From Muribaculaceae bacterium (lineage in GTDB: Bacteria; Bacteroidota; Bacteroidia; Bacteroidales; Muribaculaceae): a DNA stretch of 53,782 nucleotides. The translations under genes and the position numbers were made by a program. The notes under the pieces were generated by a model. The model saw nothing but the letters and a program-made list of their open reading frames with translations, was not told where the DNA came from and did not search any database. How positions within the stretch are numbered: the stretch's first letter is position 1; each line of letters begins with the position of its first letter. Positions 1 to 53,782 of this stretch are shown here, in pieces. The stretch covers positions 1-53,782 of the forward strand of contig JAGAUV010000014.1 in NCBI GenBank assembly GCA_017620635.1. Reading direction: 5' to 3'.

Positions 1-566
1 CCGGCTGTAGTATTGAGGAACGCTCCTTCCACCCATGCCCCTTCTTCAATAAATATATCAGCAGGGTCTCCTATGACAGTGTTGGTGACACTCAGCGGCA
101 TAGACTCACGGCCGGCGGTAATATGACGGAAATCGTCGGATATGGCTTCGCCGTTAAACATGAATATGTCGTAGAGGTTGGCTATCTCTTTGTATTCAGC
201 TTCATAGACCACATCATGGCCCTCGGTCGCACGGCCTCGCCGTGCAATCTCCGAACCTTTCTTATCGATCAGGCGCTCTCCGCTGCGAAGTGCCGCAACA
301 GCTACAGCAAGGCCATGATCGGCTACTATGTTTGAGGCTACTACAAGCGTATCGGGCGCATCTATCACACCATCAGGCACCAAGCCGAAAAATTCTGCAA
401 GATAATCGACCTCGGGCTGAACGAAATATTCGCCCGGCAACATATCCTGCCATCTCGAGGAAAGGGTACCTATACCGAGACGTATGCCGGCAACCGTGCG
501 CGTGTATGTCATCGGCAGCAGCTGCGCATGAACGTTACGGATATCACACAATACTATTTGTTGCAT
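1..566 (-). CDS. GlmU-family sugar-1-phosphate nucleotidylyltransferase, N-terminal part (cut by window edge)
   Basis: The reading frame starts at the ATG at 566 and stays open to base 1, giving the first 188 residues. It begins MQQIVLCDIRNVHAQLLPMT and continues with 'RTVAGIRLGIGTLSSRW'. I recognise this as the Bacteroidetes 'alternative GlmU' family, which pairs a nucleotidyltransferase-like N-terminus with a left-handed beta-helix acyltransferase C-terminus and is expected to act in UDP-GlcNAc or related sugar-nucleotide synthesis. The helix would begin near the 'VIGDPADIFIEEGAWVEGA' stretch at the edge. An ATG five bases upstream (571) meets a stop after five codons, so 566 is the start. 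A consensus promoter lies at 589-620. Family is confident from the N-terminal pattern; exact substrate is not shown by the sequence. Confidence 0.8.
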   Translation of the reverse strand, partial: MQQIVLCDIRNVHAQLLPMTYTRTVAGIRLGIGTLSSRWQDMLPGEYFVQPEVDYLAEFFGLVPDGVIDAPDTLVVASNIVADHGLAVAVAALRSGERLIDKKGSEIARRGRATEGHDVVYEAEYKEIANLYDIFMFNGEAISDDFRHITAGRESMPLSVTNTVIGDPADIFIEEGAWVEGAFLNTTA

Positions 567-588
567 AACATAAAATATTACAATTGTG

Positions 589-620
589 CAAAGTTACAAT
601 TTTTGAGTCAAAAGGGCAAA
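589..620 (-). promoter_or_regulatory. Bacteroidetes-type promoter for the GlmU-family gene
   Basis: Read on the minus strand, a -33 TTTG (620-617), a 20-base spacer and a -7 TAACTTTG (596-589) match the full consensus TTTG-N19-20-TAnnTTTG. The expected transcript starts about 15-20 bases before the ATG at 566. The -33 element lies inside the hairpin arm of the terminator of the upstream methyltransferase gene (611-642). Confidence 0.75.
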
Positions 621-642
621 GGCTCATCACAGGCCCTTTGCC
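611..642 (-). terminator. Hairpin terminator overlapping the methyltransferase stop codon
   Basis: On the minus strand GGCAAAGG (642-635) pairs exactly with CCTTTGCC (622-615) across a 12-base loop, followed by C and TTTT. The first arm lies in the last codons of the SpoU-family gene, whose stop is at 629-627, so the stop codon sits in the loop. The T-tract is short, so termination may be partial. Confidence 0.55.
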
Positions 643-1421
643 GTGATATAGAAAGCGACAGCAGAAGCGGCGGCCACATTGAGGCTATCGACTCCGCGAT
701 ACATCGGTATACGGGCCACATAATCGGCACCGTCTATCGCACGTTTCGAAAGTCCATCGCCTTCCGTACCGAGGACAAGAGCCAGACGAGGCTCAGCCAA
801 CAGCCGTGGATCATCCACCGGCACGCTATCGTCCGACAGAGCCAGTGCGGCAATCTTGAAACCTAAGGAGCGCAAGGCGTCGTAAGCATTGTCGGGAAGC
901 CAGCACCACGGAAGTTTGAAAACAGTACCCATCGACACACGTATCGCGCGACGGTTGAGCGGATCACAAGAAGTCGTGGTAAGCGCGACGGCATCTATGC
1001 CGAGTGCAGCGGCCGAACGGAAGATAGCTCCTATATTGGTAGTATCACACACTCCGTCTATTACAGCTATACGCCGTGCATCTCTGCATACGGTCGACAG
1101 CTCAGGCTCGACAGGGCGCCGCATGGCACAAAGCACACCGCGTGTAAGAGTATAGCCTGTAAGATCAGCCAACAAGTCCCTGGAGCCGGTAAATACAGTA
1201 ATGTCCGGACAACGCCCGATTATAGCGGCTGCATCGCCCTGTATGTGACGCTGCTCACACAAGAGAGCCACCGGCTCGAGCCCGGCATCAAGCGCCGACG
1301 TTATGACCTTGGGACTCTCGACAATTATCAGGCCTGCCTGAGAGCGTAACTGCCGGTCGGTCAAGGCCGCAAAGGGCTTCAGCCTGTCATCGTCGAGATT
1401 CTTGATTTCGATTGTATTCAT
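627..1421 (-). CDS. TrmH/SpoU-family RNA 2'-O-ribose methyltransferase
   Basis: A 264-residue protein with an N-terminal substrate-binding-type region (about 1-100) and a C-terminal SPOUT methyltransferase domain with the three SpoU motifs: 'DTTNIGAIFRSA' (motif 1), 'LALVLGTEGDGLS' (motif 2) and 'IPMYRGVDSLNVAAASAVAF' (motif 3). These build the trefoil-knot SAM site, and members methylate a ribose 2'-OH in rRNA or tRNA. The length fits the RlmB/TsnR-like group, but the target nucleotide cannot be read from sequence. Its ATG overlaps the stop of the antiporter gene (ATGA at 1418-1421), so the two are probably translationally coupled. Confidence 0.85.
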   Translation of the reverse strand: MNTIEIKNLDDDRLKPFAALTDRQLRSQAGLIIVESPKVITSALDAGLEPVALLCEQRHIQGDAAAIIGRCPDITVFTGSRDLLADLTGYTLTRGVLCAMRRPVEPELSTVCRDARRIAVIDGVCDTTNIGAIFRSAAALGIDAVALTTTSCDPLNRRAIRVSMGTVFKLPWCWLPDNAYDALRSLGFKIAALALSDDSVPVDDPRLLAEPRLALVLGTEGDGLSKRAIDGADYVARIPMYRGVDSLNVAAASAVAFYITAKGL

Positions 1422-3541
1422 TTGAAAATACGCAAAATACGCGATGCAGCCTTACGGAGTGACAATATTATCGGCGACGATCCGGCTGCTATATCAGAAG
1501 ACATGGGGTCAGTAAAAGAAGTGAGCACGGGAGCCTCGCCGAACTGCTCTGGGTACACCATCATAAGATTGTTGCGCGAGAAATAACGCTGCAGGAAAGA
1601 CGGCAGCTCTGTCATCTCAGCCCGGTACGACACCGACTGAGCCCTTGCACCGATTATCACGAAAAGGTCGTCGTCGAGCACCTGACTGGACAATAGTATC
1701 AGGTCATCCCAGTCCTCGGTAGTCTTGAACTCGCAACGTATGCCATAGTTTTCAGAGTAAATCACGCCACGTATGAGAGGCTGGACTTCGGAAGGACAAC
1801 AGAAAATAATACGGCACCCGACCTGACGGGTAAGGCGCGACAAAGCACGTACCCAACGATTGAATCCGGTCTCATACTGAGCTCCGGCCGGCACCCACAC
1901 GAGCACACGGGTAATAGTGCCGCAAGGGATGAAGCAACGCGATATGATGACCATACGGTTTGTCGAACGCAACAACTGATCCACCTTGTTGCCGAAGAAA
2001 GAGTCGATCACAGTGGTGCGTCGGTGCATGCCGAGCATTATCTCGGTAATATCGCGCTCCTCGATAGCGTTGAGTATGCCGGTAATGGTATTGAGGTCGT
2101 AGCGGTCGAGCGTGACAAGCTGAGTGTCGGCGGCCGCAGCGACACGCCTCGCGGCCTCGAGCGAATTGCGCGACAGTAACTTCGAGCCGGTGTTGTTGTC
2201 GTTGCGCACATGGATGGCGTAGAAATGGTGGGTGCCACGAGTGTTACGCATCAGCACAGCGAGCTCCACAAGAGCCGAAGCCGTGACAGGGTTTGCCACA
2301 CAGATCAGAGTGTTGTTGTTCCTGTAGTTCTTGCTCTTTATCTGGTCGGGATCCTCGTCGACAATACGTACCTTCAACTTCGCTGCGGCACTCGACGTGA
2401 TGAGAGGAGCCACGGCACATGTAACGAGGATTACTGCGATAGTACTGTTGAGGATGCGCTCGTCGAACATCTCGAGTCTGTAGCCGACCGTAACGACTGC
2501 GAGGGCGACAGCGGTATGGGCTGCAGTGAGACCGAACATGACATTGCGGCTCTCGGAACCGAATCTGTTGATGCGCTGAGCTATCCATGCCGGCAGCCAT
2601 TTGCTGACAAGAGCGACGGAAAGCATGATGGCGGCAATCCCGAGTGTAGCCGTATCGCCAAAGACGCGCACGTTGATCATCATGCCCACGCTTATGAGGA
2701 AGTAGGGAATAAAGAGCGCGTTGCCGACAAACTCAATCGAGCTCATCAAGGGCGATGCGATAGGTATATACCGGTTGAGCAGCAGGCCGGCGAAGAAGGC
2801 TCCGAGCACAGCCTCGAGTCCTATCATCTGAGCGGAGCAGGCAGCGAAAAAGACAAGAACAAGGACAAAGACATACTGGGTAACCTTGTCGTTGTATTTC
2901 TTGAAGAAATATCTTGTAATCCTCGGATACAGATACAGAAGCGCCACAACCCACAGCACCAGCCTGAGCATGAGCAGGGCAATGGCGCCGAAATTGAAAT
3001 GACCCTCCTGCCTTACGCTCACGGTCGCGGCGAGAACAAGAAGTGCGCCGATAACAGCTATTATCGTACCCACGATGGCCATAAGCACAGCCGGAGCCTT
3101 GGTAATGCCGAAACGAGCCGCCACAGGGTAGGCAAGAAGCGTATGGGAGGCATACATAGCGCCCAGGAGGAAAGAGGTGGTCCAGTCAAGGCCGAGGAAG
3201 TAAACGCTCGACAGCACACCCATAGCCAAGGGAATGAGCAAGGTAAGTATTCCGAAGCCTGTGCCTCGGCCGAGGTTGAGCCTCAGATGATACATGTCGA
3301 TCTCCAGTCCAGCAAGGAACATGAGATAAAGGAGCCCGACCTGGCCGAAGATAGCAAAAGAAGAATCGTCGTCAAGCACATTGAATCCGAAAGGACCGAT
3401 GATCACACCGGCCACGATCATGCCGATGATATGCGGAATCTTGAGTTTGTTGAGCAACAAAGGCGCAAACAGGATGATAGCCAGCACGATAAAAAATATC
3501 TGTACCGGTTGAGTTACCAGAGCTTGCGCGAGAGGAATCAT
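1418..3541 (-). CDS. CPA2-type cation:proton antiporter with C-terminal cytosolic domain
   Basis: A 707-residue protein. Residues about 1-400 form a polytopic membrane domain of a dozen or so hydrophobic segments. It carries CPA2-like stretches such as '[18 protein letters not shown]' near the N-terminus and '[14 protein letters not shown]' mid-domain, typical of KefB/NhaS-like Na+/H+ or K+/H+ exchangers. The last 300 residues are soluble and resemble two universal-stress-protein-like folds, a regulatory arrangement known in several bacterial antiporters. It would exchange monovalent cations for protons at the inner membrane for pH and ion balance. It overlaps asd upstream and the methyltransferase downstream by four bases each. 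The transported ion is unknown. Confidence 0.85.
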
Positions 3542-4548
3542 CTGTGTGCGAGGATATATTGTGCTATCTGCACGGCATTCAAAGCCGCGCCTTTACGGAT
3601 CTGGTCGGCGACAGCCCAGAACGACAAGCCGTTCGGATTAGCGAGATCAGCCCGGACACGCCCCACATAGACGGGGTCGCTTCCGGCCACAAATAGAGGC
3701 ATCGGGTATCCGAGCGGCTCGAGCCTGTCGACAAGCACCACACCTTCGGCGCTGTCGAATGCCTTGCGAGCCTCGGCTACGGTCACGGGGGATTCTGTCT
3801 CCACCCATATGGCCTCGCTGTGAGCACGCTCCACGGGGACACGGACACATGTAGCACTGACCTCCATGCCCGGCGCATGCATTATCTTCTTTGTCTCGTT
3901 GTGCATCTTCATCTCCTCGCGAGTATAACCGTTGTCGGTAAATGTGTCGATATGAGGGATGAGGTTCATGGCGAGCTGGCTTACAAACTTTTTGTTCGTC
4001 ACGGTCTCTCCGGCTACAATCTGACGAGTCTGCTGACGCAACTCCTCCATTCCCGTCGCACCGGCACCGCTTGCAGCCTGATATGTGGCAACATGCACAC
4101 GCCTGATGGGCGAGATATCATTTATAGGCTTAAGAGCCACCACCATCTGGATGGTGGTGCAGTTAGGGTTTGCAATGATTCCGCGCGGAGCATTCAGAGC
4201 ATCGTCGCCGTTGACCTCGGGTACTACCAGAGGCACATCATCTTCCATACGGAAGGCGCTGCTGTTGTCGATCATCGTAGCGCCAAAGGCCGTGATATGC
4301 GAGGCAAACTGCTTCGACACATCACCTCCGGCAGAAACGAAAGCGAAATCTATATCCTTGAAATCGAGAGCATCAGCACCAAGGACACGTACCGGCTGAG
4401 TAGTATTTCCACGGAAATTATACGTACGGCCGGCACTGCGCTCCGAGCCGAAAAGTCTCAACTCGTCAATCGGCATGTCGCAAGAATTCAACACGTCGAT
4501 AAACTCCTGACCAACAGCGCCTGAAGCGCCCACGATAGCTATTTTCAT
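3538..4548 (-). CDS. asd: Aspartate-semialdehyde dehydrogenase
   Basis: This 336-residue enzyme makes L-aspartate semialdehyde from aspartyl phosphate with NADPH, the branch point to lysine/diaminopimelate, threonine and methionine. The N-terminus '[16 protein letters not shown]' holds the Rossmann GxxGxxG, and the catalytic cysteine sits in '[12 protein letters not shown]'. An upstream in-frame start at 4581 is possible, but a -7 box at 4577-4570 places transcription start downstream of it, and homology begins at 4548, so I use 4548. The stop overlaps the antiporter ATG. Diaminopimelate supply makes it essential for the cell wall in most Bacteroidales. Confidence 0.95.
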
Positions 4549-4569
4549 TCTTGTCTGTGTTTTAAGCTG

Positions 4570-4577
4570 CAAATTTA
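4570..4577 (-). promoter_or_regulatory. -7 promoter element for asd
   Basis: TAAATTTG on the minus strand fits TAnnTTTG, 21 bases upstream of the asd ATG. No TTTG at the usual 19-21-base spacing was found, so this is a partial match. It gives asd its own start within the minus-strand convoy and decides against the longer start at 4581. Confidence 0.5.
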
Positions 4578-4670
4578 GCAAATTTTACGGAATCCGATAC
4601 AGCAATTTTCAAAATATCTGAAAAAAGACAAGAGCGTATAACAGCAAAAGCACCCAAAACCACATTACAG

Positions 4671-6008
4671 TCACACTGCCGGAAGGGAGGTGCCGTTGAG
4701 TTTACGGTACAGATCAAGGGCGTAGACGTCGGTCATGGCCGACACATGGTCGAGCACGGCCTGAAGCTTGCCATAAAGTGTTGGAGCGTCGACATCGTAC
4801 TGCTCGGGGAACTTTGCGAGAAGCAGACGTGAATAGTTAAACTCGGGATGAGTCACGGCCTCGACCAGTCGTTCGAGCAGGAATGTGATAATGCGGTTAC
4901 CGGCAAGCTCTATATCCACAACCTCAGACGAACGGTATATCTTGGCGCACGACAGCTCGTTGCAACGGGCATAACCACTTCTCTCCATCTCGCGTATATG
5001 ACTCAGCAAGGAACCTTCGAACGTGCCGCGAAGTATCGCCTCCTCGTTGGCGATAAATGTGAGCGCACATTGCTCTACCAAAGCGCCGACGACACACGAA
5101 CGGAGATATGCTATCTTCTCGTTCGGGTCCGACACATGGCTCATTGCGCGCGACATATGGTAGCGACGGTCAGCATCGAAAAAGCCGAAGAAGGCGTCTA
5201 TTACCTCTACCGTCGAAAGGATCTTGAGCTTATGGGCATCCTCGATATCCATCACTTCGTAGCAGATATCGTCGGCGGCCTCCACTATATATACCAATGG
5301 ATGGCGTGCATAACGCAATGGTTCGCCGTCAGCAGACAGGCGCAAAATACCGAGCTCGTCGGCCACACGGGCATAATCGTCGCGCTCGCTTTCGAAGAAA
5401 CCGAACTTACCTTTGGTAGAAAGAATCGACTCGAAAGGATATTTCACTATCGACGCCAGAGTGGAATATGTCATGGCAAAGCCGCCTTTACGACGACCTT
5501 TGAACTGATGCGTGAGGACACGCAAAGCATTAGCATTACCTTCGAAGTGAGTCAGATCGGCCCATTGCCTTTCGCTGAGCTGAGACTTCAGTTCTCGCCC
5601 GGCTCCTTCGCTGAAGAATGTGCCTATAGCCCTTTCTCCGCTATGACCGAAGGGAGGATTGCCGAGATCGTGAGCCAGACATGCCGCCGCAACTATATCG
5701 CCGAGATGGTCGAAATGCTCGACAGCCTGCCCCGTCGAGATGTATTTCTCGCGCAGGGCCACGGCGATATTGTCGGCCATGGATTTGCCCACACACGCCA
5801 CTTCCATACTATGGGTCAGGCGGTTGTGGACAAAGACACTGCCGGGCAAGGGGAAAACCTGAGTCTTGTTCTGCAGGCGCCGGAAAGGCGAAGAGAAGAC
5901 AAGGCGGTCGTAGTCACGCCTGAAATCAGTGCGTGTGGCATTCTTCTTGGGATCGTGATAATCCTCAAGTCCGAAGCGCTTGTCGTTCACAAGGCTTTCC
6001 CACTTCAT
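4671..6008 (-). CDS. dgt: Deoxyguanosinetriphosphate triphosphohydrolase-like HD protein
   Basis: A 445-residue HD-superfamily dNTPase that would hydrolyse dGTP (or dNTPs generally) to the nucleoside and triphosphate, tuning the nucleotide pool. Metal-binding HD signatures are visible: 'NRLTHSMEVA' (first His), 'CLAHDLGNPPFGHSGE' (His-Asp pair), and a late Asp in 'VYIVEAADDICYEVMDIED'. The N-terminal 'SSPFRRLQNKTQVFPLPGS' is characteristic of the Dgt family. I use the ATG at 6008 (MKWESLVNDKRFG), 11 bases after the purB stop, rather than the GTG at 6026 that would overlap purB. Biochemical specificity is not readable from sequence. Confidence 0.9.
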   Translation of the reverse strand: MKWESLVNDKRFGLEDYHDPKKNATRTDFRRDYDRLVFSSPFRRLQNKTQVFPLPGSVFVHNRLTHSMEVACVGKSMADNIAVALREKYISTGQAVEHFDHLGDIVAAACLAHDLGNPPFGHSGERAIGTFFSEGAGRELKSQLSERQWADLTHFEGNANALRVLTHQFKGRRKGGFAMTYSTLASIVKYPFESILSTKGKFGFFESERDDYARVADELGILRLSADGEPLRYARHPLVYIVEAADDICYEVMDIEDAHKLKILSTVEVIDAFFGFFDADRRYHMSRAMSHVSDPNEKIAYLRSCVVGALVEQCALTFIANEEAILRGTFEGSLLSHIREMERSGYARCNELSCAKIYRSSEVVDIELAGNRIITFLLERLVEAVTHPEFNYSRLLLAKFPEQYDVDAPTLYGKLQAVLDHVSAMTDVYALDLYRKLNGTSLPAV

Positions 6009-6019
6009 GCGACCGGTAT

Positions 6020-7381
6020 TTACCACTTGGCGCTGTTGCCTATATAATTGAACGGAGTGATGGCATTGAGCTCGGCACGTACGTCCTCACTGATACCTTC
6101 GAGGCCGGCGATAAATGTCTTGATGGCCTGTTCGTCGATATGAGTGTTGGTACGGGTAAGAGCTTTAAGGGTCTCGTAGGGTTTGGGGTATCCCTCGCGA
6201 CGCAGGATTGTCTGTATAGCTTCGGCTACCACCGCCCAGTTGTCGTCGAGATCGGCACGTATCGCATCCTGATTGACAATCAGTTTGCCGAGTCCTTTGA
6301 GAGTAGACTCGATAGCGATAAGGGTATGCGCGAAGGGCATGCCGAGATTGCGGATCACGGTAGAATCGGTAAGGTCACGCTGCAGACGTGAGATCGGCAG
6401 CTTCATCGACAGATGACGGAATATGGCGTTGGCAATGCCGAGATTGCCCTCGCTGTTCTCGAAATCGATAGGGTTGACCTTGTGGGGCATGGCCGACGAG
6501 CCAACCTCACCCTCTTTAATCTTCTGTTTGAAGTATCCCATCGAGATATACTGCCATATGTCACGGTCGAGATCGATCAGTATGGTGTTGAGCCGGGCGA
6601 AGTTATCGCATATCTGCGCGGTGTTGTCGTAGTTGGATATCTGTGTGGTAAATTCTTCGCGAGTGAGGTTGAGGCTCTCGAGGAACTTGTCGCCGAACTC
6701 AGCCCAGTCGATACCGGGATATGCCACAGTGTGTGCATTGAAGTTGCCTGTAGCGCCGCCGAACTTGGCATTGATCCATGAGCTGTCGAGAACATCGAGC
6801 TGCTCCTCGATACGCGACACAAACACAGCCAGTTCCTTGCCGAGCGATGTAGGCGATGCCGGCTGACCGTGAGTACGGGCAAGCATGGGCACGTCGCGTA
6901 GAGTCTCGGCGAGCTCGAGGACAGCAGCATGGAGGCGCTGGTAAGCCGGTACCATGATCTGCGATATCGAATCGAGCATCATCAGGGGGAAAGCGGTATT
7001 GTTGATGTCCTGCGATGTAAGTCCGAAGTGGATAAACTCCTTGTATTCGCCGAGGCCAAGCTTGTCGAAGTTCTCTTTGAGATAGTATTCCACAGCCTTG
7101 ACATCGTGGTTGGTTACTTTCTCGATGTCTTTTATCTTTGCGGCCTCTTCGGGAGTGAAGCGCTCGGGCGAATAGATAGAACGCAGAGATGCTTTGACAG
7201 CATCGTCGAGAGGCGGCAGTTGCGGCAGCCCGGCCTCTGACAAGGCGATGAAATACTCGATCTCTATCCTTACGCGGTAACGTATTACGGCGTATTCAGA
7301 GAAATAGTCGGCAAGCGGAGCTGTTTTGGAATGATAACGGCCGTCGACGGGCGACACGGCGGTAAGCGGAGTAAGTTCCAT
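6020..7381 (-). CDS. purB: Adenylosuccinate lyase
   Basis: This 453-residue fumarase/aspartase-superfamily enzyme catalyses two steps of purine synthesis: SAICAR to AICAR plus fumarate, and adenylosuccinate to AMP plus fumarate. The superfamily signature 'GSSAMPHKVNPIDFENSEGN' is intact around residue 295, with the flexible-loop serine. 'HDVKAVEYYLKENF' and 'EFIHFGLTSQDINNTA' match the longer E. coli-like PurB subgroup. The start follows the glsB stop by only 22 bases and the stop is 11 bases before dgt, so an operon is likely; purB and dgt together link purine supply and dGTP turnover. Confidence 0.96.
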   Translation of the reverse strand: MELTPLTAVSPVDGRYHSKTAPLADYFSEYAVIRYRVRIEIEYFIALSEAGLPQLPPLDDAVKASLRSIYSPERFTPEEAAKIKDIEKVTNHDVKAVEYYLKENFDKLGLGEYKEFIHFGLTSQDINNTAFPLMMLDSISQIMVPAYQRLHAAVLELAETLRDVPMLARTHGQPASPTSLGKELAVFVSRIEEQLDVLDSSWINAKFGGATGNFNAHTVAYPGIDWAEFGDKFLESLNLTREEFTTQISNYDNTAQICDNFARLNTILIDLDRDIWQYISMGYFKQKIKEGEVGSSAMPHKVNPIDFENSEGNLGIANAIFRHLSMKLPISRLQRDLTDSTVIRNLGMPFAHTLIAIESTLKGLGKLIVNQDAIRADLDDNWAVVAEAIQTILRREGYPKPYETLKALTRTNTHIDEQAIKTFIAGLEGISEDVRAELNAITPFNYIGNSAKW

Positions 7382-7403
7382 ATGTTATATATTGTTTAAT
7401 TGC

Positions 7404-8354
7404 TTAGAATAATGTATTACCTTTGAATGGCAGATATGAATCGATATGCCTCTTTTTCTTTTCCTCGAGTATCTCGTCGATCGCCAGAAAAATACCGCTC
7501 TCCTCCACGTCGCCGAACTCGTCGTTAATCGCGGTGCCGAACATACGCATTGTCGGCGACAGGCCCATGTAGGCATGTACGAGAGGCGGTATCGTGTCGC
7601 CATGGGCACGCACCTCAGCATTGAGAATCCTGAAATCGCTCTTGAAATCGCCACCGCAGAACAGTTTGGCGAGAGCTTCTTCGTCGGCATTGGTCTTAAG
7701 AGCCGTGATCGGACGCACAAGGCCGTCGGGATCGGGGAAATATTTGTTGAGGAAGAAAAGTATCATGTCGCGGCAAGCGGCAGTATAGCTCGGGTACATT
7801 GTCACTTTGCCGAAGAGATAGCGTATATCCTCGTGAATGACAGTGAGCGAGCCGAGACCGTCCCACAGATTATCGAGCACGTAGATGGCTTTGGCGCCGG
7901 CTCTGGAGCTCTGGTACTCGGGGCGGACGAAAGAACGGCCAAGCTCGAGCGTATAAGGCAGATACTCGTCGAGGAAACGCTGCGAGAACCTGAACATATG
8001 CCCTGTGGCTATCATCGGATTGCCGTCGGCATCGAAGGCGATGTCGCGGCCGCATATATACCTGTAGCCGCCAAGTATCAGCTTGCTGTCGGGATCCCAC
8101 ACTATGAGCTGTCGGCAAGGCTTCTCCATGGTGTCGAAGCGGTCGATATCGCATTCGAGTCCTGTGCCGCCGCCGGCCGTGCGGAATGCTATCTCGCGCA
8201 GACGGCCGATCTCGCGCATCGTGTTCGGCGCATTGTGTGCCGTAACGACATATATTTCATTGCAGCCTTTGTTGGTTGGCCGCAGGAAACGTTCGGGAGT
8301 AAGTTCCGCCTCGATGAGCGAACTGTCTATCGGATCTATTATCGGTTGATTCAT
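7404..8354 (-). CDS. glsB: GNAT-fold N-acyltransferase of glycine-lipid synthesis (GlsB-like)
   Basis: A 316-residue protein of the acetyltransferase/hemolysin-like family. Stretches such as 'REIAFRTAGGGTGLECDID', 'LELGRSFVRPEYQ' and 'LFGKVTMYPSYTAACRDMI' are typical of Bacteroides GlsB/OlsB-like N-acyltransferases. In Bacteroides thetaiotaomicron GlsB makes N-(3-hydroxyacyl)glycine (commendamide) and GlsA adds a second acyl chain by ester linkage. The same neighbour order here supports the call. The ATG at 8354 leaves one base after the glsA stop; an upstream in-frame start at 8387 would overlap glsA and adds only hydrophobic residues. Substrate assignment is by family and context. Confidence 0.85.
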   Translation of the reverse strand: MNQPIIDPIDSSLIEAELTPERFLRPTNKGCNEIYVVTAHNAPNTMREIGRLREIAFRTAGGGTGLECDIDRFDTMEKPCRQLIVWDPDSKLILGGYRYICGRDIAFDADGNPMIATGHMFRFSQRFLDEYLPYTLELGRSFVRPEYQSSRAGAKAIYVLDNLWDGLGSLTVIHEDIRYLFGKVTMYPSYTAACRDMILFFLNKYFPDPDGLVRPITALKTNADEEALAKLFCGGDFKSDFRILNAEVRAHGDTIPPLVHAYMGLSPTMRMFGTAINDEFGDVEESGIFLAIDEILEEKKKRHIDSYLPFKGNTLF

Positions 8355-8355
8355 A

Positions 8356-9198
8356 TTATCCGGCACTAATATTAGCAGGCAGAGCATACACCATCTGCCT
8401 CAGACGGGCGGCTTCGGCAGCGGCTTCGGCACCACCTTTGAGATCCTGCCAGCTTACAGGCCGGCCACACGTCAGTGTAAAAGTCTTGCCCCGTGAACGG
8501 AACACCTCGCGTGGCAAGAGAATCATTTCAAAATTAAACTTAAGCCCCATACGCACCCTGCGGCGAGCCCAACGATAAAACGAGGGCGAGTTATGACCGT
8601 CGAAGTGTACAGGCACTATGTCGCGACCGCTTTCTATAGCTTTGGTCACAGCCATCTTGTTCCATGCAAGATCGGCCACGACGCCATCGTCGCCAAGACG
8701 CGAGCATAGTCCGGCAGGATATATCACTATGGGATCGTCGCCGGCGAGCAGACTGTCGAGCGTTCCGACAGACTCGCGGCTCTGGCGACCATGCTTGTTG
8801 ACAGGCACGAAACAGTCGCGCAAAGGCTCCACCACCATAAGCAGATCGTTAACCACGAAGTGCACCGGTCTGCCATAATGCCGCGACAGCCACGATATCA
8901 TGCTCATGCCGTCGAGCCCACCGAGCGGATGGTTCGACACAATGATACACCGTGGAGAACTCGGCAACAGCTGCTCACGGCGCACATCGAGAGTCACATC
9001 GAGGTCGCAGAGCACGCCGTCGCAGAAATCGGCACCACGGAGCGGAAAGTTGCGTTCGAGCAAACCGTTCAGCTCATCCTGACACACCAGACGCTCCAGC
9101 CACCTGATCACAAAACCCGGTATGAGCCGGGCCCGTCGTCCCAGACGGGACGCGAGAACTTCTCGGATGTTTATGCGTATAGGCTTATCTTCTGTCAT
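8356..9198 (-). CDS. glsA: PlsC-like O-acyltransferase of glycine-lipid synthesis (GlsA-like)
   Basis: A 280-residue lysophospholipid-acyltransferase-like protein. The active-site box reads 'VSNHPLGGLDG', so the His and Asp are five residues apart instead of the four in the textbook HX4D motif. The second conserved block is 'IVIYPAGLCSR', in place of the FPEGTRS-type motif. GlsA proteins acylate the hydroxyl of N-acylglycine to form diacyl glycine lipids in the membrane. It heads the minus-strand convoy. The ATG at 9198 (MTEDKPIRIN) is chosen because the -7 box at 9221-9214 covers the alternative start at 9216. Confidence 0.85.
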   Translation of the reverse strand: MTEDKPIRINIREVLASRLGRRARLIPGFVIRWLERLVCQDELNGLLERNFPLRGADFCDGVLCDLDVTLDVRREQLLPSSPRCIIVSNHPLGGLDGMSMISWLSRHYGRPVHFVVNDLLMVVEPLRDCFVPVNKHGRQSRESVGTLDSLLAGDDPIVIYPAGLCSRLGDDGVVADLAWNKMAVTKAIESGRDIVPVHFDGHNSPSFYRWARRRVRMGLKFNFEMILLPREVFRSRGKTFTLTCGRPVSWQDLKGGAEAAAEAARLRQMVYALPANISAG

Positions 9199-9213
9199 AG
9201 CACTATTGTTCTG

Positions 9214-9221
9214 CAAAATTA
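9214..9221 (-). promoter_or_regulatory. -7 promoter element for glsA
   Basis: TAATTTTG on the minus strand fits TAnnTTTG; transcription would begin about 10 bases before the glsA ATG at 9198. No matching -33 TTTG at standard spacing was seen. It lies back to back with the plus-strand -7 at 9265-9272. Confidence 0.45.
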
Positions 9222-9264
9222 TGAATTTTTGCCCTAATATTTAGTCTTTGCCCGTAATAATTTG

Positions 9265-9272
9265 TAATTTTG
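9265..9272 (+). promoter_or_regulatory. -7 promoter element for the glycan cassette
   Basis: TAATTTTG ends five bases before the ATG at 9278. If used, the transcript would be leaderless or nearly so. The nearest upstream TTTG (9247-9250) is at a 14-base spacing, short of the consensus, so promoter strength is uncertain. Confidence 0.35.
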
Positions 9273-9277
9273 CAACA

Positions 9278-10684
9278 ATGAAATCACTATCCAACACATT
9301 TTCGTATGCCACGATCGGATCGCTGGGATTGATCGGGATCGCATTGTGCATATTTCCGGGAGCACCGTTATGGTCCTCCCTGTTCCAGATGTTAGGCATA
9401 CTTGTAATAACACTGTTTGTCTACCGAAAAGTCTGCCCCGAGACAGCCGCAGGCCGGTGGATATTGCTTGCCGTGTGGACTATATTAGGAATAGGATTTG
9501 CTCTTAACGTCTGGTATTATACGACATACAGCGGCGGTACACTTGAGGCACCGGTGGTAACTCGCGACGCATTAAACATCTGGACTCAGATACAAAATCT
9601 GTACCACACAGGCAATACGAAAGGCGGAACGATGGCGGACTATGCCAGACTGATATATTATCTGAATATCGGAGGCACACCGACAGTCAACAGCTATATT
9701 GTACTCAGCATACTGTCGTTATTGCTGACTATGATATTTACCGGCGCTTTCGCTGCATATGCGAGCGGAAGTAGCGACCCCACGTCACGCCGTCGCATTT
9801 CGACTATGACCATGCTGCTTATGGCCTGCATAACTCATTTCATCGGTCGTGGCGATCTCTTTACCAAAGACATCATCTGTTGCCTTATCATGTCGCTTGC
9901 GCTCTACGCAATTGCGCGGCTGACCGACAGAAACAAGCCTTGGATCTCTATAATAATTCTGGTATGCTGTGGCATAGCGGCATATTACGCACGACCACAC
10001 CTACTGATATTCAGTTGCATTGCCTTCTTCCTATTATGTTTTGTCACACCACGAAAGAACATGATAATACCAGTTGTCGCCATACTGTTTTTCATACTGT
10101 TATACTGGTTATCAATGCAGAAAAGCTATGTAACCTTCCTTGTCAATAACGATGGCACAACTGAATTTTCACTTGTCGACGACAATGAGAAACGTATGGC
10201 CGCATTCAGCCAAGTCATTCCAGACTACGAGAATGCAGGTATTCTACGCAAGATATTATATCTACCGTTTACAATGGCCGTTCAGTTCCTCATACCGCTG
10301 CCATGGTCGACCGGAGACCTTATAGAATACGGCCCGACGCTTGCAATTGCACGTTTCACATATCCGTGGTATCTGATCGGTGGCATCATCATCTTTTATC
10401 TGATCCGCTGTATACGCCGCTCTCCGAAAGGCATAATGCTTGCGGCATTGTTTGGCCTTATAGCGACAGCTGCGACAGCATATGTTACAGGCGGAACAGT
10501 GTCGAGATACTGCCTGCTATGGCTTCCGGCTCTCGTTCCATGCGCCGCATGGGTGCTTACGTCCGGACGCTACAAAGAAAAAGATTTCCGCATCTGGGCT
10601 TGGATCTATGGCAGCGTACTTGTCATCGGGCTCATCATAGTGGCTGTATGCCTACATATTTACTCTCCCGGAGGCTGGGGCTAA
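9278..10684 (+). CDS. Polytopic inner-membrane protein of a surface-glycan cassette
   Basis: A 468-residue protein with about 10-12 hydrophobic segments. I do not recognise a firm family. The large loops after segment 3 (around 'SGGTLEAPVVTRDALNIW') and after the mid region, together with the late 'GGTVSRYCLLWLPALVPCAA', resemble oligosaccharide polymerases (Wzy-like) or GT-C type glycosyltransferases. That fits its place at the head of a run containing a GT2 glycosyltransferase, an SDR and an MptE-like gene. A longer start at TTG 9248 would add 10 residues but overlaps the -7 box, so ATG 9278 is preferred. Polymerase or glycosyltransferase activity is inference; a flippase is less likely by topology. 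Confidence 0.6.
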   Translation: MKSLSNTFSYATIGSLGLIGIALCIFPGAPLWSSLFQMLGILVITLFVYRKVCPETAAGRWILLAVWTILGIGFALNVWYYTTYSGGTLEAPVVTRDALNIWTQIQNLYHTGNTKGGTMADYARLIYYLNIGGTPTVNSYIVLSILSLLLTMIFTGAFAAYASGSSDPTSRRRISTMTMLLMACITHFIGRGDLFTKDIICCLIMSLALYAIARLTDRNKPWISIIILVCCGIAAYYARPHLLIFSCIAFFLLCFVTPRKNMIIPVVAILFFILLYWLSMQKSYVTFLVNNDGTTEFSLVDDNEKRMAAFSQVIPDYENAGILRKILYLPFTMAVQFLIPLPWSTGDLIEYGPTLAIARFTYPWYLIGGIIIFYLIRCIRRSPKGIMLAALFGLIATAATAYVTGGTVSRYCLLWLPALVPCAAWVLTSGRYKEKDFRIWAWIYGSVLVIGLIIVAVCLHIYSPGGWG

Positions 10685-10687
10685 ATA

Positions 10688-11443
10688 ATGAAAATCTCGA
10701 TAGTCACGATCACATATGGCGACGGGGCCAAGCTCGACAGGGCTCTGCGGAGCGTCTACGAACAAGTACTTACTCCCGGCGATGAGGTGGAACATATCAT
10801 TGTGAACAGCAACAAGAGCCTCCCCCCGGCACTTGAAGCTGCATCGCACCGCAAAGACATCAAAATCATCAACACGCCGCCGCACGGAGTATACGCAGCC
10901 CTAAACACCGGCCTCGCTGCCGCCGACAGCGATATCGTCGGTCTGCTCCACGGAAGTGATTATTATCCCGACAATACAATCCTTGCGACTGTCGCGGACA
11001 CATTCAGGAACGGTAATACGGACTTTGTCTACGGCAACATAGACTATGTAAGAGGAATATCGGCGGTCAGGACTTCCGGCTCCTACAAAGCCGACAACTT
11101 CCACCCCGAGCACCTCTATTATGGTTATGCGCCTCCGCATACGAGCCTGTTTGTCAGCAAAAAAGTGAAAGAAGCCCTCGGTCGGTATAAAGAAGACTAC
11201 AGGATAGCCGCCGACTTCGATTATTTCGTCAGACTCTTCCTGCATCCGGCCGGCTTCAAAGGTTCTTTCATTCCCAAAGCGCTGGTCAATATGGACGACA
11301 ACGGCATGTCGCGCACGCTCTACTCCCGACTATACACCAACACAGTCGAAAAACGAAGAGCCTTGCGGGAAAACGGCATTAAATCGTCGTGGGGCAAGCT
11401 GATGCGACGATACTTTCTCCATTTCAAACATCAAAACAAATGA
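10688..11443 (+). CDS. Family 2 glycosyltransferase
   Basis: A 251-residue GT-A fold enzyme starting 'MKISIVTITYGDGAKLDRAL', the usual GT2 nucleotide-binding beginning. The acceptor-side stretch 'GVYAALNTGLAAADSDIV' is followed by 'GLLHGSDYYPD', which stands where the DxD metal/nucleotide motif is found in this WcaA-like subgroup. It would move a sugar from an NDP-sugar to a growing glycan on the cytoplasmic face. It starts three bases after the polytopic membrane protein and its stop overlaps the SDR ATG (ATGA at 11440-11443), so all are probably co-translated. The sugar is unknown. Confidence 0.88.
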   Translation: MKISIVTITYGDGAKLDRALRSVYEQVLTPGDEVEHIIVNSNKSLPPALEAASHRKDIKIINTPPHGVYAALNTGLAAADSDIVGLLHGSDYYPDNTILATVADTFRNGNTDFVYGNIDYVRGISAVRTSGSYKADNFHPEHLYYGYAPPHTSLFVSKKVKEALGRYKEDYRIAADFDYFVRLFLHPAGFKGSFIPKALVNMDDNGMSRTLYSRLYTNTVEKRRALRENGIKSSWGKLMRRYFLHFKHQNK

Positions 11444-12147
11444 AGACACCGGTATTTATATATGCTCCCGAGAGTAGCTTTATCATACCCTATATGCGTC
11501 GTGAGTTTCCGGGCAAGGGCGATATAGCCGAGTCGTTCGACGATAGTCCGGCACTGGCCGTGATGATATCATCGACCGACATCTACACTCCCGACGAAGG
11601 CTGGCTCGACGAGGAAGCGGCTGTAAATAATAAATCGCCATGGGTCAAACTTGAGGAAGAGTTCAGCGCCAAAGCCTCGGCGTCCGGTACGCCTGCCTAT
11701 ATATTGCGCTGCGCGCCTATCGTCGGTACGGGAATGACAGGCTCCGTCCGTCGTCTTGCCGAAAGCATCTACCGTGGTGTATTCTTCCATTTCCCCGGCA
11801 ATGAGGCTCGCAAGAGCATAGTGCATGCCACCGATGTAGCTCGAGCCGCAAGATTTATCGCAGACAACACTTTAGCTCCGAGGATATACAATCTTACCGA
11901 CGGCGCGGATCCCACGCTTCACGACATAGCCGAAGCCCTGGCCTACCGGATGGACAACAAGCGTATCAGCAACCTGTCGACAAAACCTCAGCAATGGTTC
12001 GGCCGGCTCGTATATGGCAAGGAGCGCTATTCTTCCTACACCAGCTCGGAACTCTTCTCATCATCACGCATACAGGCGGCCGGTTTCAAGCCTACCGACA
12101 CCTGCGATTACATGCGCAACCACATCTACGACGATTCAAGCCTCTGA
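11440..12147 (+). CDS. Short, degenerate NAD-dependent epimerase/dehydratase-like (SDR) protein
   Basis: A 235-residue protein with extended-SDR features in its middle and end: 'VMISSTDIYTPDEGW', 'AYILRCAPIVGTGMTG', 'FPGNEARKSIVHATDVARA' and 'RIYNLTDGADPTLHDIAEAL' align with sugar-nucleotide epimerases. The N-terminal Rossmann fingerprint (TGxxGFxG) is missing, the first strand reading only 'PVFIYAPESSFIIPY'. The catalytic YxxxK is not evident; the equivalent stretch reads 'NKSPWVKLEEEF'. It may be a non-catalytic SDR, an atypical reductase, or decaying. The ATG at 11440 overlaps the glycosyltransferase stop. No internal stop or frameshift is visible, so it looks maintained as a protein. Confidence 0.65.
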   Translation: MKTPVFIYAPESSFIIPYMRREFPGKGDIAESFDDSPALAVMISSTDIYTPDEGWLDEEAAVNNKSPWVKLEEEFSAKASASGTPAYILRCAPIVGTGMTGSVRRLAESIYRGVFFHFPGNEARKSIVHATDVARAARFIADNTLAPRIYNLTDGADPTLHDIAEALAYRMDNKRISNLSTKPQQWFGRLVYGKERYSSYTSSELFSSSRIQAAGFKPTDTCDYMRNHIYDDSSL

Positions 12148-12151
12148 CCAT

Positions 12152-12970
12152 ATGTCTGTCCTAAATGATTTTTTCTCAACGCTCAAAGGCTTAGGCAAGA
12201 TAGCCTTATTGTCGCGTCCATGCACTTCGCTTCGTGGACGGGCCGAAGGCGACCGGCTGATAATCATGGCCAACGGTCCGTCGCTGGCCGACACTATCGC
12301 CACTAAAAACGACATACTGAAGTCCACCCCCTCGATGGCTGTGAATTTCGCAGCCATAGCGCCGGAGTTCAAAGAGCTGAAACCCAGATACTATGTACTT
12401 GCCGATCCGCATTTCTTCTCCGACAAAGAAGATGTCAACCTCGACAAATTACGTCAGGCCCTCGCTGCTGTCGACTGGAAGATGACACTGCTCGTACCTG
12501 TCGGCTACGGCAAAAAGGCCGGGCAACTCTACGGAAATATCGAAACAGCCACCTTCAACGCAGTCGGAATCGAAGGGTTCGCATCCATATGCCATGCTGC
12601 ATTCCGCGCCGGTCTGGCAATGCCACGCCCACGCAACGTGCTCATTCCATCGATTATGCTCGGCATAGCCATGGGTTACAAAGAGATAATAATAACAGGC
12701 GCCGACCACTCATGGATGAAAACGCTGTCGGTAACCGACGACAACGAAGTAGTGTCGGTACAGCCACACTTCTATGCCGACGGCAAAGAAGAGCAGACCC
12801 GTGTCCGCCACGAGTACCGCAACTACCGCCTGCATCAGATCGTTGAAAGCTTTGCTGTAGCCTTCAGAAGCTACCATCAGATAGCCGGCTATGCAAAATC
12901 GAAAGGCGTAAGCATCATAAACGCTACGCCGGGGAGCTTTATCGACGCCTTTCCCCGGACAACGCTTTAG
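12152..12970 (+). CDS. MptE-like / Maf-like protein of the glycan cassette
   Basis: A 272-residue protein. 'RLIIMANGPSLADTIA' near residue 40, 'KPRYYVLADPHFF' and 'GYKEIIITGADHSWMK' match the 6-hydroxymethylpterin pyrophosphokinase MptE-like family (PF01973), which also contains the Maf flagellin glycosyltransferases. Bacteroidetes members sit in surface-polysaccharide clusters, and their role is largely unproven; a nucleotide-sugar-using transferase is a plausible reading. The ATG at 12152 follows the SDR stop by four bases; a longer in-frame start at 12014 lies inside the SDR gene and reads an unrelated low-complexity stretch. The gene ends nine bases from the convergent SGNH hydrolase. Confidence 0.7.
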   Translation: MSVLNDFFSTLKGLGKIALLSRPCTSLRGRAEGDRLIIMANGPSLADTIATKNDILKSTPSMAVNFAAIAPEFKELKPRYYVLADPHFFSDKEDVNLDKLRQALAAVDWKMTLLVPVGYGKKAGQLYGNIETATFNAVGIEGFASICHAAFRAGLAMPRPRNVLIPSIMLGIAMGYKEIIITGADHSWMKTLSVTDDNEVVSVQPHFYADGKEEQTRVRHEYRNYRLHQIVESFAVAFRSYHQIAGYAKSKGVSIINATPGSFIDAFPRTTL

Positions 12971-12979
12971 ACCCCGTTC

Positions 12980-13657
12980 TTAGTCACGACCGAGCGCCTG
13001 AAGCACCTGCTCCGATATCGACGCCATTCCCTTTTGATCAGGATGCCCCGACTGCTTTTGGATATCGTGCAGTTCGACATACTCTATCCCGTAGTGCTCG
13101 CATATCTTCTTTGTCGACTCCGTGATATCAGGCCGTAGCTCGCTATTGATGATAAACAGTATCCTGACATTGGGATAATGTTTCTTGGCATCGTCGAGCA
13201 GCTTGGCGAGAGCCGGACGATAAAAATACAGATCGCCTCGCTTGAAATCGCCATATTTGTACTCGCCCACGGCGGCTCCGCACCAGCTGTCGTTGGTTCC
13301 GCCGAATATAAGTATTATATCGGGATTGCCCAGTTTTGTCACGCGGCTCATAAACGAGCGGTCGCTGTAGTCCTCGTCGCCATAGCCCGTATTGCAAATG
13401 GTCGAGCCCGACCAGGAGTCGTTGACACCCAGTTTATAACCGCCTTCGTTTATCGTACGCCACCACCATGTCTGCATCACATCATCGACATCGGTCTGCG
13501 AGCGGTCGGGCCGCGCATGGTACCATATGGCATTCTGCGGAGGTATGAAGCCTTCGAAGGTGGAATATGAGTCGCCGAGTATGGCGATGGTCTCGCGTGC
13601 GGATATCGGTTCGGCAAGCATTAACAAGGCCGACACGACTAACAATATCTGTTTCAT
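12980..13657 (-). CDS. Secreted SGNH/GDSL hydrolase
   Basis: A 225-residue protein with a signal peptide (first 20 residues, cut after 'EPISA'). SGNH blocks are present: 'IAILGDSYSTFEG' (nucleophile Ser), 'NPDIILIFGGTNDSW' (block III Asn), and 'SGHPDQKGM' near the end for the catalytic His. It would hydrolyse an ester, such as an acetyl group on a glycan, in the periplasm or at the surface. It is monocistronic, with a -7 box at 13701-13694, and is convergent with the glycan cassette. That makes acetyl-ester removal from a surface glycan possible, but this rests on location only. Confidence 0.85.
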   Translation of the reverse strand: MKQILLVVSALLMLAEPISARETIAILGDSYSTFEGFIPPQNAIWYHARPDRSQTDVDDVMQTWWWRTINEGGYKLGVNDSWSGSTICNTGYGDEDYSDRSFMSRVTKLGNPDIILIFGGTNDSWCGAAVGEYKYGDFKRGDLYFYRPALAKLLDDAKKHYPNVRILFIINSELRPDITESTKKICEHYGIEYVELHDIQKQSGHPDQKGMASISEQVLQALGRD

Positions 13658-13693
13658 CTCTGTGTTTCTGTATGCTTAAGGTTTTTACGACTG

Positions 13694-13701
13694 CAAATGT
13701 A
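13694..13701 (-). promoter_or_regulatory. -7 element for the SGNH hydrolase gene
   Basis: TACATTTG on the minus strand fits TAnnTTTG, 36 bases before the ATG at 13657. No -33 at standard spacing. It lies immediately beside the plus-strand tandem promoters of ftsY. Confidence 0.4.
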
Positions 13702-13708
13702 CAAAAAT

Positions 13709-13740
13709 TTTGTTTTGCTCTCGACTTATTCGTATCTTTG
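13709..13740 (+). promoter_or_regulatory. Tandem promoter copy 1 (distal) of ftsY
   Basis: TTTG (13709-13712), a 20-base spacer and TATCTTTG (13733-13740) fit the Bacteroidetes consensus fully. A transcript from here would run through copies 2 and 3 and carry a leader of roughly 170 bases. Confidence 0.75.
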
Positions 13741-13782
13741 ACTATCGTCTTAGATACTCTCGCTCGGCAAACCAAAATAAAT

Positions 13783-13814
13783 TTTGTTTTGCTCTCGACT
13801 TATTCGTATCTTTG
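13783..13814 (+). promoter_or_regulatory. Tandem promoter copy 2 of ftsY
   Basis: TTTG (13783-13786), 20-base spacer, TATCTTTG (13807-13814); identical to copy 1 across both boxes and the spacer. Confidence 0.75.
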
Positions 13815-13856
13815 ACTACTGTCTTAGATACTCTCGCTCGGCAAACCAAAATAAAT

Positions 13857-13888
13857 TTTGTTTTGCTCTCGACTTATTCGTATCTTTG
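13857..13888 (+). promoter_or_regulatory. Tandem promoter copy 3 (proximal, native) of ftsY
   Basis: TTTG (13857-13860), 20-base spacer, TATCTTTG (13881-13888), about 25 bases before the ftsY ATG at 13914. This copy sits at normal distance from the gene and is probably the ancestral promoter. Confidence 0.85.
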
Positions 13889-13913
13889 CATCCTCAATAA
13901 GACAATTAACGAC

Positions 13914-14876
13914 ATGGGATTCTTCGATTTCTTCAGCAAAGATAAAAAACAGAACCTCGACCGAGGCCTTCAAAAAACTAAAGAAGGTGTTTTCGGGAAA
14001 TTACGCCGTGCTTTTACCGGCAGGCGCACTATCGACGACGATTTCCTCGATGAGCTTGAGGAGATTTTTATCACAAGCGATGTCGGAGCGGAAACAACAC
14101 TCAAGATAATCGACCGCATCCAGGCCCGAGTGGCTCGCGACAAATATGTCGACATGGACGAGCTCAACGAGCTGCTGTGCCAGGAGATAAGCGATCTTCT
14201 TGCCGAAAACGACGCCACCGACGCGCCCGGCCAGTTCATGCCGCCGGCAGGGAAGAAACCGTATGTCATAATGGTTGTCGGAGTAAACGGCGTAGGCAAG
14301 ACAACGACAATAGGCAAACTCGCGCACCAGTACAAAATGGCCGGCAACAAAGTGATGCTCGGCGCGGCCGACACATTCCGTGCGGCAGCAATCGAGCAGC
14401 TCGACGAATGGGCCCGTCATGCCGACGTACCTGTTGTGAAGCAGAATCTCGGAAGCGACGCGGCAGCTGTTGCCTTCGACACTTTATCATCGGCGGTGGC
14501 CAACGATATTGATGTAGTGATCATCGATACGGCAGGACGTCTGCACAACAAGAAAGGCCTGATGGACGAGCTGTCGAAGATAAAACGAGTAATGGAGAAA
14601 GTAGTGCCCGGGGCACCCCACGAGGTGTTGCTTGTACTCGACGGCTCTACCGGCCAGAATGCTTTCGAACAGGCCCGTCAGTTCTCGGCCGCCACACAGG
14701 TAACACATCTTGCCGTTACCAAGCTCGACGGCACAGCTCGCGGCGGTGTCGTGATAGGCATCAGCGACCAGTTCAAGATACCTGTTAAATATATAGGCAT
14801 AGGCGAAGGCATCGACGACCTGCAGCTCTTCGACAAACGCGCATTCGTAAGTTCTCTATTCGGAAAACAGGAATGA
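13914..14876 (+). CDS. ftsY: Signal recognition particle receptor FtsY
   Basis: A 320-residue SRP-GTPase receptor that docks ribosome-SRP complexes at the SecYEG translocon. After a short N-terminal stretch it has the helical N domain and a G domain with 'GVNGVGKTTTIGKLA' (P-loop), 'DTFRAAAIEQL', 'VVIIDTAGRLHNKK', 'AVTKLDGTARGG' and the closing 'YIGIGEGIDDLQLF'. The acidic A domain of E. coli FtsY is absent, as is usual in Bacteroidetes. The frame stays open upstream through the 74-base repeats, but that sequence is promoter DNA; the true start is MGFFDFFSKD at 13914. The stop overlaps the rimO ATG (14873-14876). Confidence 0.97.
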   Translation: MGFFDFFSKDKKQNLDRGLQKTKEGVFGKLRRAFTGRRTIDDDFLDELEEIFITSDVGAETTLKIIDRIQARVARDKYVDMDELNELLCQEISDLLAENDATDAPGQFMPPAGKKPYVIMVVGVNGVGKTTTIGKLAHQYKMAGNKVMLGAADTFRAAAIEQLDEWARHADVPVVKQNLGSDAAAVAFDTLSSAVANDIDVVIIDTAGRLHNKKGLMDELSKIKRVMEKVVPGAPHEVLLVLDGSTGQNAFEQARQFSAATQVTHLAVTKLDGTARGGVVIGISDQFKIPVKYIGIGEGIDDLQLFDKRAFVSSLFGKQE

Positions 14877-16195
14877 CAAAACGCATTCACGTAAACATCT
14901 TCAGCCTGGGATGCTCAAAAAATCTTGTCGACAGCGAACGACTTGCCCGTCGGTTCAGCGATGCCGGCGTTGACATCGCATTTGATGAGGAAGTACCGCC
15001 GCACGGTTCTGTCGTAGTGGTAAACACATGCGGCTTCATAGGCGACGCCAAAGAGGAATCTGTCAACGAGCTTCTTCGCTTCATCGACCTTAAAAACCGC
15101 GGTCACATCAAGACCGTATATGTCATGGGCTGTCTCAGCGAGCGATACCGCGCCGACGTGGCCGAACAGATGCCCGAGCTCGACGGCATTTTCGGCAAAT
15201 TCGACTGGACCGGAATAGTCGACGACGTAATAGCGCGACATACCGACGAACCGCTCAAGCCGTGGCAACGCATCCTTTCCACCGACAGACACTACACATA
15301 CATCAAGATATCCGAGGGCTGCAACCGTTTCTGCGCCTTCTGCGCCATACCTCTTATCACAGGCCGGCATCACTCGCGCCGTCCTGAAGAGATACTCGAG
15401 GAAGTGGCCGAACTCGCGGCAAAAGGCACTCGCGAATTTAACATCATAGCCCAGGATCTATCGTCGTATGGCCGCGACCTCGACAACGCCGGCGACAACG
15501 CGCTGGCCGATCTTATCGACCGTATGGCCGACATAGAAGGTGTCGGGATGATACGCCTTCACTATGCTTATCCGTCCGATTTCCCCTACAGCATACTGCC
15601 TGTTATGGCTCGCCGCAAGGAGGTGTGCAAATATCTCGACATCGCCCTGCAGCATATCGACGATACCGTACTTTCCAACATGCAGCGACACATCAACGGC
15701 GAACAGACACGCACGCTGCTCGAGCGTATACGCCGGGAAGTGCCGGGCATACACATCCGCACGACAATGATGGTCGGATTCCCGGGCGAGGACGATGCCG
15801 CGTTCGAGCGTCTACTTGATTTCGTGCGCGAACAACGCTTCGAGCGACTGGGCGCATTCGCATACTGCGAGGAAGAGGATACCTTCGCGGCCCGAAACTT
15901 AGAAGACAATATACCCGAGCAAGTCAAGCAGCGACGCCTCGAGAAACTGATGGCCGTACAGGAAGAGATAGCAGCCGAAGTGGCCGACTCTGAAATAGGC
16001 AAGACACTGCGTGTGATCATTGATGAATACGATCCCGACATGAAGAGCTGGATAGGACGCTCGGAATTTGACTCGCCCGAAGTAGACTGCAATGTTTTCG
16101 TCGCCGCCGACAAAGAGCTCGAGACAGGACAGATTTACAATGTCCTCATTACCGACAGCGAAGGATTTGACCTCTATGGAAGCATTGAATCTTAA
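14873..16195 (+). CDS. rimO: Ribosomal protein S12 (aspartate) methylthiotransferase RimO
   Basis: A 440-residue radical-SAM enzyme that adds a methylthio group to the conserved Asp of ribosomal protein S12. The N-terminal MTTase domain has its three cluster cysteines in 'FSLGCSKNLVDSE', 'VVVNTCGFIGDA' and 'YVMGCLSERY'. The radical-SAM CxxxCxxC is in 'SEGCNRFCAFCAIP' near residue 150, and a TRAM-like RNA/protein-binding end closes with 'DSEGFDLYG'. These place it with RimO rather than MiaB. It overlaps ftsY by four bases and menF by twenty, so expression probably depends on the tandem ftsY promoters. Confidence 0.96.
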   Translation: MTKRIHVNIFSLGCSKNLVDSERLARRFSDAGVDIAFDEEVPPHGSVVVVNTCGFIGDAKEESVNELLRFIDLKNRGHIKTVYVMGCLSERYRADVAEQMPELDGIFGKFDWTGIVDDVIARHTDEPLKPWQRILSTDRHYTYIKISEGCNRFCAFCAIPLITGRHHSRRPEEILEEVAELAAKGTREFNIIAQDLSSYGRDLDNAGDNALADLIDRMADIEGVGMIRLHYAYPSDFPYSILPVMARRKEVCKYLDIALQHIDDTVLSNMQRHINGEQTRTLLERIRREVPGIHIRTTMMVGFPGEDDAAFERLLDFVREQRFERLGAFAYCEEEDTFAARNLEDNIPEQVKQRRLEKLMAVQEEIAAEVADSEIGKTLRVIIDEYDPDMKSWIGRSEFDSPEVDCNVFVAADKELETGQIYNVLITDSEGFDLYGSIES

Positions 16196-17114
16196 CGCGC
16201 CGTTCCTCATCTGCCGACTGCCGGGAGAGTCTGCGCTGAAGGTCTACACCGACGCGGCACTGACCGACAATGAGATTACATTCGGCGACTTCCATATATC
16301 GCGATGGCTGTCCGAAAAAATCGGGTTGCTGCGTGTCGACAACCGTCCTACGGGCTTCGACGAATACCGTGCCGCTGTAGAAACAGCCGCCCGGCACTCG
16401 GCCGAACGCCGGGGCAAGACGGTTATCGCCCGTACCATCTGTGGCACATTCAAGAGCTTCGCGCCTCTCGAGATGGCCCGAAAATACTTCAAGGCATTCC
16501 CGTCCATGTTCTGCTTTATGTTCTACCATCCTCGCACGGGATACTGGATGAGCGCAAGCCCCGAGCTGCTTGTGGAGTTCGACGGCAGCAAAGGCACCAC
16601 ACGGGCTCTCGCCGGCACTCGCAAGGCGTGTGAGAACACGGCATGGGACAAGAAGAACCTCGACGAACACGAAATGGTTGTTCGCGACATACGCCAACGT
16701 GTAAGAGACCTCGGCAATGACTGGTCATGCTTCGCTAAAGACAGCCACAACATGCGTTACGGCAATATAGAGCATCTGTGTACGCCGATAGACATAGCAT
16801 ACCACGGCGACGATGTGGCCGACATATCTTCCGTCATGGAAGCTCTCAACCCGACTCCGGCCGTTGGCGGTTATCCTCGCGAAGAAGCTCTTGCCGACAT
16901 CGCCGGACTTGAACCGATCGACCGCAAGTTCTATGGCGGCGCTATCCGGAACAAGACCCTTGCCTATATCATACTCCGCTGCGTACACTTCGACCACAAG
17001 CACTGGTGCGTGTACACCGGCAGCGGCATTACCGGCCTCTCGACAGCCGACGACGAATGGGCCGAGACCGAGGCCAAAGCCCGGCCGCTCATCAATCTTC
17101 TCTCCTTATTTTAA
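16176..17114 (+). CDS. menF: Isochorismate synthase (chorismate-binding enzyme)
   Basis: A 312-residue chorismate-utilising enzyme that isomerises chorismate to isochorismate, the entry to menaquinone synthesis. Active-site blocks are present: 'RALAGTRKACEN', 'KNLDEHEMVVRDI', 'LNPTPAVGGYPREEA', 'IDRKFYGGAIRNK' and the C-terminal 'YTGSGITGLSTADDEWAE'. It is shorter than many MenF/EntC proteins because the N-terminal region is abbreviated. The ATG at 16176 lies inside the end of rimO; a longer in-frame start at 16092 reads deeper into rimO and is unlikely. No menD, menB or menE follows, unlike the usual Bacteroides men cluster. Confidence 0.85.
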   Translation: MEALNLNAPFLICRLPGESALKVYTDAALTDNEITFGDFHISRWLSEKIGLLRVDNRPTGFDEYRAAVETAARHSAERRGKTVIARTICGTFKSFAPLEMARKYFKAFPSMFCFMFYHPRTGYWMSASPELLVEFDGSKGTTRALAGTRKACENTAWDKKNLDEHEMVVRDIRQRVRDLGNDWSCFAKDSHNMRYGNIEHLCTPIDIAYHGDDVADISSVMEALNPTPAVGGYPREEALADIAGLEPIDRKFYGGAIRNKTLAYIILRCVHFDHKHWCVYTGSGITGLSTADDEWAETEAKARPLINLLSLF

Positions 17115-17128
17115 CCCCTCCTTTCTCC

Positions 17129-18574
17129 ATGCCCAGTCTGAACAACTCAACTTCACGACATATACTCGCGCTTGTAGGGCTATCGTTAAGCATACTTCTG
17201 TGTCTGTCGGTCTTGCCGTGGAGCAGGCTTACCAATAATGCTCTGAAGGACTTCAACCTGTTCGAAGACCTCTTTCCGCCCAAGACCGCACCGACAGTCA
17301 CGACGGCCTCGAGCATAGTGGATCCTGAGCTCGAAGAGCTTATGGCACAAGCCGGCGCATCGGGCGACGGGACGACCTTGCCCGGCGGAGCTCCGCTTGC
17401 AGCCGATACCATCGCCACCGATTCGGTAGCGACAGATTCGGTCTGTCAGCCCGAGCCGGAAATCGAGACAGCAAAGGCAATAGAAGGCTCCGTCGCCATC
17501 GAGAACTACACCGGCGGCGAGATGCTCGCGCATTACCGCCAAGCTCTGACAGAGGCAAAAGAGCGCACTGTGCGTGTCGCCGTGATAGGTGATTCTTATA
17601 TCGAAGGCGATATATTCTGCTCGCACCTGCGCGACATACTACAACAGCGCTATGGCGGTTCGGGTGTAGGATTCATGCCTGCACACTGCGAGTTTCCGGG
17701 CTTCAGGCAGACGGTGGCCCAGTCGAGCAACGGATGGGAGATGCACGATATCCGAAACATGAGCCGCAAAGACACCCTGCGCACACTGTCAAGCGATTAC
17801 GGCATCGGACAAAGCAATGCATTCTCCATGTTCGAAGGGCGTAAGAAATTCCCCACCACAAAGTCGTGGGACCGCACGACATTCGTTTTCCTGGCCAAAC
17901 AGAGCGGCTCGATAAACATAACGGATGCTTCGGGCTTGGCCCAGACATTTGAAGTCACACCCTCAGACTACCCTCAGGCGATATCGCTTGAAGGCACTAC
18001 TACGAAGGCCAGGATATCGTGCTCGGTGCCCGGCATAGTCGCTCTCGGCACATATCTCGATGCGGCAAAGGGCGTGCAGCTCGACTGTATGTCGATACGC
18101 GGCAACTCGGGTCTCGGCACGAGCCGGATCAATGCCGGCTTATGCCGACGGATAGCTCAATGGGCCGACTACGACCTGATAATCGTGGAGTTCGGCATGA
18201 ATGTGCTCAGCGCCGAACAGACCGACTACACACCCTATATGATCAACATGACTGCCGGCATCAGACATCTGCAGGTATGCTATCCCGACGCCGACATAAT
18301 AATAATGGGTGTCGGCGACCGCGGAGTAAAAGCAGGCACAGCCATCGAGTCGCTGCCCACGATAGAGGCAATGACAAAAGCGCAGCGCGAGACCGCACGC
18401 AGAGCCGGTGTACACTTCTGGGACACACGCGCAGCGATGGGCGGCGACAAGGCGGCTGTTGACTGGCGCAAGCGTAAACTTCTAAACGCCGACTACATAC
18501 ACCTCAACCACGACGGAGGCGGCGAACTGGCTAACATTTTCGACAAGGCACTGACTCATGCGCTGGAAGAATAG
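17129..18574 (+). CDS. Membrane-anchored or secreted SGNH hydrolase with inserted domain (first of a pair)
   Basis: A 481-residue protein. It has one N-terminal hydrophobic segment (about residues 11-30), then a low-complexity linker rich in Asp, Thr and Ala (with the repeated ATDSV). An SGNH domain starts at 'VRVAVIGDSYIEGDIF' (nucleophile Ser near residue 155). A beta-rich insert of about 170 residues separates it from block III 'LIIVEFGMNVLS', and the His is in 'ADYIHLNHDGGGEL'. This split layout recalls bacterial cell-wall or polysaccharide O-acetylesterases such as Ape1/PatB, by analogy only. The start at 17129 follows menF by 14 bases and the end overlaps the next hydrolase by 17 bases. 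Confidence 0.75.
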   Translation: MPSLNNSTSRHILALVGLSLSILLCLSVLPWSRLTNNALKDFNLFEDLFPPKTAPTVTTASSIVDPELEELMAQAGASGDGTTLPGGAPLAADTIATDSVATDSVCQPEPEIETAKAIEGSVAIENYTGGEMLAHYRQALTEAKERTVRVAVIGDSYIEGDIFCSHLRDILQQRYGGSGVGFMPAHCEFPGFRQTVAQSSNGWEMHDIRNMSRKDTLRTLSSDYGIGQSNAFSMFEGRKKFPTTKSWDRTTFVFLAKQSGSINITDASGLAQTFEVTPSDYPQAISLEGTTTKARISCSVPGIVALGTYLDAAKGVQLDCMSIRGNSGLGTSRINAGLCRRIAQWADYDLIIVEFGMNVLSAEQTDYTPYMINMTAGIRHLQVCYPDADIIIMGVGDRGVKAGTAIESLPTIEAMTKAQRETARRAGVHFWDTRAAMGGDKAAVDWRKRKLLNADYIHLNHDGGGELANIFDKALTHALEE

Positions 18575-19817
18575 ACTGTTGGCCGCCGGCGCGATGATGC
18601 TATGTTTCTGTGCCGCCGCACAGGACGATGACACACAGTCGGATCTCCGCCTCAACCCGGAGATAGAAACGACCGACACTATCGCGCCGATAAATTATTC
18701 CGACTATCCGTTCATCCGCCTCGACAAAAACAAGATAGACCTCAACGGCGATGACTGGAGCGCTCTGTCCCAGAAATACCGGGCTGCCACAGAAGGCAAG
18801 AGGCGCTTCAATATCGTATACCTCGGCGACTCGCACATACAGGCCGACTTCGGCGGCGACATAGTGCGTCAGCGTCTGGCCCGTAAATCGCACTTCGGCG
18901 GCCGGGGTCTTATAGTACCCTTCCGGCTTGCCGGCACAAACCAGCCCAACGACTACAAATTCTCAATGAGTACGGCATACACATCGGCCAAGCTCATGCG
19001 CACGCCATGGGTCACAGAGATGCCGTTTACCGGCATAGGACTTCAGCCGCAGACACGGGACTATTCATTAAGTTTCCTGTCGGGCGACTACACACGCACA
19101 CTGCGGCTGCATACGCGAGGCAATGCACCCGAGCCGGTCTCGGTCAAAGCCGACGGAGAAACTGTCAGTTTCACAGCATCCACCGACAGCTGCGGACTGA
19201 CAGTCATAAACATCGACCGCCCGGCACTTGACTTCGAGATACGCCTGAAAGGCGACAAATCGACCGTATTCGGAGGTATAGAGCTGATAGACGACACTGT
19301 AGGCGTAATGCTCCACTCCATAGGCAACAATGGCGCCACATTCTCGTCGTACAACACCATCGACCGCTTCGGCAGCGAATTATCGGCTCTGGAGCCCGAC
19401 CTGATAATCATTGCATTAGGCACCAACGAGGCTTTCGGCAGGACATCAGCCGAGACCTTGCAGAACGACATCGACGTACTCCTCTCAGGCATACGCAATT
19501 ACAGCCCGGAAGCCAAAATACTGCTTATCGGCCCTACCGAATGCTACCGGCGGACATATCAGCGACGCCGTGGCAAACGGCGTCGTGTGCGCACGACCGT
19601 GGTCAACACCAGAGCCGCCACCATGGCAAAAGCCATAAGGCTCTATGCCGAAGAGCAAGGCATACCATACTATAATCACTATGCCGTGGCCGGTCCGGCA
19701 AGCAAGATGAAAGCATCCAAAGTACTGTCGCGCGACGGAGTACACTTCACGGCCACCGGTTATCGCCTGTGGGGCAATCTGCTCAGTGATGCCATCTTAC
19801 AACATTTACAGCCATGA
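18558..19817 (+). CDS. Secreted SGNH hydrolase with inserted beta domain (second of a pair)
   Basis: A 419-residue protein with a signal peptide (about 22 residues, ending 'CFCAAAQ'). SGNH blocks: 'NIVYLGDSHIQADFGG' (Ser), 'LIIIALGTNEAFGRT' (Asn) and 'LSRDGVHFTATGYRLW' (Asp-x-x-His), so the catalytic set looks complete. A roughly 150-residue insert with beta character lies between the first two blocks. It resembles its upstream neighbour in layout but little in sequence. The two genes overlap by 17 bases and this one overlaps the permease by four. An esterase acting on an envelope glycan or peptidoglycan is the likeliest role. Confidence 0.8.
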   Translation: MRWKNRLLAAGAMMLCFCAAAQDDDTQSDLRLNPEIETTDTIAPINYSDYPFIRLDKNKIDLNGDDWSALSQKYRAATEGKRRFNIVYLGDSHIQADFGGDIVRQRLARKSHFGGRGLIVPFRLAGTNQPNDYKFSMSTAYTSAKLMRTPWVTEMPFTGIGLQPQTRDYSLSFLSGDYTRTLRLHTRGNAPEPVSVKADGETVSFTASTDSCGLTVINIDRPALDFEIRLKGDKSTVFGGIELIDDTVGVMLHSIGNNGATFSSYNTIDRFGSELSALEPDLIIIALGTNEAFGRTSAETLQNDIDVLLSGIRNYSPEAKILLIGPTECYRRTYQRRRGKRRRVRTTVVNTRAATMAKAIRLYAEEQGIPYYNHYAVAGPASKMKASKVLSRDGVHFTATGYRLWGNLLSDAILQHLQP

Positions 19818-21040
19818 ACATCAGTTTCTGGATATCACGACGCCTGCGACTTCGCGGCAATGGCAGCAGTACTGCCGGAGTAGTCATAGCCATAGCCGGT
19901 GTGGCCCTGGCTATAATAATCATGGAGTTCACACTGGCTATTGTCGTCGGTTTTAAAGACGGCATACGCAACAGGCTCATGGGCTTCGACGCCCAGATAT
20001 CTGTGTGTCCGCCTGTCGGCAAGACCCTCGAGGCATCGCCGGTACTTGTAGAAACTATCGAAAAGGCACTGCCGGGATGCGACATGCGCCTGGTCATGCG
20101 CCAGCCTACTCTGCTCAAGACCGACAAGGATTTTGAAGGGATAGTCTTTATAGCCCAGTCGCCCGAAAGCGATTTCGCCTTCGAGAAAGGCAACATGGTG
20201 GAGGGCGAATGGCCCGACTATGCAGCCGACAGCTGCGACAACAAGATAGTGATATCCGTACCGACCGCCAATGCTCTCGGCCTCGGTGTCAGCGACAAGG
20301 TGTACAGTACATTCTTCATCGACGGCAGCGTGAAGATGCGCCGCAACACCATTGCAGGAATATACCGGTCGAATTTCGGCGAATACGACAAGACAGTCGC
20401 ATACGCGTCGCTGCGCATGCTGCAGCGCGTAGCCGGTATCGACAGCATCGCCGGCAACAGAATAGACATACGCGGCTTTGCGCCGGACGATATCGCCGCA
20501 GCGGCCGACAAGCTGCAGTCGACACTTGTCGACGAAGCCGCCGCAGGCAAGCTCGACCAATATTACCCCGTCGACACCGTACTGCGCACAGGCATACTCT
20601 ATTTCAACTGGCTGTCTTTGCTCGACACCAATGTTACGGTTATCTTCATCCTAATGATATGCGTGGCCGGCCTCACACTCGTATCGAGCCTATTCATCCT
20701 CATACTCGAGCGTGTGCCTATGATCGGAGTTCTACGCGCCATGGGAGCTTCCAAATCATTCGTACGCTCGATATTCATCGACATGGCAATGAGAATAGTG
20801 GGACTTGGCATGATAATAGGCAACGTGGCCGGCATATCCTTGCTGCTGCTACAGAAATACATACAGGCCGTGCCGCTCGACCCCGACATGTACTATCTCG
20901 ACTCCGTGCCAGTAGAGATACGGCCATGGGCCTTTGTGGCTCTGAATGCAGGAGTTATAGTCATTGCATGGCTCATTCTTGTGCTTCCGGCACGGCTCGC
21001 GTCCTCGATAGATCCGACAAAGGCAATTAATTATGAATAG
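19814..21040 (+). CDS. ABC-transporter permease of the LolC/LolE-FtsX type
   Basis: A 408-residue inner-membrane protein. It has one N-terminal transmembrane segment ('TAGVVIAIAGVALAIIIMEF'), a periplasmic domain of about 230 residues (MacB-PCD-like), and three C-terminal transmembrane segments around 'VTVIFILMICVAGLTLVSSL', 'AMRIVGLGMIIGNVAG' and 'AFVALNAGVIVIAWLIL'. Such permeases extract lipoproteins from the inner membrane with a LolD ATPase. No ATPase is adjacent here, as is common in Bacteroidetes. Its ATG overlaps the stop of the second SGNH hydrolase, so a functional link or only transcript sharing is possible. LolE is the nearest named match. Confidence 0.85.
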   Translation: MNISFWISRRLRLRGNGSSTAGVVIAIAGVALAIIIMEFTLAIVVGFKDGIRNRLMGFDAQISVCPPVGKTLEASPVLVETIEKALPGCDMRLVMRQPTLLKTDKDFEGIVFIAQSPESDFAFEKGNMVEGEWPDYAADSCDNKIVISVPTANALGLGVSDKVYSTFFIDGSVKMRRNTIAGIYRSNFGEYDKTVAYASLRMLQRVAGIDSIAGNRIDIRGFAPDDIAAAADKLQSTLVDEAAAGKLDQYYPVDTVLRTGILYFNWLSLLDTNVTVIFILMICVAGLTLVSSLFILILERVPMIGVLRAMGASKSFVRSIFIDMAMRIVGLGMIIGNVAGISLLLLQKYIQAVPLDPDMYYLDSVPVEIRPWAFVALNAGVIVIAWLILVLPARLASSIDPTKAINYE

Positions 21041-21109
21041 CCTACGCACTTTTTGGCATGATAATTGTTAAAGAAATATATACACCTCTCTACTTCGAAA
21101 TATATTCCT

Positions 21110-21117
21110 TATCTTTG
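21110..21117 (+). promoter_or_regulatory. -7 element for rsfS-ftsH
   Basis: TATCTTTG fits TAnnTTTG, 23 bases before the rsfS ATG at 21141. No clear TTTG at 19-21-base spacing was found, so the match is partial. Confidence 0.5.
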
Positions 21118-21140
21118 CAATAATTAAGCTAAAACTGTTA

Positions 21141-21500
21141 ATGAGCAATAACACCGACATACAGAAACTCGTCATAGAGGGAATCCAGAACCGCAAGGGA
21201 CACGGAATCAGCGTGATAGACCTTAGCAACATCGACACCGCCGCAACCGGCACATTCATCATCGCCGAAGGCAATTCGACCACACACACGGCATCCATAG
21301 CAGAAAGCGTGGAAGAGCACGTACGCCTCAACAGCGGTGTCAAGCCTTATGGCATCGACGGTGCCGAGGGCAGCGACTGGGTTATTATCGACTACGGCGA
21401 TATCTGGGTACACATATTCATGCCCGAGACCCGTACTCGCTATAACCTCGAGGAGCTCTGGAGCGACGCTCCCATCGAACAAGTAGCCGACCTCGACTGA
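21141..21500 (+). CDS. rsfS: Ribosomal silencing factor RsfS
   Basis: A 119-residue RsfS/Iojap protein. It binds ribosomal protein uL14 and blocks joining of the subunits, lowering translation when nutrients are scarce. The family core is visible: 'GISVIDLSNIDTAATGTFII', 'SIAESVEEHV' and the hallmark 'DWVIIDYGDIWVHIFMPETR' near residue 80, ending with 'YNLEELWSDA'. The length is typical. ftsH starts 38 bases downstream in the same direction, an arrangement I recall as common in Bacteroidetes, so the two are probably co-transcribed. Confidence 0.95.
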   Translation: MSNNTDIQKLVIEGIQNRKGHGISVIDLSNIDTAATGTFIIAEGNSTTHTASIAESVEEHVRLNSGVKPYGIDGAEGSDWVIIDYGDIWVHIFMPETRTRYNLEELWSDAPIEQVADLD

Positions 21501-21538
21501 GCCCTTACCCTAACTAAAACATAAAAGAACATCACATA

Positions 21539-23542
21539 ATGGCTTTTCCTCCCTCAAACAACGACCCTTCGAATCAGAAGAAAGCCCCATTCCGCTTCAG
21601 CCTGTGGTGGATGTACGCTATCGTTCTGCTTTTTCTCGGAGGCATATTCTTCTTCGACAACAACACCGTGACCAAACAGGTCAATTACTCTACTTTCGAG
21701 CGTTATGTCGAGCAGGACCACGCGATAACAAAAATTATCGTCTACAGCGACAAGAAACTCGTCGAGGGCTTTCTCAACGACTCTCTGGCGCAGGTCATCT
21801 TCAAATCGAGCAACTTCAAGCCCGGACAGAACATTCAGGCCAAAGTAGAAGCCAACATACCGTCGGCCGACAAACTGAGCGAGAAAATCGAGCAGTGGCG
21901 CCAGTCAGGCGCATTTACGGGCGACGTGGAGTTCGAGCAGACAAGCCAGTTCGGCAACTTCATCTGGACCCTGCTGCCCTTCGTTCTCTTTATCGGCGTA
22001 TGGGTGTACATCATGCGGCGCATGTCGGGTGGCGGCGGAGCCGGCGGCTCGGGCGGCGGCATATTCTCTGTCGGCAAGTCGAAAGCCATGCTGTTCGACA
22101 AGAACAATGCCGACAAGGTCACATTCCGCGACGTTGCCGGTCTTAGCGAGGCCAAGACCGAAATCGAAGAGATCGTAGAGTTCCTGAAGAACCCCAAACG
22201 ATATACCAATCTTGGCGGCAAGATACCCAAAGGAGCGCTCCTTGTAGGCCCTCCCGGCACCGGCAAGACACTTCTCGCCAAGGCAGTGGCCGGCGAGGCC
22301 GACGTACCGTTCTTCTCCATGTCGGGCTCGGATTTTGTGGAGATGTTTGTCGGCGTGGGAGCATCGCGTGTCCGCGACCTCTTCCGCCAGGCCAAGGAGA
22401 AGGCTCCCTGCATCGTGTTTATCGACGAAATCGACGCCGTGGGCCGTGCCCGTGGACGCAATGCCGGCATGGGTGCCAACGACGAACGCGAGAACACACT
22501 CAACCAGCTCCTTACCGAGATGGACGGCTTCGGCACAAACAGCGGCGTCATAATACTCGCTGCCACTAACCGCGCCGATATTCTCGACAAGGCACTCATG
22601 CGTGCCGGACGCTTCGACCGTCAGATATACGTCGACCTCCCCGACCTGCCCGACCGCATGGAGATATTCAAGGTACATCTGCGCAAGATCAAGACAGCTC
22701 CCGACCTCGACATAGAGCTGCTGGCACGACAGACACCCGGATTCTCGGGCGCCGACATCGCCAATGTATGCAACGAGGCCGCTCTTATCGCCGCTCGCCA
22801 CAACAAAGAAAATGTGAGCAAAGAGGACTTCAACGCCGCTGTCGACCGAATAATCGGCGGACTCGAAAAACGCTCGAAGATACTTACCGACGACGAGAAA
22901 AAGGCTATCGCCATCCACGAGGCCGGTCACGCTACCGTGTCGTGGCATCTGCAGTACGGCAATCCCTTGGTCAAGGTAACAATCGTACCGCGCGGCAAAG
23001 CTCTCGGAGCTGCATGGTATATGCCCGAAGAGCGCCAGATAGTGCCCTCGCAGGTGCTGCTCGACGACATATGCTCGCTTCTTGGCGGACGCGCGGCCGA
23101 GGAACTCTTTACCGGCCACATATCGACAGGCGCCGCCAACGACCTCGAGCGCGTTACCAAGCAGGCCTACGCCATGGTGGTGTACTACGGCATGAGTGAA
23201 AAGCTGCCCAACCTGTCGTACTACGACTCCACCGGCCAGAGCAGCATGTTTACCAACCCCTACAGCGACGACCGCGCACGTATCATCGACCAGGAGATAT
23301 CGCGCATCGTCGCAGAGCAGTACGAACGTGCGAAAGATATACTGCGCCGACACACCGACGGCCACCACGAGCTTGCCCAGACGCTCATCTCGCGCGAGGT
23401 AATATTTACCGACGATGTGGAGCGCATATTCGGTCCGCGCAAATGGACATCGCGCACCGACGAGCTTTTCGGCCACAAGGACAACGGCGAGCCGACTCCG
23501 CCCCCGATCGACGATGTCGAGGCCACGGAAGTAGACAAATAA
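21539..23542 (+). CDS. ftsH: ATP-dependent zinc metalloprotease FtsH
   Basis: A 667-residue membrane-anchored AAA+ protease that degrades misfolded and short-lived membrane and cytosolic proteins. It has two N-terminal transmembrane segments (about 25-43 and 140-160) flanking a small periplasmic domain and a glycine-rich linker. The AAA module has '[16 protein letters not shown]' (Walker A), '[12 protein letters not shown]' (Walker B) and '[20 protein letters not shown]' (second region of homology). The zinc site is '[12 protein letters not shown]'. The C-terminal tail is short and acidic. It is the second gene after rsfS and ends before a large hairpin at 23587-23636. Confidence 0.97.
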
Positions 23543-23586
23543 GCCTTCCTTACCCGAAGCGTTCTACACTACGATAAACGCATTAA

Positions 23587-23636
23587 AGTCCCCCGGGTTC
23601 CTCTGCTGCCTGTAGCACCAGGGAATCCGGGGGACT
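23587..23636. terminator. GC-rich hairpin between ftsH and the SusD remnant
   Basis: Arms of 15 bases (23587-23601 and 23622-23636) are complementary with one mismatch: AGTCCCCCGGGTTCC against GGAATCCGGGGGACT. A small inner TGCT/AGCA stem sits in the 20-base loop. The two genes converge here, so it could end transcription both ways. The plus side has no T-tract, so an intrinsic terminator is likely but not certain. Confidence 0.55.
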
Positions 23637-23655
23637 CCTATCCTATAAAAAGAGC

Positions 23656-24252
23656 CTAATAACCGGGGTTCTGAATAACCTGTCCGCGACCCTCAGTAAT
23701 GATGTCCTGAGGTATGGGGAAGAGAAGATGACGCTCGTCGGCAGTTACGCTGCCTTTGTATTTGCGGGCATAATCTATAAATTTGCCGTGACGGATAAGG
23801 TCGGCACGACGCCAGCCCTCAAACCAGCCTTCGTGACCGCGCTCAAGCAGAACAGCGTCGAGGAAGTCCTGCAGCGAGGCGAAGTCGCTTGTCTTGTATT
23901 CCTTGAGGCCTGCGCGGACGCGCACTCTGTTGAGCAGGCTGACAGCCTCGTCGGTCACAGCATTGCTGTTACGAGCCAGAGCCTCGGGCTGAAGAGTGAC
24001 GATGTCGGCAAAACGCAGGGCTACATAGTCGACAGAACCAGTAGTACCCTTGTCGGCAGAATACATGCCTGTCCAGTCGCAGTTGAACTGCTCGTAGAAC
24101 TGTCCGGCCAGAAGGGTGTTCACATCGTCCTCAGTCTTCGGGAAGACCGTGGAGTTGAAACCTTCGTAAGTCTCCGACTCCAGATCGGAGCAGGCGCCCG
24201 AAAGAAGAACACCCAGGGCAAAGGCCCCTATAAGTAATTTATTATTTTTCAT
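23656..24252 (-). pseudogene. SusD-family lipoprotein with large internal deletion
   Basis: A 198-residue open frame that joins the two ends of a SusD. Residues 1-21 are a lipoprotein signal (lipobox LSGAC, Cys21). Residues 22 to about 70 are a typical SusD start. From 'VDYVALRFADIV' onward it is the SusD C-terminus, with 'LLNRVRVRAGL', 'LLERGHEGWFEGWRRADLI' and the terminal 'VIQNPGY'. SusD proteins are normally 450-600 residues; the tetratricopeptide core and most of the glycan-binding face are missing. The join is in frame with no stop. SusC upstream is reduced to its tail. I read this as a deletion remnant; a short expressed product or an assembly collapse cannot be excluded. Confidence 0.8.
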
Positions 24253-24264
24253 GTGTGGGATAGC

Positions 24265-24327
24265 TTAGAAAGTGATTTCGACACCAAACGAATAAGTGCG
24301 CACGTTGGGTACAGAGTAGTCGCAGTC
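24265..24327 (-). pseudogene. C-terminal stub of a SusC-family TonB-dependent receptor
   Basis: Reading the minus strand into the stop at 24267-24265 gives 'DCDYSVPNVRTYSFGVEITF', the classic end of SusC outer-membrane receptors (a YPxxRTYTFGxxxxF pattern closing the barrel). Nothing more of the roughly 1000-residue receptor remains: upstream the sequence runs directly into the start of the oppositely oriented sigma factor at about 24340-24360. The stub ends 13 bases before the SusD ATG, the normal SusC-SusD spacing, so it marks a large deletion. Confidence 0.75.
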
Positions 24328-24359
24328 AACAGACGCAACAGCCCGACTTGGATGCAGAG

Positions 24360-24989
24360 ATGATATTGCGGATAAAGAACGACGACCCCAAGGCCTTCGA
24401 CTATCTCTTCCGTAAATATTATCGTCCGCTGTGTGCCTTCACGAGCCGTTTTGTGTCGCGTGGGGAGGTAGAGGATATCGCCGCCGACTGTCTTATGTGG
24501 TTCTGGGAGCATCGCGGCGAAATGGAGATAGGTTGCTTCCGCACCTACCTTTTCAACATGGCATACCACCGCTGCCTGCGCATCATCGACCGCAAACGTC
24601 TGGGGCGTGAAATAAGCGAATATATGGCAGCCTTCGCCGAGCGCTATGATATATCTGTGGCGGCGGTGCTCGAACGGTCGGAGTTGCGCCAGCGCATAGC
24701 GAAAGCTATCGACGAGCTACCCGAAAAGTACCGTGAAGCCTTTATGCAGCACCGTTTCGAGGGGCGCACATACAAAGAAATAGCCGACGCGACAGGTCTG
24801 TCGCCCAAGACCGTAGACCACCGCATCGGCATGGCCCTCAAGATACTGAGAGCCAAACTTGGCGGCGAGATGCCACTGGCACTGATACTTGTAGCCATAG
24901 CCGCCTCCCTTCCCGACAATATGGAAAACGAGAGCGCATTCTTAGACCCAGTCCCTCCGGCATCGTGCGAGCGCAGCACAGAAGCCTAA
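24360..24989 (+). CDS. Orphan ECF sigma factor
   Basis: A 209-residue (213 from TTG 24348) extracytoplasmic-function sigma-70 factor. The sigma-2 region runs from 'DDPKAFDYLFRKYYRPL' to 'NMAYHRCLRIIDRKR'. Sigma-4 is 'IDELPEKYREAFMQHRFEG' followed by the helix-turn-helix 'TYKEIADATGLSPKTVDHRI'. Bacteroidetes ECF factors of this kind normally precede a FecR anti-sigma gene and a SusC/SusD pair in the same direction. Here no FecR follows, and the adjacent SusC stub is on the opposite strand and reaches the sigma start. The homologous N-terminus seems to begin slightly before the ATG, so the native start or promoter may have been altered. The C-terminal 30 residues include a hydrophobic patch. 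Confidence 0.8.
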   Translation: MILRIKNDDPKAFDYLFRKYYRPLCAFTSRFVSRGEVEDIAADCLMWFWEHRGEMEIGCFRTYLFNMAYHRCLRIIDRKRLGREISEYMAAFAERYDISVAAVLERSELRQRIAKAIDELPEKYREAFMQHRFEGRTYKEIADATGLSPKTVDHRIGMALKILRAKLGGEMPLALILVAIAASLPDNMENESAFLDPVPPASCERSTEA

Positions 24990-25138
24990 ACCCACCGACA
25001 AGCACAAAAAGACTGCAGTATGACCGTAACAAGGCTATACTGTTGCTTTGTATGCGAAAATTTTATATTTTTATCAAAGATTTCGTTTCTACGCTTTACA
25101 AAAGTTTTTTTTGCGCCAATCATCAAACCAAATCATAT

Positions 25139-26767
25139 ATGAAATCATTTCTACTTCTAATGGCGGCAGCGATGATATCGCTGTCAGCGACAGCCGATGA
25201 AAGCAGACACGCGATACAATCGCGTGCAGACTCACAGAAAGCTATCCACCCGCAGCTTCTCAAAGCCAAGGCGACTCTGTCGAGGAGCACCGGGTCCGGG
25301 GCACTGACCGAAACTCCGGCCGGAAAGCTAACCGACAATATGACCCTGTCGGAGTTCGCCCTCTATCCGCGCGGTTTCGAGATCTATCAGCACATGACAT
25401 CCGGCAAGGTATCAGCTATCGTCGAGGGCGACGACGGATGCCTCTATGTAAAGAATCCCATAAGCGTGTACACCACCGACTCATGGCTTAAACTCGAACA
25501 TCGCGAAGGCACCACCTATGTGGCCCGGCTACCCCAGCCGGCTACCGAGGCTTGGGAGTATGAAGGAGAAACCGTGTGGCTGAACTACGACCGTCTCGAC
25601 CTCGACGAAGACGATGGATACTATTTCCCATCGTTTACTGAAAGCGAGCTCAGCTTCAAATATGAAAACGGCGTTCTGACATCAATCGATGAGCTTGCCG
25701 AAAATGAGGAAATACCCGTAATGCTCGGTCTGACCTACAACATCTATGGTCCTAACGAAGCAGACGAGGCATGGGCATGGTTCGGTGCCAACAACATCAC
25801 TGTCAAACCGATGGACAAAACACCCGTAAGCCTACCCGAAGGTATCGTCGGAGAGAAAAAGATAATGAATACTGCCGAAGGCGAAAACCTGGCATGGGTA
25901 GCCGTATCAGGCAACAATGTCTATCTTCGTCCGGGTGCAACATACGGATATGCAGTCGGTAAATTAGCCGACGGTAAAGTTTCTTTCGAAAGCAACCAGT
26001 ATTTAGGCGTATCCGAGAACTCGCACTGCTATTTCTATGGCGGCACTTCCGAGTTTGTCGAAGACGAGGAGTACCTTAACGGTGGCTATACCGTATATCG
26101 CCCTGCCGACAATATAATCTTCAGCTACAATACCGACGGAGCGATACTCAAAAGCGACGCAGCCATAATCATAAACGAGGGAGACCTCACTTTCTATGGG
26201 AAAGAAGTTTTCGACAAGCCTGTAATACAGGATTATGAGTCAGTAGAGGCAGCGCCGAAGAACCCCGTCAACCTTGACTACAGCGGCTATGACGATTTCG
26301 ACGAATATGGCGTGTTCAAATTCGAACTTCCGACCGAAGCCGCCGACGGCACTGCGATAAGCAAAGTAGACCTGTACTACAATATATATGTAGACGGCAG
26401 CGAGACGCCCTATGTATTCTCGCCTGACATGTATGAGCTTATCGGATCGCAAATGACCGACGTACCTTACAACTTCAGCGACGGCGACTACGACTTTACC
26501 GTCAAAAACGAACAGCACATCATCGTACTGTACGAAGATTTCGCCCGTGTAGGCGTACAGAGCATAAACGTAAGCGGAGACAAGGAGTACAGATCAGCTA
26601 TCGTATGGAACGACGGCAAGATAAGCGGTATCGAGCCTGTTGTCGCCGATCCGTCCGGAAAATATGAGTTCTTCGACCTTACAGGCCGCCCGGTAAACAA
26701 TCCCACCGCAGCAGGTATATACATACGCCGGCAGGGTAATCATACGCAGAAGGTAATGATACGATAG
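25139..26767 (+). CDS. Secreted protein of unknown function with sorting-domain-like C-terminus
   Basis: A 542-residue protein; I recognise no enzymatic family. It has a signal peptide (about 20 residues, 'MKSFLLLMAAAMISLSATA'), then a body rich in Asp, Glu, Tyr and Gly with short beta-like repeats. The last 35 residues, 'YEFFDLTGRPVNNPTAAGIY' and following, resemble the type-A C-terminal sorting domain found on Bacteroidetes surface proteins. An upstream in-frame start at 24965 would overlap the sigma gene and add a non-signal stretch, so 25139 is used. It follows the orphan sigma factor by 149 bases and ends at a strong bidirectional terminator. A surface or cell-envelope role is inferred. 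Confidence 0.7.
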   Translation: MKSFLLLMAAAMISLSATADESRHAIQSRADSQKAIHPQLLKAKATLSRSTGSGALTETPAGKLTDNMTLSEFALYPRGFEIYQHMTSGKVSAIVEGDDGCLYVKNPISVYTTDSWLKLEHREGTTYVARLPQPATEAWEYEGETVWLNYDRLDLDEDDGYYFPSFTESELSFKYENGVLTSIDELAENEEIPVMLGLTYNIYGPNEADEAWAWFGANNITVKPMDKTPVSLPEGIVGEKKIMNTAEGENLAWVAVSGNNVYLRPGATYGYAVGKLADGKVSFESNQYLGVSENSHCYFYGGTSEFVEDEEYLNGGYTVYRPADNIIFSYNTDGAILKSDAAIIINEGDLTFYGKEVFDKPVIQDYESVEAAPKNPVNLDYSGYDDFDEYGVFKFELPTEAADGTAISKVDLYYNIYVDGSETPYVFSPDMYELIGSQMTDVPYNFSDGDYDFTVKNEQHIIVLYEDFARVGVQSINVSGDKEYRSAIVWNDGKISGIEPVVADPSGKYEFFDLTGRPVNNPTAAGIYIRRQGNHTQKVMIR

Positions 26768-26790
26768 GCAAGAGCTTGACGTAACAACAA

Positions 26791-26839
26791 AAGCTGCATG
26801 GCAGGACGACAAGATGTCGTAACCTCTGCCATGCAGCTT
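26791..26839. terminator. Bidirectional intrinsic terminator
   Basis: Perfect 14-base arms AAGCTGCATGGCAG (26791-26804) and CTGCCATGCAGCTT (26826-26839), with a nested 5-base stem ACGAC/GTCGT in the loop. The plus side is followed by AATCTTTTG; the minus side runs into TTTTGTTG. It separates two convergent genes. Confidence 0.85.
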
Positions 26840-26882
26840 AATCTTTTGTCAAATCGGACTATAGCCCGGACTGTAAAGGGCC

Positions 26883-27560
26883 TTACTTGAGGCGGAAGAA
26901 GTAGCCGAGGGTTAATTCAAGCGACATGTTTCGCGATGCGCTGAATGTATCGGCCTTCGACGCCGGATATATGTTGCCGAGACCATAATAGAATCGGGCC
27001 TCGACAAGCACCGAATGACGCGGCTGCACATAAAACTCGCCGCCGACAGAGGCACATATGCCGTAGTCGAATTTATTCTTTGCGTCGGTATAGAGCTGTT
27101 CGGTCTGGCGGTTGCGAGGGAACTCACTCACTTCGCCGGGATGCTCGTAGTCGAAATTGGCCTTAATCGACGATCCTATAAGATAGGAGACCTGAGGGCC
27201 AAGATTTATGAAGGCCTTAAAGCGGCGGCTGCCGAAATAAATCTGCGTGAGCAGTGGCAGATTGACATATGTAAGCGAACGGGAGTAGCTGAAGGGCGCA
27301 TCCTCGAAATTTTCTTTCCAGCCGCGCTGCACCCAGCCCAGTTCCGCGATGAGGCCGAAGAGTTTCTCCTCGGTATATCGGAATGTCACGGCACCTGCTG
27401 TTCCGCGGTTCCACAGCTGCTTTACCGACGGCGAGAACGACATCTGCGCCATCGACACACCGGCACGGCCACCGATACTGATATGAGGTTTATAATGTGT
27501 CTCGGCCGAAGAGACAAGACATGCGGCCAAGACTACGACAAGGATCAACAGACGCTTCAT
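26883..27560 (-). CDS. Outer-membrane beta-barrel protein (PorT-like)
   Basis: A 225-residue protein with a signal peptide (first 19 residues, ending 'CLVSSA') followed by alternating amphipathic strands and a final aromatic residue pattern 'LELTLGYFFRLK'. 'ISIGGRAGVSMAQMSFSPS' and 'GLIAELGWVQRGWKENF' match the PorT/outer-membrane-barrel family of Bacteroidetes. It probably forms a small barrel of 8-10 strands. Its ATG overlaps the stop of the LysM protein gene by four bases, so the two are translated together and may work together at the envelope. The specific role is unknown. Confidence 0.75.
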   Translation of the reverse strand: MKRLLILVVVLAACLVSSAETHYKPHISIGGRAGVSMAQMSFSPSVKQLWNRGTAGAVTFRYTEEKLFGLIAELGWVQRGWKENFEDAPFSYSRSLTYVNLPLLTQIYFGSRRFKAFINLGPQVSYLIGSSIKANFDYEHPGEVSEFPRNRQTEQLYTDAKNKFDYGICASVGGEFYVQPRHSVLVEARFYYGLGNIYPASKADTFSASRNMSLELTLGYFFRLK

Positions 27561-29020
27561 ATCACACGGGCCGACACTGTGCCGTCGGCATTATATTTGA
27601 TTATATAAAGGGCTGAATTGCTGTAGCCTGCGCCTGATTTGTCGAAATCGAATGTCGACTGCACGCCTGTATACGAGCGAGGCGACAGGGGATCGAACAC
27701 ATCGCCGTTGGCCGTGAGATTGCGGATAAGGAAACAGCCGGTGTCATAGCCCAGGAAAGCCTGCGAAGGTATGCTCTCGATAACGGGAGTGCCGTAACAG
27801 CGCCTGAAGGCTTCATTGAGACTGCGGCTCTCGAAGCTGTTGAAGTTATCGAAAAAGCGCGAGTACACCATTGCGTCGAGCTTGTGCAAGAGGTCGAGGG
27901 CATCGCCACGGAAGGCTGTCCAGTCGGGATAACCGAACACCTCGACACGTGCTCCCGGCAGCTCAGAGCCGCTGTCGTCGACACCGGAGGCCGCGATAAG
28001 CCTGTCGCGGAGCGCTTTTATGACATATGCGAATTTATTGAACTCGGCAAGAGTGCCCGACGAGGGTACGACCACATATTTGCGTCCGGCCGACACATCG
28101 AGACGTTCCACATCGGCGCTTACCAGATTGCTCTCGTACTCCATCACTACAGGCTCTATGCCACGGGCACGGCACCGGTCGATGAGATACGACACAAAGG
28201 GTTCCTTCTCGTTACGGCCTGTCTTACTGCGCAGTACCAGCGGCGTGAAGTCGGCATACTCGGCCTCGAAGGCATCCGCCGCAAGACGGTACATGTCGAG
28301 ATGCGGTATATTGGCCTGAAGCACCTGAGGATTAATCTGGTAGAGGCTGTCGGCGACAATAAAATTATTGAGCACATAGTTGCCGTTGGCCAGAGCCAGA
28401 CCGGCAAGCATGCTATAGATCTTCTGATTGTTCGGAGCGACAATTACCGAAGCCTTGGTAAGTGTCTCATACTTCATCACTTCGCTCAGCTGCGCCGAAT
28501 CCACATCGACATCTATGGCATAGATATCCAGCATGCCCGAACGGGCGGCCAATGTATCGGCAGCCAAGAGGAATCCCTTGTAGAAGTCGAGGGCGAGCCG
28601 GTTCTCGCGTGTCGGGTTGGCATTGTCGAGCCCGAAGGGCAACATAACAGCTATCGACGGACGCTCGGCAGGGACTGAATCGGCCATGACACCTATCACT
28701 ACCGACGACATGGTGTCGGCCGGTGTAGCGATTATGACTTCATCCTCCATTACGGCTATATCTTCACAATAGAGGTCGTAAGGGAAATATAGTATCATAC
28801 CTTTTTTCACACCATCGTCGGCGGCCGGATTATGAGATATGATCTCCTCGCGTGTAAGGCCCAGTTTCTTGGATATGCCGTACACGGTTTCTTTCTGCTT
28901 TACCTTGTAATAGTAGTATTTGGTGCCGTTGAGGTTCTTTGTCGGCAGATCAAGGGCCGCTGCCCCGAGGGCAATGGCCACTATCGCCGTCAAAGCGCTC
29001 ACGAGTCGGGAAAGACGCAT
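27557..29020 (-). CDS. LysM domain protein with periplasmic-binding (type 1) domain
   Basis: A 487-residue exported protein with a signal peptide (about 22 residues). A LysM peptidoglycan-binding domain follows at residues 32-78 ('YKVKQKETVYGISKKLGL' then 'EEIISHNPAADDGVKKG'). From about 120 to the end lies a type-1 periplasmic-binding-like fold ('IAVMLPFGLDNANP', 'LALDFYKGFLLAADTLAA', 'SVIVAPNNQKIYSMLAG'). The second domain resembles the branched-chain amino-acid receptor/LpoA group. Fusion to LysM suggests sensing or scaffolding at the cell wall rather than transport, since no ABC transporter is near. It has its own consensus promoter (29046-29076). Confidence 0.8.
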   Translation of the reverse strand: MRLSRLVSALTAIVAIALGAAALDLPTKNLNGTKYYYYKVKQKETVYGISKKLGLTREEIISHNPAADDGVKKGMILYFPYDLYCEDIAVMEDEVIIATPADTMSSVVIGVMADSVPAERPSIAVMLPFGLDNANPTRENRLALDFYKGFLLAADTLAARSGMLDIYAIDVDVDSAQLSEVMKYETLTKASVIVAPNNQKIYSMLAGLALANGNYVLNNFIVADSLYQINPQVLQANIPHLDMYRLAADAFEAEYADFTPLVLRSKTGRNEKEPFVSYLIDRCRARGIEPVVMEYESNLVSADVERLDVSAGRKYVVVPSSGTLAEFNKFAYVIKALRDRLIAASGVDDSGSELPGARVEVFGYPDWTAFRGDALDLLHKLDAMVYSRFFDNFNSFESRSLNEAFRRCYGTPVIESIPSQAFLGYDTGCFLIRNLTANGDVFDPLSPRSYTGVQSTFDFDKSGAGYSNSALYIIKYNADGTVSARVI

Positions 29021-29045
29021 GTCTGTGTAGATTTTAATTAGTGTG

Positions 29046-29076
29046 CAAAGCTACAAAAAAAAATCCAAGTAACAAA
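29046..29076 (-). promoter_or_regulatory. Bacteroidetes-type promoter for the LysM gene
   Basis: Minus strand: TTTG (29076-29073), 19-base spacer, TAGCTTTG (29053-29046), a full consensus match 25 bases before the ATG. The -33 lies in the T-tract of the upstream PPi-phosphofructokinase terminator. Confidence 0.75.
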
Positions 29077-29110
29077 AAAGAAGCGGCCACCGCTCGGGGC
29101 AACCGCTTCT
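29074..29110 (-). terminator. Intrinsic terminator after the PPi-phosphofructokinase gene
   Basis: On the minus strand AGAAGCGG (29110-29103) and CCGCTTCT (29086-29079) pair exactly across a 16-base loop and are followed by a T-tract. Confidence 0.8.
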
Positions 29111-29195
29111 GCAAGCTGTATTGGAAGTGAAAATAATATGTTCACGGCCACTTACGGCATCATCAGCCGCAGGGTCGGATGACATTTTCTATCGA

Positions 29196-30839
29196 TTACT
29201 GGTGCTCGTACTTGAGAGTCATCGAGGGCTGATCGCATACCTCGGCCGGGCCGAAGTACTGGATAGGACCGGGATATACGTAGCAAGTATTGTGAGCCCA
29301 TTCGTCGCGCTGAGCAGCGAACTTCTGGAAGGGAGCACCGTCGAGACGGACAAGAGCTTTTTGGATCACAGGTTTGTCCTGTGCGTTACGACGCTCGATG
29401 TTCATCATCATAGTGATGGGTATACCGCCGGGAATCCACTGTACCGCAGGTTTCACGAGGTTGCGGATCGACGACATGTAGCCGGTCACGCCTGCGTTGA
29501 TGAGCGCAGAGGCGTTGTAGCCCAGTGAGTAGCAGTAGTCGGCGTCGAAGTTCGAAGGATCGGCGCAACGGCCTTCATAGCCGAAGAAGTGGTGGAGGGC
29601 AGAGAATTTGCCGCCTACCTCGGAGAAGTGCTTGTCGGCGTGCAGACGGTCTGCGACAAGGCCGCTGAGCAGCTTCTCGGTCTCGATGAGCGACACCTGT
29701 ACGTTGCCGTGGGGGTCGCGGTCGAGCATAAGCTGACGGGCAACCTGTGTGGGGAGCTTACGCAGCGAAGCCACGTTCTCGGCCGACATGTTGTCGAAGA
29801 TAAATTTGGTAAGTTCGGCTTCGTCCATCTTTTCTACGGCTTCCTTGTTTGCGCCGAGGAGCTCGTTGAGCTCGCCGATGAGACGCTTGAACTCGGGGAT
29901 GAACTCGATAAGGCCTTCGGGGATGAGGACGGTACCGAAGTTGTTGCCTTCGGCAGCACGGGCCGATACGATGCCGGCAATGTAGTCGACAATCTGGTCG
30001 AGGCTCATGTTGTTAGCTTCGATCTCCTCGCTGATGAGGCAGATGTTGGGCTGAGTCTGGAGTGCGCACTCGAGGGCGATGTGGCTTGCGCTACGGCCCA
30101 TGAGCTTGATGAAGTGCCAGTATTTTTTAGCCGAGTTACAGTCGCGCTGTATATTGCCGATAACTTCCGAGTATACCTTGGTAGCGGTGTCGAAACCGAA
30201 AGAAGTCTCGATCACGGCATTCTTGAGGTCGCCGTCGATAGTCTTGGGGCAGCCGATAACCTGTACGCCGGTGTTCTTCTCCTTATAATACTCTGCGAGG
30301 ATGGCAGCGTTGGTGTTGGAGTCGTCACCGCCGATGATCACGAGAGCTGTGATGCCGAGCTCGTTGAGGATTTTAAGACCTTCGTCGAACTGCTCTACCT
30401 TCTCGAGCTTTGTGCGGCCCGAACCGATGATGTCGAAACCGCCGGTATTGCGGTATTCGTCGATGATAGGAGCAGTCAGCTCGATATAGCGATGTTTAAC
30501 AAGACCGTCGGGGCCCATCAGGAAACCGAAAAGACGGCTGTCGCGATGAATCTTCTTGATACCGTCGAAGAGGCCGCAGATCACGTTGTGACCACCGGGG
30601 GCCTGACCGCCGCTGAGGATTACACCGACATTGACCGGCTTGCCGGCTGTCGGGCTGGGGTTCTTTTCGAAGCGGATTTCGGGGAGGCCGTAAGTATTGG
30701 GGAAGAGAGCCTTGATGGCTTCCTGGTCAGCCACCGACTGGGTGGGCTGTCCCTCTACTACACGCACAGCGCCTGCAAGGGCGATGGGCAACTTGGGTTG
30801 GTAAGTCGCGCGAGCTTTTTGTAAAGCACTCTTTTTCAT
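29196..30839 (-). CDS. pfp: Pyrophosphate-dependent phosphofructokinase
   Basis: A 547-residue enzyme that reversibly phosphorylates fructose 6-phosphate with PPi, working in glycolysis and gluconeogenesis. Substrate-binding blocks are '[18 protein letters not shown]', '[18 protein letters not shown]' and '[12 protein letters not shown]'. The Asp in GGDD and the Lys in PKTIDGD are the residues that mark PPi rather than ATP use. The length and the N-terminal extension fit the long PFP type of Bacteroidetes. It is monocistronic with a weak -7-like box (TTACTTTG, 30886-30879) and a clear terminator. Confidence 0.95.
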
Positions 30840-31019
30840 AGTGTTATGATAGTAGCATTAATGTGTTCTTTGGAGGTGCAAAGTAAGCAAAAATTTTTGA
30901 TAATTCGTCACTCCAAATGTGAATAAGTGTTGCACGGGCTCGTTTTTAAACCTTTTCGCCAATTATTACCGACAAAGGCCTGACAAATGACAGCTCGGGC
31001 GGCAGATTTTCAAGTTCAA

Positions 31020-31051
31020 ATTGCATGTTATAAAAATTTATGTTAACTTTG
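31020..31051 (+). promoter_or_regulatory. Promoter for the DUF1080 lipoprotein
   Basis: ATTG (31020-31023; three of four bases), 20-base spacer, TAACTTTG (31044-31051), 25 bases before the ATG at 31077. Confidence 0.65.
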
Positions 31052-31076
31052 CGGCTCACAATTAAATTTTAGGACC

Positions 31077-32366
31077 ATGAATCTAAAGCATCTTACCCTT
31101 GCACCCTTGGCAATGGCATTGGTCGCCACCACATCGTGTGATGGCAAAAAGGACAATCAGCTCACAAAGGCTGAGATCGAAGACGGCTGGGAGCTGCTCT
31201 TCGACGGCGAAACAATGAACGGCTGGCGCGACTACAACGGCGACTCCCTTACCGAGCCCTGGCATGTGGTCGACGGCTGCATCCAGGCCAAAGGCAGCGG
31301 CAGCGACGGCGACGGATATATCGTGACCGACCAGGAATACGACAACTTTATCCTCGACTGGGACTGGAAGCTCACTCACGGCGGCAACAGCGGTATGCTT
31401 TATCATGTAGTAGAGAATCCCTATTTCAAGGTTCCTTATGTTACCGGACCGGAATACCAGCTGATCGACAACGAAGGCTGGGAAGAGGTCAACGCCCCCA
31501 ACAAGCTCGAAGAGTGGCAGAAACTCGGCGTAGACTACGCAATGCACCTCCCCGACCCCGACTCGATGTTTGTCAATCCGCAGGGCGAATGGAACAATTC
31601 GCGCATCGTGTTCGACAACGGTCACGTAGAGCACTGGCTCAACGGCCACAAGATCCTTGAGTTCGAAGCCTGGACCGACGACTGGCAGGCTCGCAAGAAC
31701 AGCGGCAAGTGGTCGCACGCTCCCGAATACGGCCTCGCCCGTACAGGTGTGATCTGCCTCCAGGATCATGGCGATCCCGCTTCGTTCAAAAACATCAAGA
31801 TCAAACGCCTTCCCAAGAAAGAGACTGCTCCCGAGTCGATCTTCAACGGCGTAGACCTTACCGGCTGGACACCCTACGGCACAGAGAAATGGTATGTCAA
31901 AGACAGCCTTCTCGTATGCGAGAGCGGTCCCGACAAGCAGTACGGCTATCTTGCAACCAACGACTACTATAAAGATTTCGATCTCACACTCAAATTCCGT
32001 CAGCAGGCCAACGGCAACTCAGGCGTATTCTTCCGCTCGTTCGTAGAAGAACCTGCCATCGTACACGGCTGGCAGTGCGAGGTAGCACCCAAGGGCTGCG
32101 ACACCGCAGGCATATATGAGTCCTACGGCCGCGGCTGGCTCCAGACCATCCCCGACGAGAAAGAGGATATCCTCAAGGAAGGCGAATGGAACACCCTCCG
32201 CATCCGCATCGAAGGCGACCACGTGCAGACATGGCTCAACGGCGAACCCATGGTCGACTTCAACGACGAGCTTATCGGCAAGGCCCAGGGCCGCATCGCC
32301 CTTCAGATCCACGACGGCGGCGGCATAAAGGTAGAATGGAAAGACTTCGAAGTGCAGCGTCTCTGA
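31077..32366 (+). CDS. Lipoprotein with two tandem 3-keto-disaccharide hydrolase (DUF1080) domains
   Basis: A 429-residue exported protein with a lipoprotein signal ending 'ATTSC' (Cys21). Two copies of the DUF1080/3-keto-disaccharide hydrolase concanavalin-like fold follow. Domain 1 (about 38-245) starts 'ELLFDGETMNGWRDYNG' and carries 'GGNSGMLYHVV' and 'NGHVEHWLNGHKI'. Domain 2 (about 258-429) starts 'SIFNGVDLTGWTPYG' and carries 'NGNSGVFFRSF' and 'DHVQTWLNGEPM'. The family cleaves 3-keto glycosides made by GMC or GFO/IDH oxidoreductases, but none is near. It stands alone between its own promoter and a perfect-palindrome terminator. Substrate is unknown. Confidence 0.85.
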   Translation: MNLKHLTLAPLAMALVATTSCDGKKDNQLTKAEIEDGWELLFDGETMNGWRDYNGDSLTEPWHVVDGCIQAKGSGSDGDGYIVTDQEYDNFILDWDWKLTHGGNSGMLYHVVENPYFKVPYVTGPEYQLIDNEGWEEVNAPNKLEEWQKLGVDYAMHLPDPDSMFVNPQGEWNNSRIVFDNGHVEHWLNGHKILEFEAWTDDWQARKNSGKWSHAPEYGLARTGVICLQDHGDPASFKNIKIKRLPKKETAPESIFNGVDLTGWTPYGTEKWYVKDSLLVCESGPDKQYGYLATNDYYKDFDLTLKFRQQANGNSGVFFRSFVEEPAIVHGWQCEVAPKGCDTAGIYESYGRGWLQTIPDEKEDILKEGEWNTLRIRIEGDHVQTWLNGEPMVDFNDELIGKAQGRIALQIHDGGGIKVEWKDFEVQRL

Positions 32367-32389
32367 CAAGACCCTCACAGACCCTTTAC

Positions 32390-32428
32390 AAAACAGCACT
32401 GCCCGGCCGGGCAGTGCTGTTTTTGTTT
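32390..32428 (+). terminator. Intrinsic terminator after the DUF1080 gene
   Basis: A 17-base perfect inverted repeat with no spacer (AAAACAGCACTGCCCGG at 32390-32406 and its complement at 32407-32423), then a T-rich tail. The symmetric A- and T-ends mean it could work in both directions. Confidence 0.9.
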
Positions 32429-32453
32429 TATTTTATAACTTTTCAGCATTAAA

Positions 32454-32485
32454 ATTGGTCGTTAGGATTTTTCTCGCTAATTTTG
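32454..32485 (+). promoter_or_regulatory. Promoter for the patatin-amylase-prs run
   Basis: ATTG (32454-32457), 20-base spacer, TAATTTTG (32478-32485), 25 bases before the ATG at 32511; the same near-consensus form as the preceding gene's promoter. Confidence 0.65.
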
Positions 32486-32510
32486 CAGCCGTAAAGAGCA
32501 CGATAGGTCT

Positions 32511-33347
32511 ATGTCTTTATACAACAACACTTCAAAGCCTGATACAAACCCGGTCGGGCAGCGGCCATATAAGCTGGGCGTTGCCTTGAGTGGCGGCGGA
32601 GCACGCGGCTTCGCACACGCCGGGGCTCTTATGGCGATAGAGGAAGCCGGGCTGCGCCCCGACGCTATCGCCGGTGTCAGCGCAGGCTCTGTGATAGCCG
32701 TGCTCTATGCTGCAGGTATAAAACCTATCAATATCGGCGACATCTTCGCCCGACATAGTTTCCGCGACTTCGCAGAGCTCAGCTGGGGCAAGGGCGGTAT
32801 CTTCAAGATCGAAAAATTCATGAACCATATCCTCGATAGCATCGGCGACAAGCGGAATATCGAGGATCTTAATATACCTACCTTCATAGGCGCCTCCGAC
32901 CTCGACAACGCCACTCCGCACATATTCGACCACGGCGAGATAGAGCCGCGCATGCTGGCATCGTGCTCGATACCTATCATATTCCCCCCGGTCAACATCG
33001 ACGGCACACACTATGTCGACGGCGGCGTACTGCGCAATCTGCCGGCATGGGCACTGCGCGACAAATGCGACTATCTGATAGGCATAAACGTGAGTCCGCT
33101 GCGCAAGAAAGACAGCTACAGCTCTATCATCGAGGTGGCTTTCCGCACATATAACCTCATGGCAAAGGCAAACCAGAACGAGGACATGGCTCTTTGCGAC
33201 CTGTCGATACAGACTCCCGAGATTTCAGACTATGCCGTCTTCGACCTCAGCAAGATCAAAGAACTCGTGATAAGCGGATATATGCACACCCGTTCGGCGC
33301 TCAAGAAAGCCGGCTTGTGGAACAACAATCAAAACGACCCGAAATGA
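32511..33347 (+). CDS. Patatin-like phospholipase
   Basis: A 278-residue protein without a signal peptide, so cytoplasmic or peripheral. Patatin blocks are complete: 'GVALSGGGARGFAHAG' (oxyanion hole), 'AIAGVSAGSVIAVL' (GxSxG nucleophile Ser near residue 63) and 'HYVDGGVLRNLPAW' (Asp of the Ser-Asp dyad). It matches the RssA/YchK-like single-domain group, which hydrolyses acyl esters of lipids; the true substrate is unproven. The stop overlaps the ATG of the GH13 gene by four bases (33344-33347). Confidence 0.9.
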   Translation: MSLYNNTSKPDTNPVGQRPYKLGVALSGGGARGFAHAGALMAIEEAGLRPDAIAGVSAGSVIAVLYAAGIKPINIGDIFARHSFRDFAELSWGKGGIFKIEKFMNHILDSIGDKRNIEDLNIPTFIGASDLDNATPHIFDHGEIEPRMLASCSIPIIFPPVNIDGTHYVDGGVLRNLPAWALRDKCDYLIGINVSPLRKKDSYSSIIEVAFRTYNLMAKANQNEDMALCDLSIQTPEISDYAVFDLSKIKELVISGYMHTRSALKKAGLWNNNQNDPK

Positions 33348-35065
33348 CAGCATCCAAGCCTATAATATACCAGTTGCTTCCGCGTCTCTTTACCAACTAT
33401 TGCGACGCACCCGTATGCAACGGCACTCTCGAAGAGAACGGCTCCGGCAAGCTGAATGCCATAACACCCACCATACTTGACTCTATCCGCGGCCTGGGCG
33501 CCACTCACGTGTGGTACACCGGCGTGATCGAGCATGCCCACGACGCCGACTACACCCGATATGGCATCGCACGGCACAATCCCCACGTCATAAAGGGTCA
33601 TGCCGGCAGCCCCTATGCGATTACCGACTACTACGATATCGACCCCGACCTCGCCGAAAACGTGCCCGAGCGCATGAAAGAGTTCGAGGCTCTTGTAGAA
33701 CGCACCCACGACGCCGGGCTGAAAGTGATCATCGACTTCGTCCCCAACCACGTTGGGCGCCAGTACCACTCCGACGCCAAGCCGGCAGGCATCGAAGATT
33801 TCGGACACAACGACAATACCGAAATGTTCTTCGAGCGCGACAACAACTTCTACTACATCACACGCCAGCAGTTCGCTCCGCACATCGATCTCGGCAGCGG
33901 CGCCGACGCATATGTGGAGTTCCCGGCAAAGGCCACGGGCAACGACTGCTTCACGGCCTTCCCCACCAAAAACGACTGGTACGAGACCGTCAAGCTCAAC
34001 TACGGCATCGACTACGGCAACGGCAGCCGGCACTTCGACCCGATACCCGACACATGGTTCAAGATGCTGCACATACTGCGCTTCTGGGCATCGAAGGGAA
34101 TCGACGGCTTCCGTTGCGACATGGCACATATGGTGCCGCTCGAGTTCTGGCACTGGGCTCTGCCACAGGTCAAACAGCACTATCCGCATGTGATATTCAT
34201 CGCCGAGATATACGATGTGTCGCTCTACCGTCCTTTCATCGAGTATGGCGGCTTCGACTATCTCTACGACAAGGTAAACCTCTACGACACCCTCCGCGCC
34301 ATAGAGACCGACAACTGCTCGGCCGCGCGTATCACAGGCTGCTGGCAGACTGTCGAGGGTATCGCTCCCAATATGCTCAACTTCCTCGAGAACCACGACG
34401 AGCAACGCTTCGCATCGCCCTTCTATGCCGGCGACGCCACACGCGCCATCCCCTCGCTGGCCGTGAGCACATTCATAAACCGCGGCCCGATGCTCATATA
34501 CTTCGGGCAGGAGCTCGGCGAGCCCGGCACCGACGCCGAAGGCTTCAGCGGACACGACGGACGCACGACCATATTCGACTACTGGAGCGTTGCATCCGTA
34601 CGCCGCTGGCTGAGCAAGGGCAGCTGCAAAGGTCGCCTCACGCCGCAGGAGCGTCTGCTGCGTAAGCAGTATGCACGCATCCTCTCGCTGGCCAACAGCG
34701 AGGCCGCGATAGCCGAGGGCGACTTCTTCGACCTCATGTACGTCAACCTCGACAATCCCACCCTCAATCCCCACCGTCATTACGCATTCCTGCGCCACAA
34801 AGGCGACGAGCTGCTTGTGATCGCAGTCAATTTCGGCGACACCAACAGCGACATCCGGCTCAATATTCCGCGCCACGCCTTCGAGTGTCTGGGGCTACCT
34901 CAGGGCAAGGGAATAGCCGCCGGCGAACTCATAAGCGGCCTCCGTGGCATAAAGACACTCAGCCCCGACGAGCCCTTCGAGATAAGCGTAGCCGCACATG
35001 GAGCTTCCGTATGGAAACTCAACACCGCCGATTTCGTATCAAAGCAAAACAAAAAGAAGAAATAA
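33344..35065 (+). CDS. Cytoplasmic GH13 alpha-amylase-family enzyme
   Basis: A 573-residue glycoside hydrolase of family 13 with no signal peptide. The four conserved regions are readable: 'VIIDFVPNHVGRQ' (I), 'GIDGFRCDMAHMVP' (II, nucleophile Asp), 'VIFIAEIYDVS' (III, acid/base Glu) and 'NFLENHDEQRFA' (IV, Asp). A short C-terminal beta domain follows. It would process internal alpha-glucans or imported maltodextrin. I use ATG 33344, overlapping the patatin stop; a longer in-frame start at 33194 lies in the patatin gene. prs follows 30 bases later. Exact linkage specificity is not readable. Confidence 0.9.
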   Translation: MTASKPIIYQLLPRLFTNYCDAPVCNGTLEENGSGKLNAITPTILDSIRGLGATHVWYTGVIEHAHDADYTRYGIARHNPHVIKGHAGSPYAITDYYDIDPDLAENVPERMKEFEALVERTHDAGLKVIIDFVPNHVGRQYHSDAKPAGIEDFGHNDNTEMFFERDNNFYYITRQQFAPHIDLGSGADAYVEFPAKATGNDCFTAFPTKNDWYETVKLNYGIDYGNGSRHFDPIPDTWFKMLHILRFWASKGIDGFRCDMAHMVPLEFWHWALPQVKQHYPHVIFIAEIYDVSLYRPFIEYGGFDYLYDKVNLYDTLRAIETDNCSAARITGCWQTVEGIAPNMLNFLENHDEQRFASPFYAGDATRAIPSLAVSTFINRGPMLIYFGQELGEPGTDAEGFSGHDGRTTIFDYWSVASVRRWLSKGSCKGRLTPQERLLRKQYARILSLANSEAAIAEGDFFDLMYVNLDNPTLNPHRHYAFLRHKGDELLVIAVNFGDTNSDIRLNIPRHAFECLGLPQGKGIAAGELISGLRGIKTLSPDEPFEISVAAHGASVWKLNTADFVSKQNKKKK

Positions 35066-35095
35066 ACCAACCCGAAACCAACATCATATTCTCCA

Positions 35096-36040
35096 ATGGA
35101 TACAAGTCTTCATCCCTTTAAGATCTTCTCAGGCACAAAGTCACAGTACATGGCCGATGAAATCTGCAAAGAACTCGGCGTAGAGCTGGGTAAAATGAAA
35201 ATCGAACATTTCGCCGACGGCGAGTTCGAAGTGTCGTATGAAGAAACCGTTCGCGGCTGCGACGTATACATCGTCCAGAGCACATTCCCCAACTGCGACA
35301 ACCTCATGGAGCTCCTCCTTATGATCGATGCCGCCAAACGTGCGTCGGCACATTCGGTTATCGCCGTGATACCCTACTTCGGCTGGGCCCGTCAGGACCG
35401 CAAGGACAAACCGCGCGTGTCTATCGCCGCCAAGCTGGTATCCGACCTCATCGTGGCTGCCGGTGCAAACCGCGTTATTACCATGGATCTCCACGCCGAC
35501 CAGATCCAGGGCTTCTTCAACATTCCGCTCGATCACCTCTACGCTTCTTCGGTGTTTATCCCCTACATCCAGAGCCTCAATCTCGAGGATATGGTAATCG
35601 CCACCCCCGACGTTGGCGGTGCCAAGCGTGCCAACAGCTACGCCAAATACCTCGACGTGCCTCTGGTACTCTGCCACAAACAGCGTGCCAAAGCAAATGT
35701 CGTGGCCAAGATGACCGTGATTGGAGATGTGAAAGACAAGAACGTGATCCTTGTCGACGACATGGTGGATACCGCCGGCACTATAACAAAAGCCGCCGAC
35801 CTGATGATGGAAAACGGAGCCAAGAGCGTACGTGCCCTCGCATCACACGCCATCATGAGCGATCCGGCATCGCAGCGCGTTACCGACTCGGCTCTTTGTG
35901 AAATGATCTTCACAAACTCCATCCCCTTCACAAAAGACTGCCCCAAGTGCACCATCCTCTCGGTGGCACACCTCTTTGCCGACACGATCCGCAGAGTACA
36001 CTGCAACGAATCTATCTCGTCGCAGTACCTCATAAAGTAA
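35096..36040 (+). CDS. prs: Ribose-phosphate pyrophosphokinase
   Basis: A 314-residue PRPP synthase that transfers pyrophosphate from ATP to ribose 5-phosphate, feeding purine, pyrimidine, histidine, tryptophan and NAD synthesis. Motifs: 'IEHFADGEFEV', the ATP-site 'GWARQDRKDKPR', 'ITMDLHADQIQGFF', and the PRPP-binding loop 'VILVDDMVDTAGTITKA'. Length and order fit class I enzymes. It follows the GH13 gene closely and ends before a strong hairpin with a T-tract. Confidence 0.96.
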   Translation: MDTSLHPFKIFSGTKSQYMADEICKELGVELGKMKIEHFADGEFEVSYEETVRGCDVYIVQSTFPNCDNLMELLLMIDAAKRASAHSVIAVIPYFGWARQDRKDKPRVSIAAKLVSDLIVAAGANRVITMDLHADQIQGFFNIPLDHLYASSVFIPYIQSLNLEDMVIATPDVGGAKRANSYAKYLDVPLVLCHKQRAKANVVAKMTVIGDVKDKNVILVDDMVDTAGTITKAADLMMENGAKSVRALASHAIMSDPASQRVTDSALCEMIFTNSIPFTKDCPKCTILSVAHLFADTIRRVHCNESISSQYLIK

Positions 36041-36062
36041 GTTTTACTGCATATCACACATT

Positions 36063-36102
36063 AACGATGCCTTGCCGGAGCCGGCAGGACATCGTTATTT
36101 TT
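36063..36102 (+). terminator. Intrinsic terminator after prs
   Basis: AACGATG (36063-36069) pairs with CATCGTT (36090-36096); an inner CTTGCCG/CGGCAGG stem (one G-T pair) closes on a four-base loop; TATTTTT follows. Confidence 0.85.
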
Positions 36103-36116
36103 AATTACTTAAGACT

Positions 36117-37436
36117 ATGACAATTACACGTTTAAGCGCGGTAATAATCTTCGCTGCAGCAGCTTTCGGCGCCTATGCCGAAGGATATCAGGTCAACACA
36201 CTGAGCGCCCGGCAGAACGGTATGGGACATACCGGCACCGCATTGAAACTCGGAGCAGAAAGCATGATCTTCAACCCGGCCGGACTTGCCTTCGAAGAAC
36301 ACGCCATCGATTTCCAGGGCTCCGTGACAGGCATATTCGCTCACGCGACAGCCAAAATAGGCAACACGGAATACAAGACAAGCAACGGTCCCTCGACTCC
36401 CATGGCCTTCAATCTGGGCTTCAAAGTATACGACAATCTGGCAGCCGGCGTAAGCTTCTACACCCCTTACGGCAGCGGTATCAAATGGGGCGACAACTGG
36501 CCCGGAGCCGTCCTCAACCAGAGCGTGGACCTGAAAGCGTTTACCATACAGCCGACAGTGGCATGGAAGATACTGCCCGGCCTGTCGATAGGTGCCGGCG
36601 CAATGATAACATGGGGCAACGTCGACCTCAACAAAGGTCTCGTTACCGACACATCGCTCAACGGCCTGCTCGCCTCGATGGGCAACCCCTATCGCTTCGA
36701 GGACACACCGGCATCGGTAAACCTCGTCGGCCGAGCCGCCACTACCGTAGGCTTCAACGCCGGCGTGATGTGGGATATCTGCCGTGAAGTTACCGTCGGC
36801 GTATCATATCGCTCCAAAATGATGCTCAAAGTCAAATCTGGCGACGCATCGCTGCGCTATGCCAACGAGGTGGCGCGCACACTGCTTCAGGAGAAACTCA
36901 ATGTGCTCAACGAGGCCAATTTCGCCGCCGAGATGCCTGCCCCGGCCATCCTCAATTTCGGTGTGGCATACCGTCCGACCGAGAAGCTGCAGATAGCTGC
37001 CGACGCACAGCTCACTTTCTGGAACGTATACAAGAAACTCGAGATCGACTTCCTGAGCGAGACTCTTAAGCCTTACAACCAGAACCTTACAAAAGACTAC
37101 AGGAACTCGTGGACGATCCGTCTCGGCGCCGAATACGAACTTACCGAACGCTTCGACATCCGCGCCGGCATGATGATCGACACCACACCTGTAAACGACG
37201 ACCACTACAACCCCGAGACTCCCGGCATGACCAAAATCGAGCCCTCGGTAGGCTTCTCATTCTCGCCGATAAAGAACTTCGCCGTAGACGCCTCGCTGCT
37301 CTACGTCGCCGGTCTGGGCAAGGACAACGCCTCATGCTCATATCCCGATTTCCTTACCGGCTCGGCTGCCAAATTTACAGCCGACTATAAAGTGCACTCA
37401 TGGTGTCCGGCTATCGGCTTCCGCTTTAACTTCTGA
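36117..37436 (+). CDS. FadL/TodX-family outer-membrane transport protein
   Basis: A 439-residue beta-barrel with a signal peptide (about 21 residues, 'AAAAFGAYA'). The FadL N-terminal hatch pattern 'GYQVNTLSARQNGMGHTGTA' then 'MIFNPAGLAFEE' is clear. Barrel strands include 'GVSFYTPYGSGIKWGDNW' and the terminal strand ends 'CPAIGFRFNF' with the C-terminal Phe used for barrel insertion. Such porins admit hydrophobic compounds such as long-chain fatty acids. It follows the prs terminator and ends at its own. The ligand cannot be named from sequence. Confidence 0.88.
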   Translation: MTITRLSAVIIFAAAAFGAYAEGYQVNTLSARQNGMGHTGTALKLGAESMIFNPAGLAFEEHAIDFQGSVTGIFAHATAKIGNTEYKTSNGPSTPMAFNLGFKVYDNLAAGVSFYTPYGSGIKWGDNWPGAVLNQSVDLKAFTIQPTVAWKILPGLSIGAGAMITWGNVDLNKGLVTDTSLNGLLASMGNPYRFEDTPASVNLVGRAATTVGFNAGVMWDICREVTVGVSYRSKMMLKVKSGDASLRYANEVARTLLQEKLNVLNEANFAAEMPAPAILNFGVAYRPTEKLQIAADAQLTFWNVYKKLEIDFLSETLKPYNQNLTKDYRNSWTIRLGAEYELTERFDIRAGMMIDTTPVNDDHYNPETPGMTKIEPSVGFSFSPIKNFAVDASLLYVAGLGKDNASCSYPDFLTGSAAKFTADYKVHSWCPAIGFRFNF

Positions 37437-37467
37437 GGCTACTGATTGTTAATTATTAAAAAATGAA

Positions 37468-37510
37468 AGCAAAAGGCACGGGCAAAATCGTGCCTTTTGC
37501 TAATTTTTTT
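37468..37510 (+). terminator. Intrinsic terminator after the FadL-like gene
   Basis: Perfect 13-base arms AGCAAAAGGCACG (37468-37480) and CGTGCCTTTTGCT (37489-37501) followed by AATTTTTTT. Confidence 0.9.
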
Positions 37511-37511
37511 G

Positions 37512-37519
37512 TAACTTTG
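37512..37519 (+). promoter_or_regulatory. -7 element for bamD-rpoZ
   Basis: TAACTTTG directly after the terminator T-tract, 19 bases before the ATG at 37539. The nearest TTTG upstream is at a 12-base spacing, so only the -7 box fits. Confidence 0.5.
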
Positions 37520-37538
37520 CCAGTCAGAAGACCAAATT

Positions 37539-38345
37539 ATGCACATACGCCATTACATTATATTATTAATTGCAGGTATAATGCTCTGTAGCTGTGGAGA
37601 ATACCAGGAAGCGCTAAAGAGCCACGACGTCAATTACAAGTTCGAGTATGCCAAACGCGCATTCGAGAAGAAGAAATACGTTCAGGCAGCAACCCTGCTC
37701 GACGACTGCATCGCGGTATTCAAAGGTTCCGACAAAGCAGAGGAATCACTCTACCTCCTTGCCATGAGCCACTACGAGAACAAGGACTACGCCACTGCAA
37801 GCGTCTATTTCAAAAGCTATTACAACCGTTACCCCAAAGGCAAATACGCCGAGGCTTCACGCTTCTTCTCGGGCTACGGCTACTACCTCGACTCTCCCGA
37901 GCCCCAGCTCGACCAGTCGGGCACGATAAAGGCTATCGAAGAACTACAGGCCTTCCTCGACTACTTCCCTCGCAGCGAGAAAGTATCTATCGCACAGAAC
38001 GCCATCTTCGAGCTTCAGGACAAGCTTACACTCAAGCAGCTCCAGAACGCACAGCTCTACTACAACCTCGGCAACTACATGGGCAACAACTACGAAAGCG
38101 CTGTGATCGTCGCCCGTAACGCCGTAAAAGACTATCCTTACTCCAAATATAAAGAGGAACTTGAGCTCCTTATCCTCAAGGCACGCTATCAGGAAGCAGC
38201 CAACTCAATAGAGGAGCGCAAAGCCGATCGTTTCCGCGACGTTATCGACGAGTACTATTCATTTATAAACAACTACCCCGACAGCAAAAACCGCGAAGAG
38301 GCCGACAATATCCTGAAGATCGCACGCCGCTACGTCGCAGAATAA
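37539..38345 (+). CDS. bamD: Outer-membrane assembly lipoprotein BamD
   Basis: A 268-residue lipoprotein with Cys19 after 'IAGIMLCS' as the acylation site. The rest is tetratricopeptide repeats, for example 'FEYAKRAFEKKKYVQAATLL', 'SLYLLAMSHYENKDYATA' and 'ARNAVKDYPYSKYKEELELL', which match the BamD/YfiO family. BamD holds BamA and substrate proteins together while beta-barrels fold into the outer membrane. rpoZ follows 64 bases later, a neighbour order I recall from other Bacteroidales, which supports the call. Confidence 0.93.
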   Translation: MHIRHYIILLIAGIMLCSCGEYQEALKSHDVNYKFEYAKRAFEKKKYVQAATLLDDCIAVFKGSDKAEESLYLLAMSHYENKDYATASVYFKSYYNRYPKGKYAEASRFFSGYGYYLDSPEPQLDQSGTIKAIEELQAFLDYFPRSEKVSIAQNAIFELQDKLTLKQLQNAQLYYNLGNYMGNNYESAVIVARNAVKDYPYSKYKEELELLILKARYQEAANSIEERKADRFRDVIDEYYSFINNYPDSKNREEADNILKIARRYVAE

Positions 38346-38409
38346 GCTGCCATCCCTCGAACCTCATTAGACATTAACCGACAAACAATTCGCTGAATCA
38401 TAAGTTAAG

Positions 38410-38742
38410 ATGGATTTCAAGAAAAGCAACACACCTGTGACCACCGTCACACGCGACATGATCGAACTCTCGCAGCAGACCGGCAACGTATACGAGACAG
38501 TATGTGTCATCGCAAAACGCGCAAATCAGATCGCAGCCGAGATGAAGAGCGAACTCGAAAAGAAGCTCCAGGAATTTGCTCCCTACAACGACAACCTTGA
38601 GGAAGTAAGCGAAAACCGCGAGCAGATAGAGATCTCGCGCTACTACGAGCGCCTGCCAAAGCCCACTCTTATCGCTACTCAGGAGTATATCGATCACAAA
38701 CTCTTCTTCCGCAAGTCAATCAAAGACCGCACAAACAACTAA
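38410..38742 (+). CDS. rpoZ: RNA polymerase omega subunit (Rpb6-like)
   Basis: A 110-residue protein of the Bacteroidetes omega/Rpb6 type. The N-terminal half has the family helix 'NVYETVCVIAKRANQIAAEM', which wraps the beta-prime C-terminus. 'PKPTLIATQEYIDHKLFFRK' completes it. Omega helps assemble RNA polymerase. It lies between bamD and a terminator, in the order seen in other Bacteroidales. Confidence 0.88.
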   Translation: MDFKKSNTPVTTVTRDMIELSQQTGNVYETVCVIAKRANQIAAEMKSELEKKLQEFAPYNDNLEEVSENREQIEISRYYERLPKPTLIATQEYIDHKLFFRKSIKDRTNN

Positions 38743-38769
38743 GTTGACCGGATACCGACAGTATACATG

Positions 38770-38811
38770 GCTCCACTACCCCGAAAAAGGGTTATGGAGC
38801 TTTGTCTTTTT
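38770..38811 (+). terminator. Terminator after rpoZ
   Basis: GCTCCA (38770-38775) pairs with TGGAGC (38795-38800), with an inner CCC/GGG pair set around 'cgaaaaa'; then TTTGTCTTTTT. Shorter stem than the others but with a good T-tract. Confidence 0.75.
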
Positions 38812-38870
38812 CGATTCTGAACCATAAGGCCGTATACTTGTTTTAATTATAGTTCTAAAGCTCAGAATCG
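38812..38870. repeat. 9-base inverted repeat flanking an AT-rich stretch upstream of the alcohol dehydrogenase gene
   Basis: CGATTCTGA (38812-38820) and TCAGAATCG (38862-38870) are exact complements separated by 41 bases that are AT-rich in part. The right arm ends 15 bases before the ATG at 38886. The layout could be a regulator site or a folded leader; no promoter box matching the consensus was seen between the arms. Confidence 0.4.
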
Positions 38871-38885
38871 CTTCATTCACCCATT

Positions 38886-40070
38886 ATGGAAAATTTCAGC
38901 TACTACTCTCCCACTTTATATGAGTTCGGACGCGGCGCTGAGGAAAAAGTCGGCATGCTGACATTCCTTACCGGCGCCACGAAAGTAATGATTGTATACG
39001 GCAAGAGCCATGCGAAGAAGACCGGTCTGCTCGACCGTATCGAGAACTCGCTGACCACCATAGGCATCGATTTCATCGAGCTCGGAGGCGTAGAGCCCAA
39101 TCCCGTGGACACCCTCGTATACGAAGGTATAAAGAAAGGTCGCGCCGCCCATATCGACGGTCTCCTCGCCGTGGGCGGAGGAAGCGTGATCGACACTGCA
39201 AAAGCTATCGCGGCCGGCATACCCTACAAGGGCGACTTCTGGGACTTCTACTGCGGCAAATCGACCATTACCGAAGCCCTGCCCGTAGGAGTCATGCTAA
39301 CAGTACCCGGAGCCGGCAGCGAAGGATCGGGCAACTCCGTGATAACGCGCACCGCCGACGGCAACACCAAGATAAGCCTGCGCACCGACAGCATACTGCG
39401 CCCTCGATTCGCAATAATGAACCCGGAGATGACCTTCACACTCTCGGCCTACCAGACAGCAGTCGGCATTACCGACATGATGTCGCACATACTCGAGCGC
39501 TACTTCTCGCCTACGACACGTGTAGAAATTACCGACCGCCTCGCCGAAGGCCTCATCATGGGACTCATGGCCGAAGCGCCCAGAGTGATGTCCGACCCCA
39601 GCGACTATCAGGCCAGGGCAAACATCGAATGGGCCGGTACACAGGCTCACAACGGCCTGTGCGGATGCGGACGCCGCGAGGACTGGACCTCGCACGCCAT
39701 GGAGCACGAAATTTCGGCATTATACCCCCACATACCACACGGTGCCGGCCTTGCCGTAGTGATGCCGGCATGGATGGCATTCATGGCCTATCACAAGCCC
39801 TCCAAGATAGCTCAGTTCGGCCGACGAGTGTTCAACATCGACGAACGCGACGACCGCGCAGCCGCCATCGAAGCTGTCGCACACTACCGCGCCTTCCTTA
39901 CCACCGTGCTGCGGATGCCGGCCACATTCCACGATCTCGGCATCGACGAGCCCGACATAGACACTATGGTAACACGCCTGCACATCAACAAAGGCGAGAC
40001 CATCGGCGGCTATTATCATCTTACCGCAAAAGAGACACGTCAGATCTACGAGCTCATGCTCGGCGAATAA
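38886..40070 (+). CDS. Iron-containing alcohol dehydrogenase (YqhD/BDH-like)
   Basis: A 394-residue group III alcohol dehydrogenase, probably NADPH-dependent, interconverting aldehydes and alcohols in fermentation or detoxification. The cofactor-binding 'LLAVGGGSVIDTAKAIAAG' is near residue 95. Metal ligands are in 'VGITDMMSHILERYF' (Asp, His) and in 'SHAMEHEISALYPHIPHGAG' (His, His). Start and length (ATG at 38886) match butanol dehydrogenases. It is monocistronic between terminators. Confidence 0.92.
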   Translation: MENFSYYSPTLYEFGRGAEEKVGMLTFLTGATKVMIVYGKSHAKKTGLLDRIENSLTTIGIDFIELGGVEPNPVDTLVYEGIKKGRAAHIDGLLAVGGGSVIDTAKAIAAGIPYKGDFWDFYCGKSTITEALPVGVMLTVPGAGSEGSGNSVITRTADGNTKISLRTDSILRPRFAIMNPEMTFTLSAYQTAVGITDMMSHILERYFSPTTRVEITDRLAEGLIMGLMAEAPRVMSDPSDYQARANIEWAGTQAHNGLCGCGRREDWTSHAMEHEISALYPHIPHGAGLAVVMPAWMAFMAYHKPSKIAQFGRRVFNIDERDDRAAAIEAVAHYRAFLTTVLRMPATFHDLGIDEPDIDTMVTRLHINKGETIGGYYHLTAKETRQIYELMLGE

Positions 40071-40088
40071 ACATCGCATACCAAAACC

Positions 40089-40136
40089 AAAACCCGGACC
40101 GCGCTCCACATCAGAGCCATCGGTCCGGGTTTTGTT
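40089..40136. terminator. Bidirectional terminator between the alcohol dehydrogenase and glmM
   Basis: Perfect 13-base arms AAAACCCGGACCG (40089-40101) and CGGTCCGGGTTTT (40121-40133). The plus side ends in TTTTGTTTG, the minus side in TTTTGGTTTTGG, serving two convergent genes. Confidence 0.85.
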
Positions 40137-40152
40137 TGTTATTTGAGTCTGA

Positions 40153-41538
40153 TCACATCATTGTCTTGGCGAAGTCGGCCACTGATGTTGCCAGGGCTGT
40201 GGCCTGATCGGCATCATGAGCCTCGGCATAGATACGCACGATAGGCTCTGTGTTCGATTTGCGCAGGTGTACCCAACCGTCGGTGAAATCGATCTTGACG
40301 CCGTCGATGTCGGTAATGCGTTCGTCGGCATAGCGCTCTTTTACAGCAGCAAGGATAGCGTCGACATCGGTCGTAGGCTCAAGCACGAGCTTCATCTTCA
40401 CTATCTCATAAGCCGGATATGTCTTGCGGAGTTCGCTCACGGTCTTGCCCGACTTGGCAAGCAGGGTAAGGAAGAGAGCCACGCCCACAAGCGCGTCGCG
40501 GCCATAATGAAGTTCGGGATAGATCACGCCGCCGTTGCCTTCGCCGCCTATCACGGCTCCGGTCTCCTTCATCTTTGTGGTAACATTTACCTCGCCTACG
40601 GCGGCAGCGTTGTACTCGCCACCACGGGCACGTGTCACATCAGCCAGTGCACGGCTCGAGCTGAGATTGCTCACTGTATTGCCGGGAGTATGCTGAAGCA
40701 CATAATCTGATACCGAGACAAGGGTGTATTCCTCGCCGAACATCTTGCCGTGCTCGTCGACTATGGCGAGACGGTCTACGTCGGGATCGACAACAAAGGC
40801 AACGTCGGCCACGCCGGTAGCCATGAGATCGGCTATGCCGGTCAGGTTCTCGGGAATAGGTTCGGGAGTGTGGGCGAAATCGCCGGTAGGAGTGCAGTTA
40901 AGCTCTATTACCTTCTCTACGCCCAGTGCCTTGAGCAGCTGAGGTATGATGACGCCGCCGACCGAATTGACCGCGTCGACAGCAACGGTAAAATGTGCAT
41001 TGCGTATTGCCTCCGTATCGACGAGCGGCAGAGCCAGCACGGCGTCGATATGACGGCGGTTGTATGTAGTGTTGACATATACCTTGCCAAGTTCGTCGAC
41101 ACCGGCGAAATCGAAGTCGAGTGATTCGGCCAGACGCAGCACTTCCTTGCCCTCGCGGTCGCTCAGGAACTCGCCGTGCTCGTTGAGGAGCTTGAGAGCG
41201 TTCCACTGACGGGGATTGTGCGAGGCGGTAAGGATTAGGCCGCCGCAGGCATTCTCCCACACCACGGCAAGCTCGGTTGTCGGGGTGGATGCAAGGTCGA
41301 TGTCGACCACATCGAAGCCCATGCCCATGAGTGTACCACACACCAGACGATCGACCATGGCACCCGACAGACGGGCGTCGCGGCCTACAACGATAGTGCG
41401 CGAGTTCTTGCTTGTGTTACCGGCGATAAACCGTGCAAAAGCGGCTGTAAACTTTACTATATCGATAGGGCTGAGGCCATCGCCGGCAGGGCCGCCGATG
41501 GTTCCACGGATACCCGATATGGATTTAATAAGGCTCAT
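40153..41538 (-). CDS. glmM: Phosphoglucosamine mutase
   Basis: A 461-residue alpha-D-phosphohexomutase. The phosphoserine loop is 'LILTASHNPRQWNALK' (Ser near residue 103), the metal loop 'FVVDPDVDRLAIVDEHG', the sugar loop 'IGGEGNGGVIYPE' and the phosphate loop 'RKSNTEPIVRIYAEA'. Bacteroides homologues beside nrnA and DUF4827 are annotated as GlmM (glucosamine-6-P to glucosamine-1-P for UDP-GlcNAc and peptidoglycan), but phosphomannomutase activity is possible from sequence alone. It is third in a minus-strand run starting at nrnA. Confidence 0.85.
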   Translation of the reverse strand: MSLIKSISGIRGTIGGPAGDGLSPIDIVKFTAAFARFIAGNTSKNSRTIVVGRDARLSGAMVDRLVCGTLMGMGFDVVDIDLASTPTTELAVVWENACGGLILTASHNPRQWNALKLLNEHGEFLSDREGKEVLRLAESLDFDFAGVDELGKVYVNTTYNRRHIDAVLALPLVDTEAIRNAHFTVAVDAVNSVGGVIIPQLLKALGVEKVIELNCTPTGDFAHTPEPIPENLTGIADLMATGVADVAFVVDPDVDRLAIVDEHGKMFGEEYTLVSVSDYVLQHTPGNTVSNLSSSRALADVTRARGGEYNAAAVGEVNVTTKMKETGAVIGGEGNGGVIYPELHYGRDALVGVALFLTLLAKSGKTVSELRKTYPAYEIVKMKLVLEPTTDVDAILAAVKERYADERITDIDGVKIDFTDGWVHLRKSNTEPIVRIYAEAHDADQATALATSVADFAKTMM

Positions 41539-41596
41539 TGTGTTATAAGTTAGAATGTTGGTTAAGTAAGATGTTGGAAGCTACCGAGGGGCGCAA

Positions 41597-42160
41597 TCAC
41601 TTGCGGCGCTCGTATGTGAGGCGCCACAGGTAAGGCTGCACGTTGGTGTTCTCGCTTATCACGCCCATCTGCGACTTGATCACTATATTTACCTCGCAGT
41701 CGACAGGCAGATAGCGCAGAGGCACCTGTATGCCCTGTCCCCACTGGTACGAATTGTTGATCTGGAAGTTGTTGTATCTGAACCAGGCCGGACTGAGGCT
41801 TATATTGTTGCCGCTTCCGTTGGGGAGTTCGCCGTTCTTGTAATCCGACAGACGGTAGCGTGTGTAACGGAAGTATATCTGCTCGTCGTCGGTCACACGG
41901 TTGCCGGGAGTGCCGGCGTTGAGCACCTGCATGTAAAGCGTACCGTCATTGTCGAGACGATAGTAAGGAGCCCTCGGACCTACCTGGAACACTGTGTCGG
42001 CAGGTATTTCAAGCTCTACGATCTGGTCGGCAAGGAAGTTGTTGGTATACATGTTTTCTTCGTTGAGAAGCTCTGCATATGATTTACCTTCGCTGCATGA
42101 TGTCGCTGTCAGACCGGCGATAGCCAGCACGATAGCGCCGAAGAAGTGGAGTGTTTTCAT
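41597..42160 (-). CDS. DUF4827 lipoprotein
   Basis: A 187-residue protein with a lipoprotein signal ending 'LTATSC' (Cys22) and a mature part with 'EGKSYAELLNEENMYTNNFL', 'PYYRLDNDGTLYMQVLN' and 'QIYFRYTRYRLSDYKNGE'. It matches the DUF4827 family, distantly FKBP-like, found in Bacteroidales between nrnA and glmM. Function is unknown; a periplasmic folding or envelope role is plausible. The ATG directly abuts the nrnA stop (no gap), and glmM follows 58 bases later. Confidence 0.82.
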   Translation of the reverse strand: MKTLHFFGAIVLAIAGLTATSCSEGKSYAELLNEENMYTNNFLADQIVELEIPADTVFQVGPRAPYYRLDNDGTLYMQVLNAGTPGNRVTDDEQIYFRYTRYRLSDYKNGELPNGSGNNISLSPAWFRYNNFQINNSYQWGQGIQVPLRYLPVDCEVNIVIKSQMGVISENTNVQPYLWRLTYERRK

Positions 42161-43207
42161 TTATTTATAGTTTAACTTTTTGCTTGTAAAACGTTTACGG
42201 ATCTCGGGGATCTTCGATTTGAAGTGAGCCACAGCATCGTCGAGCGAACCGTAAAACTCGCCGCCGGCCGCATTGAGATGACCGCCGCCGCCGAAATATT
42301 CGCTGCACAGATCATTCACGGCGAAGTCGCCCTGACTGCGCATCGACACGCGTATGCAGTCGCTTTCCTCGCGCATGAACACGCTGAACACCACTTTTGG
42401 TATCGCCAACGGCTTGTTGACCAGGCCCTCGGTATCGCCGCGTGTGTAATGGAAACGGTTGAGCTCGTCGCGGCTGAGCACCATGAGCGAGCAATGTATC
42501 TCGGGTATCAGCTCCATCTTGCGCAATATAGCGTAGGCGTTGAGCCGCAGACAGTTGGACGAGAAGGTGTTGAAGAGTATGTTGTTAAGCTTTTCCTTGT
42601 CGGCGCCCTTGCGTACAAGTTCGGCCACGACAATATAGAGCTCGGGGTCGTTGCAGTTGTATGCGAAATTACCCGTATCGGTCATCATGCCGGCAAGTAT
42701 GCACTCGGCAGCCTGCTTGTCGATGAGGTTGAAAAGCTCGAGGCGGCACAGAAAGCGGAAAAGCAGATATGCGGTAGCCGGCATATCTGTATGCGAGATC
42801 ACTACATCGGCCTTGAGGCCGGGATCGAGATGATGGTCGATAAGTATTTTGGGAGCGGACGAGCCCTCGAGCACTTCTGCCAGACGCCCGGTGCGCCGGG
42901 GCTCGTTGAAGTCGAGACAGAGTATAAGGTCGGTCTCGTTGAGCAGACGGCAGGCGAAGTCGAAGTACTTCGACGCATCCACAATCTCCTTGGCGCCCGG
43001 AAGGTTCCTGAGGTTATCCTGATACGAATCGGGTATAACAACCTTGGCGTCCTTGCCCATGGCTGTCAGCACATGGGCCGCGGCAAGCGACGAGCCTATA
43101 GCGTCGCCGTCGGGGCCGGTGTGGCATATTATAGTCACACGCTCTGCGGCGTCGATAAGGGCCTTGGCGCGGTCGATATTTTTCTGATCAATCTTGCGTG
43201 ATATCAT
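42161..43207 (-). CDS. nrnA: DHH-family phosphoesterase NrnA (oligoribonuclease / pAp phosphatase-like)
   Basis: A 348-residue DHH-DHHA1 enzyme that in related bacteria degrades nanoRNAs and pAp or cyclic dinucleotide fragments. Metal-binding blocks: 'ICHTGPDGDAIGSSLA' (motif I), 'LILCLDFNEPRRTGRL' (motif II) and 'PKILIDHHLDPG' (DHH). The DHHA1 domain ends with 'GGGHLNAAGGEFYGSL'. It starts a three-gene run with DUF4827 and glmM and has a consensus promoter. Substrate range is by family. Confidence 0.9.
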   Translation of the reverse strand: MISRKIDQKNIDRAKALIDAAERVTIICHTGPDGDAIGSSLAAAHVLTAMGKDAKVVIPDSYQDNLRNLPGAKEIVDASKYFDFACRLLNETDLILCLDFNEPRRTGRLAEVLEGSSAPKILIDHHLDPGLKADVVISHTDMPATAYLLFRFLCRLELFNLIDKQAAECILAGMMTDTGNFAYNCNDPELYIVVAELVRKGADKEKLNNILFNTFSSNCLRLNAYAILRKMELIPEIHCSLMVLSRDELNRFHYTRGDTEGLVNKPLAIPKVVFSVFMREESDCIRVSMRSQGDFAVNDLCSEYFGGGGHLNAAGGEFYGSLDDAVAHFKSKIPEIRKRFTSKKLNYK

Positions 43208-43224
43208 TTACAATAATTATCGCG

Positions 43225-43255
43225 CAAAATTACGTAAAATATGCCAAAACTCAAA
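43225..43255 (-). promoter_or_regulatory. Bacteroidetes-type promoter for nrnA-DUF4827-glmM
   Basis: Minus strand: TTTG (43255-43252), 19-base spacer, TAATTTTG (43232-43225), a full consensus match 17 bases before the ATG at 43207. Confidence 0.75.
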
Positions 43256-43378
43256 CCCTCTGCTTGTTAATAATGGATAAAACAAAAGTGAACCGCCAGC
43301 CGTAAAAAAATTATTACGTTGCATTAAACCTTTGCCCGCCGCGGCAGTCTAATACAAGATAATATATCATAACTTACT

Positions 43379-45331
43379 ATGAAAAGAACACATATACTCC
43401 TGTTGTTTGCCGTACTTGCCGTCAGCGTTTTTGCGGCCGTGAAAAAACCTCTTGTCAGCTCTGTCGAACCTCCCTACTGGTGGACAGGCATGGCCAATGA
43501 CACACTTCAGCTCTTTATCTACGGAAACGATGTCAAGAATGCCCGAATGAGCGTCGACTACCCCGGTGTCGACATCGTCGGGGTCGCCGATCTCGACGGA
43601 TCTCCCGATTACAAGGTAATCTACCTTACTTTAGGGAAGGACACCCGTCCCGGCACCATGGAGCTGTCGTTTGTCAACGGCAAGCAGAAACAAAAAGTAA
43701 CTTACGAACTGAAGAAGCGCACCTGGGATCCGGCGTCAAATCCCGGCTTCGACGCTTCCGATGTGCTCTACCTCATCATGCCCGACCGCTTTTCGGACGG
43801 CGACATCAGCAACAACGACCTGCCCGAATCAATGAAGCCGGCTCTCTCGCGAAATGAAGGCGCAGGCAAAGCTCGCCGACACATGATGCGCGGCGACACG
43901 GGAGCCGACCGCTCACGCCCCAACTCACGCCACGGCGGCGACATACAGGGCATGCGCAACCATCTCGACTACATCGAAGATCTCGGTGTGACAGCGATAT
44001 GGGTCAACCCTGTTCAGACTAACAATCAGCCCGGCGGTTCTTACCACGGCTATGCTACAACCGATTACTACAACATCGATCCTCGCTTCGGAAGCAACGA
44101 CGAATGGCGCGAGTTTGTGGCCGACGCGCACAGCCGCGGCCTCAAAGTGGTAATGGACATGATCTTCAATCACTGCGGCAGCGAGCATGTGTGGATGAAA
44201 AAATTCCCGTCGAGCGACTGGTTCAACCATCAGGCCGAATTTGAGGCCGACGGCACTGTCGCTCAGACAACACACCGCAAATCCACTCTCCATGACCCCT
44301 ACGGCAGCAAGAAGGACTACGACCGAATGGTCAACGGCTGGTTTGTACGCAGCATGCCCGACCTGAACCAGCTCAATCCCCACCTGATGGACTATCTCAT
44401 ACAGAACTCCATCTTCTGGATCGAGGACTCTCGTATCGACGGCATACGCATGGACACCTACCCCTACGCCGACAAGGACGCAATGGCTCGCTGGATCGAT
44501 GCTGTGGAGCGCGAGTACCCCAACTTCAACATCGTGGGCGAATGCTGGTATGGCAACGACTCCGCCAATTCATTCTGGCAGCGCGGAAGCAAGGTCAACG
44601 CCACCGATCCGCGGCTTAAAACAGTAATGGACTTTATGTTTGCCCTCAATGGCGACAAATATTTCTCGGAGCAGACCGGCAACGGCGAAGGTGGGGGCGG
44701 CCTCAACAACGTATACGAGCACCTCGCAAACGACTTTCTCTACCCCGACCCGTCATATATACTCACTTTCCTCGACAATCACGACACCGACCGCTTCCTC
44801 CGCACACGTCCCGAGAATCTCGGCTCGTGGAAGCAGGGACTGACATTCCTGCTCACATCGCGAGGAATACCACAGATCTACTACGGCACGGAAATACTCA
44901 TGCACGGCACCAAGGACAAGGGCGGCGATGCCAACATAAGGCTCGACATGCCCGGCGGTTTCCCCGGCGATACCACCACGGTATTCACTCGCGAGGGTCG
45001 CTCGCCGATGCAGAATGAGGCATTCGACTACCTGTCGAAGCTCCTCAAATGGCGCAAGAGCCCACAGGCAAACGAAGTGATTGCCCGAGGCTCGTTAAAA
45101 CACTTTGCGCCGGTCGACGGTGTGTATGTCTACGCACGCCGACTCGGCGACAAGCAGGTAATAGTGCTTCTTAACGGCTCCGACCGTCCCACAGCTGTCG
45201 ATTCGGAATATTACAGCGAACTGCTGACCGACGGAAACAAGTATAAAAATATTTTCGACGGTACTCCCTACACCCTTTCGGGCAAAATCGAGCTCGGGCC
45301 AAGAGCTACCTTGGTTCTGGCTAATTTCTAA
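43379..45331 (+). CDS. Exported SusA-like GH13 neopullulanase/alpha-amylase
   Basis: A 650-residue enzyme with a signal peptide (about 20 residues). An N-terminal cyclomaltodextrinase-type beta domain (about 25-115, 'VEPPYWWTGMANDTLQLFIY') comes first. The GH13 barrel has 'LKVVMDMIFNHCGSEH' (I), 'DSRIDGIRMDTYPYADKDAM' (II, nucleophile Asp), 'FNIVGECWYGN' (III, Glu) and 'LTFLDNHDTDRF' (IV), and a C-terminal beta domain follows. This layout matches periplasmic SusA of Bacteroides, which cuts starch oligosaccharides after import. No susC/susD lies beside it. Its stop overlaps the convergent flavodoxin stop by four bases. Confidence 0.92.
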   Translation: MKRTHILLLFAVLAVSVFAAVKKPLVSSVEPPYWWTGMANDTLQLFIYGNDVKNARMSVDYPGVDIVGVADLDGSPDYKVIYLTLGKDTRPGTMELSFVNGKQKQKVTYELKKRTWDPASNPGFDASDVLYLIMPDRFSDGDISNNDLPESMKPALSRNEGAGKARRHMMRGDTGADRSRPNSRHGGDIQGMRNHLDYIEDLGVTAIWVNPVQTNNQPGGSYHGYATTDYYNIDPRFGSNDEWREFVADAHSRGLKVVMDMIFNHCGSEHVWMKKFPSSDWFNHQAEFEADGTVAQTTHRKSTLHDPYGSKKDYDRMVNGWFVRSMPDLNQLNPHLMDYLIQNSIFWIEDSRIDGIRMDTYPYADKDAMARWIDAVEREYPNFNIVGECWYGNDSANSFWQRGSKVNATDPRLKTVMDFMFALNGDKYFSEQTGNGEGGGGLNNVYEHLANDFLYPDPSYILTFLDNHDTDRFLRTRPENLGSWKQGLTFLLTSRGIPQIYYGTEILMHGTKDKGGDANIRLDMPGGFPGDTTTVFTREGRSPMQNEAFDYLSKLLKWRKSPQANEVIARGSLKHFAPVDGVYVYARRLGDKQVIVLLNGSDRPTAVDSEYYSELLTDGNKYKNIFDGTPYTLSGKIELGPRATLVLANF

Positions 45332-45825
45332 GCCTCGTTCTTTATCTTATCGGTCCAGTCGCGCAGGCGAGTGGCGGTCAGCTCAGGATGGTTGACCTCG
45401 TCGAGCACGAGGCCGCGCATCGTGGCCCCGTCGCTCGCCGCCGAACGGTCGTAGTGGTATCCTTCGGCCGGAAACTCGCCGATAAATTCGGCGACGGTGC
45501 CTTTGAGACGTTCGTAAAGCACGCCTACGGCATCACAGAATGTATCCGACATTGTCTCGTCGCCGCAGCCGAAGAGAGCTATCTTGCGGCCGTGAAGATC
45601 GAGCGATTCCACCCCGTCGAGGAAGTCGTACCAGTCATCCTCGATTTCTCCGTTGCCCCATGTCGACGATCCCATTATAAGCAGATCGTAATTGCCTACG
45701 GCTGATGGTGCGGTGGAAGCCACATCATGGGTATCGGCATCAGCGACATTCATAAGTTTGCCTATGCGACGTGCGACATCGGCCGTTGTTCCGGTGGCCG
45801 AGCCATAAAATATACCTGTTTTCAT
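45328..45825 (-). CDS. fldA: Flavodoxin
   Basis: A 165-residue long-chain flavodoxin that carries electrons with FMN in place of ferredoxin. The FMN phosphate loop is 'IFYGSATGTTADVARRIG'. The 60s loop 'LIMGSSTWGNGEIEDDW' holds the Trp that stacks on the flavin. 'KIALFGCGDETMSDTFCDAV' forms the 90s loop. It lies downstream of rmuC with a 52-base gap and tail-to-tail with the GH13 gene. The nearby KorAB needs a low-potential carrier, which this could supply (inference). Confidence 0.93.
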   Translation of the reverse strand: MKTGIFYGSATGTTADVARRIGKLMNVADADTHDVASTAPSAVGNYDLLIMGSSTWGNGEIEDDWYDFLDGVESLDLHGRKIALFGCGDETMSDTFCDAVGVLYERLKGTVAEFIGEFPAEGYHYDRSAASDGATMRGLVLDEVNHPELTATRLRDWTDKIKNEA

Positions 45826-45877
45826 ATTGTATCGGTGTTAGTTGTCACTATATAAAACACCGGTACGGGTCAATGGT

Positions 45878-47011
45878 TCAGTCCTCGTCGGCCGAGTAGC
45901 GCGAGGGGAGCTTTTTCTTCGACTTGGCGCCGAGCTGTTCGAGCTTCTGTGCTCTGGCGATAAGATTGCCGGGGCCTCCGGTAAGCTTGGCGAAGGCGCT
46001 GTTCCAGGCATCACGGGCACCGCTCACAGCCTTGTCGATGCGGTCCATATCGTCAAGGAAGCCACGCAGTTTATCGAGCATCTTGCCGGCTTCGTCGGCT
46101 ATGGCGAGGGCGTTGCGGTTCTGCTTGTCGTGGCGCCACATCTGCTCTATGAGCTTCACTATCGACATAAGGTGGGTAGGCGATATGATGAGCACATGGC
46201 TGTCGCAGGCGGTCTGCCAGAGCTTGGAGTCGAGATTCATGGCGGCAAGGAAGGCGCCCTCATGAGGAATGAACATCAGCACGTAGTCGAAACGGCCTTC
46301 TCCGACAGAGTCCTGATACGCCTTGTTGCGCAGCTCGGCGATATGCTTCTTTACCGAATAGACATGAGCCCTGGCATATTGCTCGCGCGCGGCCTCACTG
46401 TCGGCATTGAGCATGTTGATATAATCCTGTATCGACACTTTGGAGTCGATAATGATCTTGCGGCCCTCGGTGTAGTTGATTACCACGTCCGGCCGCAGGC
46501 GGTTGCCGTCATCGTTCGTTACCGACTCCTGCACGGTGTACTCATATCCGCGGCGGAAACCGGCCTGCTCGAGAATATTGTCGAGTATCATCTCGCCCCA
46601 GTCGCCCTGCAGCTTTGAGTTGCCCTTGAGGGCATCGGTAAGACGCCGAGTCTCCATGCTCACGGTGTTGCTGAGCACCACCAGATCGCGTATGCGCTCG
46701 CCGAGCGAGAAGCGTTCGCGAGCCTCCTTGTTGTATCGTTCGTCTATCGATTTGCGGAACGACTCGAGGTCGTCGCGCACCGGAGCCAGCACCTCGGCGA
46801 GCCCGTGGGTGTTCTGCTGCCGGAGGGCTTCGGAGTTGTCGGCAAGCACCTTCGCCGCCAGCCGCGCGAACCTTGTCTCGTAGTCATCAGAGCACCGTTC
46901 GGCCAGACGGGCATTCTCCACACGCGCCGCACTGAGCCGCGACCACAGCACGGCAATTACAATCACGGCGGCCACAAGAGCCGCCACGAGTATTATCACA
47001 GTTGCGCTCAC
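45878..47011 (-). CDS. rmuC: DNA recombination protein RmuC
   Basis: A 377-residue protein. It has an N-terminal membrane anchor ('VIILVAALVAAVIVIAVLW'), a coiled-coil stretch of about 80 residues, and a PD-(D/E)xK nuclease-like domain with 'GDWGEMILDNILEQAGFRRG', 'RPDVVINYTEGRKIIIDSKV' and 'SPTHLMSIVKLIEQMWR'. RmuC limits rearrangements at inverted repeats. The start is GTG at 47011 and overlaps the HU-like stop (GTGA), so translation is coupled. Confidence 0.93.
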   Translation of the reverse strand: MSATVIILVAALVAAVIVIAVLWSRLSAARVENARLAERCSDDYETRFARLAAKVLADNSEALRQQNTHGLAEVLAPVRDDLESFRKSIDERYNKEARERFSLGERIRDLVVLSNTVSMETRRLTDALKGNSKLQGDWGEMILDNILEQAGFRRGYEYTVQESVTNDDGNRLRPDVVINYTEGRKIIIDSKVSIQDYINMLNADSEAAREQYARAHVYSVKKHIAELRNKAYQDSVGEGRFDYVLMFIPHEGAFLAAMNLDSKLWQTACDSHVLIISPTHLMSIVKLIEQMWRHDKQNRNALAIADEAGKMLDKLRGFLDDMDRIDKAVSGARDAWNSAFAKLTGGPGNLIARAQKLEQLGAKSKKKLPSRYSADED

Positions 47012-47313
47012 AGAGCCTTGCCTCCGATCACTTCGTCGACGGGGTTGATTCGCCTCAGCAGCGATGCGCCGGGCTCGAACTCCATCACTATCTCGGGCGG
47101 CAGCAGCATGCGCTTGCCGGTGGAGAGATCCTCGCTTATGGTTTCGTCATGCTTGACCGGACGGAAAGTGCCGAAGGTGGGCACGGCTACGGAGTCGAGC
47201 TCCGCTCCTGTCTGCTGAAGGATGAGCGACAGGCCTTCCACCAGAGCGTCGACATCGGCCACCGTGCGGCCGGTACGCTCGCTGATAGTTTTTCGCAATT
47301 GCTTGTAGTCCAT
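47008..47313 (-). CDS. HU/IHF-family DNA-binding protein
   Basis: A 101-residue protein with an HU-like fold: helices 'DYKQLRKTISERTGRTVADV' and 'LVEGLSLILQQTGAELDSV', then the beta-arm region 'AVPTFGTFRPVKHDETIS' and 'LPPEIVMEFEPGASLLRRI'. The core 'FGTF' is that of HU proteins, but the arm is poor in basic residues compared with histone-like HU, so sequence-independent DNA bending may be weaker. It lies between the TlpA-like gene (12-base gap) and rmuC. Confidence 0.8.
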   Translation of the reverse strand: MDYKQLRKTISERTGRTVADVDALVEGLSLILQQTGAELDSVAVPTFGTFRPVKHDETISEDLSTGKRMLLPPEIVMEFEPGASLLRRINPVDEVIGGKAL

Positions 47314-47325
47314 TGTCCGCAGGGC

Positions 47326-48330
47326 TTATTTCTTGATATATTTCTCTACATCGGCCACAAGGTCCTCGCCCTGTTTGTCACGACTGAGGATAGTGCCGTC
47401 GGGGCCTATGAGCATTATACACGGAATGCCGGTAATGCCGTAAAGATCGGTCGGCACTGTCTGTGCGTTGATGATATTGGGCCATTTAAGACCATGCGAC
47501 TTGATCGCCTCGAGAGTGTTGGCCGGTTCATCCCACACGGCCACACCTACTATGTCGAGGCCCTTGTCGTGGTATTTTTCATAGAGATCCTTCAGCACCG
47601 CAGCCTGACGCATGCAGGGGCCGCACCAGCTTGCCCAGAAATCGACAAGAGTGTACTTGCCGGGCTTCACATAGTCGCTGAGCTTCTCGGCCTTGCCGTC
47701 GTTTGTGATGGTAAAGTCCACATATTTGCGTCCGGGCTGTGTGGCCTCGCGTTTTTCGGCGGCGTCGAGCATTTTCTTAACACGCTGATACTTGGCGAAA
47801 TCAGGATACTTCTTGAGCATTTCACGCAACTCGGGCGCAGATGCCTGGCTCGCGTCGCCGTTGAGGAACACGTAACAGCCCAGGGGATTGTCGCGGTTTG
47901 CCATCATAGTGCTGTCGAGCACGGCATTGTATTTATTGAGGATTGCCTGCTGCCCTGCCTCGTCGGCCTTCTGGAAATCGGCAGCAAGTGCGTTGAGTCT
48001 GTTTCCCATGGCCCGAAGCTCGTCGTTGAGCATGGAGCCGAAAGCGCCGCCCTTGTCGCTGAACGATATTGTGCCGGCCTCGAGGATAAACACAGGCTTG
48101 CGCACACCGTCGACTATGACACGTGCGAGATAGGGTTCGTCGACCTCGCCCTCGAATGTGGCGACAGCATTCTCTACGAGTACACTGTCTACCGTCTCGC
48201 CGGTGTCGAAGTTGATAAGACGGGCCATGGCACCGTCGTCGTCCTTGGTCATGGGTGTGATGACTTTATAGTGCTGAGCCGAAGCCACGCCTACAAAAAA
48301 AAGCGAGGCAAGTAGTGCGATATATTTCAT
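47326..48330 (-). CDS. TlpA-like thiol-disulfide oxidoreductase with DUF4369 domain
   Basis: A 334-residue exported protein with a signal peptide (about 18 residues, 'LFFVGVASA'). A DUF4369 beta domain (about 20-110), a helical linker, and a thioredoxin domain follow; the redox site is 'DFWASWCGPCMRQAAVLKDL' (WCxxC), with the cis-Pro in 'YGITGIPCIMLIGPDG'. Such proteins reduce or isomerise disulfides in the periplasm. I use the ATG at 48330; an upstream in-frame start at 48378 lies in the hpf terminator. It starts the run TlpA-HU-rmuC-fldA. Confidence 0.9.
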   Translation of the reverse strand: MKYIALLASLFFVGVASAQHYKVITPMTKDDDGAMARLINFDTGETVDSVLVENAVATFEGEVDEPYLARVIVDGVRKPVFILEAGTISFSDKGGAFGSMLNDELRAMGNRLNALAADFQKADEAGQQAILNKYNAVLDSTMMANRDNPLGCYVFLNGDASQASAPELREMLKKYPDFAKYQRVKKMLDAAEKREATQPGRKYVDFTITNDGKAEKLSDYVKPGKYTLVDFWASWCGPCMRQAAVLKDLYEKYHDKGLDIVGVAVWDEPANTLEAIKSHGLKWPNIINAQTVPTDLYGITGIPCIMLIGPDGTILSRDKQGEDLVADVEKYIKK

Positions 48331-48351
48331 ATTCTGTGTCAGAAAATAATC

Positions 48352-48395
48352 ACAACGGCACGGACCGCGGTATTTCATACGGTCCGTGCTGTTGT
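48352..48395 (-). terminator. Intrinsic terminator after hpf
   Basis: Sixteen-base arms ACAACGGCACGGACCG (48352-48367) and CGGTCCGTGCTGTTGT (48380-48395) pair fully if one G-T is allowed, around a 12-base loop; the minus side continues into GATTATTTTCT. Confidence 0.8.
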
Positions 48396-48410
48396 ATGGC
48401 TTATGGTTTG

Positions 48411-48704
48411 TTACTTCTTTTCTTTATATTTTTCGAGCTGACGCTCAACGGCTTCGATAGCGGTATCGACGGCTTCCTCGAAGCTGTCAGCCACCTTTGT
48501 AGCCACCACGTCGTCGTGCGAGGGCATGGACACGCGCACGATTACCTCCTTGTTCATGACGCTTTCGGGCTTGACTACTTTGAGGATTGTATCGAATACT
48601 GTGATGTCGGGGAAACGACGTGCCAGACGTTCTGCTTTCTTGTTGATGAAATCGGTAAGACGGTCAGCGATTTCAAAGTGGATGGCTTGGATTCTTACTT
48701 CCAT
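48411..48704 (-). CDS. hpf: Ribosome hibernation-promoting factor (short HPF/RaiA)
   Basis: A 97-residue HPF-family protein. 'VRIQAIHFEIADRLTDFINK' and 'KAERLARRFPDITVFDTIL' form the first helix and strands; 'DVVATKVADSFEEAVDTAIE' and 'AVERQLEKYKEKK' form the end. It binds the decoding centre of idle ribosomes and helps dimer formation. It starts two bases after the stop of the xer recombinase, a pair seen widely in Bacteroidales. Confidence 0.93.
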   Translation of the reverse strand: MEVRIQAIHFEIADRLTDFINKKAERLARRFPDITVFDTILKVVKPESVMNKEVIVRVSMPSHDDVVATKVADSFEEAVDTAIEAVERQLEKYKEKK

Positions 48705-48706
48705 AA

Positions 48707-49621
48707 TTAGTTCTCCTTTTTTTGTGCACGTGGATGTGCGAGTTTGTAATTTTTTTGGAGTTCTCGGTATGACAGATGGGTGTATCGCTGTGTAGTAGCC
48801 AGCGATGCGTGCCCAAGAAGTTTCTGTACGGCGGCCAAGTCGGCGCCATTGTTGAGCATATCCGTGGCAAAGGAATGCCTGAGGGTATGCGGCGAGCGGC
48901 GCGACGACTTCACATTGGCCGAGTCGAGCACCGAACGGACCGTACGGTACACAAGACCGTAGTAGACCGGATCGCCGTTGTCGCGGACAAAGAAGGCGTC
49001 CGTGCCCGTCTGGGGTACGGATGTGCTGCGTATGTCTCGGTAGTGGCTTATCATCTCGCGTAATTCTTCGCCGAAAGGTATTATTCTTTCTTTATTACGC
49101 TTGCCGAGCACTTTTAGTTCGCCGCGCGAGGTATCCACATCGACATCTTTCAGCCCCACGAGCTCGGCGGCGCGCATGCCTGTGGTATAAAGCATGGTCA
49201 CTATCAGCTCGTTGCGGACAGCGGAAAAGACATCGGTACTCTCCGAGGCGTCGTAGCTGTCGATAATCGCACATATCTCATTCTGCGGCACGAAGGACGG
49301 CAGCGCCTTCTCGAGTTTCGGGCCGCGGAGGTTGGCGGTAGGGTCGATCTCGAGGCCGTGGCGGCGCTTGAGATAATGATAAAAGGTGCGGAGCGTGGTC
49401 TCGCGCCGGGCAAGCGATGTATTCTTTATGCCGCGCTGCGCCTCATAGCTGATCCATAGGCGGATATCGGCAAGCGTGACATCGGCAGGATTATCAGCCT
49501 TCCCCAACTCCGCGCCAAGGAAACGGCGGAAGGAATCGAGATCGGAGCGATATGCCCTGACCGTATTCTCCGACTTGTTCATCTCGGCTTTAAGATAGTT
49601 GAGAAACGCGCTGTAATACAT
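48707..49621 (-). CDS. xerC: Tyrosine site-specific recombinase (XerC/D type)
   Basis: A 304-residue recombinase with an N-terminal SAM-like core-binding domain ('SAFLNYLKAEMNKSENTVRA') and a catalytic domain. Active residues are readable: Arg in 'YTTGMRAAELVGL', Lys in 'LKVLGKRNKERI', His-x-x-Arg in 'SPHTLRHSFATDM', His in 'QKLLGHASLATTQ' and Tyr in 'RYTHLSYRE'. This fits chromosome-dimer resolution at dif. Pairing with hpf is the standard Bacteroidales locus rather than a mobile element. XerC versus XerD cannot be fixed from one copy. Confidence 0.88.
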   Translation of the reverse strand: MYYSAFLNYLKAEMNKSENTVRAYRSDLDSFRRFLGAELGKADNPADVTLADIRLWISYEAQRGIKNTSLARRETTLRTFYHYLKRRHGLEIDPTANLRGPKLEKALPSFVPQNEICAIIDSYDASESTDVFSAVRNELIVTMLYTTGMRAAELVGLKDVDVDTSRGELKVLGKRNKERIIPFGEELREMISHYRDIRSTSVPQTGTDAFFVRDNGDPVYYGLVYRTVRSVLDSANVKSSRRSPHTLRHSFATDMLNNGADLAAVQKLLGHASLATTQRYTHLSYRELQKNYKLAHPRAQKKEN

Positions 49622-49624
49622 AAA

Positions 49625-49673
49625 CGTGCCATGCGAAGCAGCTGATTTATCTCACACTGCGGTGCATGGCACG
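49625..49673 (-). other. 10-base inverted repeat in the xer leader
   Basis: CGTGCCATGC and GCATGGCACG (49625-49634 and 49664-49673) are exact complements with a 29-base loop. On the minus strand the second arm ends three bases before the xer ATG at 49621, so the folded leader could mask the start region. It could also serve as a weak korB terminator, but no T-tract follows. Confidence 0.5.
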
Positions 49674-49703
49674 AATTTAGTCACTTATTTTGATATATGC
49701 AAA
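49672..49703 (-). promoter_or_regulatory. Promoter for xer-hpf
   Basis: Minus strand: TTTG (49703-49700), 20-base spacer, TAAATTCG (49679-49672), one mismatch from TAnnTTTG. The start point would fall within the first arm of the leader hairpin. Confidence 0.55.
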
Positions 49704-49741
49704 TTTTTTATCTGCATCAGTCCCCCGAGGGGGCCGGTCCG

Positions 49742-50761
49742 TCAGTCTGTAACCGTCCAGGTGTCGCCGGCGAGTATCATGTCGCGCAGCGAAGAGAAAC
49801 CTTTACGGGCACGTACCTCGTCGACCTGGCGGCATACACCCTCCTCGTACGACGGCGACTCGACATCGCGTATCACGCCGAGGGCGAGGGGCAGTTCACC
49901 GAGACCGTCCATCATGGCAAGCTGCTGATGTAGGAAGTTGGTAGGCGTATGTGCGTCGTGGACGAGCACATCGTCGATAGTGTAGCCGTCCTCGCCTATG
50001 GTAACAGCTTTGAGAAGGAAGCCGTCTTGCACAAGACCGCGCTCTTTGTTGGCGCCGAAGAGCATCTTCTCGCCATGACGGAGCGTGATAGTGCGTTCGG
50101 CACGCACCTCGCGGTCGGTTATAGGATTGTGGATGCCGTTGTTGAAGATTACACAGTTCTGAAGTATCTCAACGACAGAAGTACCTTTATGACGTGCGGC
50201 AGCCACCATTACTTCCTGCGAGGTGGCAAGCTCCACGTCGATCGAACGGGCGAAGAAATTGCCACGGGCACCGAAGACAAGCTCTGCCGGGATAAACGGA
50301 TCCTCGGTAGTGCCGTAAGGGCTCGACTTCGACACAAAGCCACGTGCGCTCGTGGGAGAGTACTGACCTTTGGTAAGACCGTATATCTTGTTGTTGAAGA
50401 GTATGATATTGATATCCACATTACGGCGTACGGCATGGATGAAATGATTGCCGCCGATGGCGAGACCGTCGCCGTCGCCCGAGATCTGCCATACCGTCAT
50501 TTCGGGGTTCGCAACCTTATAGCCCGTGGCTATGGCGGCGGCGCGTCCGTGAATGGTATGGAAACCGTAGGTATTCATGTAGTAAGGCAGACGCGAGCTG
50601 CATCCGATACCCGATATCACAGCCGTGCGGTGGGGAGCGATGCCAAGTGTCGCCATTGCCTTCTGCAGTGTGTTGAGTATGGCATGGTCGCCGCAGCCGG
50701 GGCACCAGCGCACTGCCTGATCGCTCTTATAGTCAGCAGGGGTAAAATGTATTTCTTCCAT
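49742..50761 (-). CDS. korB: 2-oxoacid (2-oxoglutarate):ferredoxin oxidoreductase, beta subunit
   Basis: A 339-residue thiamine-diphosphate subunit. 'VRWCPGCGDHAILNTLQ' holds the CxxC, 'TIHGRAAAIATGYKVANPEM' and 'WQISGDGDGLAIGGNHF' form the TPP/Mg site, and 'NIILFNNKIYGLTKGQYSPT' is the conserved core. With KorA it would decarboxylate 2-oxoglutarate to succinyl-CoA while reducing ferredoxin, or run in reverse. It starts three bases after korA. The two-subunit form (KorA with the gamma domain fused) is typical of Bacteroidetes. Specificity for 2-oxoglutarate over other 2-oxoacids is by family. Confidence 0.93.
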   Translation of the reverse strand: MEEIHFTPADYKSDQAVRWCPGCGDHAILNTLQKAMATLGIAPHRTAVISGIGCSSRLPYYMNTYGFHTIHGRAAAIATGYKVANPEMTVWQISGDGDGLAIGGNHFIHAVRRNVDINIILFNNKIYGLTKGQYSPTSARGFVSKSSPYGTTEDPFIPAELVFGARGNFFARSIDVELATSQEVMVAAARHKGTSVVEILQNCVIFNNGIHNPITDREVRAERTITLRHGEKMLFGANKERGLVQDGFLLKAVTIGEDGYTIDDVLVHDAHTPTNFLHQQLAMMDGLGELPLALGVIRDVESPSYEEGVCRQVDEVRARKGFSSLRDMILAGDTWTVTD

Positions 50762-50764
50762 TGC

Positions 50765-52615
50765 TTAGTCCTCCTCCATATATTTGGTCACACGGTCTAC
50801 AATCTCCGAGACAGCGAAGGGCTGACCCTGAATCTTGTTGATTCTCGATATGCGTGCATCGGGATAACGGCACTGCAGATAATCGGCGAACATGCCGGTA
50901 TTAAGCTCAGTCACAATAATATGCTTGTATTGCGCCAGCACCTCGCCGGTATTCTTGGGCAGGGGGTTGATGTAGCGGAAGTGTGCCAGAGCCACCTTGC
51001 GGCCACGTGCGTTGAGCTCTTCGGTCGCGCTGTGGAGATGACCGTATGTGCCGCCCCAGCCTACGAGCAGGGTGTCGGCGTCGGTATCGCCGAGCAATTC
51101 GAGTTCGGGGATATCGTCGGCAATTCGTGCTATCTTCTCGCGACGCAGCATTACCATCTTCTCGTGGTTCACGGGATTGTTGGAGATGGCGCCCGTCACA
51201 GCATCTTTTTCAAGACCGCCAAGACGGTGTGCGGCACCTTCGGTACCGCCTACAGGCCAGTAGCGGCCCAGATTGTCGCGACGGTCATAGGCATGCCAGC
51301 TGTGGTCGGCAAGTTTCTCCGCCGGTATATCGGGAGTCTTGATTTCAGGATATTCATCAGCTTCGGGCACTCGCCAAGCCGAAGAACCGTTGCCGATAAA
51401 AGCGTCGCTGAGCAGGATGACCGGAGTCATGTGCTCTACAGCTATACGGCAAGCCTCAAACGCCATTGTAAAGCAGTCGGTGGGCGATGCAGGAGCCACT
51501 ACAGCGAGGGGCGATTCGCCGTTACGGCCATAGAGAGCCTGCATCAGATCGGTCTGTTCGGTCTTGGTAGGCAGACCCGTGGAGGGGCCGCCTCGCTGTA
51601 CGTCGATAACGACCAACGGAAGCTCGGCCATAACAGCCAGACCTATGCCTTCGCTCTTAAGCGCCAGACCGGGACCCGATGTCGATGTCACGGCAAGATT
51701 GCCGGCAAACGACGCACCGATAGCCGAGCATACGCCGGCGATCTCGTCCTCCATCTGGCATGCCTTGACACCGAGGTCCTTGCGCTTTGCCAGTTCGTGA
51801 AGTATATCGGTGGCCGGAGTGATTGGATATGAGCCCAGGAAGAGGGGGCGTCCGCACTTCTCCGAAGCCATGACGAGGCCCCAGGCGGTGGCTGTATTAC
51901 CGTTGATGTCGGTATATACACCGGGCTTGGGATCTTCAGTCTCCACGCGATAGGTCGATACAGAGGCGTGTATGTTGTGACCGTAGTCGTAACCGGCACG
52001 CAGCACTGTAGCGTTGGCTTCATAGACTGCCGGCTTCTTGGCGAATTTGCTGTGCAGATGTCGCAGAGCGGCGTCAAGAGGTCTGTCGAAGAGCCAGCAG
52101 ACAAGGCCGAGGGCAAATATATTGCGGCACTTCAGCACGCTCTTGTTGTCGAGACCGCTGTCGGCAAGCGCCGCCTTGGTCATGCTTGTCACAGGCACTT
52201 CCACTATCTGCGCCTTGATGCCGAGCTCTTCAAACGGATTGTCAGTGGCATACTGGGCCTTCTTGAGATCGCTCTCGCGGAAGGAGTCGATATCGACAAT
52301 AATCACGCCGCCGGGTTTGAGGAAGCGGTGGTTCTGTTTGAGAGCGGCGGCATTCATCGAGATGAGCACGTCGCAGTTGTCGCCGGGGGTATGTACGCCT
52401 TTGCCGACGCTTACCTGGAATCCCGACACACCGCCGAGAGAGCCCTGCGGCGCACGTATTTCGGCCGGATAATCGGGGAAGGTCGACACCTGGTTGCCAA
52501 GGCCGGCCGAAACATTGGTAAAGATGTTGCCGGCAAGCTGCATTCCGTCGCCGGAATCGCCTGAAAACCGCACTACAACCTTATCAAGTGTTTTTACATT
52601 GGTATTTTCGAGCAT
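50765..52615 (-). CDS. korA: 2-oxoacid (2-oxoglutarate):ferredoxin oxidoreductase, alpha subunit (gamma-alpha fusion)
   Basis: A 616-residue protein. The gamma domain (about 1-190) opens with 'VVRFSGDSGDGMQLAGNIFT'. The alpha domain (about 205-616) includes 'LFLGSYPITPATDILHELAK', 'GASFAGNLAVTSTSGPGLAL', 'VVIDVQRGGPSTGLPTKTEQ' and the end 'NKIQGQPFAVSEIVDRV'. It binds the 2-oxoacid and CoA halves of the reaction with KorB. No ferredoxin-domain subunit lies beside it, so a free ferredoxin or the flavodoxin upstream in the window may accept electrons. It has a consensus promoter. Confidence 0.94.
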   Translation of the reverse strand: MLENTNVKTLDKVVVRFSGDSGDGMQLAGNIFTNVSAGLGNQVSTFPDYPAEIRAPQGSLGGVSGFQVSVGKGVHTPGDNCDVLISMNAAALKQNHRFLKPGGVIIVDIDSFRESDLKKAQYATDNPFEELGIKAQIVEVPVTSMTKAALADSGLDNKSVLKCRNIFALGLVCWLFDRPLDAALRHLHSKFAKKPAVYEANATVLRAGYDYGHNIHASVSTYRVETEDPKPGVYTDINGNTATAWGLVMASEKCGRPLFLGSYPITPATDILHELAKRKDLGVKACQMEDEIAGVCSAIGASFAGNLAVTSTSGPGLALKSEGIGLAVMAELPLVVIDVQRGGPSTGLPTKTEQTDLMQALYGRNGESPLAVVAPASPTDCFTMAFEACRIAVEHMTPVILLSDAFIGNGSSAWRVPEADEYPEIKTPDIPAEKLADHSWHAYDRRDNLGRYWPVGGTEGAAHRLGGLEKDAVTGAISNNPVNHEKMVMLRREKIARIADDIPELELLGDTDADTLLVGWGGTYGHLHSATEELNARGRKVALAHFRYINPLPKNTGEVLAQYKHIIVTELNTGMFADYLQCRYPDARISRINKIQGQPFAVSEIVDRVTKYMEED

Positions 52616-52652
52616 GATATAGCTTAATTAAAATCTAAGGCTAAAAACGCTG

Positions 52653-52683
52653 CAAAGATAGTCACTTATGGCAAATTGCCAAA
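52653..52683 (-). promoter_or_regulatory. Bacteroidetes-type promoter for korAB
   Basis: Minus strand: TTTG (52683-52680), 19-base spacer, TATCTTTG (52660-52653), a full consensus match 37 bases before the korA ATG. Confidence 0.8.
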
Positions 52684-52699
52684 ATTATTACGTATAAAT

Positions 52700-53782
52700 T
52701 TACTCCATCAGTTTACGATAGCGGCGGCGAGGGGGTTCTTTGCCTCCGTTCTGCATCTTTTTGTATTCCTCGTAGTCGGAATAAGAGCCTTCGTAGAACA
52801 CCACATTGCCGTCGCCTTCGAACGACAGGATGTGTGTGCAGATACGGTCGAGGAACCAGCGGTCGTGGCTTACCACAACAGCGCAGCCGGCGAAATCGTC
52901 GAGGCCTTCCTCAAGTGCGCGCAGGGTGTTGACGTCGATATCGTTGGTAGGTTCGTCGAGCAGGAGCACATTGCCTTCTTCCTTCAGCGCCATAGCGAGG
53001 TGCAGACGGTTGCGTTCACCGCCCGAGAGCACTCCGATCTTCTTTTCCTGATCGGCGCCGGTAAAATTGAAGCGCGACAGATATGCGCGAGCGTTGACGT
53101 CGCGGCCGCCCATACGGAAGCTCTCTACGCCCTGCGAAATTACCTCGTATACTGTTTTCTCAGGCAGCAGGTCGTGGTGGCTCTGGTCTACATACGCCAC
53201 CTTGACTGTCTCGCCCACTTCAAAAGTTCCGTTGTCGGGCTTCTCCTGTCCCATGATAAGACGGAAGAGCGTGGTCTTGCCGGCACCGTTGGGGCCGATG
53301 ACACCGACGATACCATTGGGCGGAAGAGCGAACGACAGATCGCTGAACAGTTTCTTATTGCCGAAAGCCTTTGCCAGATGGCTGGCTTCGATTACCTTAT
53401 TGCCCAGACGCGGACCGTTGGGTATGAATATCTCGAGGCGTTCCTCGCGCTGGCGCTGGTCCTCGTTGAGCAGTTTGTCGTAGCTGTTGAGTCGGGCCTT
53501 GCCTTTGGCCTGACGGGCCTTGGGAGCCATACGCACCCATTCGAGTTCCCGTTCGAGGGTCTTGCGGCGCTTCGAAGCCTGCTTCTCCTCCTGTGCCATG
53601 CGCTTGGTCTTCTGGTCGAGCCACGACGAATAGTTGCCCTTCCAGGGTATACCTTCGCCACGATCGAGCTCGAGAATCCAGCCGGCGACATGATCGAGGA
53701 AATAACGGTCGTGCGTAATGGCGATGACCGTACCGGGGTATTGGTTGAGATGCTGCTCGAGCCAGTCGATAGACTCGGCGTC
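52700..53782 (-). CDS. ettA: Energy-dependent translational throttle protein EttA (ABC-F), C-terminal part
   Basis: The frame is open from the window edge to the stop at 52700, giving the last 360 residues of a protein that is normally about 555. It begins at the Walker B/D-loop end of the first ABC domain ('DAESIDWLEQHL', 'VIAITHDRYFLDHVAGW'). The charged linker 'EEKQASKRRKTLERELEWV' follows, then the second ABC domain with 'IGPNGAGKTTLFRL' (Walker A), 'VLSGGERNRLHLAMAL' (signature) and 'NVLLLDEPTNDIDVN' (Walker B). EttA binds the ribosomal E-site and slows translation at low energy. An internal Met at 53599 is not the start. Confidence 0.94.
   Translation of the reverse strand, partial: DAESIDWLEQHLNQYPGTVIAITHDRYFLDHVAGWILELDRGEGIPWKGNYSSWLDQKTKRMAQEEKQASKRRKTLERELEWVRMAPKARQAKGKARLNSYDKLLNEDQRQREERLEIFIPNGPRLGNKVIEASHLAKAFGNKKLFSDLSFALPPNGIVGVIGPNGAGKTTLFRLIMGQEKPDNGTFEVGETVKVAYVDQSHHDLLPEKTVYEVISQGVESFRMGGRDVNARAYLSRFNFTGADQEKKIGVLSGGERNRLHLAMALKEEGNVLLLDEPTNDIDVNTLRALEEGLDDFAGCAVVVSHDRWFLDRICTHILSFEGDGNVVFYEGSYSDYEEYKKMQNGGKEPPRRRYRKLME

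Follow-up and report, generated by a model that had tools for sequence, protein, structure and literature searches.

A tandem promoter array upstream of ftsY in a Muribaculaceae bacterium probably belongs to a propagating family of hairpin-forming DNA repeats

The closest published system that we found for the repeat described here is BrickBuilt, a MITE of Porphyromonas gingivalis. According to the available part of its description, BrickBuilt is intergenic and dispersed, occurs in 19 copies in one strain and consists of a 23-nt repeat flanked by a leader and a tail, the ends being inverted; it is reported to contain promoter elements and to be transcribed in both directions (PMC4596501). It shares with the present repeat the host order Bacteroidales, the intergenic and dispersed distribution, tandem repetition and the presence of promoter elements. 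As far as that description goes, it differs in unit and structure. The repeat studied here is a 74-base quasi-palindrome in which one arm of the fold is a one-directional promoter, is located at gene starts and occurs in many genera; a 23-nt repeat with leader and tail was not found, the period being 74. Terminal inverted repeats of fixed sequence, as in a MITE, are likewise lacking, since the outer arms are complementary but variable across the order.

Elements of the REP, BIME and REPIN type are also small dispersed palindromes with a conserved structure and are sometimes arranged in tandem. In the accessible portions of the REP/RAYT literature, the REPs examined sit close to the 3′ ends of ORFs (PMC3733652), Bacteroidetes is one of the phyla for which CGTC repeats are reported (PMC3733652, PMC6006769), and 'atypical secondary structures' are mentioned around the Bacteroidetes Y1 subclass 2.6 (PMC6006769). 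The present repeat is palindromic, dispersed and intergenic, too. In contrast to REPs, it has no constant GT[AG]G foot, carries a promoter at gene starts and has no Y1 gene near its units in the retrieved loci. A constant GTAG/CGTC foot was absent by eye from both of our alignments (A1 and A2, see below), CGTC being seen only in some junction spacers. For the sigma-ABfr promoters of Bacteroides, the available text of PMC7366714 gives the consensus TAnnTTTG at −7 and TTTG near −33. The repeat has the same boxes; unlike in sigma-ABfr promoters, the stretch between them is conserved because it is part of the repeat.

A hairpin-promoter repeat family was not found described in the open-licence full-text literature. 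Two further systems offer partial parallels. Putative mobile promoters are promoter sequences copied to several unrelated genes of one genome, and a near-identical promoter before unrelated genes of one genome is what we observe here; the present repeat stands apart in that its fold is conserved at the DNA level, it grows in tandem and some of its relatives lack a promoter. Evidence on recent gain consists of empty orthologous sites and of nearest neighbours in the same genome, in a collection that holds one genome per species. Integron attC sites have variable palindromic stems, conserved unpaired positions and conserved core ends, and they are read as folded single strands. Variable but palindromic stems around conserved unpaired positions are found in our units as well. 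In contrast to attC sites, the conserved part is an internal loop and not the ends, no cassette was seen, and the neighbours look like housekeeping genes.

The window, i.e. the whole stretch of DNA analysed here, comprises 53,782 nucleotides of contig JAGAUV010000014.1 (assembly GCA_017620635.1). Tandem Repeats Finder reported positions 13705-13888 of the window with a period of 74, 2.5 copies and 98% matches, and a second repeat search gave spacings of 74 and 74 in the same array. By eye, the sole differences between the two full copies are two adjacent spacer bases (TATCG vs TACTG), and the third copy of the 74-base unit has only 36 bases. The pattern TTTG-N20-TATCTTTG was located three times, each time exactly (13709-13740, 13783-13814 and 13857-13888). 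A 28-base promoter core, searched with up to three mismatches allowed, had three matches in the window, all exact, and none in 100 shuffles. The first-pass annotation had described just this arrangement, including a complete promoter in each copy, and both the repeat search and the sequence agree with it. It had noted neither that the unit is dispersed through the genome nor that every unit contains a palindrome, so the term promoter repeat covers its anatomy incompletely. The gap between the last promoter and the ftsY ATG (13914) measures 25 nt. The features of the locus are as follows.

13705..13888, + strand: tandem array of about 2.5 units, period 74, 5′ of ftsY (repeat searches and sequence)
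13705..13740, + strand: unit 1, distal, cut off halfway through the inner palindrome (weaker family-model match at 13675-13740, 42.9 bits)
13748..13814, + strand: unit 2, full (model R1 88.8 bits, model R2 75.9 bits)
13822..13888, + strand: unit 3, full, gene-proximal (R1 88.8 bits, R2 75.9 bits)
13767..13792, no strand: inner palindrome (stem B) of unit 2, right arm containing the −33 TTTG (sequence; pairing supported at family level)
13841..13866, no strand: inner palindrome (stem B) of unit 3 (sequence; pairing supported at family level)
13732..13757, no strand: hairpin A at the unit 1/2 junction, GTATCT-TT-GAC / GTC-TT-AGATAC, includes the −7 box (sequence and family alignment)
13806..13831, no strand: hairpin A at the unit 2/3 junction (sequence and family alignment)
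13709..13740, + strand: predicted promoter 1, −33 TTTG at 13709-13712, −7 TATCTTTG at 13733-13740
13783..13814, + strand: predicted promoter 2, −33 TTTG at 13783-13786, −7 TATCTTTG at 13807-13814
13857..13888, + strand: predicted promoter 3, gene-proximal, −33 TTTG at 13857-13860, −7 TATCTTTG at 13881-13888
13914..14876, + strand: ftsY, SRP receptor GTPase (Pfam SRP54, SRP54_N)
14873..16195, + strand: rimO-like gene, overlapping the end of ftsY (UPF0004, Radical_SAM, TRAM_2; named by reading)
16092..17114, + strand: chorismate-binding enzyme, menF-like (Pfam scan of 16140-17111)
17006..18574: further open reading frame (position from the open reading frame list)

The last of these is followed by a GDSL-type gene and an FtsX-like permease gene. 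Promoter 3 is followed by CA, like many ordinary TAnnTTTGCA boxes in congeners. Alternatively, the right arm of hairpin A could find its partner in the −7 arm within the same unit.

The view of the array as a device of the ftsY operon is not supported, as the unit also precedes 20 further genes of the same genome, whose translations look unrelated by eye. This genome is a MAG of 2.195 Mb in 77 contigs with a completeness of 88.6%. A search with the array yielded 25 matches on 18 contigs, one of them being the window's own and another the reverse strand of an already counted palindrome. The 22 matches inspected besides the window's own represent single or tandem units, nearly all of which end in a TATCTTTG-like box, and this box end lies shortly before a gene or at a contig end. 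The genes behind units include ftsY, rex, cdsA, queD, mutL, uvrC and asnS (names by reading translations), and the last five of the 20 stand behind weak, partly decayed matches. The ftsY array probably represents three copies, one of them truncated, of the unit of a dispersed DNA repeat family, and we read it as part of a propagating, promoter-carrying repeat instead of a tuned ftsY promoter.

Four of the 25 matches are located at contig ends, indicating that the repeat breaks the assembly, and the exact copy number in the source MAG is possibly collapsed. Both points could be taken to mean that the extra copies were produced by misassembly of short reads. We regard such an artefact as extremely improbable, because arrays of two to four units occur inside a single 3.3-Mb contig of another genome, G156 (read type not stated), and two-unit arrays are present in records whose titles indicate a strain or isolate (Alistipes sp. 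CHKCI003, Xylanibacter caecicola).

In a first sample, matches were obtained in 10 of 41 genomes including our own, one of them marginal. The structure-scoring model R1 detected the repeat in 90 of 226 genomes and 21 of 26 genera of the family (E up to 1e-3), in 44 of 392 genomes of the order (1e-5) and in three of 392 genomes sampled from the phylum (1e-4), with our own genome included each time. Model R2, which covers the fold with or without a promoter, matched 68 of 392 sampled Bacteroidales genomes and 44 of 204 genera (1e-5). Copy counts per genome are lower bounds, as a limited number of candidates was scored in each. The 22-mer TCTCGACTTATTCGTATCTTTG was present without mismatch in 71 stretches of the species-genome collection, with record titles naming Muribaculaceae, Porphyromonadaceae, Alistipes, Xylanibacter, Palleniella, Bacteroides and others. 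In several members from other families, the outer arms are different (e.g. ATTTTGC/GCAAAAT) and no −7 box is present at the end, but the inner loop and the pairing are retained; some others are promoter-like. Promoter-less relatives are nearly identical within one genome in two cases (L246-L248 in G817, L240-L245 in G746), and the G817 copies seem to be placed inside longer inverted repeats. Bacteroidales repeats were also present in MAG records titled Lachnospiraceae or Ruminococcus flavefaciens (L087, L089, L094, L113, L117, L138, L155), titles that may be wrong. The repeat was rejected as a marker of phages or plasmids: the phage collection gave four weak matches on unannotated faecal contigs, viral contigs gave one match of the junction pattern, and the plasmid collection gave no match.

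The units have a defined position and orientation. Within 110 nt of the gene-proximal unit, the ATG of an ORF of at least 60 amino acids was found for 116 of 122 distinct units, as compared to 32 of 122 in a control using the other end and the other strand. The median distance between unit and ATG was 25.5 nt over all 122. In 30 of them, for instance mutL at L019:893, the start codon lies only 1-13 nt past the −7 TTTG, so that leaderless or nearly leaderless mRNAs would result. Flanks were complete for 152 arrays, a further 23 being truncated at an edge; of the 152, 77 contained one unit, 50 two, 19 three, four had four and two had five. The left ends of units are ragged, often falling in the middle of the inner stem. 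Seven adjoining, dissimilar units were found 5′ of ftsY in a genome titled Bacteroidales bacterium isolate C35 (L152:5794-6299, model R2), a different array at this gene, and an array with alternating stems was seen at L113.

The unit is a quasi-palindrome of about 67 bases, or 74 with the spacer, and has the layout AGATAC-TCACGCTCGG-(inner stem)-CTCTCGACTTATTC-GTATCT-TTG. The outer arms AGATAC and GTATCT enclose a conserved internal loop with TCACGCTCGG on one side and CTCTCGACTTATTC on the other. The sequence of the inner stem varies widely among loci, its arms remaining largely complementary throughout. In the source lineage, the −7 box (GTATCTTTG) forms the right outer arm, and the −33 TTTG usually falls within the right arm of the inner stem. 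Thus, the unit ends in a predicted promoter of the sigma-ABfr type.

Comparative data argue for conservation of this fold. Over the outer eight positions of 93 distinct inner stems, 6.32 positions were paired on average; when right arms were exchanged, the mean dropped to 4.63 with a maximum of 5.02 in 1000 shuffles. Alignment A1, comprising 53 of 57 non-redundant units, folds into an outer helix, in which AGATAC pairs with the −7 arm GTATCT, and an inner helix. In A1, 92.8% of the cells were paired as compared to 83.6 in shuffled alignments, and 72 double changes stood against 18.9; none of 500 shuffles reached either value. Alignment A2 (36 units) contained 134 double changes as compared to 42.2 after shuffling, again a value reached by none of 500 shuffles, but it leans towards pairing, as 26 of its units were hand-picked from model searches with longer or more divergent candidates omitted, and its members from other families had been found with the structure-scoring model R1.

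A motif of this kind might be expected in a regulon or an RNA element, in which a factor common to these genes would bind the conserved loop or the palindrome. The conserved stretch between −33 and −7, which an ordinary promoter does not need, is compatible with such a factor, as is the lean of wobble cells to one strand over all A1 pairs (19 GT/TG vs 7 AC/CA). This lean is smaller on the 14 well aligned A1 pairs (8 vs 5) and absent on A2 (11 vs 10); overall, the strand bias is mixed and has no clear direction. Moreover, the stems vary as long as pairing is maintained, the genes behind the units look unrelated and change between congeners, and the loop is also kept in promoter-less copies. Rfam gave no relevant match for our own array and ten further loci. 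We therefore consider regulation of this type quite improbable. DNA is the simpler reading of the fold, because in a single unit transcription would start downstream of it; RNA is a conceivable alternative.

At unit junctions, a short hairpin can also arise between the −7 arm and the left arm of the following unit. Position 10 of this junction hairpin was paired in 46 of 52 distinct junctions (25.0 after shuffling), and positions 7 and 8, which face the TT of TTTG, were T-T in 37 and 36 of the 52. The junction loop was TGC, TTC or TAC in 18 of 52, which corresponds to GNA on the other strand; GNA loops are a type found in very stable DNA mini-hairpins. The geometry of the junction also resembles core sites of CTnDOT/IntDOT-like tyrosine recombinases: GTATCTTTGAC-spacer-GTCTTAGATAC could be read as inverted binding arms around a crossover spacer, with native −7 boxes (GTAnnTTTGC) as targets, and the arrays end 3′ at TTTG, followed by CA in 59 of 122 gene-proximal units. 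The IntDOT consensus is GTANNTTTGC, for which no source was found in the open-licence literature. Relatives from other families have other outer arms, and for recombination of ordinary duplex DNA a circle of 74 bp would be very small; recombination at such core sites is likewise quite improbable.

Comparison with congeners, in which each species is represented by one genome and differences are thus differences between species, revealed a turnover of positions. The ftsY gene was located in 22 of 25 genomes of the genus. The array precedes it in two, our own genome with three promoters and G012 with two; the other 20 have none. By eye, 19 of these 20 have a TAnnTTTG box upstream; it immediately precedes ftsY in 18, and in G015 a tRNA-like stretch separates it from the gene. 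At least seven congeners have repeat matches elsewhere in the genome and none at ftsY. The first-pass annotation had proposed that the copy number could change by slippage. Unit number at ftsY does differ between genomes, isolate C35 having seven units there; slippage alone, however, explains neither the arrays of dissimilar units (L152, L113) nor the dispersal.

Among the orthologues of the 20 unit-bearing genes, units were found in one of nine in G012 and in none of four in G019; with ftsY added, G012 has two of ten. These orthologues were identified by one joined query, the remaining genes of the 20 had no usable match, and three extra G012 rows, one being another fragment of asnS and two being short and weak, were not counted. 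At rex, asnS and L011, leader homology to G012 resumes directly after TTTG. At the epimerase locus both flanks align and the promoter region of G012 is shorter. This 'empty' site could be a decayed unit, and part of the turnover may thus reflect loss instead of gain. Target-site duplications were not seen by eye in five alignments between our genome and G012, whose sites have diverged. Within genomes, units are more alike than expected: the nearest relative of a gene-proximal unit came from the same genome in 42 of 66 cases with 11.8 expected, a count in which some arrays of our own genome appear twice where contig ends overlap (C39/C68, C8/C70). Under the tie rule used for shuffling the value was 40, and 5000 label shuffles reached 26 at most. 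Gene conversion between old copies could account for this likeness.

All three array promoters at ftsY fit the sigma-ABfr consensus for both boxes and are intact at −7 and −33. Across the family, the −7 TTTG was intact in 116 of 120 gene-proximal but only 61 of 79 upstream copies (Fisher 3e-5), a comparison in which the named loci, found by an exact 22-mer including the −7 box, favour intact boxes. With pattern-selected loci excluded, the counts were 50 of 50 and 34 of 41 (p 0.003), and with the distal unit of each array excluded, 74 of 78 and 27 of 34 (p 0.018). At L200 and L185, two upstream copies share the same broken box and the last copy is intact. Upstream linkers and stems showed no decay with distance, by a loose measure in which some 'units' of low similarity are false. 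As the −7 box is better kept in gene-proximal copies, the last promoter seems to be under the strongest selection. The −33 TTTG was present at N19-21 in 84 of 97 units of the genus set as compared to 63 of 115 units of the named loci, so that promoter strength outside the genus is less sure.

These data bear on the proposal that the ftsY promoter was duplicated locally and kept for dosage or tuned by slippage. The intact boxes at ftsY fit a young array and likewise the dosage idea, and the seven units 5′ of ftsY in another Bacteroidales genome are also in line with it. Yet the more frequent loss of upstream −7 boxes runs against identical promoters being kept for dosage and leaves the notion that three promoters tune ftsY weak. 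Since, in addition, the family occurs genome-wide before unrelated genes and the array is absent at ftsY in 20 of 22 genomes of the genus, a purely local duplication appears improbable.

Taken as sequence evidence, the dispersal, the position and orientation at gene starts, the conserved fold and the tandem growth point to a propagating, hairpin-forming, promoter-carrying dispersed repeat family, which we consider the probable explanation. The similarity within genomes, the differing positions in congeners and the stronger conservation of gene-proximal −7 boxes point in the same direction. Against it stand the ragged left ends, the failure to see target-site duplications in the alignments inspected and the lack of a mobilising gene in the loci and genomes searched. 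The explanations discussed here overlap with each other and with this one. One alternative is that old promoter copies spread once and have been kept alike by host recombination, with no mobile element acting today. Gene conversion between arrays, unequal crossing-over within them and template switching that matches the quasi-palindrome arms would then suffice. Arms do change together with few wobble intermediates (23 double changes and no GT/AC cell at A1 pair 25-45), as expected if one event rewrites both arms; arrays grow in tandem with units mostly 73-75 apart, and no mobiliser was found among the Y1 loci and ORF clusters inspected. On the other hand, two of ten orthologous loci in common with G012 would demand many gains or losses, the arrays are heterogeneous, and arm correction leaves the conserved internal loop of promoter-less relatives unexplained. 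Host recombination as the sole cause is rather unlikely.

For the propagating repeat family, we propose that other genes receive a copy of the unit in their −7 box, where it would replace the ordinary promoter, because the 3′ end of the unit falls at the TTTG of a native TAnnTTTG. The gene-proximal copy would drive the gene, and upstream copies would mostly be passengers, possibly weakly active. Movement might proceed via a single-stranded DNA hairpin on which a nuclease or recombinase acts; alternatively, the template might be switched at the replication fork, with priming at the −7 box. We favour the hairpin route, though the two are not separable. A protein that recognises the DNA as a folded single strand would be expected to leave such a conserved loop between two varying stems. 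Template switching at quasi-palindromes would account for the paired changes, yet it offers no reason why promoter-less relatives keep the loop. More tentatively, it is conceivable that the repeat represents a new class of Bacteroidales mobile DNA: a promoter cassette of about 74 bases that folds into a hairpin, recognised through the conserved loop of its folded single strand, pasted into host −7 boxes by an enzyme, stacked like integron cassettes and re-promoting essential genes such as ftsY, with the promoter-less forms as relatives.

If the propagating family is real, the promoters of about 20 genes or more per genome in various gut Bacteroidales would be supplied by a spreading repeat whose turnover is faster than that of the genes under its control. 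This would matter for the evolution of expression in uncultured commensals. Short-read assemblies of such genomes can break or collapse at promoters. Both stems varying around a fixed internal loop form a structural signature, so that a search for the recognising protein is practical.

A Y1/RAYT transposase was rejected as the mover, as its presence does not track the repeats and none is adjacent to them in the retrieved loci. Y1_Tnp matches occurred in 16 of 25 genomes, both with and without repeats, and were absent from G001, G002 and G019, all of which bear repeats. Models R1 and R2 placed no unit within about 1.5 kb of Y1_Tnp in any of 38 retrieved loci, 33 of which came from repeat-bearing genomes and five from genomes without repeats; eight of 38 matches of one search had no locus. 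Copies flanking a Y1 transposase gene, as known for REPs, were thus not seen. By eye, the 14 largest ORF clusters around repeats, partly the same loci twice, contained no recombinase. In five Y1 loci, the five longest inverted repeats of each proved to be other palindromes, as did those seen by eye in the Y1 locus of our own genome. Another REP-like palindrome (atgcaacggctccgccgttgatat and variants) flanks the Y1 transposase of our own genome (L061:1-1200) and is present again at L015, 5′ of the unit array of queD.
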